A stretch of DNA of 38,037 bases. It comes from Methanobacteriota archaeon (GTDB lineage Archaea > Thermoplasmatota > Poseidoniia > Poseidoniales > Poseidoniaceae). Location: the NCBI GenBank assembly GCA_018667575.1, contig JABIUA010000127.1, positions 1-38,037 of the forward strand, written 5' to 3'. Positions 1 to 38,037 of the stretch are shown in pieces. Made by a program: the position numbers and the translations under genes. Under the pieces are notes generated by a model. The model was not told where the DNA came from. It was given only the letters and a program-made list of their open reading frames with translations, and did not search any database. Every line of letters begins with the position of its first letter. The stretch's first letter is position 1.

Positions 1-41
1 CCATGCCGCTGATATCATATGAGGTGGTATCCACTGCTCAG

Positions 42-1103
42 TTACTCTTCTTCAACATCATTCGCCATCATCATGGCAATTGGCCTTGTTCTATCATTCT
101 CATCTAGAATTAATCTGACAATAATTACAATCGGTGCGCCAATAATTGCACCTGCAATTCCCCAAACCTGTGCAAATAGCATAACTGTGAGTAGTAGAAC
201 AAACGGGGAAATCCCGATTTTGGCACCTGATAAATTAGGCTCGATAAATGAACCAAATACTTGCTGATTACCAATTAGCATAGCCAGCATGAATAAAGCT
301 GACAATGGTTCAAGCATTACAAAACCGATGATTACAGGAGGTATTGTAGCGAATAGTGCTCCGATAATTGGAATGAAATCAAGTAAGAAACATAGTATTC
401 CAAATAAGAACCAACCAGGTAAATCAAAGCCTATAGGCGAAATAATGAGAGTCATAACGAATGCTTGACCCGCACTACAAGTTACTTTGGAAACTACGTA
501 TGCGGTAATTGATTCGGTAGACTCGCTGACAATCTTCTTTGCTCTACCATAGGAATCGGGGAACGCTGAATTGAATCTTTTAGCAATTGTATGTTCTTCA
601 AGAACTATGAAAAGTAGGAAAATCACAACAGTACTCATCGTCCCTAAAAATCCACCTAGAGATCCTAAAATTGCAAGTACGAATGTTTCAATATTCTCAG
701 GAGATGCTGCGTTTGAGATTAAATCGGAATCTGAAAATAGTGCCTCAAGACCATATAAGTCGGCATCAGCATATTTCTGTCTCTTTTCTTCAAAGGCAGC
801 AGTAATTTCTGGGATTTCATCAACAAATTGAGAGAGATTATCATAGAGGAATATCGACACAAGGTACACCGTTAATATGCCCGAAACCAAAACCGTTCCA
901 TAGGATACAAATCTATTTCCAACTTTACGATAGATTATTTGTTCTGGTGGCTTGATTATGAAATATAATAGAATCGCAATAGCCAGCGGCATTAGAATAG
1001 ATTGCAATGTTATCATTGCTAAGTAAACTACAACCGAGACAATAGCAATACTTGCAGCCGTGGTTCGATTGCTATGAACATCAACCTTCAATACATCATC
1101 CAT
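42..1103 (-). CDS. AI-2E family (PerM/TqsA-like) membrane transporter
   Basis: A 353-residue integral membrane protein. Hydrophobic segments form an N-terminal pair near residues 18-50, one near 68-90, and a C-terminal bundle from about residue 145 to 335. A soluble charged stretch near residues 90-130 lies between them. The C-terminal half has the family pattern of Gly/Pro-rich helices (DFIPIIGALFATIPPVIIGF, then IEPNLSGAKIGISPFVLLL), typical of the AI-2E transporter superfamily (PF01594). Members export small molecules or exchange Na+/H+; the substrate cannot be read from sequence. Length is normal for the family. The ATG at 1103 is the only sensible start. It lies downstream of pyrI on the same strand across 81 bases and may be a separate unit. 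The call is firm at family level only. Confidence 0.85.
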   Translation of the reverse strand: MDDVLKVDVHSNRTTAASIAIVSVVVYLAMITLQSILMPLAIAILLYFIIKPPEQIIYRKVGNRFVSYGTVLVSGILTVYLVSIFLYDNLSQFVDEIPEITAAFEEKRQKYADADLYGLEALFSDSDLISNAASPENIETFVLAILGSLGGFLGTMSTVVIFLLFIVLEEHTIAKRFNSAFPDSYGRAKKIVSESTESITAYVVSKVTCSAGQAFVMTLIISPIGFDLPGWFLFGILCFLLDFIPIIGALFATIPPVIIGFVMLEPLSALFMLAMLIGNQQVFGSFIEPNLSGAKIGISPFVLLLTVMLFAQVWGIAGAIIGAPIVIIVRLILDENDRTRPIAMMMANDVEEE

Positions 1104-1184
1104 GAAATCACGACTAACAGTCTCAATCTAAGGTTTGCCCCGTCAAAGCGGTCAATGTTGGAGTTTTAGCCAGTTGAAAGGAAA

Positions 1185-1661
1185 TCAAAGTACGTTGTCT
1201 ACCAGTTCGTTAAGAGCTTGTGGCCTGCCACAATAATGACACCTGAGTTCGAGCGGGTCTTGTGAAACTACTTTCAGTCTGTGAGGCAAAGGTTCTCTTA
1301 GATTGGTTGTTATACAATTAGACATTGCACACTTTACCACATTTACCACTTCTTCACCTAGATTAATTGTTAATTTCTCAGCAACAGAGTAGGCCCGAAT
1401 AATTGCAACATGGGCATCTGGCGCCACTAAAGCCAAACGGTCCAACTCGCCTTGATTTAGTTCTCTGTCTTCGACTTTAATGATATCTTTAGAGCCCATT
1501 TTCTTCGATGGCACATTCATTACTAGTGAAACTGGAACTGAGGTTGAACCGGTCACACCAAGCATTTCCAATACAGTCAAAGATTGACCACAGGGGATAT
1601 GGTCAATTACAGTTCCATTTCTAATCGCTGTAACTCTTCGCATACTATGTTCGTTTGACAT
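1185..1661 (-). CDS. pyrI: Aspartate carbamoyltransferase regulatory chain
   Basis: A 158-residue regulatory subunit of aspartate carbamoyltransferase, which binds nucleotide effectors and holds the catalytic trimers together. The N-terminal two thirds is the allosteric domain. The C-terminal zinc domain is complete, with Cys111 and Cys116 (CAMSNC) and Cys141 and Cys144 (CHYC). Its ATG overlaps the pyrB stop codon by one base (TAATG on the minus strand), so the two chains are probably made by coupled translation. PyrI is found in archaea and in enterobacteria-like bacteria. Length and ligands are normal, so feedback control of pyrimidine synthesis is expected to be intact. Confidence 0.96.
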   Translation of the reverse strand: MSNEHSMRRVTAIRNGTVIDHIPCGQSLTVLEMLGVTGSTSVPVSLVMNVPSKKMGSKDIIKVEDRELNQGELDRLALVAPDAHVAIIRAYSVAEKLTINLGEEVVNVVKCAMSNCITTNLREPLPHRLKVVSQDPLELRCHYCGRPQALNELVDNVL

Positions 1662-2611
1662 TATAGTGCACCTCCTGCAGAATTAACATCCTCGGGAACC
1701 GTAACGCCAAGTAATTTGCATAACAAGGCCATTCGAGCCACAACACCGTTGAAGGCTTGCTCGAAATATCTAGCATGACGAGTTGAATCTACAGATGGAT
1801 CGATTTCATCTACTCTTGGCAAAGGATGCATTATAATCATGTTGGCTTTAACATCAGCAAGATGGTCTGCATGTAGTTTGTATGCTCCTGCACACCTTGC
1901 ATATTCATCTTCATCAGAGAATCTCTCTTTCTGAATTCTTGTCATGTATACTACATCCGCGTCTCCTATCATGGAGTACAAGTCTTCAGTTTCAGTGATT
2001 TTTGCACCGTGAACTGATAAATCGGAAATAATCTCAGTAGGCATTTTTAGAATTTCAGGGCTAGCAAAAATTAGTTCACAGCCAAACCTTGTGAGTGCAT
2101 GAGATAATGAGTGGACGGTACGGCCATAACGTAAATCTCCAGCTAAAACTACTTTCAATCCATCTAGTTTACCATGGGCCTGCCTGATGGTGAATAAATC
2201 GAGCATTGTTTGGGTAGGATGGTGCCCTGCGCCGTCTCCACCATTTAGAATTGGCACTGTAGCAGAATCTTGTGCATATTGGGCTGCTCCTTGTCTAGGA
2301 TGCCTCATGGCGATAATATCGGTATAACCGTCGACCATTTGTATAGTATCAAACAGTGTTTCACCTTTGACTACTGAAGATGTTTTTACATCGCCGAGAT
2401 TTACAACATCTCCACCTAAACGCTTCATTGCAGTCTCGAAAGACATTCGAGTTCGAGTACTTGGTTCAAAAAATAGGTTTCCTAAAATGCGTCCTTGCAG
2501 AAGAGGAAGGTACAGTTTCCCCTTAGCCACTGGAAGAAGTCTTTCTGCTTCATCAAGTATAGTTAGAATCTCTTCATTAGTCAAATCATCCATTGTTATG
2601 AGTCCGGCCAT
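1661..2611 (-). CDS. pyrB: Aspartate carbamoyltransferase catalytic chain
   Basis: Catalyses carbamoyl phosphate + aspartate to carbamoyl aspartate, the committed step of pyrimidine synthesis. Numbered from the chosen start, the carbamoyl-phosphate loop STRTR is at 51-55, the Lys loop KGE at 82-84, MRHP at 102-105, HPTQ at 131-134, and MHPLPRVDEI sits near the C-terminus. The reading frame is open up to an ATG at 2656. I prefer the ATG at 2611 because a purine-rich GAGGGGAG Shine-Dalgarno lies just upstream and the resulting N-terminus (MAGLITMDDLTNEEI) aligns with the family start. That gives 316 residues, a normal size. It is the first gene of a pyrB-pyrI operon, divergent from the gene starting at 2740. 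Confidence 0.96.
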   Translation of the reverse strand: MAGLITMDDLTNEEILTILDEAERLLPVAKGKLYLPLLQGRILGNLFFEPSTRTRMSFETAMKRLGGDVVNLGDVKTSSVVKGETLFDTIQMVDGYTDIIAMRHPRQGAAQYAQDSATVPILNGGDGAGHHPTQTMLDLFTIRQAHGKLDGLKVVLAGDLRYGRTVHSLSHALTRFGCELIFASPEILKMPTEIISDLSVHGAKITETEDLYSMIGDADVVYMTRIQKERFSDEDEYARCAGAYKLHADHLADVKANMIIMHPLPRVDEIDPSVDSTRHARYFEQAFNGVVARMALLCKLLGVTVPEDVNSAGGAL

Positions 2612-2666
2612 TTGCTCCCCTCTTCTCTTCAACGGTAGCAAGACTCCCATGAACATTACCGTTGGT

Positions 2667-2693
2667 TAAAATATTCTAAAATCGAAATTTTAG
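2667..2693. promoter_or_regulatory. Divergent promoter region with inverted repeat
   Basis: The spacer between pyrB and the gene at 2740 contains a perfect 7-base inverted repeat, CTAAAAT-CGAA-ATTTTAG, at 2676-2693. It abuts an A/T element (AATATTTTAA read on the minus strand, 2667-2676) that could be the pyrB TATA box. The element lies about 60 bases before the preferred pyrB start, which fits a short leader carrying the Shine-Dalgarno. The operator role is inference, and a 7-base repeat is only modestly above chance. Confidence 0.35.
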
Positions 2694-2739
2694 GCCAACT
2701 AAGGGGCATAGTTATTGATTAGAGCGGAAGTCGCGTAGC

Positions 2740-4500
2740 ATGGATGAGTGGGCGGATGTCGAGGGCGCAATCAAAGCCGCCATCAAACAAAGACAAAAGC
2801 GCTTAGAAACTTTGACTGGGATATCGGCAATGCTGATTCTCTCCAGCGCAATATGGCTAATTTGGCCTAATCTTACATCTGCAATCAAAGGAGAATCCGG
2901 CTTATTTTCAGTATTAGGACTACCTTTACTAGTTCTTGTATGGGGATTAATGGTTCAAGACATAGGACTTTCTGACCCGCGTTCTAGAACTCGCGTTGGA
3001 GCTACTGCGAGTATAGCATGGCCAGTTTTACTAATTATTGCGGCTCAGAACTTTACACTTGATACAAATTCTGAAACAATTGGAGCAGTTATGATTGGGA
3101 TTGTTGCTTTTTCCTGCCTTTACAGTTCCAAGTTTATTCTCACTGGCGGACTTGATGTCCTCCGTTTTAGGTCTGTGATGACTGGAGTTGGAAGTCTTGC
3201 AGCATTCTCGCTATTTGTCGGTGATGTGCCTGAAACATCTTCACTAAGTTGGTATGCCAATGTATCTGTAATCGTTGGAGGATTTGCCTATACTGCCTAT
3301 ATCTGGGTTGTTGGTGATGACCAGAGAGAACTTAGAAAGAAATTTCAGAAGCGACTAGATAAGTTAGAAGTTCGCTTGTTAGAATTGAAGGAGCAAGGCT
3401 CTGCAGTAGATCAAGCATCGAGCCTGGTAATGACTGCAAGGGAAGAAGGCCATGTCGACCCTGAACTAGGTATGCGTTTACTGAATAGTGCCGAAGAAGA
3501 TATCGAACGTTCTCTATCATTGGCTGATGATGTTGAAGCTGTACTCAAGGATGCCAAGGAATTCATGGAACAGGCTGAAGAAATTGCACCGGTAGTCAAA
3601 AGGCCGAGGAAAGCCTTTGATATGGGACTAAGAGAGATTGAACTCGGTTCTCTAAGAGAAGGTGAAATGCTATTCCGTCAAGCCAAAAAACGTGCAAAGG
3701 AAGTAATTGAATGGTGGAGTCAAGCCGAGAAGGCAATCGGAGAAGCGCAAAGGCAACTCGATGGTAAAACCGAAGAGAACTTCAAACACTTACACGAAAT
3801 GCTAGCCGATGCAAAAAAGAAATTATCTGCTGAGTCTCCTAAGAAAGCGTTTGAATTTGCAATCGTTATACCTGCACAACTAGCTGCTGGAGATGAGGCT
3901 TTAACTCATGCCGCTGAAGCAATAAAAGAAGCAGAAAGGCAACTGAAGCAGACCGATGGACTTGATACCAGTGAAATGGAAGTAAGAATGGAACAGGCTG
4001 AGAAAGCACTAGATGCAGGTAATGCAAGTCAAGCCACTGGCCTTGCCGACGGAGTGGTTAGAACTATCCAGGCGGAACGAAGCGCAATGGATGATGTAAG
4101 AAGGGCTTTCAAGCAGAAAAAGAAACTTATCAAAAGATTTGAACATAGAGAAGATAAAAAAATCTGGTCAAATAGAATTACTGAAATTGAGCAATCTGCC
4201 GATAATAAAGCATGGACTCATGCTGCAACTTTACTTGACAGACTTACCTCCGACCTAGACAAAGAAGGCAAAGCGAGTGAAGACGCTAAAGAATTGTATG
4301 ACTTTGTCACTGAAGAATGGAAAGTCTTACGAAATCAGTGTGAGGCTGCCTTTATCAAAGTTGATGATGATGAAAGAAGAGATTGTGAGAAAGCGATTTC
4401 ACTATCCAAGGATGCGTTGGATGTTGGGAAAATTGAGACTTGCTTGGAACAATTGTCCAGTGCTGATTCACTTATGGAAAAACTACGCAGAAGAATTTAA
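2740..4500 (+). CDS. Membrane protein with long C-terminal coiled coil, function unknown
   Basis: I do not recognise this 586-residue protein. The first about 190 residues hold roughly six hydrophobic segments, near 26-44, 57-74, 88-103, 112-136, 144-162 and 170-188. From about residue 190 to the end it is highly charged, rich in Ala/Glu/Lys, and almost certainly helical coiled coil, with repeated phrases such as A-E-x-A-I-x-E-A-x-R-Q-L that suggest tandem helical hairpins. The most likely topology is a membrane anchor with a large cytoplasmic rod. It could be a membrane scaffold or an envelope or division factor, but nothing catalytic is visible. It stands alone on the plus strand between two minus-strand groups. 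The ATG at 2740 follows a weak purine-rich stretch. Confidence 0.8.
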   Translation: MDEWADVEGAIKAAIKQRQKRLETLTGISAMLILSSAIWLIWPNLTSAIKGESGLFSVLGLPLLVLVWGLMVQDIGLSDPRSRTRVGATASIAWPVLLIIAAQNFTLDTNSETIGAVMIGIVAFSCLYSSKFILTGGLDVLRFRSVMTGVGSLAAFSLFVGDVPETSSLSWYANVSVIVGGFAYTAYIWVVGDDQRELRKKFQKRLDKLEVRLLELKEQGSAVDQASSLVMTAREEGHVDPELGMRLLNSAEEDIERSLSLADDVEAVLKDAKEFMEQAEEIAPVVKRPRKAFDMGLREIELGSLREGEMLFRQAKKRAKEVIEWWSQAEKAIGEAQRQLDGKTEENFKHLHEMLADAKKKLSAESPKKAFEFAIVIPAQLAAGDEALTHAAEAIKEAERQLKQTDGLDTSEMEVRMEQAEKALDAGNASQATGLADGVVRTIQAERSAMDDVRRAFKQKKKLIKRFEHREDKKIWSNRITEIEQSADNKAWTHAATLLDRLTSDLDKEGKASEDAKELYDFVTEEWKVLRNQCEAAFIKVDDDERRDCEKAISLSKDALDVGKIETCLEQLSSADSLMEKLRRRI

Positions 4501-4540
4501 TCGGGAATTAACTTGTTAAATTAATAACTTCTAATCTATA

Positions 4541-4714
4541 TCATTTCGGTGAATTGTAATGGTTTACCGTATCCTGCCCTGCTTCGGTGTCTAAATTAGG
4601 AATTAATCCGTGTAAAATAAGACGAAAACTACCTAAAAAGAACCAAAAAGCCATTTTCCATGCTCCAAATAAGTGTGAAAAATATGATTTTTTGATATCT
4701 TTGAGGTGCCCCAT
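4541..4714 (-). CDS. Small DUF6356-like membrane-associated protein (57 aa)
   Basis: This short gene fills most of the space between the convergent genes ending at 4500 and 4802. The translation begins MGHLKDIKKSYFSHLFGAWK, continues through a hydrophobic stretch (MAFWFFLGSFRLILHGLIPN), and ends with a charged tail. The order H-L-K-x-I-x-x-S-Y-x-x-H, a hydrophobic helix, I-x-x-H-x-x-I-P, then G-x-x-x-V matches the small DUF6356 family as I remember it from bacteria. The only possible start is the ATG at 4714, because an in-frame stop lies 14 codons further up and no GTG or TTG intervenes. It has no clear Shine-Dalgarno. It follows ubiA on the same strand by 87 bases and may share its transcript. 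Function unknown. The rest of the 4501-4801 gap shows nothing else I can support. Confidence 0.65.
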   Translation of the reverse strand: MGHLKDIKKSYFSHLFGAWKMAFWFFLGSFRLILHGLIPNLDTEAGQDTVNHYNSPK

Positions 4715-4801
4715 ATTCGAGGGTAAGTCGGACTTGCTATCAATGCTTCTAAGTATTCACTAAATCTAATCTCAAAAGAATTTGATGATTAAACTAACAT
4801 T

Positions 4802-5701
4802 CTATATGATCATCGAGAGTAATATAGCCCATCCAGTAAAGATAGATACTCTAAATAACGATGTTTGGAAGTCCTGTAAACTATCTTTCTTCAAAATTAT
4901 ATAGCAGTTTAGAATAGCCAAAAGAGCCACTAAGTAAACATAAAATGAATCTTGAATAGGTTTTGAAATAATGAAACATAGCATCCAGACCAATATCAGA
5001 ACATATGATATCTTAGTGGTGAAGTCTTCACCAAATCTAGCTGGAAAAGAGTTGACTCCGTTATCTTGGTCGCTAGTAATGTCCATGCGAGCGTAGTTGA
5101 TATCAAAAGCAGTAATCCAAATTGCAACTCCAAGTGATAGAAACAGAATAGTGGGCTGCCAAAGGAGTCCAGAACCTAATCCATCAGTGCCTGTCAATGC
5201 CTCCCATCCATGGAAATCCCCTGCGATTGCAAGCCATGCCCCTGCTGGTGCGAGACCTAAGCACAAACCAAGCCATGAATGGCACAACCAAGTAAATCGC
5301 TTGGTGTATGGATAAACAACAAATGCAAGAACAGGGAGCCATGACATACCCAATGCAACCTCGTTTAGCATACCTGCACCAAAGAGTAGCATTACCAAGA
5401 ATATGCCTGCTAATATCCAGGCTGTGTTCATCGACATTGTTCCACTGGCTAAATGCCTCGAAGCAGTTCTAGGGTTTGCTGCATCGATCTCTCTGTCGAT
5501 TATTCGGTTCAGGGTCATTGCTAGACCGCGTGCCCCTACCCCTGCCACTAAAATCCAAATTAAATCTAGATTGAAAATAGATTTATCATCCAGCAAGTCA
5601 TTGAACTGATTATTAGCAACTATGAACCCAACCAGTATGAAAGGTAGCGAGAATAGAGTATGTTCGATTTTAATGAAGGACATTATTTGTTTGAAATCCA
5701 T
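4802..5701 (-). CDS. ubiA: UbiA-family prenyltransferase (4-hydroxybenzoate/MqnP-like)
   Basis: A 299-residue integral membrane enzyme that joins an isoprenoid diphosphate to an aromatic ring. Both Mg-diphosphate motifs of the UbiA superfamily are present: NRIIDREID at residues 65-73 and a second DxxYxxxDxxxD motif (DINYARMDITSDQD). About eight or nine hydrophobic helices follow the usual pattern. A TTG codon precedes the ATG, but the ATG at 5701 overlaps the ubiD stop by one base (TGATG), so translation is coupled to ubiD and I take the ATG. Pairing with a UbiD decarboxylase points to quinone synthesis, either ubiquinone-like or the MqnP step of the futalosine menaquinone route. Which of these it is cannot be settled here. 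Confidence 0.93.
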   Translation of the reverse strand: MDFKQIMSFIKIEHTLFSLPFILVGFIVANNQFNDLLDDKSIFNLDLIWILVAGVGARGLAMTLNRIIDREIDAANPRTASRHLASGTMSMNTAWILAGIFLVMLLFGAGMLNEVALGMSWLPVLAFVVYPYTKRFTWLCHSWLGLCLGLAPAGAWLAIAGDFHGWEALTGTDGLGSGLLWQPTILFLSLGVAIWITAFDINYARMDITSDQDNGVNSFPARFGEDFTTKISYVLILVWMLCFIISKPIQDSFYVYLVALLAILNCYIILKKDSLQDFQTSLFRVSIFTGWAILLSMII

Positions 5702-7653
5702 CAATTAGAGCCCCCAAATTCTAGATGTACTGGCCACTCATAACCAGATAATTCGGGATGAGCGTTCAATTTCTCTAAGGTTTCTGGAGTATGTAGAGTA
5801 ATTGCAGGCCACCTTCTAACCCCATGCTCATCGCTAGGGATAGGAACGGTAGCATCCCAGCAGAGTCTTTGCTTATTTTGGTCAAATGTCAAGCCTCTGC
5901 TGACATCAAACCTTGAAGTCAACTGCCAAAGCAAACGTCTCCTTGCTTTTTCACAATGTAAATCAAGGTCATTATTTGTGATAAATAACCATCTAAGAGA
6001 AGAATTGAAGTCCAATTGCCAAATTGAATTTTTTAATTGAGTAATTTTATCTATTCTCACTTTTTCTGCGGCATCATTTGAATCGGACGAACCCGTTTTT
6101 GGAGAAGGTGAATTTTCAATATCGATTGTAACTATCAACATACTGTCACGTAGCATTCTAGCATCTGAAACTTCTGATAGTTTCAATACTTCATCAATTG
6201 ATTCAAACTTTGGTGGAGCATCCAACCCTTGGCGCCATGCTGGGGTCTCTTGGTTGAACGAACCTTCTAATGGTTCATTATTTGAACGAGGGTCTGAAGA
6301 AGGTATTGTGGTTGCATCGATCAATAACTTATCTTGGACATTTTCAAACGGACTTGCCGCATCGAGAGAATCTGCAACCATTCCATTGAGAATGATTACA
6401 TCTTCAGCAATTTCGACTTTGTCATTCAAAGCATCCAGTAGCGCTTCGAGGTCTTTTGGATTTTGTTCTGGATCTACTACAACAATGGATTTGAGGAACA
6501 TCATTTGACCTGCTCCGAGTAGTCCAAGAGCCGTTTTTCTTGCTTGGCGAGGATATCGTTGCTTTGAAGCAACGATTGCTAGATTATGAAAACCGGTCTC
6601 CAATGGAAGATGAACACTTTTTACATCCCTATGTTGGAATTGCAATACTGGTGAAAACTGTCTGCCAATCGCTTCACCAAGGTAGCCATCTTCCATCGGA
6701 GGAAGGCCAACAATGGTCGCAGGAAGGACTGCATCTTTTCGTCTGGTTATCGCAGTAACATGCATCACCGGATATTGCCCTGTTAAAGAGTAGAATCCAA
6801 AGTGGTCTCCAAATGGCCCTTCAAGCCTAGTTTCTCCAGGAATACAATACCCCTCGATAACGATATCTGCTTCCGCTGGTACCATGATATCTTGAGTGAG
6901 AGCTTTTGTGATTCGAAGAGACCTCCTGCCAAGGATTCCTGCGAATTGATATTCAGATAGATTATCGGGCAAAGGTGCTATTGCAGAAAAAATCAGTTCT
7001 GGTGGACCACCCATGCAAATTGCAACCGGCATCTTTTGTTTCTCGCCAATTGCAGAAGCGTGGTCTGCTGCGTGTTTGTGAATCTGCCAATGCAGTCCTA
7101 TTTCTGTTTCACTAAACACTTGGGCTCTATACATTCCAAGATTGTGATCGCCGTTTACTGGGTCTTTGGTAACAACCAAAGGTAGTGTCACGAAGTGCCC
7201 ACCATCCATTGGCCATGTTTTGGGAATCGGCAATTTAGTCAAGTCTAAGTCCATCTTAACTCGCTGACAATTCCCCTTCCACTTCTTCCAAGGCGGCATT
7301 GCAAGTGCGTCTCTAGCGAGAGGCAGGGCTTTCCAGGGTTTCTTCATAAATTCACCAATCTCTGGTTTCATCATAGCAACCATCCTATCACCGACCTCTG
7401 TTTCATGGGTCGCACCAAGGGCTCTTAGAGTTCTATCACTTGTTCCAAATATATTCATGGCGAGTGGTATCTCGCTAATGCTGCCATCTGCAAGTCTCGG
7501 TTTCTCGAAAATTACAGCAGGACCAGAATTCTTGACTAGTAGGTCAGCAATAGCCCCCGCCTCGTAAACTACGTCTACTGGCCTAGAGATTCGGAGGAGT
7601 TCACCATTCCCCTCTAAGTGGTTTAACCACCGCTTCAAAGTCCTCCATGCCAC
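5701..7653 (-). CDS. ubiD: UbiD-family prenylated-FMN decarboxylase, long form
   Basis: Decarboxylates an aromatic or polyprenyl-aromatic acid using prenylated FMN. Conserved cofactor and catalytic segments are visible: N171-LGMYR, H188-WQIHKH, and E278-GPFGDHFGFYS, which carries the catalytic acid. At 650 residues it is longer than the roughly 490-residue E. coli UbiD. It has a polar insert around residues 500-530 and a C-terminal domain ending in an acidic/aromatic tail, nearer the size of menaquinone-pathway (MqnL-type) members. The start is GTG at 7653, supported by the family-like N-terminus (WRTLKRWLNHLEGNGELLRI); a GAGG lies close upstream. The stop overlaps the ubiA start. The likely partner is the adjacent UbiA; a UbiX-type flavin prenyltransferase must lie elsewhere. 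Confidence 0.93.
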   Translation of the reverse strand: MAWRTLKRWLNHLEGNGELLRISRPVDVVYEAGAIADLLVKNSGPAVIFEKPRLADGSISEIPLAMNIFGTSDRTLRALGATHETEVGDRMVAMMKPEIGEFMKKPWKALPLARDALAMPPWKKWKGNCQRVKMDLDLTKLPIPKTWPMDGGHFVTLPLVVTKDPVNGDHNLGMYRAQVFSETEIGLHWQIHKHAADHASAIGEKQKMPVAICMGGPPELIFSAIAPLPDNLSEYQFAGILGRRSLRITKALTQDIMVPAEADIVIEGYCIPGETRLEGPFGDHFGFYSLTGQYPVMHVTAITRRKDAVLPATIVGLPPMEDGYLGEAIGRQFSPVLQFQHRDVKSVHLPLETGFHNLAIVASKQRYPRQARKTALGLLGAGQMMFLKSIVVVDPEQNPKDLEALLDALNDKVEIAEDVIILNGMVADSLDAASPFENVQDKLLIDATTIPSSDPRSNNEPLEGSFNQETPAWRQGLDAPPKFESIDEVLKLSEVSDARMLRDSMLIVTIDIENSPSPKTGSSDSNDAAEKVRIDKITQLKNSIWQLDFNSSLRWLFITNNDLDLHCEKARRRLLWQLTSRFDVSRGLTFDQNKQRLCWDATVPIPSDEHGVRRWPAITLHTPETLEKLNAHPELSGYEWPVHLEFGGSN

Positions 7654-7686
7654 AAACCTCGGAGGGGCGTTATGGTTTTGAACCTG

Positions 7687-7726
7687 CGTAAGTCTTCTTA
7701 CGTGATTTTGACCGTTTTATTCATGG
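7687..7726. promoter_or_regulatory. Divergent ubiD / prenyl-reductase promoter candidate
   Basis: Between the ubiD start at 7653 and the preferred reductase start at 7750 lies a perfect inverted repeat, CGTAAG-TCTT-CTTACG, at 7687-7702. A T-rich TATA-like element, TTTTATTC, follows at 7719-7726, about 27 bases before the ATG at 7750. That spacing is what a leaderless or very short-leader archaeal transcript would need. The 6-base repeat could be chance. This region is noncoding only if the reductase does not start at the upstream ATG at 7672. Confidence 0.35.
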
Positions 7727-7749
7727 GCTTGGTCTTACACAGCAGTACC

Positions 7750-8988
7750 ATGGCGGGTGATGCGAATGTGTGTGATGTGTTGGTCATCGGGGCTGGACCA
7801 GGTGGAGGTTCGGCCGCATTACACGCTGCTAGAGCAGGTTTATCTGTTCTTATTGTGGAGGCTGACCCTGAAGTTGGAACTCCTGTACACTGTGGAGAAT
7901 GCTTGTCGGAGTTAGCAGTACAAAATTTAGAACTTGAGATTCCCGAACACGTCAAAGCATTAGATGTCAAAGGAATTAGGGTTATTTTCCCAGATGGCTC
8001 GGAAAAACTTCTCACCGAACCAGGGTATGTTTTAGAGAAGCATTTGTTTGAACAATGGCTCATGGAACAATCTTGTGAACTTGGTGCTAAATTATTGCTC
8101 AGTCACAAGGTAACTTCAATGGAACGTATTTACAATAGCGAAAATAAATTTTCTAATTGGAAAATTGATGGCAAAGGTTCTGATTTTCCAATTGAATGTC
8201 GCGCCGTAATTGATGCATCCGGAGTCGCAGGCGCATCATCCAAATTATTGGATATGGGCACAACTGTAGAAGTCATCGCTGGTTTCCAATATGAGATGAC
8301 TGAAGTAGAAAATGATGGATACCTAGATTTCTACATATGGCCGCAGTATTCCCCTCATGGTTATGTTTGGATGATCCCTAAAAAGGGAGATAGGGCAAAT
8401 GTAGGACTTGTCACTACTGACAAAAGGGGTGCGATAAAGTACCTTGACAAATTCATAAACGATACTTACCTTGACGGTAAGCCAATTGTGAACCCTATGT
8501 GGAGAGACCAAGATTCTAAAGTAAAACCGTTCGGAGGAACTATTCCAATTTCAGGTCCAAGAGAGAAAACAGTCGAGGATGGAGTCATACTAGTCGGCGA
8601 TGCTGCCGGTTTTACCTCGCCTCTATTCGAAGGTGGCTCTCACCTAGCCTTATGGTCTGGAAGAGAAGCGGCTAAAGTGATTGCAAAAGCACTGAAAGAA
8701 GGAGACCTTTCTAGAGAAAAACTGATGCCTTACGAAAAGGCTTGGAAAAAGACATTCCCCCCTTACAATAAAATTTTGAAAGGAAAAGAGGCTTTGTATG
8801 AATTATCTGACGAAGAAATGTCATTCATGGCACAATGTCTTCCTGAAGAGTTATCAGACATGTCACCACTTCAAAAATTGGGAATAGGATTGAAAATACT
8901 GGTCAAAAGGCCGGCATTATTGACCAAGAAAATTATCTCTGTACTACGTTCTTTTGGATATAGTCGGGCAAAGTTCTTCGGTTGGTAG
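7750..8988 (+). CDS. Geranylgeranyl reductase family flavoprotein
   Basis: An FAD-dependent reductase that saturates isoprenoid double bonds, as in archaeal lipids or in quinone side chains (MenJ-like). From the chosen start, the dinucleotide-binding loop GAGPGGG is at 14-20, Glu37 ends the second strand, the Cys-containing substrate loop is TPVHCGEC at 44-51, and the second FAD motif VILVGDAAGFTSPLFEGG lies in the C-terminal half. The frame is open from an ATG at 7672, which would add a hydrophobic 26-residue leader. I prefer the ATG at 7750 because family members start just before the Rossmann fold, because an exported FAD enzyme is unlikely, and because the upstream start leaves only 18 bases to the divergent ubiD. 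Next to quinone genes, a quinone-tail role is as plausible as a lipid role. Confidence 0.9.
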   Translation: MAGDANVCDVLVIGAGPGGGSAALHAARAGLSVLIVEADPEVGTPVHCGECLSELAVQNLELEIPEHVKALDVKGIRVIFPDGSEKLLTEPGYVLEKHLFEQWLMEQSCELGAKLLLSHKVTSMERIYNSENKFSNWKIDGKGSDFPIECRAVIDASGVAGASSKLLDMGTTVEVIAGFQYEMTEVENDGYLDFYIWPQYSPHGYVWMIPKKGDRANVGLVTTDKRGAIKYLDKFINDTYLDGKPIVNPMWRDQDSKVKPFGGTIPISGPREKTVEDGVILVGDAAGFTSPLFEGGSHLALWSGREAAKVIAKALKEGDLSREKLMPYEKAWKKTFPPYNKILKGKEALYELSDEEMSFMAQCLPEELSDMSPLQKLGIGLKILVKRPALLTKKIISVLRSFGYSRAKFFGW

Positions 8989-9049
8989 AATTCTGTTTTC
9001 TATGTTTTGAAATAGTAAAACCCTTCAACACCGAGAGTCAGCCAATGTC

Positions 9050-11560
9050 ATGTGGGGAGTCACTTTGTGGGTCGCAGCGATTGCGGCCGCTGTTTTGATT
9101 CTCCGGCCTAGAATCTACGAGAAGTCAAAATATCTTGGCTTTTTCCTTCACTTTTGCATCGCAATACCCTTTTTTGCACTATCAAGTAGATTCGTAGTCA
9201 ATGATACTACGATACAATACGTTGTCGCTTTTGGTGGAGAATCCCTTCCCTTGCGATACCGCTTCGCGGCCACATGGGCTGCTAGAGAAGGACCTCTTTT
9301 GATGTGGGCGTTATGGTTGACATTGCTGGCTTGGATTTGGAGAAAACCAATGACTGAACTTGAAGATGTCAGTTCACAAGACTTACGTCTAAGACTGGTC
9401 CACGGGTTCTCATTGATACTGATTTTGATTTCAATTAGTCTTGAACCGTTCAAAGAAGCGCCAGAATTCTTCCCTGGAGCAGGATTAAATGAATTATTAC
9501 AAACAGATTTGATGGTTATCCACCCTCCGCTCATTTTCCTTGGGTATTCATTTTGTATTCACTTATCTGCCATATCCATATCCAAGATATTCAATGAATC
9601 AAAATCTGGAGTAAAGGAACAAATTTTGGCAGTGGTCAGGCCTGGTTTACTGGTCTTGACACTAGGAATTGGACTAGGTGGGCTTTGGGCATACTTGATT
9701 TTGGACTGGGGCGGTTATTGGGCTTGGGACCCTGTTGAGACGGGCTCATTACTACCTTGGTTGGCACTCGTGGCCCTTTCCCATCTTCGAACTAGACCTG
9801 GTAAAGCCTCCGATAATGCATGGATTGGCGGTGGACTAATTGCTGGTGGATTAGCATTATTTGCCACCTTAGTGACTAGAGCAGGTGGAGTTTGGGCTTC
9901 ATCTGTCCATACATTTGTAGCCTCTGATGAAGGTACTGCTCCTTCCGATGCTTTTTCTAGAATGATTCTGTTAAAGTCTGATAATGCGGTTGGTGTTGAG
10001 GTAATCACCTATCTTGTGATACTCTTCTTGCTGGCTGGGTGCTGGTTGTTAGCAATCAGAAGAAAGAATCTACCCTCTTCGAATAACAAGCACGGTTCTC
10101 AAATATTCCTAATCCCAGTATTCGGGGCATTCTTAGCAATATTTATCGGAGCTGATCTCTATTCCTTCGTACCTGATTACTTATTCCCGTTATCGTTATT
10201 GTCATTTATTGCTGTAGATTATCTAATGGATAGAGAGAAGGAAATTGAGACTACTGGGTGGACATTTTATAGCCACAAATATTTCCCAACTATTGTAATT
10301 GTAACCTTGGTATCGTTCTTCTTGACCCAGCAGGTTTTCTTTGTGATGTTATTCCTGTTGTTCTTTATTCCAATGCACTATTCCAAGAATGCTTCAAGTG
10401 AATGGATTTGGGCGACTTTCGGTGTAATGTTGTGTTTGGCCGCAGCGTGGGCAAGTTTGATTGAAGTAATATATGCGGGGATCTTGTTACTGATTTTCAT
10501 TGCCCCATGGTTGTTAGAAAAATACGAGGAACAAGAGAACTCTTTTTCGTTATTCTCTCGCAAATGGCAGCAAATCATAGCGCTGTGGGGTTCTGTTTTA
10601 GTAGTCAGCACATATCTAATATTGACATTAGTCATACTTATTGGAAGTATAGATTCTGTCAATTTTGAAGCCCACGAATTATACGGTGCTCCATTCATTC
10701 TTGCTTTCTCTATATCGATGATGCTCTACTTGAATCGTAAAAATGACCCAAAGAGAACATTCAACCTATTGAGTACTCTAGTTATCCTTTCGATAATACT
10801 TGCAGTATTCTTCCCACATGCTCTTGGTGCGGATTCTGACTCCTCTATCTCTAGTATGATAGACAGAGGCGCTGTAGCTTGGATATACCTACCTATTCTG
10901 TTAATCTGTATCGCACCATTAGTTTCAGAAATAAGGTCGCAGGCTATGGCTAAAAAATCAACTCCTCTTTTGAAAAGAATCCCTTTAGCAGCACATATTG
11001 TTCATTTAGGACTGGTACTGTTGATTATTGGCCATGTATCAACCACCCTTTTAGTAGACAGAGGTGATGCAAGTCATCGAATTACATTGATTAAAGATGA
11101 AATTGTAATCGATAATGGATATGGATTCCAGTTCAACGAGGCAATTGCAACCTCCGAAAATCTAGAAGTTGGAGATGGTTATGTTGGAATTGACATATCG
11201 GTTTACGAAGTAAATGATGGCGTAGTTGGCGATAAAATAGGTGATGTGGAACCAGGTATGCTTCGATTTGACAAAACGGGCACTGCGCGCTCTGAAATCG
11301 ATATTATGACTCGCTGGTCAGGTGATATAGTATTCATCTTTGATGGAACACAAGCCGATAGTCTGATGAAACAATCACAGATTGAAGGATTAGAGTCAAT
11401 TGAACTGGTCAGAGTTACTGTGTACGACCTACCCGCATCTCATCTTGTTTGGCTCGGTTGGGCTACCATGATGATAGGTATGACAATGATAACATACGCC
11501 TCTTCACATAAAAAAGAGCCACTGAAAGCCCAAGATTCTTCAATTTCGGAACAGGAATAA
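9050..11560 (+). CDS. ccmF: CcmF-type cytochrome c heme lyase
   Basis: An 836-residue polytopic membrane protein of cytochrome c maturation System I, which attaches heme to apocytochrome c at the outer face of the membrane. The tryptophan-rich heme-handling motif WGGYWAWDPVET is at 220-231. It is preceded by GGESLPLRYRFAATWAAREG (62-81) and the His-containing IHPPLIFLGY (158-167). About fourteen hydrophobic helices are visible. Near the C-terminus an AHIVHLGLVLLIIGH helix leads into a soluble extracytoplasmic domain (about 670-800), then a last membrane helix. Length is somewhat above the bacterial norm of about 650. The start is ATG 9050. No other ccm gene is in the window, so CcmE, CcmC and the others must lie elsewhere. 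Confidence 0.93.
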   Translation: MWGVTLWVAAIAAAVLILRPRIYEKSKYLGFFLHFCIAIPFFALSSRFVVNDTTIQYVVAFGGESLPLRYRFAATWAAREGPLLMWALWLTLLAWIWRKPMTELEDVSSQDLRLRLVHGFSLILILISISLEPFKEAPEFFPGAGLNELLQTDLMVIHPPLIFLGYSFCIHLSAISISKIFNESKSGVKEQILAVVRPGLLVLTLGIGLGGLWAYLILDWGGYWAWDPVETGSLLPWLALVALSHLRTRPGKASDNAWIGGGLIAGGLALFATLVTRAGGVWASSVHTFVASDEGTAPSDAFSRMILLKSDNAVGVEVITYLVILFLLAGCWLLAIRRKNLPSSNNKHGSQIFLIPVFGAFLAIFIGADLYSFVPDYLFPLSLLSFIAVDYLMDREKEIETTGWTFYSHKYFPTIVIVTLVSFFLTQQVFFVMLFLLFFIPMHYSKNASSEWIWATFGVMLCLAAAWASLIEVIYAGILLLIFIAPWLLEKYEEQENSFSLFSRKWQQIIALWGSVLVVSTYLILTLVILIGSIDSVNFEAHELYGAPFILAFSISMMLYLNRKNDPKRTFNLLSTLVILSIILAVFFPHALGADSDSSISSMIDRGAVAWIYLPILLICIAPLVSEIRSQAMAKKSTPLLKRIPLAAHIVHLGLVLLIIGHVSTTLLVDRGDASHRITLIKDEIVIDNGYGFQFNEAIATSENLEVGDGYVGIDISVYEVNDGVVGDKIGDVEPGMLRFDKTGTARSEIDIMTRWSGDIVFIFDGTQADSLMKQSQIEGLESIELVRVTVYDLPASHLVWLGWATMMIGMTMITYASSHKKEPLKAQDSSISEQE

Positions 11561-11564
11561 ATCG

Positions 11565-11580
11565 TCTCTTATCCAAGAGA
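11565..11580. terminator. Short stem-loop after ccmF
   Basis: A perfect inverted repeat, TCTCTT-ATCC-AAGAGA, begins four bases after the ccmF stop and precedes the FKBP gene. It has no U-tract, so it may be a weak terminator, an operator, or a chance 6-base repeat. Confidence 0.25.
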
Positions 11581-11628
11581 TTATGAAGGGGAGTCAAGTC
11601 GGCCGAAACACTCTAAGGAGGCTATATC

Positions 11629-12462
11629 ATGAAAGATGGAGCAATTATACATGTTGATTATGACTTATTCAGCGGCGAAACCGGTGACTTGATTGAAACT
11701 ACAAGCGAAGATGTGGCAAAGGAGCATGAAATGCACCAAGAGGGACGTTCTTACGCACCTATGGTCTGTGTTGTCGGCTCTGGAGGATTGATTCCTGGTT
11801 TCGAAGCAGCACTCCTCGATGCTAAAGTCGGAAAAGAAGTAGTCTGTGAAATCGCTCCAGAAGATGGATATGGCGAAAAAGACGCTACTATGACTGAAGT
11901 AATCAGTATTGATAAACTAAAAAGATCGGTTCAAGACCCTCAATCACTATACATCGGCGCACCAATTACTATCGGTGGACGCCAAGGTTACCTAACCTAC
12001 TTAGCCGCAGGACGTGCAAAGATAGACTACAACCATCCTATGGCTGGTAAGACTCTGAAGTACGTTTTCACAGTGGTCAAAGAACTCAAAGGAAAGGATG
12101 ACAAAGTGCTAGGCCTATTAGAATCTAACACTGGCCACAGTGGTTTTGAAGTTTCTTTCAAGGGAGACGACCTTTCTATTACCCTACCTCAATCAATGCT
12201 ATTTGACACCAATGCAGCAATGTTGAAATTTAGACTTGTAACTATCATTCGTGACGCTGTCGAGTGCGGCAAGGTCTCATTTGTCGAAGTACACGAGCCA
12301 AGAGGCGTAGGTATTGACAACCAAGTTCAAGATGACGATGATGAGGACTTGTCCAAGTTATCAGTTGCAGAACTTAAAGACAGATTGAAAGCAAGAAATC
12401 TACCTGTCGGCGGAAAGAAAGCTGAACTTATTGAACGCTTATCTCAAGAAGAAGAAGAGTGA
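11629..12462 (+). CDS. FKBP-type peptidyl-prolyl isomerase with C-terminal SAP domain
   Basis: A 277-residue protein. The first about 160 residues are an archaeal/SlyD-like FKBP: DGAIIHVDYDLF at the start, GSGGLIPGFEAALLDAKVGK forming the FKBP core, the EDGYGEKD flap, and an inserted chaperone-like segment before YNHPMAGKTLKYVFTVVKEL. It should isomerise prolyl bonds and assist protein folding. A middle domain (about 160-225) resembles an archaeal FKBP C-terminal extension. After an acidic linker, the last about 38 residues (LSKLSVAELKDRLKARNLPV, then GGKKAELIERL) are a recognisable SAP motif, a two-helix nucleic-acid-binding module. A strong AAGGAGG precedes ATG 11629. The fusion suggests a chaperone that works near nucleic acid, which is inference. 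Confidence 0.9.
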   Translation: MKDGAIIHVDYDLFSGETGDLIETTSEDVAKEHEMHQEGRSYAPMVCVVGSGGLIPGFEAALLDAKVGKEVVCEIAPEDGYGEKDATMTEVISIDKLKRSVQDPQSLYIGAPITIGGRQGYLTYLAAGRAKIDYNHPMAGKTLKYVFTVVKELKGKDDKVLGLLESNTGHSGFEVSFKGDDLSITLPQSMLFDTNAAMLKFRLVTIIRDAVECGKVSFVEVHEPRGVGIDNQVQDDDDEDLSKLSVAELKDRLKARNLPVGGKKAELIERLSQEEEE

Positions 12463-12514
12463 TTCAATAGCAAAGTAATAATTCAGCCGTGCTTAGCATT
12501 GCGTGGTAGGGGAC

Positions 12515-13903
12515 ATGTCTAACGCTACAGATATTGAAAAGAAACTCTCTAGTTATGAGGCTACTCTGCCTGATAATGTGTTTTCACAAATGGAAAAGAT
12601 AGCCATTGGCGTGCTAATTGCTGCTCTAGCCATTCTTTCGCTCGGATTGATATTTGCTAATGACATGTTTTGGACAGATGGACTCAAACCGATAGTCTGG
12701 GACCCAATAGTCAAAGATGCTGGAGCAGCGGGTGATGCAGGCTACTCTCCACAAAATACAGCAATCTATGCTACGACAATCTTACTATCCGTTGTTGTAC
12801 TACAAGGAATTTTTAGAAAACTAGGACTTCCTGCTGATGATAGAATGATGCTTGCCCTAATATCATGGGTCATTTTAGCACCTGTACTTAGGGTCTTAGA
12901 AGACTCAGACTTCTTTAGTTCGAAAATAGATTGGCTACTAATTTCTCCAATCATACATTTCCATTTAGCCATATGGTTAGTCGTAGTAGCCATAATATCT
13001 CATAGATTCTGTTCGAAGTGGGATGGGTTAAAAGATGATAAAAGTATGGAAAAAAGCAAAACTATGCTGTTTGTAACACTAGGAATGATGCTCTTCTTCC
13101 ATTGGGCATTGCTGTATCGACCGGCTTACTTCGAGCATGAAGAAATTGGGCTCCTATGGGTTATAATCGGTCTTATTGCATCATATGCAGTCCTCTTCAT
13201 GTCACTGGTCTGGACCGCAAACTGGCCGTCGATCACTAGAGGATTGATATCATTTGGAACCTCTTCAACTGTACTAGGCTTCTTTCATTGGATTCAATTC
13301 ATAGCAACACCGTGGCAGCAAGAAAGTGGTAGAATAGTAGAATCACAGCCACTATGGCCAATGATGGTTGTACTGGGTCTTCCAGGACTGGTGTGCTGGG
13401 TGATGTATAGATATGGAATCGAAGATGCTAGGCACATGAAAATGAGCGGATACACTGCTGGAGTCTTACCTGATGGCGTTAGAATCAAAACTTGGGAGGA
13501 TGCTGAAAAAGTTGTATCAAATCACCCCATTGAACAACTATCTAGAAATGCTCTTCTAGCAAATCCAATGGTATTAGCAATGGTATATGGACAACTTTGT
13601 GATGGTTTTGCCACAATGATTGGTATTGATTTATTTGGATATGGGGAAAAACATCCTGTCAGTAATGCAGTAATACAATATGGTGGCGATATAAATGATG
13701 CTGTTGGTATTTCATGGGGCGAAGGAGCGTGGTTCTTCGCACTGATTAAGGCATCATTGGTGGCAGTAATCGTATGGCTATTCATTGAAATGCGTGTAGA
13801 GAAGCGCCAAGTACACATGCGAATGCTGATTGTACTAGCAGTTCTTATCGTTGGATTAGCCCCTGGTTTGAGAGATATAGGCAGACTCACACTTGATGTA
13901 TAA
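12515..13903 (+). CDS. DUF63 family archaeal membrane protein
   Basis: A polytopic membrane protein of about 462 residues with roughly ten hydrophobic helices. A C-terminal segment near residue 360, [20 protein letters not shown], followed by a further helix with a conserved Lys ([15 protein letters not shown]), matches the DUF63 signature in which D, T, G and the E-K-H triad sit in helices. DUF63 is archaeal and of unknown function. Usual members are shorter (about 270 residues), so the N-terminal part here is an extension or a duplicated membrane unit. A GTG start at 12503 is possible, but the ATG at 12515 with GTAGGGG just upstream is better. The gene ends before the carboxylase cluster. 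Confidence 0.78.
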
Positions 13904-13973
13904 TCATCAATTTGGCAGTTTTCGTCTTCAATTGTTAAATGTCGGCGCTTCTTGCCTTGAATCGAGGGGTAGA

Positions 13974-15584
13974 ATGGATAGATTGCCAACACGAGTAAAT
14001 CGAGCAGATGCTGATTTTTCAGAACGTGTTGAGCACAACTCAATTCTCATCAAGACACTCAAAGAGAGATTGAACACAGCTTCTAGTGGTGGCGGAGGCA
14101 AGTATGTCGACCGTCATAGAAGTAGAGGAAAATTACTCGCTAGAGAAAGAATTGAACGTATAATCGACCCTGGTACTGCGTTTTTAGAATTATCACCACT
14201 CGCCGCTTTTGAACTATATGATGGTCGAGCCCACAGTGCTGGAATCGTAACTGGAATCGGGATGGTACACGGTAGAGAATGTCTCTTTGTAGCTAATGAT
14301 GCTACGGTAAAGGGTGGTTCGTATTATCCTATGACCGTCAAAAAGCACATTAGAGCGCAGACTGTTGCTCATGAAAATCACCTGCCATGCATATATCTGG
14401 TTGATTCAGGTGGTGCTTTCCTTCCAATGCAGGATGAAGTTTTCCCTGATATTACCCATTTTGGCAGGATTTTTAGGAATCAAGCCAAGATGTCTGGTGA
14501 TAAAATCCCTCAAATCGCTGCAGTACTCGGCTCCTGTACAGCCGGGGGCGCATATGTTCCGGCAATGTCGGATGAATCAATAATCGTAAAAGGGAATGGA
14601 ACTATTTTCCTAGCAGGTCCGCCACTTGTCAAAGCAGCAACTGGAGAAGAAGTAACTGCAGAAGAACTTGGAGGTGCTGACGTACACACTTCTCAGTCTG
14701 GTGTCGCTGACCATTTCGCTGAAGATGAATCTGAAGCACTACGAATGGTTAGAAATGTTGTTGAAAATCTCGGCCCTCGTAATTTAGCGCCTGCTGCCAG
14801 TGCTGTTACCGAAGAGCCTGCTCATGATGTTGAAGACTTACTTGGATTGATTCCAAGCGACAATCGGACACCTGTAGATATCAAGGAAATAATCGCAAGA
14901 ATCGTTGATGGTTCAAGGTTTCATGAATTTAAAGCAAGGTATGGGCAGACTCTGGTTTGTGGATTTGCCCATATTCATGGCCATAAAGTAGGGATAGTTG
15001 CCAACAACGGGATTTTATTCTCAGAATCCTCACTAAAAGGTGCTCATTTTGTTGAATTATGTGGGCAAAGAGGTATTCCTCTAATATTCTTACAGAATAT
15101 CACCGGCTTCATGGTGGGTAAAGCGTACGAGGCTGGAGGAATTGCCAAAGACGGTGCCAAATTAGTTACTGCAGTGTCTTGTGTCAATGTACCCAAATTC
15201 ACGGTAATTATTGGAGGCTCTCACGGTGCAGGAAACTATGGAATGTGCGGTAGAGCATATGACCCCAGGTTCCTGTTCATGTGGCCAAATAGTCGTATTT
15301 CCGTAATGGGTGGACCACAAGCTGCAGATGTATTAACCACTGTAAAACAAGACCAAAGAGCCCGTGAAGGTTTGAAACCGATGGTTGGAGATGAACTTGA
15401 AGAATTTAGAAAGCCGATTCTTGATAAATATGAGACTGAAGGAAGCCCTTACTATTCAACTGCTAGGCTTTGGGATGATGGAATAATCGATCCACGAGAT
15501 ACAAGAGATATTCTGGGCCTATGTTTAGCAACAGCAAGAAATGCTCCTTTGCCCGATGAAAGATTCGGCGTATTTAGGATGTAA
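13974..15584 (+). CDS. mccB: Methylcrotonyl-CoA carboxylase carboxyltransferase (beta) subunit
   Basis: A biotin-dependent carboxyltransferase of 536 residues that moves CO2 from carboxybiotin to the acyl-CoA. The long match to methylcrotonyl-CoA carboxylase beta chains includes [39 protein letters not shown] and [19 protein letters not shown], and a second crotonase-like half with [20 protein letters not shown]. These phrases are closer to the methylcrotonyl than to the propionyl enzyme. The frame is open from 13893, overlapping the DUF63 gene, but the ATG at 13974 has GAGGGG at Shine-Dalgarno distance and gives a normal length. It opens a leucine-degradation cluster (liuB, liuC and liuD equivalents). 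The carboxylase alpha-chain parts lie downstream after the hydratase. Confidence 0.93.
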
Positions 15585-15588
15585 TTTA

Positions 15589-15617
15589 TCAATTGAAAAA
15601 TCAAATATGCAATTGGA
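15589..15617. promoter_or_regulatory. Tandem CAATTG motif before the hydratase gene
   Basis: The 42-base gap between the carboxyltransferase and hydratase genes is mostly filled by a 29-base element. It has CAATTG at 15590-15595 and again at 15610-15615, spaced 20 bases apart (about two helical turns), with an A-rich middle. The second copy runs into the GGAG Shine-Dalgarno of the hydratase. A near-identical element (26 of 29 bases) lies at 25587-25615. It is a candidate regulator-binding site, by inference. Confidence 0.4.
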
Positions 15618-15626
15618 GTTTTAATT

Positions 15627-16484
15627 ATGGAATCAATGGAAAACCCGCCACAAACAGAATTGGTCAAAATAGAGATATCTGGCTCAACATGCCACATCAC
15701 CCTTGACCGTGAAGAAAAGTACAATGCACTGAATGTTCAAATGATTACGGAATTGTGTATGATATTTGATTGGACTGCGAAGCGTAGCGCTGGCACTACC
15801 GACTCATTACACGATTCAAACGGTAACCAATATCTCAGAACTTTGGTTATTTCTGGCGCTGGAAAACATTTCTGTGCCGGCGCAGACATCAACATGATGC
15901 GTGACGCTGGTGCTCAAACTGCAGAAGAAAACCATAAAGATTCCAAACGCTTAGATAATCTGTTCAACAGTTTGTGGGCCCACCCATGTTTTACTATTGG
16001 AGCGATTCAAGGTGTTGCACTAGGAGGAGGCGCTGGACTAGTTGCATGCTGCGATTACGTTGTAGCGACCGAAGATGTGAAGATCGCTCTTTCTGAAGGC
16101 AAACTGGGCATACTTCCTGCCGTTATTGGCCCTTATGTATATCGAAGACTGGGGTCTGCTTGCTTTAGAAGGCTAGCAATGCAAGCAAGTCGAATAAAGT
16201 CTGATGAAGCACTACGTGTTGGATTTATCGAACAAGTTGTAATACAGAAAGATGACCTTGAACAGGCAGTATCTACTATTATCGATGAATTACACTCGAC
16301 CGGACCTTCTGCTGTAAAACTTGCTAAACAATTGACCTTAGAATTTGACCATTGGCCAGGAGATGATGAGCAATTACGTCAATTCACATTAGATTTCACA
16401 AGTAAAATGAGAGGCTCCAAAGAGGGTCAAGAAGGATTGTCGTCTTTCTTGGAGAAAAGAGCGCCTAATTGGAAGGACCTGTGA
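15627..16484 (+). CDS. liuC: Enoyl-CoA hydratase family, probable methylglutaconyl-CoA hydratase
   Basis: A 285-residue crotonase-fold enzyme. The CoA oxyanion-hole segments are GKHFCAGADINMM and AIQGVALGGGAGLVACCDYV. The C-terminal active-site stretch, SEGKLGILPAVIGPYVYRRLG, is typical of the AUH/LiuC group that hydrates 3-methylglutaconyl-CoA to HMG-CoA. This is the step after methylcrotonyl-CoA carboxylase in leucine breakdown, and its position between the beta and alpha carboxylase genes copies the bacterial liuB-liuC-liuD order. An insert of about 12 polar residues near position 55 (SAGTTDSLHDSNG) is unusual. ATG 15627 has GGAG nine bases upstream. Substrate specificity is inferred from context and motif, not proven. 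Confidence 0.88.
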   Translation: MESMENPPQTELVKIEISGSTCHITLDREEKYNALNVQMITELCMIFDWTAKRSAGTTDSLHDSNGNQYLRTLVISGAGKHFCAGADINMMRDAGAQTAEENHKDSKRLDNLFNSLWAHPCFTIGAIQGVALGGGAGLVACCDYVVATEDVKIALSEGKLGILPAVIGPYVYRRLGSACFRRLAMQASRIKSDEALRVGFIEQVVIQKDDLEQAVSTIIDELHSTGPSAVKLAKQLTLEFDHWPGDDEQLRQFTLDFTSKMRGSKEGQEGLSSFLEKRAPNWKDL

Positions 16485-16498
16485 AGGAGGGATTTGAA

Positions 16499-18004
16499 AT
16501 GAGTACTGTCCTGGTTGCTAATCGTGGAGAGATTGCATGCAGGATACTTAGAGCATGCAATGAAGCAGGATACGCCTCAATTGCCATCTATGCAGAAAAT
16601 GATGCCAATTCACTATTTTTAGAATTAGCAACAAGATCGATTAAATTAGAAGGGGAAAGCATCGCTGATACTTACTTGAATCAACAACAGATTCTCAAAA
16701 TCGCAAAAGAATACGGAGCAGATGCTATTCACCCTGGGTTCGGTTTTCTCTCAGAAAGAGCAGATTTTGCTCAAGCAGTAATAGAATCAGGACTAATTTG
16801 GATTGGACCATCGCCTAGAGCAATCAAGAGGATGGGCGATAAAATGACCGCTAGAACAACTATGAAAGCTGCTGGCGTACCTGTGATACCGGGTGAAGAA
16901 ATCGAACAAGAGGACGAAAACGAGGCACTTATAGCAATCAAAGACGCTAGCAGAAGAGTTGGGTTCCCCCTACTTCTCAAAGCATCGTCTGGAGGAGGAG
17001 GCAAAGGAATGCGTGTTGTCAATTCTCCCGATGAACTAGAGGATGCGGTTAGCGGAGCTAGAAGAGAAGCAATCGCTGCCTTTGGAGATGGAAGAGTATA
17101 CGTTGAACGTTTACTTACTGGTTCTAAACACGTAGAGATACAAATTTTAGCCGATAAACATGGCAGAGTAATTCACCTTGGAGAACGTGAATGTAGTGTA
17201 CAAAGAAGGCATCAGAAGGTGTTTGAAGAAGCCCCATGCCCCACGATGACCCCCGAACTGCGCGAGAGAATGGGTAAAGCCGCAATTCTTGCTGCACAAG
17301 CCGTAGATTACGAAGGCGCAGGCACTGTAGAATTCTTACTAGCCTCAAATGGGGAATTCTTCTTCCTAGAGATGAATACTAGAATTCAGGTTGAACATCC
17401 TGTGACTGAAATGGTCACTGGTGTTGACATCGTTAGAGAGCAACTACGTATCGCAGAAGGTGAACCGATGAGTTGTGGAGAACTAAACATGCGCGGTCAC
17501 TCAATCGAGGTCAGACTATACGCTGAAGATGCTGCAAACAACTTCTTACCAGCAATCGGCCCACTAGTTGTTTTCAAGCCACCTGTAGGACCCGGCGTTC
17601 GTTTGGATACCGGTGTTCGAGAAGGCGATGAAGTAACACCAAATTATGACCCAATGCTGGCTAAATTAGTCGTATGGGCGCCTACGAGAAAAGAAGCACT
17701 ACAACGTATGCGTCGTGCATTAGATGAATTTGTTGTGCTTGGAACTACAACAAATATTAGATTCCTCAGAGAGTTGTGTGATCAAGAAGATGTCGTAAAT
17801 GGGACTACTGACACTACACTCATCGAAAGAGTCTGGCCAAACGGCTGGAGTCCTGAAATTCCTGATTCTTTAGCCGAAGCCGCATTGATGATTGCGGGAA
17901 TTAGTGAAGGTTCGGGGAAGCATCGTAAATCTAATTCTTCTACCGACTCGGCCGATAATGGCCCTATTAGCCCTTTTAGCACCATTTCAAGGAGGTTTCC
18001 TTGA
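16499..18004 (+). CDS. mccA: Biotin carboxylase part of a split methylcrotonyl-CoA carboxylase alpha chain
   Basis: An ATP-grasp biotin carboxylase of 501 residues that uses ATP and bicarbonate to carboxylate biotin. The start VLVANRGEIACRILRA is canonical; the Gly-rich ATP loop is [16 protein letters not shown]; the catalytic region is HVEIQILADKHGRVIHLGER and the Mg/biotin site is EMNTRIQVEHPVTEMVTG. After the carboxylase domain (about 1-445) comes a short region ending SPFSTISRRFP. This matches the SPFSSSSGRRLN segment inside fused human MCCA as I remember it, so the gene ends where that chain continues. Codons of the final SRR-F also make up the Shine-Dalgarno for the next gene. The ATG at 16499 (GGAGG upstream) is preferred over a TTG at 16469 inside the hydratase gene. 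Confidence 0.92.
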   Translation: MSTVLVANRGEIACRILRACNEAGYASIAIYAENDANSLFLELATRSIKLEGESIADTYLNQQQILKIAKEYGADAIHPGFGFLSERADFAQAVIESGLIWIGPSPRAIKRMGDKMTARTTMKAAGVPVIPGEEIEQEDENEALIAIKDASRRVGFPLLLKASSGGGGKGMRVVNSPDELEDAVSGARREAIAAFGDGRVYVERLLTGSKHVEIQILADKHGRVIHLGERECSVQRRHQKVFEEAPCPTMTPELRERMGKAAILAAQAVDYEGAGTVEFLLASNGEFFFLEMNTRIQVEHPVTEMVTGVDIVREQLRIAEGEPMSCGELNMRGHSIEVRLYAEDAANNFLPAIGPLVVFKPPVGPGVRLDTGVREGDEVTPNYDPMLAKLVVWAPTRKEALQRMRRALDEFVVLGTTTNIRFLRELCDQEDVVNGTTDTTLIERVWPNGWSPEIPDSLAEAALMIAGISEGSGKHRKSNSSTDSADNGPISPFSTISRRFP

Positions 18005-18465
18005 TGCAATATGAATTTCGAATAGATGGAGAAACCGTTGAGGTAACTCTGGCTAAGAACGGAGACCTATGGACTCTTTCGGAAAATAATGCTTCGATTT
18101 TACCTGATGGCAGAATTAGATTAGAATCAAAAGAGGGAACTACCTTTTTCGCTCATAGTGCTAAGGTCAAAGATACTTGGTGGATTCACATTGGCGGGCA
18201 TACATTCTGTATCGACCATGTCGAGCCGGGTGCAGCAGAGGATGATGAGGGGAGTGGACTTTCTGCACCAATGCCGGGTAAAGTACTACAGGTATTGGTA
18301 GAAGTGGGCCAAAAAGTAGAACCTGGCCAACCATTGATGATTCTAGAAGCAATGAAAATGGAACACCGTATTATAGCATCTCAAGAAGGTACAGTAAGCG
18401 CAATCAATTTCTCTGAAGGTGACCAAGTACAACAGGGCAGTGCTCTTCTTGAATTAAGTCTCTAG
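18004..18465 (+). CDS. Biotin carboxyl carrier protein, detached C-terminal part of the alpha chain
   Basis: A 153-residue protein. The C-terminal about 75 residues are a biotinyl domain with the carrier motif EAMKMEH; Lys118 would be biotinylated. The first about 75 residues (MQYEFRIDGETVEVTLAKNG and following) look like the rest of the beta-barrel BT domain that tethers carrier and carboxylase in fused alpha chains. Adding 501 and 153 residues gives about 654, close to a whole MCCA. The start overlaps the upstream stop by one base (TGATG), and AAGGAGG lies at proper distance, so translation is coupled. It should assemble with the upstream carboxylase and the carboxyltransferase; a biotin ligase must be encoded elsewhere. 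Confidence 0.92.
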   Translation: MQYEFRIDGETVEVTLAKNGDLWTLSENNASILPDGRIRLESKEGTTFFAHSAKVKDTWWIHIGGHTFCIDHVEPGAAEDDEGSGLSAPMPGKVLQVLVEVGQKVEPGQPLMILEAMKMEHRIIASQEGTVSAINFSEGDQVQQGSALLELSL

Positions 18466-18490
18466 TCCGACATACTACTTGCCTCAAGCA

Positions 18491-18504
18491 AATAACAAGT
18501 TATT
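18491..18504. promoter_or_regulatory. Small inverted repeat upstream of the MazG-like gene
   Basis: AATAAC-AA-GTTATT is a perfect 6-base inverted repeat, about 45 bases before the ATG at 18547, in the only spacer between the carboxylase cluster and the next gene. It could mark a promoter or operator; chance cannot be excluded. Confidence 0.2.
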
Positions 18505-18546
18505 GTGTTCTAAACGTTGAAAGACTTGGTCGGCGCACTAACCAAC

Positions 18547-18924
18547 ATGAACCCAATAGTCGCCTCCCTCTTAGAATTCAATAAGGCCTTCGAAATACCA
18601 AAACTAGACAGTCCAGGACTTGGAACTGATGAAATGATTGAACTGAGAATTAAACTCCTCGTCGAAGAAGTACAAGAGTATGCTGAAGCGGCTAGAGCAG
18701 GCGATTTAGTGGAGGTTTTGGATGCTTTAGCCGACATAGGCTATATCCTCGCTGGAACAATAATCAATCACGGTATGCAGGGGATTTATGATGATGCTTT
18801 TAATGAGGTACACCGGTCCAATATGGCTAAATTAGTTGACGGCAAAGTAATTCGAAGAGAAGATGGGAAAGTCTTGAAGCCGGAAGGGTGGCAACCTCCT
18901 CAACTGGCTCAATTCCTTGAATAG
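18547..18924 (+). CDS. MazG/PRA-PH-like nucleotide pyrophosphohydrolase
   Basis: A 125-residue all-alpha protein with the metal-binding pattern of the MazG / phosphoribosyl-ATP pyrophosphohydrolase superfamily: LLVEEVQEYAEA (E-E-x-x-E) followed by EVLDALADIGYILAGT (E-x-x-D-x-x-x-D). The C-terminal NMAKLVDGKVIRREDGKVLK and GWQPPQL stretch is typical of small PRA-PH-like proteins of the type annotated as Cof-like or phage nucleotide pyrophosphohydrolases. It probably hydrolyses a noncanonical or excess NTP to NMP + PPi. A TTG at 18517 is in frame, but the ATG at 18547 gives the usual N-terminus (MNPIVASLLEFNKAF). It is unlikely to be the histidine-pathway enzyme, because no his genes are near. 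Confidence 0.8.
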   Translation: MNPIVASLLEFNKAFEIPKLDSPGLGTDEMIELRIKLLVEEVQEYAEAARAGDLVEVLDALADIGYILAGTIINHGMQGIYDDAFNEVHRSNMAKLVDGKVIRREDGKVLKPEGWQPPQLAQFLE

Positions 18925-18965
18925 TCAATAGGTCGAATTATTGCTGAGTACCCATTGGGGTAATT

Positions 18966-19697
18966 ATGACCCGCCCAGTTGCATTGGTAACAGGTGGCGG
19001 CCAAGGAATTGGCGCAGCTACCTGCAAACGTTTGTCAGAGGATGGATATGACATTCTATTGACCTACAATAATTCATCAAAACCTGCGGAAATGTTGGTC
19101 GCCGATATTCGTGAAAGTGGCGGAGATGCACTTGCAGTCAAAGTCGATTGCTCTGATGATGGCGAAGTGGGACTTCTTGGAATACACCCTTGGATGGCAA
19201 AATCAATTGATGTCTTAGTGCTAAATCACGGAGCATACAATCGTATCTCTGCCAAAGAAATGACGCTTGAAGATTTGAGAAAAACTATGGCTATCAATTT
19301 TGAAGGTGCAGTAAGCGTATGGAAAGCAGTTCAGCAACACCTTACCGCAGAGGCACGAATCGTTGTTGTTGGCTCCCAGTTGGGAACAAGAGGTTCACCA
19401 CATGGAGCGGATTACTCCGCATCCAAGGCTGCTTTAGCGATATGGGCTCGTTCCTTGGCACAAGAGGTTGGGCCAGAAGGAAAAAGGGTGAATGTACTAG
19501 CACCAGGATACGTTGATACGGCAATTCTTGCTGGAGATAGTAAAGAAAAACGCATGACTAGAGAAAATGAAGTTCCGCTAAAAAGAGTAGGTAGCCCAGA
19601 AGATATGGCTTCTACGATATCCTTTTTGACAGGCCAAGATTCCTCATATATCACCGGGGCAATCATTCATGTCAATGGTGGATTATACCTCCCATAA
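18966..19697 (+). CDS. Short-chain dehydrogenase/reductase (FabG-like)
   Basis: A classical SDR oxidoreductase of 243 residues. The cofactor loop TGGGQGIG is at 9-16, NHG (in place of the usual NAG) follows the fourth strand, and the catalytic Ser137, Tyr150 and Lys154 (YSASK) are all present. The C-terminal ending SSYITGAIIHVNGGLYLP is the standard FabG-like one. It is NAD(P)-dependent. An acidic residue after strand two is not obvious, so NADP(H) is possible. Its substrate is unknown; 3-hydroxyacyl compounds are an option given the acyl-CoA cluster upstream. It begins 41 bases after the MazG-like gene on the same strand. GGGG sits just before the ATG. Confidence 0.88.
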   Translation: MTRPVALVTGGGQGIGAATCKRLSEDGYDILLTYNNSSKPAEMLVADIRESGGDALAVKVDCSDDGEVGLLGIHPWMAKSIDVLVLNHGAYNRISAKEMTLEDLRKTMAINFEGAVSVWKAVQQHLTAEARIVVVGSQLGTRGSPHGADYSASKAALAIWARSLAQEVGPEGKRVNVLAPGYVDTAILAGDSKEKRMTRENEVPLKRVGSPEDMASTISFLTGQDSSYITGAIIHVNGGLYLP

Positions 19698-19752
19698 TTA
19701 TGCCATAGTTGAAAACCATTCGCCATTTCAATATTAATGCGGGGCTTTTGAA

Positions 19753-22191
19753 ATGACTAGCGAATGGGATGATGATGGTGACTTTGAATCACTTGCTGAT
19801 CATGACGCTGGTAGACCGGATTTAGACTTAAGAGACCCGTTCGACCTTTCTAAGGCGCTAGAAGGTGCTGCTTTAGAGCATCTGAGGCCAGATGTAAAAC
19901 GAATGGTAATGCACACAGAATATACGCCTTCTGGCGACCAGCCAAAAGCAATTGAAAATTTGATTTCTCAATTGGAAAATGGTCAAGAAAGATGTGTCCT
20001 TCTTGGAGTCACTGGTAGCGGCAAAACCTTCGCAATGGCCAAAGTAATAGAAAAATTAAACATTCCAACTCTAATCATGAGCCATAACAAGACACTGGCT
20101 CGACAACTCTACCAAGAAATGGCAGGATATTTCCCCGAAAATGCCGTAGATTATTTTGTTTCCCACTATGACTACTATCAACCTGAAGCATACCTAGCAA
20201 ACCGCGATTTATACATTGACAAAGAACTATCGATAAATGAACGTATTGAGCAAGAAAGATTCGCCGCAGTCGCCTCTTTAGTGACAAGACCTGATTGCAT
20301 AATTGTATCATCGGTATCCTGTATCTACGGGTTAAATCCTCCTGAGACTTTTCTTGAATCACACGTTAGATGCCATATTGGCCAACAAATCGAACCTGTA
20401 GACTTACTCAAGGAGTTAGTAGCACTACAGTATACTCGCACTAATACAGACCTAACTCGCGGAAGTTGTCGCCTTAGAGGAGAAGTGCTCGATGTATGGA
20501 TGCCTAGTCGAGATGACCCACTAAGAATACAGTTTGATTATGAAGGAGTGATAAAAATTCAAGTTTGCGACCCGGTGTCTTGGGAAACTCTAGACGTACT
20601 TAGCGAAGCATGGATTCATCCAAAGGAATTCTTCATGACAAGCCCTGAACGTTTTGAAAATGCATTGATCTCCATAGAAGACGAGTTAGATGACAGAATC
20701 GCCCACTTCAACAGCCTGGGAAGAGATTTAGAAGCAAACCGTATCGAGCAAAAAACAAGATATGACTTAGAAATGCTTAGAGAAATTGGTCATTGCCAAT
20801 CAATCGAAAACTATTCGCTACATTTTGATGGTCGAGAAAGAGGTCAAAGACCCTACTGTTTGCTGGATTTCTTTGCTGCCTGTGCTAAGCAATTCCATGG
20901 AAACCCTGAGAAATTCCTTGTCATAATGGATGAATCACACGTCAGTTTACCCCAGGTTGGAGGGATGTATCATGGAGACAGGTCTCGTAAAGAAAGTCTG
21001 ATTGAACACGGATTTAGACTACCTACTGCTGCTGATAATCGTCCACTAAAGATTCCAGAGTTCCAATCACTCGTACCGCAGTTAGTGTATGTTTCAGCCA
21101 CCCCGGGAGAGAGGGAATTGAGGCACCTCTGTGAGATAACAGGTCAAACAATACCCAATGGCCTCCTACATGCTCAATCTGGAGGTGGTGCAAAGAAAGC
21201 AGATTTAGACAAAAAGCACTCAGAAGCAGAAAGCATGTATGACATGATTCAGAGCATTCAACATATTTCCAAAATGGAAATTAGACCTACCGGCCTACTT
21301 GACCCTAATTTAGAAGTCAGACCGACCAGTGGACAAGTTGCTAATCTGCTATCAGAAATTAATCAACGTATTGAGCAAGGTGAACGAAGTTTAGTCACCG
21401 TCTTAACGATTAAATTTGCAGAAGAAGTTGCTTCATACCTCAATGAAATGGGAATTAAAGCACATCATCTACACTCAGAGATTGATACTATTCAAAGAAG
21501 TGAAATCATCAATGCTCTACGGTTGGGCCTGATCGATGTAATTGTAGGAATAAACCTACTAAGAGAAGGGCTGGATATTCCTGAAGTCAGTTTAGTTGCT
21601 ATTTTTGATGCCGATAAACAAGGATTCCTCAGAAATGAGAGAAGCCTACTACAAACCATGGGTAGAGCAGCTAGAAACGTTAATGGCAAAGTCTTACTCT
21701 ACGCAGATAGCGTTTCCCCAGCAATGCAAGCAGCGATTCAACAAACTCTCGAAAGAAGAGTTCGACAAGAAAAATATAATCAGATACATGGAATAATACC
21801 AAAAACAATCGTTAAAGCATTGCCGGAAATGAATTCTAAAGACGACGATTTCATTTCAGGCACCACTACTGATGGCTCAGGAAGCAAAAGACTGGTCGCC
21901 AAAAAGGGTGGTCGGAAAGACGGAGATTGGGCGACTAAACTGAATCTAGGAGCGGGTGCATGGGCTCATAGTGAAAACAGTGGTAATTTGGTGAATTCTT
22001 CAATTGAGAAATCGAATTCTCAATTGACATATGACGAACCTAATGATGTCAAATATAGCCTTTCACCTGAGCAAATTAAAGACCTATTAGCAGAATTGAA
22101 TAGTGCCATGAAAAAGGCAGCATTAGACCTTGATTTTGAACAAGCCGCCAAACTTAGAGACAGAATTTTCGAACTCGAGCAAATGCTTTGA
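19753..22191 (+). CDS. uvrB: UvrB, excinuclease ABC subunit B, with extra segments
   Basis: The damage-verifying helicase of nucleotide excision repair, which takes lesions from UvrA and recruits UvrC. Walker A GVTGSGKT is at 85-92, the beta-hairpin YDYYQPEAY at 139-147, MDESHV at 392-397, VSATPGE at 447-453, RPTGLLDP at 511-518 and QTMGRAARN at 634-642. A C-terminal UVR motif (about 773-812) should bind UvrC. At 812 residues it is about 140 longer than bacterial UvrB. There is an acidic N-terminal extension of about 55, an insert of about 38 near 463-505, and a low-complexity linker near 690-765. UvrB is a bacterial system found in only some archaea, so ancient transfer is likely. uvrA and uvrC are not in the window. 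Confidence 0.96.
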   Translation: MTSEWDDDGDFESLADHDAGRPDLDLRDPFDLSKALEGAALEHLRPDVKRMVMHTEYTPSGDQPKAIENLISQLENGQERCVLLGVTGSGKTFAMAKVIEKLNIPTLIMSHNKTLARQLYQEMAGYFPENAVDYFVSHYDYYQPEAYLANRDLYIDKELSINERIEQERFAAVASLVTRPDCIIVSSVSCIYGLNPPETFLESHVRCHIGQQIEPVDLLKELVALQYTRTNTDLTRGSCRLRGEVLDVWMPSRDDPLRIQFDYEGVIKIQVCDPVSWETLDVLSEAWIHPKEFFMTSPERFENALISIEDELDDRIAHFNSLGRDLEANRIEQKTRYDLEMLREIGHCQSIENYSLHFDGRERGQRPYCLLDFFAACAKQFHGNPEKFLVIMDESHVSLPQVGGMYHGDRSRKESLIEHGFRLPTAADNRPLKIPEFQSLVPQLVYVSATPGERELRHLCEITGQTIPNGLLHAQSGGGAKKADLDKKHSEAESMYDMIQSIQHISKMEIRPTGLLDPNLEVRPTSGQVANLLSEINQRIEQGERSLVTVLTIKFAEEVASYLNEMGIKAHHLHSEIDTIQRSEIINALRLGLIDVIVGINLLREGLDIPEVSLVAIFDADKQGFLRNERSLLQTMGRAARNVNGKVLLYADSVSPAMQAAIQQTLERRVRQEKYNQIHGIIPKTIVKALPEMNSKDDDFISGTTTDGSGSKRLVAKKGGRKDGDWATKLNLGAGAWAHSENSGNLVNSSIEKSNSQLTYDEPNDVKYSLSPEQIKDLLAELNSAMKKAALDLDFEQAAKLRDRIFELEQML

Positions 22192-22231
22192 GAGTGGACA
22201 GATTCATTTGTAATTGCAACTTGGACATACT

Positions 22232-23236
22232 ATGGCGATTTCCCCTGATGATTTTGACATCCCTGTCGAGGACTATGATTTCTCTACGATCTCGGACCCT
22301 AAATCATTGATAGACCAAATGAGTTCAGCAGGCGGCTTTACTGCAACAAAACTGGCTACTGCGAGGGACATCCTACTAGATATGAAAAAGGAAATCGATG
22401 AAGTTGGTGGCGATTCATCGAAGGTTTGTAACTGGCTTTCATTTCCTGCATGCTTGTGTGCAACAGGGACGAGAGGATTCTTTGTTGAAGCAGTTAAACA
22501 ACAGATGTTCAATGTTATTTCAACCACCTGTGGAACGTTAGACCATGATATTGCACGCGCATACAAGAAATATTATCATGGATCTTTCGAACTTGACGAT
22601 ATCGAACTTGGAGAACATTCACTAATGCGACTTGGGAACGTCATCGTTCCAAATTCATCTTATGGAGAAATAATCGAAGAAGTAGTTATGCCAGTCTTAG
22701 AAGATATTTACAACGATAGGCTAAAAGAAACAGGAAAAACTGGAGCTGATGCGTGGATTGGCTTTGGCTCCATACACTTAGTTTGGGAACTTGGAAAAAG
22801 AATCGGAACACCCGACTCACTGATTTATTGGGCTGCTAAGCACAAAATACCAGTATGTATTCCTGGAATAACCGATGGCTCGATTGGAGCGCAACTGTTT
22901 ATGTTTAGGCAAAAACACCGTGACTTCCATATTGACACACTAGCAGATGAACAGGTCATGAGTGATTTAACATGGGACGTGGAAACCTCTAACGCACTAA
23001 TGATAGGTGGAGGAATTTCAAAACATCACGTTATTTGGTGGAACCAGTACAGAGGAGGACTTGATTCTGCAGTATACATCACAACAGCACCAGAACATGA
23101 TGGAAGTCTTTCTGGTGCCAGACTTAGAGAAGCGATTTCATGGGGCAAGATGCGCCCCGAAGCACCAAATGTTTGTGTTGAAGGTGATGCTAGCGTATTA
23201 CTGCCCCTACTTGGATGCGACATTTTTAATCAATGA
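22232..23236 (+). CDS. dys: Deoxyhypusine synthase
   Basis: Transfers the aminobutyl group of spermidine (NAD-dependent) to a lysine of archaeal IF5A, the first step of hypusine formation. It has 334 residues from the ATG at 22232; a TTG at 22214 is in frame but adds nothing family-like. Visible conserved parts are TTCGTLDHDIARA near the start, the NAD/spermidine segment HKIPVCIPGITDGSIGAQLF, and GGGISKHH with Lys264 in the position of the catalytic lysine. After it comes DGSLSGARLREAISWGK, then the final VEGDASVLLPLL. Length is normal. It lies 40 bases after uvrB on the same strand. The enzyme is archaeal/eukaryotic, which supports the archaeal assignment of the window. Confidence 0.95.
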   Translation: MAISPDDFDIPVEDYDFSTISDPKSLIDQMSSAGGFTATKLATARDILLDMKKEIDEVGGDSSKVCNWLSFPACLCATGTRGFFVEAVKQQMFNVISTTCGTLDHDIARAYKKYYHGSFELDDIELGEHSLMRLGNVIVPNSSYGEIIEEVVMPVLEDIYNDRLKETGKTGADAWIGFGSIHLVWELGKRIGTPDSLIYWAAKHKIPVCIPGITDGSIGAQLFMFRQKHRDFHIDTLADEQVMSDLTWDVETSNALMIGGGISKHHVIWWNQYRGGLDSAVYITTAPEHDGSLSGARLREAISWGKMRPEAPNVCVEGDASVLLPLLGCDIFNQ

Positions 23237-23245
23237 GGCGATATA

Positions 23246-24682
23246 ATGAAGAGAATAATGAAAGCAATATTACTAACTTGTATAATGGCAACCTCGGCTT
23301 TAGCTGGTTGTTTTGGAGAGGAAGAGGAAACTGAAGTGATTGTTGAGAGCGAGTTCTTTAACTTCGAAATCAGCAATCAAACATGGTATCATTACCCAGG
23401 TGGAATTAACGCTATGAATAACACATCAGCACTTGGTGGACAAAATTCACCATTCGAAACATCTGGAACGTACTATAGTATAGGAATGACTACTTTTGAA
23501 CCAACCATGGGAATTACTTCTACAGGCAATTTGTATATCTCCAGTTACGGCAACGGCCCATCAGGCTCAACTGCCATTGTGCAATGTAGCAACATGGTAG
23601 AAATGACCTCACTTGCAGAATACTCTTGTCAAAATGTGTACGGCCCAGTGCTACCAGTCGCCAACTCTAATGACCCTTACATTTATGTCGACCCTTGGAC
23701 TGATAGATTGATGAAATTCGACATGCATGCATTACTAGGAATGACTGTCGAATGGAGTGATGATGAAGGCGATTCTTGGTTTGGACCATCAGTAGCCACT
23801 TCTTACTCAGTACAAGACCATCAAACAATAGCCTCTTCTCCTTATGGTGGAATACTGCATGAAACTCTTTGGGTATTCTGTATTAATGGAAACTACCCAG
23901 CACCACTCTGTTCGCAAAGTCAAGACGGTGGTTTGACATGGGGACCTGAACTTCCTGGAGCACCTGTTGATTGTCAAAGTGGAGGTTTATCCGCACACAT
24001 AATTGGGGCAGATAATGGTAACTTTTACCGCGGACAAAAGGGTTGTGATGGAGAGGGCTATTCTATGTACAAGACTGATGATGGTGCAATTACTTGGACT
24101 GAACACGTTCTTCCTACCGAAGAATCTGGAACTGCAGATACATGGAATGCTGAAGAAGCGCAAGTAGACACTGACAGTGAAAGTAATGTTTACGCTATGT
24201 GGATGGGACTGGACAACCTACCCTACTTTTCTTATTCTGTTGATGATGCAAATACATGGTCTGACGCAATTATGATCGCCCCCGACCACCTACAAGGAAC
24301 TGGTTTCCCAGTTGTAATAGCAGGCGACCCTGGTAGAGTTGCATTCGGATATATCGGAGAAGATGGAGATGGCCTGTGGGATGGATATATTTCAGTAATT
24401 ACCGATGCCTTCAACGAAACTCCTCTAATTACTACTGTTCAAGTCAACGCTGATGACGACCCCTTAGACAACGCTAGTCCAACATGCGGATACGAGAGAT
24501 GTGGCGGATTTGGCGACTTCATAGATATGCAAATCGATGCTTATGGCCGCCCTTGGCTTGCATTATCGCATAACCCTGCAGGAGACATGGGGATTTTTGC
24601 AACAACAATGACCGGCCCGACATTATTCGGAAATGTCACTGATCTTGGTGAAATTCCCGAGGGTGGCGCACAGACTCTGTGA
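23246..24682 (+). CDS. Secreted lipoprotein with sialidase-like Asp-box repeats
   Basis: A 478-residue exported protein. Residues 1-22 form a lipoprotein signal with lipobox LAGC (Cys22), followed by an acidic linker (EEEETE). The body carries several Asp-box/BNR-type motifs (S/T-x-D-x-G-x-T-W): SDDEGDSWFG, SQDGGLTWGP, TDDGAITWTE and SVDDANTWSD. These indicate a sialidase-like beta-propeller anchored on the outer face of the membrane. I do not see the catalytic Arg triad of true sialidases with confidence, so glycan binding or an unknown hydrolase role are both open. Several paired cysteines suggest disulfides. It starts nine bases after dys and ends four bases from the convergent gene below. 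GAGG precedes the ATG. Confidence 0.82.
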   Translation: MKRIMKAILLTCIMATSALAGCFGEEEETEVIVESEFFNFEISNQTWYHYPGGINAMNNTSALGGQNSPFETSGTYYSIGMTTFEPTMGITSTGNLYISSYGNGPSGSTAIVQCSNMVEMTSLAEYSCQNVYGPVLPVANSNDPYIYVDPWTDRLMKFDMHALLGMTVEWSDDEGDSWFGPSVATSYSVQDHQTIASSPYGGILHETLWVFCINGNYPAPLCSQSQDGGLTWGPELPGAPVDCQSGGLSAHIIGADNGNFYRGQKGCDGEGYSMYKTDDGAITWTEHVLPTEESGTADTWNAEEAQVDTDSESNVYAMWMGLDNLPYFSYSVDDANTWSDAIMIAPDHLQGTGFPVVIAGDPGRVAFGYIGEDGDGLWDGYISVITDAFNETPLITTVQVNADDDPLDNASPTCGYERCGGFGDFIDMQIDAYGRPWLALSHNPAGDMGIFATTMTGPTLFGNVTDLGEIPEGGAQTL

Positions 24683-24686
24683 GCAA

Positions 24687-25520
24687 TTATTTCATTTTTC
24701 CAATTAGGAAATGCATCAAAGCAGTACGTATTGGCGTCATTGAACGCCAACCGTCGCCATCTGCTAGAATCAATGATTCATGCAAGGGTTTCAGGTCTGG
24801 TCGCTCGTGTTGTACCGACTGTTCGAAAGATACAAGTTCTATGACGGGGGTGCTTGGAGATACAAGGTGCTCTGTCGTGAAACTACCGGATTGGCCTGCA
24901 ATCGTACGACTATACAGCATCTGTAATTCGTCGAAAATTTGATCCATCTCCCAGCTACGACGGCCTGAAAAGTTTACAACATTTGGACTAGGATGTTTAC
25001 TCAGCATCATGCGAGAAATAGCATCAGCAACATCCTGTTCTGCTACCCACCAACCTGTATAGCCAGTGGATTCGTAATCACCATCATCCATTAGGGAATC
25101 AATCATCCCATCCAAGTGTAAATTACCCCAAGTAGGGCTTGATTCACTCGGGATCATATCATAAATAATAAAATGACAATCCACTTCGCTTAAATCGTAT
25201 TCTATATCGGTCCCGCCAGGAGTTACTAGGATGACTTCTGCCCCATCAATCCCAATGCCAACATCCGAGTTATCACTACTAGCAGTATAATTATCAAATC
25301 CTAGAAGAATAACTCTATGCCCTGGCGATATTGGATTGCTTAGAGAGGATAGTATTTGAGATTTGGAAAATTCAAGTTCTGTTGAAAAAAACTCATTTAA
25401 CAACTTATGAGATCCCTCTCGTACGATAATATTGACATTATCTCGTAAAAGACGTTGAATGATGCTTCGCCCTAGTGAGTCTAACTGCCCCCTTAGGTGA
25501 ACACTGGCGGTTTCCATCAT
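24687..25520 (-). CDS. Degenerate SDR/NAD-epimerase-like protein, function uncertain
   Basis: A protein of about 277 residues that I place only loosely. The N-terminus (ASVHLRGQLDSLGRSIIQRLL, then NVNIIV) looks like the first strand-turn-helix of an extended SDR fold, but the GxxGxxG loop is broken to roughly G-x-x-x-x-x-G. Later, WWVAEQDVADAISRMMLSKH followed by VVNFSG resembles the stretch of epimerases that precedes the C-terminal substrate domain. No YxxxK is evident. It may be a relic or a non-catalytic nucleotide-sugar epimerase relative. A GTG at 25526 and ATGs at 25520 and 25517 are possible starts; I take 25520. It converges on the lipoprotein gene with a four-base gap. Confidence 0.6.
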   Translation of the reverse strand: MMETASVHLRGQLDSLGRSIIQRLLRDNVNIIVREGSHKLLNEFFSTELEFSKSQILSSLSNPISPGHRVILLGFDNYTASSDNSDVGIGIDGAEVILVTPGGTDIEYDLSEVDCHFIIYDMIPSESSPTWGNLHLDGMIDSLMDDGDYESTGYTGWWVAEQDVADAISRMMLSKHPSPNVVNFSGRRSWEMDQIFDELQMLYSRTIAGQSGSFTTEHLVSPSTPVIELVSFEQSVQHERPDLKPLHESLILADGDGWRSMTPIRTALMHFLIGKMK

Positions 25521-25774
25521 GAACACGCTAGAGGCTCCTAAATGTAAAATAATGCCATACTAACTATCTACTACATATTAGGAAAATCAATTGAAAAATC
25601 TAATTTCCAATTGGAAAAATAAATTAGTATGTTCCACTCTGGATGAATAGATCGCCAATAGTCAGAATCGCTATTCTACTAGGATTACAATTGAATTTCA
25701 TATGTAATCTGACTTTAGGTTTAGAGCCAAAGAGGAATTTAAGTCTGTTTATTTATGTAAGTCATATTGAAAAT

Positions 25775-25790
25775 AAGATTATACGACATT
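25775..25790 (+). repeat. 16-base direct repeat, copy 1
   Basis: AAGATTATACGACATT occurs here and again at 25834-25849, 59 bases apart start to start, with no mismatch. Flanks differ on both sides, so the repeat is exactly 16 bases. It contains TTATA, which could act as a TATA element. Confidence 0.7.
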
Positions 25791-25833
25791 GCTAAAAATT
25801 GATTTTTTTATCGGTTTTTCAATTGAAGTGATA

Positions 25834-25849
25834 AAGATTATACGACATT
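25834..25849 (+). repeat. 16-base direct repeat, copy 2
   Basis: Second exact copy of AAGATTATACGACATT. It sits between two CAATTG sites (25820 and 25852) and ends 87 bases before the PRC-barrel start. Confidence 0.7.
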
Positions 25850-25936
25850 TTCAATTGGATTTCAACCAATTTCTTCCAAAGAGTATAAGACCCTCCACGA
25901 TTGAGAACCATTTAACGGGAAGCCCCCGATAACGAG

Positions 25937-26530
25937 ATGGGAAAAATGAGAAACGAAAAATACGACATCCAGGAATTACTCCAAAGAGATGTATATGTAA
26001 ATGATAAGAAAGTTGGAACAATCGTTGGTGAGCGTCATCACCCTAACGAAGCAAGAGTACGTTCAATGCGTATTCAAGTAGAGTCTGATGTAGCCGACGA
26101 ATATATGAGAAAGCCTGCAGAACTAGCGCCTTTACCTAAAGAGTTAGTACACAGCATTAGAAATGACGGTACTGTAAGATTGTCAAAATCTATGAGAGAA
26201 CTGCAGAGAAGATGGAGAAACACTGTGCGCATAGATGAGAAACTGTATGCACCTGATGAAATGCTCGATCGTGCCGTACTAGATAACCAAGGAAGAGAGA
26301 TCGGAGTCATTACCGAACTGTTCAAGGTCAAAAGAACCTACAAAGGTGTAATCGTACAAACACGACTCGGAATTCAGAAAGACTTCGGGATTGAAGGAGA
26401 CATCAGAATTCCAATCACAGCATTCTCTAGAACTAGGGAGAGATTGGACGAAGTAGTTCTATCTAGAACTTTTGAGAGAGTATTACAATTACCCTCATAC
26501 ATCACAATCAATTCTTTGGAAGAAGAGTGA
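25937..26530 (+). CDS. PRC-barrel domain protein
   Basis: A 197-residue soluble protein with what look like two PRC-barrel-type beta units. The first is near residues 12-48 (LLQRDVYVNDKKVGTIVGE, then VRSMRIQV); the second, clearer one is near 105-145 (MLDRAVLDNQGREIGVITEL, then YKGVIVQTRLG). A basic helical linker (MRELQRRWRNTVRIDE) lies between them. Small PRC-barrel proteins are common in archaea and have been linked to RNA metabolism and to cell division. No more specific role can be read here. Starts at 25937 (MGKM) and 25946 (MRNE) are both possible; the first follows CGAG. It is monocistronic, with a hairpin after it. Confidence 0.72.
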   Translation: MGKMRNEKYDIQELLQRDVYVNDKKVGTIVGERHHPNEARVRSMRIQVESDVADEYMRKPAELAPLPKELVHSIRNDGTVRLSKSMRELQRRWRNTVRIDEKLYAPDEMLDRAVLDNQGREIGVITELFKVKRTYKGVIVQTRLGIQKDFGIEGDIRIPITAFSRTRERLDEVVLSRTFERVLQLPSYITINSLEEE

Positions 26531-26564
26531 TTAGTAAATTCACCTTAAGATTAGATTAATTATT

Positions 26565-26582
26565 CCGTCACTCTTATGACGG
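26565..26582. terminator. Stem-loop between the PRC-barrel gene and tRNA-Ile
   Basis: CCGTCA-CTCTTA-TGACGG forms a perfect 6-base GC-rich stem with a 6-base loop, 35 bases after the PRC-barrel stop and 26 bases before the tRNA. It is a candidate terminator or processing structure. There is no strong T-run after it. Confidence 0.35.
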
Positions 26583-26608
26583 GGAGGTTAGTCGGCGGGT
26601 TTACCCTT

Positions 26609-26685
26609 GCGCGGGTAGCTTAGTCGGTTGGAGCACCCGGCTGATAACCGGGAGGTCGCAGGTTCAAGTCCTGCCTCGCGCACCA
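26609..26685 (+). tRNA. tRNA-Ile (anticodon GAU), CCA encoded
   Basis: A full cloverleaf can be drawn. The acceptor stem GCGCGGG pairs with CTCGCGC (one G-T wobble). The D stem is GCTT/GAGC. The anticodon stem CCCGG/CCGGG holds loop CTGATAA with anticodon GAT at 26643-26645. The T stem GCAGG/CCTGC holds loop TTCAAGT. The discriminator A is followed by an encoded CCA. There is no intron. Confidence 0.97.
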
Positions 26686-26750
26686 AATCTCACTTCAGCA
26701 CGCGCAAAGAACATGAATGTCCTACTACGAGGGGTGTTTGAGGGGACACG

Positions 26751-27698
26751 ATGGTAGTACTATCTGGAAGTAATTCTAAGCCCTTAGCCAAACAACTCGC
26801 TGAGGCGCTAAATTGGGAACATCATCCACTGGAAACTCGAAGATTTCCCGATACTGAAGGTTACATTCGCATACCTAGTGAAGTAATTGACGCTGTTCGA
26901 AAAGAACCAGTAGTATTAGTGTCCAATACTTTCCCCGATTCTGGAATTGTTGAAACGCTACTAATGTTAGAAGCAATAAATGATGTAAGAACTGGTAAAA
27001 TGGAAAATCTGAAAAATATTGGCCCCCAAGAATTAGAAGATGTTGGACCAGGAGTTTTACTGGCGATACCTTACTTTGGATATTCAAGGCAAGATAAGAG
27101 ATTTAATCCTGGAGAGGCAATATCTGCCAAAGCAATTGGCAACTTGTTAGCATCTAGATGTGATGGAATTATTGTTTTCGATATTCACGAGCCTAAAGTT
27201 CTCAATGGACTATCCGTCCCCGTAGCATTTACTTCCGCAATGCCAGAATTAGCACGACACCTCCAGCAAGAGGTCAAGCCAGACTTCATTCTATCACCAG
27301 ATAAAGGGGCCATCGAAAGAGCATCTGAGGTTGCAAAAGCGATTGGTTGTCAGTTTTCATACCTTGAGAAGACTAGGATTGATGCACATACTATCATACA
27401 CAAGGCCAAAGATCTAGATGTGGATGGAAAGATTGTCGCTATAGTAGATGACATGATTGCAACTGGAGGCACTATATGTAGAGCAGCAGATGCACTTCGA
27501 AGTCAAGGCGCCATTGAAGTTCACGCGGCTTGTTCACATGGATTATTTACAGGAGGAGCGATTGCTCGTCTTGTAAGATATGTAGATGGAGTTCACTCTA
27601 CAAGTTCCCTTCCAAACCCTCGAGATATTATCTCCGGCGGCCCAGCGTTGGCGCGCGGCGTTTTTGAGTTGATGGAGCGACTAGAATTGAAGTCTTAG
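26751..27698 (+). CDS. prs: Ribose-phosphate pyrophosphokinase (PRPP synthetase)
   Basis: Makes 5-phosphoribosyl 1-diphosphate from ribose 5-phosphate and ATP, feeding purine, pyrimidine, histidine and NAD synthesis. It has 315 residues, normal size. Visible motifs are the N-terminal LSGSNSKPLAKQLAEAL and RRFPDTEGYIRI, the flexible-loop and ATP region YFGYSRQDKRFNPGEAISAK, FDIHEPKVLNGL, and the PRPP-binding signature VAIVDDMIATGGTI. The start of the archaeal form matches ATG 26751, with GAGGGG upstream. It lies just after the tRNA and before the ribosomal group, probably as its own unit. Confidence 0.95.
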   Translation: MVVLSGSNSKPLAKQLAEALNWEHHPLETRRFPDTEGYIRIPSEVIDAVRKEPVVLVSNTFPDSGIVETLLMLEAINDVRTGKMENLKNIGPQELEDVGPGVLLAIPYFGYSRQDKRFNPGEAISAKAIGNLLASRCDGIIVFDIHEPKVLNGLSVPVAFTSAMPELARHLQQEVKPDFILSPDKGAIERASEVAKAIGCQFSYLEKTRIDAHTIIHKAKDLDVDGKIVAIVDDMIATGGTICRAADALRSQGAIEVHAACSHGLFTGGAIARLVRYVDGVHSTSSLPNPRDIISGGPALARGVFELMERLELKS

Positions 27699-27784
27699 GC
27701 TCTTAGTAAGTCGTTTAAACCTGTTGAATTTGTTGAAAAACGCTATATTTTCGCTTATTTTTCAAGTCCAATTCTTCCGTCGCG

Positions 27785-27792
27785 TTTATATT
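27785..27792 (+). promoter_or_regulatory. TATA box for the ribosomal protein cluster
   Basis: TTTATATT is a good archaeal TATA element. It would place a transcript start near 27812, giving a leader of about 30 bases with GGAG before the ATG at 27844. T-rich DNA immediately upstream may hold the end of the prs transcript. Confidence 0.5.
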
Positions 27793-27843
27793 GTTGAGGT
27801 TCTGCGCATGGTTGCCTTTAACAAGAGGATGGAGCGAATTCCA

Positions 27844-28215
27844 ATGACTGTACACGTGCGTTTTGAAACCCCAACTGAAGTATCTGATAAAATATATGAA
27901 ATGATTCAATCCAATTCTAATGGAAGAATCAAGAAAGGAAGTAACGAAGTTACTAAGACCGCTGAACGTGGCACTGCTCAGTTCATCGTCCTAGCTGAAG
28001 ACGTTAACCCTCCTGAACTACTTGCTCACATTCCTTTGATTTGTGAAGAAAAAGGTATTCCATACGGATATGTTCCTTCTCAAGAGTTCTTAGCTTCAGA
28101 AGCAGGACTTCCAAAAGGAGTTAAGACTGCATCTATCGCTGTTATGGAAATTAACAAAGGCGCTCAAGACAAATTCAATGAAGTTGTTGAAATCATCAAC
28201 GGATTGAAGGCTTGA
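27844..28215 (+). CDS. rpl7ae: Large-subunit ribosomal protein eL8 (L7Ae)
   Basis: An RNA-binding protein that recognises kink-turns in 23S rRNA, box C/D and H/ACA guide RNAs and RNase P. The sequence shows the L7Ae core: [40 protein letters not shown] and [13 protein letters not shown]. From ATG 27844 it is 123 residues, the family norm, starting [10 protein letters not shown]. The frame is open further up; ATG 27808 with GAGGT is an alternative start that would add 12 residues. I prefer 27844 because GGAG precedes it and the TATA box fits. It heads the run eL8-eS28-eL24-NDK-aIF5B, a familiar archaeal gene order. Confidence 0.95.
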
Positions 28216-28238
28216 ACCAATTTTGGAGTTGTAATAAT

Positions 28239-28463
28239 ATGAGCGAAGATCTTGGTGGATGGCCCGCAGAAGTGGTCGAAATTGTCGGTAGAACTGGAAT
28301 GACCGGTGAAGCAACTCAGGTTAAGGTCCGTGTTAATGACGCACCTAACCCAAGAGACGTAGGCCGTATTATCTCAAGAAATGTCTTGGGACCAATACGT
28401 GTCGGAGATATTCTAATGCTGAAGGACACTGGTCGTGAAGCACGTAAATTAAATGCTAGGTGA
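28239..28463 (+). CDS. rps28e: Small-subunit ribosomal protein eS28
   Basis: A 74-residue ribosomal protein of the archaeal/eukaryotic set, located near the mRNA exit of the small subunit. The OB-fold sequence [20 protein letters not shown] and the C-terminal signature [20 protein letters not shown] are canonical. The frame is open from a codon overlapping the L7Ae stop, but the ATG at 28239 is right: GGAG lies upstream and the length matches the family. It is separated by 23 bases from L7Ae and five from eL24, so it is co-transcribed. Confidence 0.95.
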
Positions 28464-28468
28464 TCTAA

Positions 28469-28660
28469 ATGCCAGAACGAAGAATTTGTAGTTTCTCTGG
28501 AGAAGAGATTGAGCCTGGAACCGGTATGATGTTTGTCCGTCGTGATGGAAGTATCATGTGGTTCAAGAACTCCAAAGCAAGGAAGAATATGGTCAAACTA
28601 CGTAGAAACTCTCGTAAAGTTAAGTGGACCCGCCACTTTGTAAAAGGCGGAATTCAGTAA
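28469..28660 (+). CDS. rpl24e: Large-subunit ribosomal protein eL24, zinc ligands mostly lost
   Basis: A 63-residue eL24. The family frame is clear (EEIEPGTGMMFVRRDGSIMW, then NSRKVKWTRHF). Archaeal members normally hold zinc with C-x2-C and C-x3-C. Here only Cys7 remains; the other three positions are Ser10, Lys33 and Ala37 (CSFS and KNSKA). The local sequence, with SFSG, FVR and NSK, resembles the zinc-free eukaryotic eL24 as I remember it. The fold presumably holds without metal. The start is ATG 28469, five bases after eS28. A zinc-bearing paralogue elsewhere cannot be excluded. Confidence 0.93.
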   Translation: MPERRICSFSGEEIEPGTGMMFVRRDGSIMWFKNSKARKNMVKLRRNSRKVKWTRHFVKGGIQ

Positions 28661-28727
28661 CTAACTGTGTCTTATACTTCCGTATGCCTCATAAAGGGGT
28701 TGTTTTTGGGAAGGATTGGTGAACGAT

Positions 28728-29174
28728 ATGGAAACAACATATGTAATGATAAAGCCTGATGGCGTACAACGTGGATTAATTGGAGAAATTATTGGAAGAT
28801 TCGAACAAAAAGGTTTGAAACTTGTCGGTTTGAAATCTGTAGTCCCTAGTGAAGAAACAGCACGCTCCCACTATGCGGTCCACTCTGAGAGACCTTTTTT
28901 CCCTGGATTAATCAAATTCGTAACTTCTGGACCTGTTGTCTGTATGGCATGGGCTGGACGAGATGCAATTAGTGTCGCTAGAAACTTAATTGGCCCAACA
29001 AACGGAAGAGAAGCTGCTCCTGGAACTATCCGAGGAGATTACGGAATGGATATTGGATACAATATGATTCATGGTTCTGATGCAACAGAGAGTGCTGAGT
29101 TCGAACTAGGACTTTGGTTCCCTGAAGGCTTAATGGACTGGGACCAAACCATCTCAAGATGGTTTTATGAGTGA
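28728..29174 (+). CDS. ndk: Nucleoside diphosphate kinase
   Basis: Transfers the gamma phosphate of ATP to other NDPs through a phosphohistidine. It has 148 residues from ATG 28728, the family norm. [19 protein letters not shown] opens the protein and the active-site motif NMIHGSD places the phosphorylated residue at His115. It ends [21 protein letters not shown]. In-frame TTG 28716 and GTG 28719 precede the ATG, but GGTGA at Shine-Dalgarno distance supports the ATG. Its place between eL24 and aIF5B is the usual archaeal order and suits GTP supply for translation. Confidence 0.96.
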
Positions 29175-29209
29175 TTGCCACAGACCTTACTCCCATAGTG
29201 GAGGGATAG

Positions 29210-31120
29210 ATGATGGCAGACGATATCGAAGAAGAAGTGGTTCGCGGTGAAAATCGTCAACCTATTGTTTCTGTCTTAGGTCACGTCGACCACGGTAAAA
29301 CGAGTGTCCTTGACTTAGTTCGTTCTATCGGTTCGGAAAGACAAGCCAGTGTAATGGACAGGGAAGCCGGTGGAATTACACAACATATTGGAGCGACTGA
29401 AGTTCCAGCAGATGTCCTCAACGATACCTGCTCTGCAATGCTTGGTGGAAAGAATTTCAAATCGCCAGGATTATTATTCATTGATACACCAGGGCATCAC
29501 TCTTTTGTCAGTCTAAGAAATCGTGGTGGTTCGGTTGCAGATATTGCAATACTTGTGATTGACGTTATGGAAGGTTTGCAACCTCAAACAATTGAAAGTT
29601 TGAACACCTTGAAAGAAACCAAAACTCCTTTTGTAATTGCTGCGAATAAAGTTGACAGAATTCATGGCTGGACTTGTAAGCGTGGCCGCTCTTTTATGGA
29701 ATCGCTAAAAGACCAGAGAGAAGATGTAATCTCACTATTTGAGGATAGATATTGGAAGATCCTTGGTCAGTTCTCTGAACATGGTTTCAATATTGAAAGG
29801 TATGACAAAATTCGAGACTTTACTCAAAATGTAGCAGTTGTTCCAATGAGTGCTAAAGAAGGAGAGGGGTTGCAAGACTTACTGGCTGTAAGCGTTGGCT
29901 TGGCTGAAAGATTTCTCGAGGATAGGCTGACTGACACTATTGGCCCTGCACAAGGTACTGTTCTAGAAATGCGTGATGAAATTGGAATGGGCAAAACAAT
30001 TGATGTGATTCTCTACAGAGGTTCACTGAAAGTTGGCGATAATATTATGCTCGCCTCTAATGATGGCCCATTTTCAACACATATCAAGGGCTTAAAGAGG
30101 CCTAAGGGTATGTCTGAAATGCGTGATGCTGGTAAGAGATGGGTCAATTTCCCTGATGTACAAGCCGCTTGTGGAGTGAAAATTGTTGCACCAAAGCTTG
30201 AACAGGCCATTGCTGGAACAACACTATATCTTGCAAATACGGAAGAACAAATTGAAAATGCTAAGCAAGCGATTCAAGAAGAATGGAGAACTATTTACGA
30301 CAAAATGCCAATTATGTGTTCTGTTTGTGAAAAGGTATCACCGCGTGTTGAATTTGTAGAGAATTGTCAAAAGGGCTCATGTAAGGGTGCTGTTGAAGAG
30401 AAGAATGGAGTTGTAATCAAGGCTGATACCGTTGGGGGTCTTGAAGCATTAGCATTTGAGTTATTCAAACTCAAAATCCCTGTACGTCAAGCGAGTGTCG
30501 GTCCAGTCAATAAGAAAGATATTTTGATGGCTAAATCTATCCAAGACCCATTAAACAGAGCCATTTTAGGATTCTCTACCAAGGCAAATAATGAAGTGGC
30601 TGATGAACTGAAAGATGATGATTCCGAAATTAGTTTCTTCAGTGGTTCAATCATCTACCATATTCTAGATAGTTTTGAAGAGTGGCGAGAGAAAACCAAA
30701 GCAGAGATTGAGGCTGAACAAAGGGAATCATTGGTATATCCAGGGCGTTTACTCTACCTTAAAGACCACACATTTAGAGCCAAGGGGCCTGCTATTGTTG
30801 GAATGAGAGTAATTGGTGGACGTGTTCATATCGGTCAAAGGTTGATGAAATTAGATGGTACTTCTGTTGGACAAATTAAGAGCCTGAGAACTCGAGATTC
30901 TGATGATGTAAAGGAAGCTAGACAAGGCGATGAAGTCGCTGTTGCGATTCAAGGGCCAACTGTTGGAAGGCATATTGAGGAACTAGATGAGTTCTATGTT
31001 GATGTACCTGAAAAGCATGCTAAGAGACTAAAGAAGATTGAACTGACTCCAGTTGAACAAGAAATTTTAGATGAGTTGATAAGACTTCATCGCAAAGATA
31101 ACCATTTCTGGGGTCGATAA
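29210..31120 (+). CDS. infB: Translation initiation factor aIF5B (IF2-type GTPase)
   Basis: A GTPase that helps join ribosomal subunits and place the initiator tRNA. G1 is GHVDHGKT at 24-31; the switch region is GGITQHIGATEV; G3 is DTPGHHSF; G4 is NKVD; G5 is SAKEG. Domains II to IV follow. Within the domain II-III region there is an unusual four-cysteine insert: Cys370, Cys373, Cys386 and Cys391 (C-x2-C-x12-C-x4-C), just before VVIKADTVGGLEALAFELF. This may be a zinc knuckle. Total length is 636, slightly above the archaeal norm of about 600. The start is ATG 29210 with GGAGG five bases before it; the next codon is also ATG. Confidence 0.96.
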   Translation: MMADDIEEEVVRGENRQPIVSVLGHVDHGKTSVLDLVRSIGSERQASVMDREAGGITQHIGATEVPADVLNDTCSAMLGGKNFKSPGLLFIDTPGHHSFVSLRNRGGSVADIAILVIDVMEGLQPQTIESLNTLKETKTPFVIAANKVDRIHGWTCKRGRSFMESLKDQREDVISLFEDRYWKILGQFSEHGFNIERYDKIRDFTQNVAVVPMSAKEGEGLQDLLAVSVGLAERFLEDRLTDTIGPAQGTVLEMRDEIGMGKTIDVILYRGSLKVGDNIMLASNDGPFSTHIKGLKRPKGMSEMRDAGKRWVNFPDVQAACGVKIVAPKLEQAIAGTTLYLANTEEQIENAKQAIQEEWRTIYDKMPIMCSVCEKVSPRVEFVENCQKGSCKGAVEEKNGVVIKADTVGGLEALAFELFKLKIPVRQASVGPVNKKDILMAKSIQDPLNRAILGFSTKANNEVADELKDDDSEISFFSGSIIYHILDSFEEWREKTKAEIEAEQRESLVYPGRLLYLKDHTFRAKGPAIVGMRVIGGRVHIGQRLMKLDGTSVGQIKSLRTRDSDDVKEARQGDEVAVAIQGPTVGRHIEELDEFYVDVPEKHAKRLKKIELTPVEQEILDELIRLHRKDNHFWGR

Positions 31121-31214
31121 AGTTAATTTCACCTTCTGGGTGATACATAATGACATATTACAACCTCACATTGATATATGGAATGACGCTGATGGTAAAT
31201 TATCAAAGGGGATT

Positions 31215-32231
31215 ATGAGTATGGAAGCAGGATTATCGGCAAATGCTGGGATGAGTCAAGCCGCTGGAACCCAAGATTTGATCGGGACAGTTTCAGCTAT
31301 CTCGTCAAGTTTGATGAATGAGGTTAGCAAGGTTATTATTGGTAAGAATGAAAACCTCCGCAGAGTTACTGTCGGTATTCTTTCAAATGGAAATATGCTA
31401 CTAGAAGATTTCCCTGGACTTGCTAAAACATTGCTAGCAAATACTTTCGCTCGTGCACTGGGATGTAAGTTCAAGCGTGTTCAATTTACTCCGGATTTAC
31501 TTCCTTCAGACATTATGGGTACTTACATGTATGACCAAAAGTCAGGAGAATTCAAACTACGTGCTGGACCTCTTTTCTCTAATATTCTACTAGCGGATGA
31601 GATTAATCGTGCACCACCAAAAACTCAGGCTGCTCTACTTGAAGCAATGGAAGAAAAGCAGGTTACAATTGAAGGTATTACTCACAAATTACCTGCACCG
31701 TTCGTAGTAATTGCAACTCAAAACCCTATCGAACAAGAAGGTACATATCCGCTTCCTGAAGCACAAATGGACCGTTTCCTGATGAAGATGAGTATGGGCT
31801 ACCCTGACCGTTCTGAAGAGAAAGCGATTCTGGCAAGAAGAAAACTCAGAGGAAAAGATAATCACGATGTCGAACAAGTGACCTCTCCAAAGAAGGTTGT
31901 TGCTATGCAGAAAGCCTTGGAAACAGTTCATGTTGACCCAGCGATTCTATCTTACATTGTCGAAATTGTTCAAAGAACTAGAGAAGACCACAGAGTGACC
32001 AATGGAGCATCTCCTCGTGCTTCACAATCATTGTTCAAGACCGGAAGGGCTGCAGCGGCAATCGCTGGAAGAAATTATGTCATACCAGATGACATCAAGG
32101 GAATTGCTCTTCAAATCATCAGTCACCGTATCAATATGAAACCTGAAGCCAAGATTCGTGGAATTACCGGAATGCACATCGTTAGAAAAATTCTATCCGA
32201 AGTGCCTGTTCCAGTTATACAACCTGCTTGA
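31215..32231 (+). CDS. MoxR-family AAA+ ATPase
   Basis: An AAA+ chaperone-like ATPase of 338 residues. The Walker A region is LEDFPGLAKTLLANTFA, Walker B is LLADEINRAPPKTQAALLEAM, sensor 1 is FVVIATQNPIEQEGTYPLPE, and the lid domain includes NGASPRASQSLFKTGRAAAA. MoxR proteins remodel or insert metal into partner proteins and usually sit beside DUF58 and von Willebrand factor A genes. None is here, so it is an orphan MoxR and the partner is unknown. The frame opens with GTG at 31140; I choose ATG 31215 because AAAGGGG lies just ahead. ParA follows after 71 bases. Confidence 0.9.
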   Translation: MSMEAGLSANAGMSQAAGTQDLIGTVSAISSSLMNEVSKVIIGKNENLRRVTVGILSNGNMLLEDFPGLAKTLLANTFARALGCKFKRVQFTPDLLPSDIMGTYMYDQKSGEFKLRAGPLFSNILLADEINRAPPKTQAALLEAMEEKQVTIEGITHKLPAPFVVIATQNPIEQEGTYPLPEAQMDRFLMKMSMGYPDRSEEKAILARRKLRGKDNHDVEQVTSPKKVVAMQKALETVHVDPAILSYIVEIVQRTREDHRVTNGASPRASQSLFKTGRAAAAIAGRNYVIPDDIKGIALQIISHRINMKPEAKIRGITGMHIVRKILSEVPVPVIQPA

Positions 32232-32240
32232 AATCAATCA

Positions 32241-32258
32241 TTCAATGCTTGCATTGAA
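32241..32258. promoter_or_regulatory. 8-base inverted repeat upstream of parA
   Basis: TTCAATGC-TT-GCATTGAA is a perfect 8-base inverted repeat with a two-base spacer. It lies ten bases after the moxR stop and about 45 bases before the ParA start. It is the longest spaced inverted repeat I found between genes. Its form suits a dimeric repressor site, perhaps for the ParA/RHH operon, but it could also serve as a moxR terminator stem. Confidence 0.45.
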
Positions 32259-32302
32259 AGAGGAGAAACATTCTCACTATTAATGTCCGAGAGTGTGTTA
32301 GT

Positions 32303-33265
32303 GTGAATCCTTACAAAATGGTTGTCGCTGTTGCCAATCAAAAGGGTGGCTGTGCCAAAACCACTACCGCTGTCAATCTAGCAGCAGCCTTAGCCAAGGG
32401 TTCACGTAAACAAGGACTTCCTCCAGCAAAAGTACTCTTAATCGACCTCGACCCTCAAGGTAATTGTGCTACTTCATTTGGAGTAGAGAAAAAGAAAGTA
32501 AAGAAAACAGCGTATGATCTATTAGCCAATGAATCAGGAGAAGATTTGCCTTTGATGGATGAATATCTCATTAATCCTAAACAGTTGACTGCCAGTATGC
32601 AAGAAGCTTGGAGCATGCGAAATGGAGGTAAGAAAGCGCCAGATAACCTCTCTGTTGGAAATTTATGGTTGCTTCCGAGCGACATTCACCTTTCTGGCGC
32701 GGAAATCGAATTGAGCCATAAGATTGGTAGAGAGACAAGGCTCCGTGAGGCTCTAGCACCTATTATCGACCAATTTGACCACATAATAATCGACACACCT
32801 CCTTCACTTGGATTGTTATCAATTAATGCGATGTGTGCTGCAAACTGGGTAATGGTTCCTGTACAGGCTGAATACTACGCTCTTGAAGGGTTTAGTATGC
32901 TGATGAACTCGATTAAAATGATTCAAAGAAGGATTAATCGTAATTTGAAGATTTTTGGAATTGCAATGACTATGGTTGATGCTCGCTCTAAACTTAGCAG
33001 ACATGTTTGCGACCAGGTAAATACAAAAATGCCGAAAAAGTTATTCAAAACTACAATTCGAAGACTTGTCAAAGTTGCTGAAGCACCGTGGAGTGGTGCC
33101 CCAACTGTTCTTCTGAACAAGCCAACAAATTCTGGTGCTGGTGCTGGTTCTCTAGAATATTGGACTTTGGCTAAAGAATTCCATCATCGTGTGTTGGCAA
33201 TGAGAAGAGAGTTTGGCGTTAACGAACAACCCAGGCTCTTGCTAGATAGAAATAATCGTATGTAA
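32303..33265 (+). CDS. ParA/Soj-family Walker ATPase
   Basis: A 320-residue P-loop ATPase of the ParA/MinD type. The deviant Walker A is KGGCAKTT (K14 to T21 from the GTG start), with the signature lysine. Walker A-prime lies in VLLIDLDPQGNCATSFG and Walker B in HIIIDTPPSLGLLSINAM. Such proteins form ATP-dependent dimers on DNA or membranes and position chromosomes, plasmids or large complexes. A basic C-terminal tail suggests DNA contact. GTG 32303 and ATG 32318 are both possible starts; neither has a good Shine-Dalgarno. A small ribbon-helix-helix protein follows, as in ParA/ParG-type cassettes. No plasmid feature is seen here. Confidence 0.9.
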   Translation: MNPYKMVVAVANQKGGCAKTTTAVNLAAALAKGSRKQGLPPAKVLLIDLDPQGNCATSFGVEKKKVKKTAYDLLANESGEDLPLMDEYLINPKQLTASMQEAWSMRNGGKKAPDNLSVGNLWLLPSDIHLSGAEIELSHKIGRETRLREALAPIIDQFDHIIIDTPPSLGLLSINAMCAANWVMVPVQAEYYALEGFSMLMNSIKMIQRRINRNLKIFGIAMTMVDARSKLSRHVCDQVNTKMPKKLFKTTIRRLVKVAEAPWSGAPTVLLNKPTNSGAGAGSLEYWTLAKEFHHRVLAMRREFGVNEQPRLLLDRNNRM

Positions 33266-33270
33266 TTTGA

Positions 33271-33284
33271 GGTTTGAAAAAACC
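33271..33284 (+). terminator. Small stem-loop after parA
   Basis: GGTTT-GAAA-AAACC makes a 5-base stem with a GAAA loop, starting 5 bases after the parA stop. It is weak but well placed for attenuation or termination before the RHH gene. Confidence 0.25.
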
Positions 33285-33363
33285 CCTTGAAAATGCATGA
33301 TTTTTGTTCAACTCTTCGCGCAGGTTAAGTAGGCGCTCAAATAGTCGGCATTTAGGGATAGTA

Positions 33364-33606
33364 ATGACTGCTGAAGGAATGACATCGATAAGTGTTAGTT
33401 ATGAGGTAAGAAGACAATTGAATACTCTAAGGACACTGAGTGGATACAAGAGTGTTAATGAATTTCTAAATGATTTGGTACGTGCTCACAAAATAACAAA
33501 AATGAGCGGCGAAATTGATACTCTAAGAGAGAGAATGAAAGCTGTTGCCGATGTTGAAGTTGAGCACCTCGTAGACAGACTAAATCTATCGCCATTCAAG
33601 GTGTGA
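33364..33606 (+). CDS. Ribbon-helix-helix-like small protein next to ParA
   Basis: An 80-residue protein. After the start come a short strand, TSISVSYEVRRQLNTLR, then LSGYKSVNEFLNDLVRAHK. This is the strand-helix-turn-helix pattern of ribbon-helix-helix DNA binders (compare VapB/ParG-like proteins). The last about 30 residues (GEIDTLRERMKAVADVEVEH) look like a helical oligomerisation tail. The frame is open from 33304, but ATG 33364 with AGGGAT upstream is the better start. It follows parA by 98 bases and precedes the next gene by four. It may be the DNA-binding partner of ParA, an antitoxin-like repressor, or a chromosomal regulator. Confidence 0.65.
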   Translation: MTAEGMTSISVSYEVRRQLNTLRTLSGYKSVNEFLNDLVRAHKITKMSGEIDTLRERMKAVADVEVEHLVDRLNLSPFKV

Positions 33607-33610
33607 TAAC

Positions 33611-33865
33611 ATGATGACTTGGCGCCCAAAGGGCTACTTATTCGATACTAAAAATTTAGTTCGTGCTCTGTTTGATGAAGATACTGACGAAGGTAAGTTA
33701 CTGGTATCTGCCGCTGCTGGTAATGTAGAGATTTTTTCCAAATCACAATCCTGGAACGGTGTATTATGGCTAATTATGAATACTCTAGTTGAAGATGGAA
33801 AACCAATCTATACCGGTAAAGAACTCGGTGAATTGAAAAAGTCACTGCCTATTGTTTGGCGATGA
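33611..33865 (+). CDS. Small hypothetical protein, RHH-linked
   Basis: An 84-residue protein I do not recognise. It begins MMTWRPKGYLFDTKNLVRAL and is mixed in charge, with an aromatic-rich middle (FSKSQSWNGVLWLIMNTLVE). No membrane helix or metal motif is clear. It begins four bases after the RHH gene, so the two are translated together and are likely partners. Its stop codon abuts the stop of the convergent gene with no base between. It could be a partition accessory or a toxin-like partner; nothing in the sequence decides. Confidence 0.6.
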   Translation: MMTWRPKGYLFDTKNLVRALFDEDTDEGKLLVSAAAGNVEIFSKSQSWNGVLWLIMNTLVEDGKPIYTGKELGELKKSLPIVWR

Positions 33866-33874
33866 TTAATCATC
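33861..33874. terminator. Palindrome spanning abutting convergent stop codons
   Basis: GATGATTAATCATC is a 14-base perfect palindrome that contains the stop codons of the convergent genes on both strands, at 33863-33865 and 33866-33868. It may be a byproduct of coding constraint (Asp-Asp-stop on the minus strand) rather than a terminator. Confidence 0.3.
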
Positions 33875-36313
33875 ACTATTCTTAGCCAACCATTCATGAC
33901 CATACCATTCCCATTGGTCCATAGTCCAACCCTCTGGTAATCCGCTTGCTGGTACTGGTGGAGCATTACTCGGCTTATCGTCTGATTTTTCTTCCTTTTC
34001 TTCAAACATTGCTGAAACATCTTCAGATGATGGCTCACTAGCAGAAACCTCGATTCCTGCAATATCCTCTAAACTATCATCTTGTTCATAAATATCTTCA
34101 GAAGAGGCTTGCTTAGTAGTTTCTTCTTCTTCAGGTGAATCTGTTTCGATGAAGTTCATTTCCTCGACATCATCTTCCCATGAGTCGTCAGATACAATAC
34201 CGCCTGTTGCTGAAAGTCCTGCTGAATCTCCTAGAGCCTCATCAGTAGCACTGGATTCTTCTGGTTCAAATGGAACCCCGTACATCTTAATCATCGAATT
34301 AATCTTTCTTTTCTTAGCAATAAAACTGATAATGACAACCAATGCTGCAATCGCTACAAAGGCAAGTCCACCAATAACAGTAACTTGTTTTATTGTATCA
34401 CCAAGTCCTTCTTCACTTTCCTCATCTAGGTTTCCAGCCTCAGAATTGACAATCCAAGATGGATAAGATAAGTCACCTTCACCATCGGCTTTGTCTCTTG
34501 AAAGGTAATTTTGGTAGTCTGAGTCTCTCCAACCATTGCATTTATCTGAAACATCGTCAATTGCTAGTATACAGTACTCTTGTTCAGTTGATACCAAAGT
34601 CTTAGAATCATCATAATCACTGTTAGAGCCAACGTTGTCTCCATCGCCATCAAACCATTCTGAAGAGTCCGAGGGGAAAGCATCTGATGTATCAGTCCAA
34701 CCATCACCATCAGAATCTAAGCAACCATACATTGAGGTCTCTGAATATCCGGTAGTTGATGATTGATCAGCCTGCCAAGTTTTAGTTGAATCACCTGCTA
34801 TTAGAGGACATGAATCCGGATTTACACCGGTATTATTCTCGCCGTATCCGTCACCATCACGATCAACCCATTGTGAGATCTCGTTAGGTAAGGCGTCAGC
34901 ACCATCTGAAATGGTCCAACCATCAGTGGGGTCCGAGTATTTATCGAAGTCAGAATCAAGACACCCGAAGCGATCTTGGGTAGAGAAGCCGTTTAGTTCA
35001 GGGCATCCATCAGGTTGGAATCCTTGAGGGTTGTCTCCATAGCCATCGCTATCAGAATCATTCCATTGTGTCGATTCTGTTGGGAAGGAATCCCCCCCGA
35101 GTGCATCGACATTATCTCCATAACCATCGCCATCAGTATCTAGCCACTGGTACAAGTTTTGAGGGAAAGCGTCACTAAAATTACCCAGTGGATTATCTCC
35201 ATAGCCGTCACCATCAGCATCGAAATGTTGAGTCGAGTCATTAGGGAAAGCGTCACCGTTAAGTCCAGACAAGTTATCACCATATCCATCTCCATCTGTA
35301 TCTGTGTCCTGAGTAGGCTCGGTAGGGAACATATCAACAGAATCTGGAGTGCCATCAAGGTCTGAATCTATATCAAAAAAGGATATTTCAGTAAACACAT
35401 TATCTGAACCAAATACTGAAATTTGACCGCCAAATTCACGATATGCCCCTGTTACAACTTTGGAAATTGAAAAACTATCTTGAACGATAAATGGAGATGA
35501 ACCTACAATGAATATTGTTCCTTCTTCGGTGCCTACAAAATACGAGGTCTCATCAAAATGTGACATGTATGAGACCTTTTCTTGAACTCCCAAATCTAGT
35601 GATGTGGAAGACCACGTGGTAGTATTGTATCTGTACAATTTACCATTGGAAGAACCTGCGAAAAAGTTCTGTTCATCATCTTCAAAAGAATGAGTGAGAT
35701 AACTATTGGATTGAGATAATTTACGGATAAAGTTACCATCTTGAGCATAGACATGTGTTTTAGAATCCATGGCAGAGAAGGTGATTTCATCATTGGAAAG
35801 AACCTCAAAGGATAGGAATCCTGAACCTATGCTACCTGTTTCAAATCCTGTTGGACCAAATTGATTGTATTCAACTGCTCTACGACTACTTCCGGAAGTC
35901 CCATCATAGTAAGCCAGCCAAACGTTACCTTCAGAATCCCAGTCCAAATCATCCGGAGCATATGTCAAATTAATCTGGTAAACAATAGATTGGCTAGACA
36001 TACTGAATACTAGGAATCCTGTTTCAAATGATACCGCAAGTAATTGCTGTGCTGAATCTAGTTTACCGTTGAATGTGGCCTTATTGATATTGGCAGACCA
36101 CAGTGGGCTAAGTTCACCAGAAGCGAGTGTCTGTCGACTTATCTCTCCATTGTTTTTTACAGTTAAAATTGTATTGTCTGATAACTTTTCTGAATAAACA
36201 ATCTGATCTGAACTATCAGTGACGCCAGAAAAAACAACATTATTCTGAGCACTGATGGTAGTGGAAATCGGAAGTAACATCAAGACAATTACTAGAAATA
36301 CACTTCGCTTCAT
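33866..36313 (-). CDS. Secreted membrane-anchored beta-propeller protein with TSP3 repeats
   Basis: An 815-residue surface protein. It has a signal peptide (1-22), then an outer beta-propeller-like region to about residue 310 with repeated Trp/Tyr-rich strands. A calcium-binding region follows (about 315-570) with thrombospondin type 3 repeats of the form D-x-D-G-D-G-Y-G-D-N, spaced by phrases such as AFPxDSTQ and QWxDxDGDGYG, with two or more Cys pairs. A single transmembrane helix lies near 645-667 (VTVIGGLAFVAIAALVVII), then a basic stop-transfer and a long acidic cytoplasmic tail. The last residues carry a Trp-rich motif, GLPEGWTMDQWEWYGHEWLA. Adhesion or environment sensing are plausible, not shown. 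The start is ATG 36313. Confidence 0.85.
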   Translation of the reverse strand: MKRSVFLVIVLMLLPISTTISAQNNVVFSGVTDSSDQIVYSEKLSDNTILTVKNNGEISRQTLASGELSPLWSANINKATFNGKLDSAQQLLAVSFETGFLVFSMSSQSIVYQINLTYAPDDLDWDSEGNVWLAYYDGTSGSSRRAVEYNQFGPTGFETGSIGSGFLSFEVLSNDEITFSAMDSKTHVYAQDGNFIRKLSQSNSYLTHSFEDDEQNFFAGSSNGKLYRYNTTTWSSTSLDLGVQEKVSYMSHFDETSYFVGTEEGTIFIVGSSPFIVQDSFSISKVVTGAYREFGGQISVFGSDNVFTEISFFDIDSDLDGTPDSVDMFPTEPTQDTDTDGDGYGDNLSGLNGDAFPNDSTQHFDADGDGYGDNPLGNFSDAFPQNLYQWLDTDGDGYGDNVDALGGDSFPTESTQWNDSDSDGYGDNPQGFQPDGCPELNGFSTQDRFGCLDSDFDKYSDPTDGWTISDGADALPNEISQWVDRDGDGYGENNTGVNPDSCPLIAGDSTKTWQADQSSTTGYSETSMYGCLDSDGDGWTDTSDAFPSDSSEWFDGDGDNVGSNSDYDDSKTLVSTEQEYCILAIDDVSDKCNGWRDSDYQNYLSRDKADGEGDLSYPSWIVNSEAGNLDEESEEGLGDTIKQVTVIGGLAFVAIAALVVIISFIAKKRKINSMIKMYGVPFEPEESSATDEALGDSAGLSATGGIVSDDSWEDDVEEMNFIETDSPEEEETTKQASSEDIYEQDDSLEDIAGIEVSASEPSSEDVSAMFEEKEEKSDDKPSNAPPVPASGLPEGWTMDQWEWYGHEWLAKNSDD

Positions 36314-36365
36314 GTATCTGCGATGTAGCGTTATTTTATCAATAACTCGCTAAAATAGCATCTAT

Positions 36366-38037
36366 TCATTCTTCATTTTCTTCAGAATCATCAGCATTCT
36401 TACCAAATGAAGACGATGGAGGAGAGCCTCGAGACTTCTTGACTGGTTCAAGCATATGCTTTATTGGAGTCAATCTTGCTACATTTGCAGTTGGCTTAGC
36501 TTGTGGAGTTAATGTAGTAGTAATAGGAGTAAGCGTTGTTGTTGTCACGTTTTGTTCAACTTCTACTACTGTTTCTGGTTCTTGTGGTTGAAGAGTAGAT
36601 ACTACTGGTCTTAATTCTGCTGTTCCCATCTTTTGAACTGGCTTAGGCAGTACAGTTGTTGGGGCTGGCGTTGGAGATACAAGTGGCGACTTTACAGGTC
36701 TTACCAATGAAGCAGATGGTGCCAATGGTTTGGAACTTGTTTCTGGGGCTCTCATTCCGGCAAGACCCATTCTAGGTTGCTGTGGTTGCTCATTGGAAAG
36801 AATGCCTCTCATCGGTCTACCGCCACTGGAACCTAGAAGCGATGGTCTTGCTCCTAGTAACGACGGGTCTGGCATTGCAGTATTTTGCGGCCTATCTTGT
36901 CCGGAAATTGATTGCATCCACATTTGACGCTTTTCTGCTCTTGAGTCCGTGTTTTGTAAGTCTCTAAATTCCTTTTCACGAGTATTATAATCATTCTCAG
37001 TAGAATCTATTTCGCCCTGAACTTGCTTTTCAACTGCATCACGCATCTTAATTTCGGCATTTTCCTTGAAATTATCCATTTGTGTAGTTAGATTTTGTAA
37101 TCTATCCCTAATTTCTGCACGCTTCAAGCCAAGTTGTGCCTCGATTTCAGACCTGATTAGAGCCTCACGCTTTCTGACTTCGATCAATGCCTTGTTACGC
37201 ATAATCTCTTCTCGCTTGTCGAGTTGACGTTCAAGTTGAGAAGCAACCTCGTCTTCTTTACGATTCTTGAACTGTTCAAGGCGGTCTTCCATATCCACTT
37301 CTAGTTCGAGAGCGGTTTCTTCCTTCAATAGTTCAAGGTGAGTCTCAAATGTTAGTCTTTCATTTCGCAGACCTGCATCAATTTCCGACATAATAGCCTT
37401 ACGAGCAGCGGTTTCACGTGATTGGAACTCGAGTTCGAGTCTCTCGGACCAATCTGTCTTCTTGGATTCATATTGTACTTCGAGTTGCTCTCTTAGTTCG
37501 TTCTCACGGTCATAGCGGAATCTTGCCAATCGATTTTGAATTTCCGCTTCTCTAGCATTGCGGTAACTAGTGAACTCGGATTCCATCCTTTGTTCAAGTT
37601 CATTATCAATTTCATGCTTCAGTGAACGAGATATATCATCTACAGCCTTAGAGAATGTGATATCATACTTCTCTCTTAGGCGGACCTTTCTATCAGATAG
37701 TTTCTCGACATGTCTGGTTTCAAGTTGCTTTTCTAATTCTACTCTGAGTTCATCTCTTCGGCGAGCGATTGCAAGTTCCACGTCTTCTCGCATCTGTTCT
37801 TCTAGGTCCGTAGTCTCATTACGGAGTCTTTCTTCTAGTTCAGATTGAATTTGTTGAGCGATGTCTTCCTCTAAGCGGAGGCTTCGACGGTCATATTCTG
37901 CTTTTAGCCTGGCTTCCCTTTGCTTAAGTCTGGCTCTGAGTTGTTGTTCTAAACGAGTTCTAATTCCATGTCTCAATTGTTCTTCTCGCTCGGCCAGCCT
38001 AGCAGAGTGACTTTCTTCTAGGCGATTTAGTTCACTA
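36366..38037 (-). CDS. Long coiled-coil protein, 5' end beyond the window
   Basis: The frame is open to the right edge, so the gene is partial. The upstream codons there read SELNRLEESHSARLAEREEQ, so the TTG near 37976 is not the start. At least 556 residues are visible. The first about 330 are a highly charged heptad-like coiled coil dominated by R, E, L and K with repeated L-x-x-R-x-E-x-E-x-x-L phrases. A Pro/Ser/Thr-rich, low-complexity tail follows (RPSLLGSSGGRPMRG, PSLLGAR, TTTTLTPITTTLTP), then an acidic end. No catalytic motif is present. A structural or scaffold role is likely. It ends 52 bases upstream of the TSP3 protein start and may form one operon with it. Confidence 0.8.
   Translation of the reverse strand, partial: SELNRLEESHSARLAEREEQLRHGIRTRLEQQLRARLKQREARLKAEYDRRSLRLEEDIAQQIQSELEERLRNETTDLEEQMREDVELAIARRRDELRVELEKQLETRHVEKLSDRKVRLREKYDITFSKAVDDISRSLKHEIDNELEQRMESEFTSYRNAREAEIQNRLARFRYDRENELREQLEVQYESKKTDWSERLELEFQSRETAARKAIMSEIDAGLRNERLTFETHLELLKEETALELEVDMEDRLEQFKNRKEDEVASQLERQLDKREEIMRNKALIEVRKREALIRSEIEAQLGLKRAEIRDRLQNLTTQMDNFKENAEIKMRDAVEKQVQGEIDSTENDYNTREKEFRDLQNTDSRAEKRQMWMQSISGQDRPQNTAMPDPSLLGARPSLLGSSGGRPMRGILSNEQPQQPRMGLAGMRAPETSSKPLAPSASLVRPVKSPLVSPTPAPTTVLPKPVQKMGTAELRPVVSTLQPQEPETVVEVEQNVTTTTLTPITTTLTPQAKPTANVARLTPIKHMLEPVKKSRGSPPSSSFGKNADDSEENEE

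What the first reader, a model, noticed from the sequence alone, without database searches (positions are those of the whole stretch)
11629..12462. FKBP prolyl isomerase fused to a SAP nucleic-acid-binding domain
The C-terminal 38 residues have the SAP pattern (L-S-V-A-E-L-K-D-R-L, G-x-K-A-E-L-I-E-R-L) after an acidic linker. A folding enzyme tethered to nucleic acid is uncommon and could act on nascent chains, chromatin or repair factors.
Basis: partly seen in the sequence, partly recalled or inferred. Interest (0 to 1): 0.5.

Follow-up and report, generated by a model that had tools for sequence, protein, structure and literature searches.

The report
SAP-tailed FKBP26 chaperone of marine archaea
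A protein-folding helper in abundant ocean archaea carries a small DNA-binding-type tail, one of several such tails that these archaea have also attached to ribosomal and membrane proteins, which suggests that the helper is held at a particular place in the cell.

Summary
ORF 11629-12462 encodes a long-type archaeal FKBP (FKBP26 fold; Foldseek TM 0.88 to M. jannaschii FKBP26) with a disordered acidic linker and a C-terminal SAP domain (PF02037, 49.5 bits against a cut-off of 23.9; residues 240-271). The tail is patchy: on 56 of 102 orthologues, namely 54 of 60 in the window's family (Ca. Poseidoniaceae), 2 of 39 in the sister family and 0 of 3 in the outgroup family. Between families the SAP is far better conserved than the FKBP body (88% against 50%) at equal codon divergence, so it is under selection and not freshly acquired. 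Other orthologues end in short acidic, His-rich, Cys-rich or Lys-rich tails. The FKBP is not alone: every class-mate shown carries 2-11 SAP domains, on ribosomal proteins eL32, eS1 or uL24, on Pus10, and at predicted cytoplasmic ends of membrane proteases and other membrane proteins. Most likely the SAP docks the chaperone on nucleic acid near translation; binding is inferred, not shown. The active-site pair F-D is I-E here, so isomerase activity is uncertain. I found no description in the open-access papers searched.

The parts
11615..11621 (+). Shine-Dalgarno-like AAGGAGG before the start codon
   Evidence: read by eye
11629..12462 (+). whole gene, 277 aa: FKBP26-type protein with C-terminal SAP
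11629..12081 (+). FKBP domain with insert-in-flap, residues about 1-151
   Evidence: phmmer to 1ix5 residues 4-151 and 3pr9 residues 3-149; PF00254 residues 40-87; model strands; boundaries approximate
11692..11697 (+). residues I22-E23, in place of the F-D active-site pair of long-type archaeal FKBPs
   Evidence: I/L-E in 99 of 99 family f1 and f2 sequences, F-D in 3 of 3 outgroup sequences (alignment); importance of Y15, F25, D26 from PMC8530231 (passages)
12082..12300 (+). FKBP26 C-terminal domain, residues about 152-224
   Evidence: 3prb alignment to residue 224; FKBP26_C 21.3 bits, below cut-off; fold match TM 0.88
12304..12345 (+). acidic linker, residues 226-239; in relatives it can carry HDHDHD or HVHDENCNHD
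   Evidence: pLDDT below 50 at residues 226-237
12346..12441 (+). SAP domain, residues 240-271; model helices 246-255 and 264-276
12442..12459 (+). acidic end ...QEEEE; an end in EE or EEE is shared with SAP-less orthologues
   Evidence: 95 of 102 orthologues end in EE

Best explanation
A long-type archaeal FKBP (FKBP26 class, mainly a chaperone) to which a SAP domain was attached through a flexible acidic linker. Shown: the fold, the fusion, its conservation, and SAP domains on ribosomal proteins eL32 and eS1 in the same genome. Inferred: the SAP is a small docking module that binds nucleic acid (DNA by analogy with yeast Tho1 SAP; RNA not excluded) and holds the chaperone where genes are transcribed and translated, so that it meets new chains. 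It would work like the ribosome-held PPIase trigger factor or the nucleic-acid-held FKBP25, by a different anchor.
For: Strong SAP and FKBP matches; FKBP26 fold; separate helical SAP after a disordered linker in the model. SAP conserved 88% against 50% for the body between family f2 genus g9 and family f1 genus g1 (90 pairs), while the share of identical codons at identical residues is the same (0.37 against 0.35), so selection and not recent transfer. FKBP SAPs are the most basic of the groups compared, mean net charge +3.6 over 60 rows (a few rows are the same gene fetched twice), against +0.6 for eL32 (26) and +1.8 for eS1 (8). The same genome has SAP on eL32, eS1 and Pus10. In family f3, which lacks the FKBP SAP, the FKBP has a Lys-rich tail instead (3 of 3) and its gene lies about 2.9 kb from eS1-SAP.
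Against: No binding was measured. 46 of 102 orthologues lack the SAP and most end in a short acidic tail, so tethering is dispensable for the gene's core job. The linker and C-terminus are acidic, which works against nucleic-acid binding. SAP domains also sit on membrane proteins, so the common partner may be something else. The I-E active-site pair may mean weak isomerase activity.
Confidence: 0.5

Rival explanations
1. The SAP is a protein-binding or homotypic tag, not a nucleic-acid binder: all SAP-tagged proteins of these archaea (ribosomal, FKBP, membrane) dock on one shared partner or on each other.
For: SAP is found on very unlike carriers, among them polytopic membrane proteins and the cytoplasmic ends of membrane proteases; eL32 SAPs are almost neutral in charge.
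Against: The closest solved SAP, Tho1, binds DNA (PMC4909252 passages); the FKBP SAP is clearly basic.
Confidence: 0.22
2. Chromatin or DNA-repair role: the SAP holds the isomerase on DNA to act on DNA-bound proteins, as FKBP25, Fpr4 or Ku70-type SAP proteins do.
For: SAP of Tho1 binds dsDNA and not dsRNA; FKBP25 binds DNA and acts in break repair (PMC7457334 passages).
Against: No repair or chromatin gene in the conserved neighbourhood (GGR, CcmF, DUF63, acyl-CoA carboxylase genes); the other soluble SAP carriers identified in this genome are translation or RNA proteins.
Confidence: 0.15
3. The tail is a tolerated, nearly neutral add-on in a fast-changing tail region.
For: The tail changes often: acidic, His-rich, Cys-rich, Lys-rich or SAP; at least 4 changes of SAP state on the body tree.
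Against: 88% identity of the SAP across families with the body at 50% and codons equally diverged; SAP on 51 of 51 g1 and g13 proteins in the tree.
Confidence: 0.08

Closest known systems
Methanocaldococcus jannaschii FKBP26 (3prb)
   Same: Fold of residues 3-224, TM 0.88, 27% identity
   Different: No SAP or acidic linker in the solved chain; active-site pair F-D against I-E here (alignment)
Yeast Tho1 / human SARNP (CIP29) SAP domain
   Same: Tail aligns over all 38 residues, E 5e-7 to Tho1 4uzw
   Different: N-terminal SAP in an mRNP protein, no FKBP; binds DNA, not dsRNA (PMC4909252 passages)
Human FKBP25 (FKBP3)
   Same: An FKBP joined to a nucleic-acid-binding domain; linked to ribosomal and chromatin proteins (PMC7457334 passages)
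   Different: N-terminal basic tilted helix bundle instead of SAP; short-type FKBP without insert-in-flap (recalled); weak match only (E about 0.014)
Bacterial SlyD
   Same: FKBP with insert-in-flap; its His-rich metal-binding tail (recalled) resembles the HDHDHD and HVHDENC tails of relatives
   Different: No SAP; lacks the FKBP26 C-terminal domain
Trigger factor
   Same: Works-like analogy only: a PPIase held at the ribosome (recalled)
   Different: Different architecture; held through a ribosomal protein contact, not SAP (recalled)

Membership tests
FKBP-type prolyl isomerase (PF00254) | profile match above the curated cut-off | tested here: met
   31.7 bits against 21.1
FKBP-type prolyl isomerase (PF00254) | active-site F-D pair (F36-D37 in FKBP12 numbering, recalled; F25-D26 in PMC8530231) | tested here: not met
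   I22-E23 here; I/L-E in 99 of 99 f1 and f2 rows. This lowers the claim of isomerase activity, not the claim of the fold
FKBP-type prolyl isomerase (PF00254) | measured prolyl isomerase activity | not testable with these tools
   no assay
Long-type archaeal FKBP (FKBP26) | FKBP domain + insert-in-flap + C-terminal domain in this order | tested here: met
   Foldseek 3prb_A TM 0.88 over 228 columns; phmmer residues 3-224. The two Pfam FKBP26 models stay below cut-off
SAP domain (PF02037) | profile match and helix-extended-loop-helix | tested here: met
   49.5 bits; helices 246-255 and 264-276 in the model
SAP domain (PF02037) | nucleic-acid binding | not testable with these tools
   inferred from Tho1
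FKBP25-like nucleic-acid-binding FKBP | N-terminal basic tilted helix bundle before a short FKBP | tested here: not met
   FKBP starts at residue 3; the added domain is C-terminal and SAP

The most novel reading that the evidence does not exclude
The archaea of this class use SAP as a common address tag. Both ribosomal subunits (eS1 plus eL32 in Poseidoniales, eS1 plus uL24 in the outgroup family), a chaperone, an RNA-modifying enzyme and the cytoplasmic ends of membrane-anchored proteases and other membrane proteins all carry near-interchangeable SAP domains, so that ribosomes, folding helpers and membrane proteins gather on the nucleoid or on messenger RNA: a built-in coupling of transcription, translation and membrane insertion.
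Probability: 0.22. Interest if true: 0.78.

Novelty: new variant of a known kind. Interest (0 to 1): 0.52.

Why it matters
How new proteins are met by folding helpers in archaea, which lack trigger factor (recalled), is open. A chaperone with its own nucleic-acid-type anchor, present in some genera and missing at the same locus in close relatives, is a natural with/without comparison. The wider finding, SAP domains moved onto ribosomal proteins of both subunits and onto cytoplasmic ends of membrane proteins in one archaeal class, would be a testable spatial organisation in some of the most abundant ocean archaea.

Tried and rejected
Recent horizontal transfer of the tail between families: rejected, because codon identity in the SAP is no higher than in the body. 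Copying of the FKBP SAP from eL32 or eS1 of the same genome: not supported for g9, g16, g13 and the window, whose SAP is closer to FKBP SAPs of other genera (26-31 of 31 residues) than to any of 72 non-FKBP SAPs (19-25 of 31); undecided for g18 (23 against 22) (of the g1 rows only the window's was printed). Gain against loss: at least 4 changes on the body tree, but sequence similarity points to one old origin with losses; not settled. SAP-FKBP outside the class: none among the 21 SAP loci of the 18 phylum genomes outside the class that have a SAP match (the FKBP body gave no tblastn hit at E up to 1; loci). A regular-expression look at those 21 loci failed for 19 and was dropped. The SAP pattern missed three proteins (L290, L291, L294) that plainly carry SAP; they are counted by eye.

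Literature: ten searches. No listed title or abstract described an archaeal SAP-FKBP or SAP domains on Poseidoniales ribosomal proteins. I read passages only of PMC4909252, PMC7457334, PMC8530231, PMC11936186 and PMC6461757; of the rest I saw only the listings.

Full report
OBSERVATION. The ORF at 11629-12462 on the + strand is real (277 aa). Pfam finds FKBP_C (31.7 bits, cut-off 21.1) and, over residues 240-271, SAP (49.5 bits, cut-off 23.9, E 3e-13); two FKBP26-specific models match below their cut-offs. By sequence the best solved relative is M. jannaschii FKBP26, E 1.2e-23 over residues 3-224; yeast Tho1 SAP appears in the same search over residues 239-277. The tail alone matches Tho1 SAP at E 5e-7.

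STRUCTURE. AlphaFold2 on 33 sequences (P0001 and 32 of 80 named relatives) gave mean pLDDT 81.6 and pTM 0.58. Residues 226-237 are below 50, and the SAP has helices 246-255 and 264-276. Foldseek puts 3prb (FKBP26) first, TM 0.88 by target length, 27% identity. So this is a long-type archaeal FKBP with insert-in-flap and C-terminal domain, followed by a floppy acidic linker and a separate SAP.

ACTIVE SITE. Long-type archaeal FKBPs have active-site residues Y15, F25, D26 (PMC8530231, passages). The F-D pair is I-E here. In my set of 102 orthologues it is I-E in 94 and L-E in 5 of the 99 sequences of families f1 and f2, and F-D in 3 of 3 sequences of the outgroup family f3 (alignment). Isomerase activity is therefore not assured; a chaperone role is the safer reading.

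DISTRIBUTION OF THE TAIL. Of the 99 order genomes (own included), 87 have an orthologue; 11 of 59 f1 genomes and 1 of 40 f2 genomes do not, and those f1 genomes are 57-83% complete. With 15 further f1 genomes and 6 f3 genomes (3 of the 6 f3 genomes have an orthologue), 102 sequences went into the tree. SAP is present in 56: g1 45 of 45, g13 6 of 6, g16 2 of 2, g18 1 of 1, g9 2 of 2. It is absent in g14 (0 of 2), g15 (0 of 2), g17 (0 of 1), g19 (0 of 1), all other f2 genera (0 of 37) and f3 (0 of 3). Three more g1 genomes had fragments: the SAP part is there in G009 and G055, and G029 is cut off at a contig end. In a separate scan of named genomes the best 80 of 288 relatives were kept; SAP is on 75, absent on 4, cut off on 1. 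These are Ca. Poseidoniaceae / Poseidoniales MAGs; contig lengths identify G056 with CM001443.1 and G044 with NHGH02000002.1, which names family f1. That f2 is Thalassarchaeaceae and f3 is Marine Group III is recalled, not from a call.

SAME LOCUS, DIFFERENT TAILS. GGR, CcmF, FKBP, DUF63 and the acyl-CoA carboxylase, enoyl-CoA hydratase and biotin carboxylase genes stay together in f1 and f2 genomes with and without SAP. CcmF-FKBP-DUF63 in this order was seen in 10 of 13 loci compared (L107 and L237 are one genome; L314 has a gap before CcmF); L125 has CcmF but no DUF63 in the stretch, and the f3 loci L310 and L311 have neither. At this locus the tail is SAP, short acidic, His-rich (HDHDHD..., HVHDENC...) or Cys-rich (G156); in f3 it is Lys-rich. 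His-rich stretches also occur together with SAP, before it or after it (11 of 45 g1, 4 of 6 g13 and 2 of 2 g16 proteins by pattern). An end in EE is shared by 95 of 102.

SELECTION ON THE TAIL. On a maximum-likelihood tree of the FKBP bodies (residues 1-224) the SAP state changes at least 4 times; starred branches force 3; the f3 branch is long. Between g9 and g1 (90 pairs) the SAP is 88% identical and the body 50%; the share of identical codons at identical residues is 0.37 and 0.35. Within g1 the difference is small (86% and 82%), and for g18 against g1 the SAP is not better kept than the body (66% and 69%; one g18 protein). So the SAP is old in these proteins and, over the deepest split, constrained more tightly than the body. 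FKBP SAPs of g9, g16, g13 and the window are closer to FKBP SAPs of other genera (26-31 of 31) than to any of 72 non-FKBP SAPs (19-25); g18 is a near tie, 23 against 22. I favour one old gain with several losses but cannot exclude repeated gain from a common donor.

THE WIDER SETTING. This genome has 7 SAP proteins: eL32 (N-terminal), eS1/S3Ae (C-terminal), FKBP, Pus10 (internal), a membrane-anchored M28 peptidase (N-terminal), a zinc-ribbon membrane protein (N-terminal) and a polytopic membrane protein with EF hands (C-terminal). All 99 of 99 order genomes have SAP, 2-10 each. In a phylum sample of 292 genomes 105 have SAP: 87 are class-mates (3-11 each) and 18 lie outside (1-2 matches each); every unmatched genome displayed lies outside the class, though 167 were not displayed. 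Across five genomes (G000, G056, G067, G074, G093) I sorted 37 SAP carriers: 15 translation/RNA/FKBP (eL32 5, eS1 5, FKBP 3, Pus10 2), 18 membrane proteins and 4 others. Some assignments (transmembrane spans of L006, L131, L146; M28 for L131, L146; eL32 and eS1 of G056) are by eye from the sequences. In one search the SAP lies before the first hydrophobic span in 7 of 7 carriers with an N-terminal SAP (L308 shows a further weak span) and after the last span in 3 of 3 S8 proteases; both places are predicted cytoplasmic, from hydropathy alone. SAP-eL32 is contiguous in 55 of 58 f1/f2 genomes (2 split, 1 cut at a contig edge) and absent from the 17 f3 genomes with an eL32 match (21 f3 genomes searched); in f3 the SAP is on uL24 instead. 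eS1-SAP is in one aligned piece in 45 of 58 f1/f2 genomes (most others are split or cut), and f3 eS1 also carries it. Outside the class none of 21 SAP loci in 18 genomes lies on an FKBP.

MECHANISM. Shown: fold, fusion, conservation, company. Inferred: the SAP docks the chaperone. Tho1 SAP binds DNA and not dsRNA (PMC4909252, passages), so DNA is the default ligand; but the company of ribosomal proteins and Pus10 favours a place near translation, and archaeal transcription and translation share one compartment, so the two fit together. The FKBP SAPs are the most basic of the groups compared (mean +3.6 over 60 rows). Against: acidic flanks, patchy presence, and SAPs on membrane proteins that could mean a shared protein partner.

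VERDICT. As a fusion it is a new variant of known parts (FKBP26 + SAP). The part that deserves attention is the class-wide reuse of SAP, of which this FKBP is one case and which offers with/without pairs at one locus.

Noticed in passing
L002:1492-2151; L127, L055, L063: Ribosomal protein eL32 of Poseidoniales carries an N-terminal SAP and a long acidic linker (55 of 58 f1/f2 genomes contiguous; Pfam).
   Followed up: partly
L201:1489-2127, L202:1495-2136: In the outgroup family f3, eL32 lacks the SAP but uL24 has a C-terminal SAP (G171 has two in tandem): SAP sits on another 50S protein.
   Followed up: partly
L004:661-1602, L200, L196, L041, L140: Ribosomal protein eS1 (S3Ae) carries a C-terminal SAP across the class.
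   Followed up: partly
L298, L306 (M28); L301, L302, L303 (S8): Membrane-anchored proteases have SAP on the predicted cytoplasmic side, N-terminal in M28 and C-terminal in S8 proteins.
   Followed up: partly
L305:280-2445: A polytopic membrane protein of this genome ends in EF hands and a SAP/Rho_N-like domain.
   Followed up: no
L103, L104, L106, L180, L116-L118, L120, L122: The peptide HVHDENC[ND]H recurs in FKBP tails of distant genera, with or without SAP, before it or after it: a SlyD-like metal-binding tail that moves about.
   Followed up: no
L310:3979-4734, L311:3953-4729: The family f3 FKBP has a Lys/Ala-rich tail and lies about 2.9 kb from eS1-SAP.
   Followed up: partly
L107:12295-13311 and 5616-7222: In the closed genome G056 the GGR and PccB matches are each in two pieces, possible frameshifts or assembly errors.
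   Followed up: no
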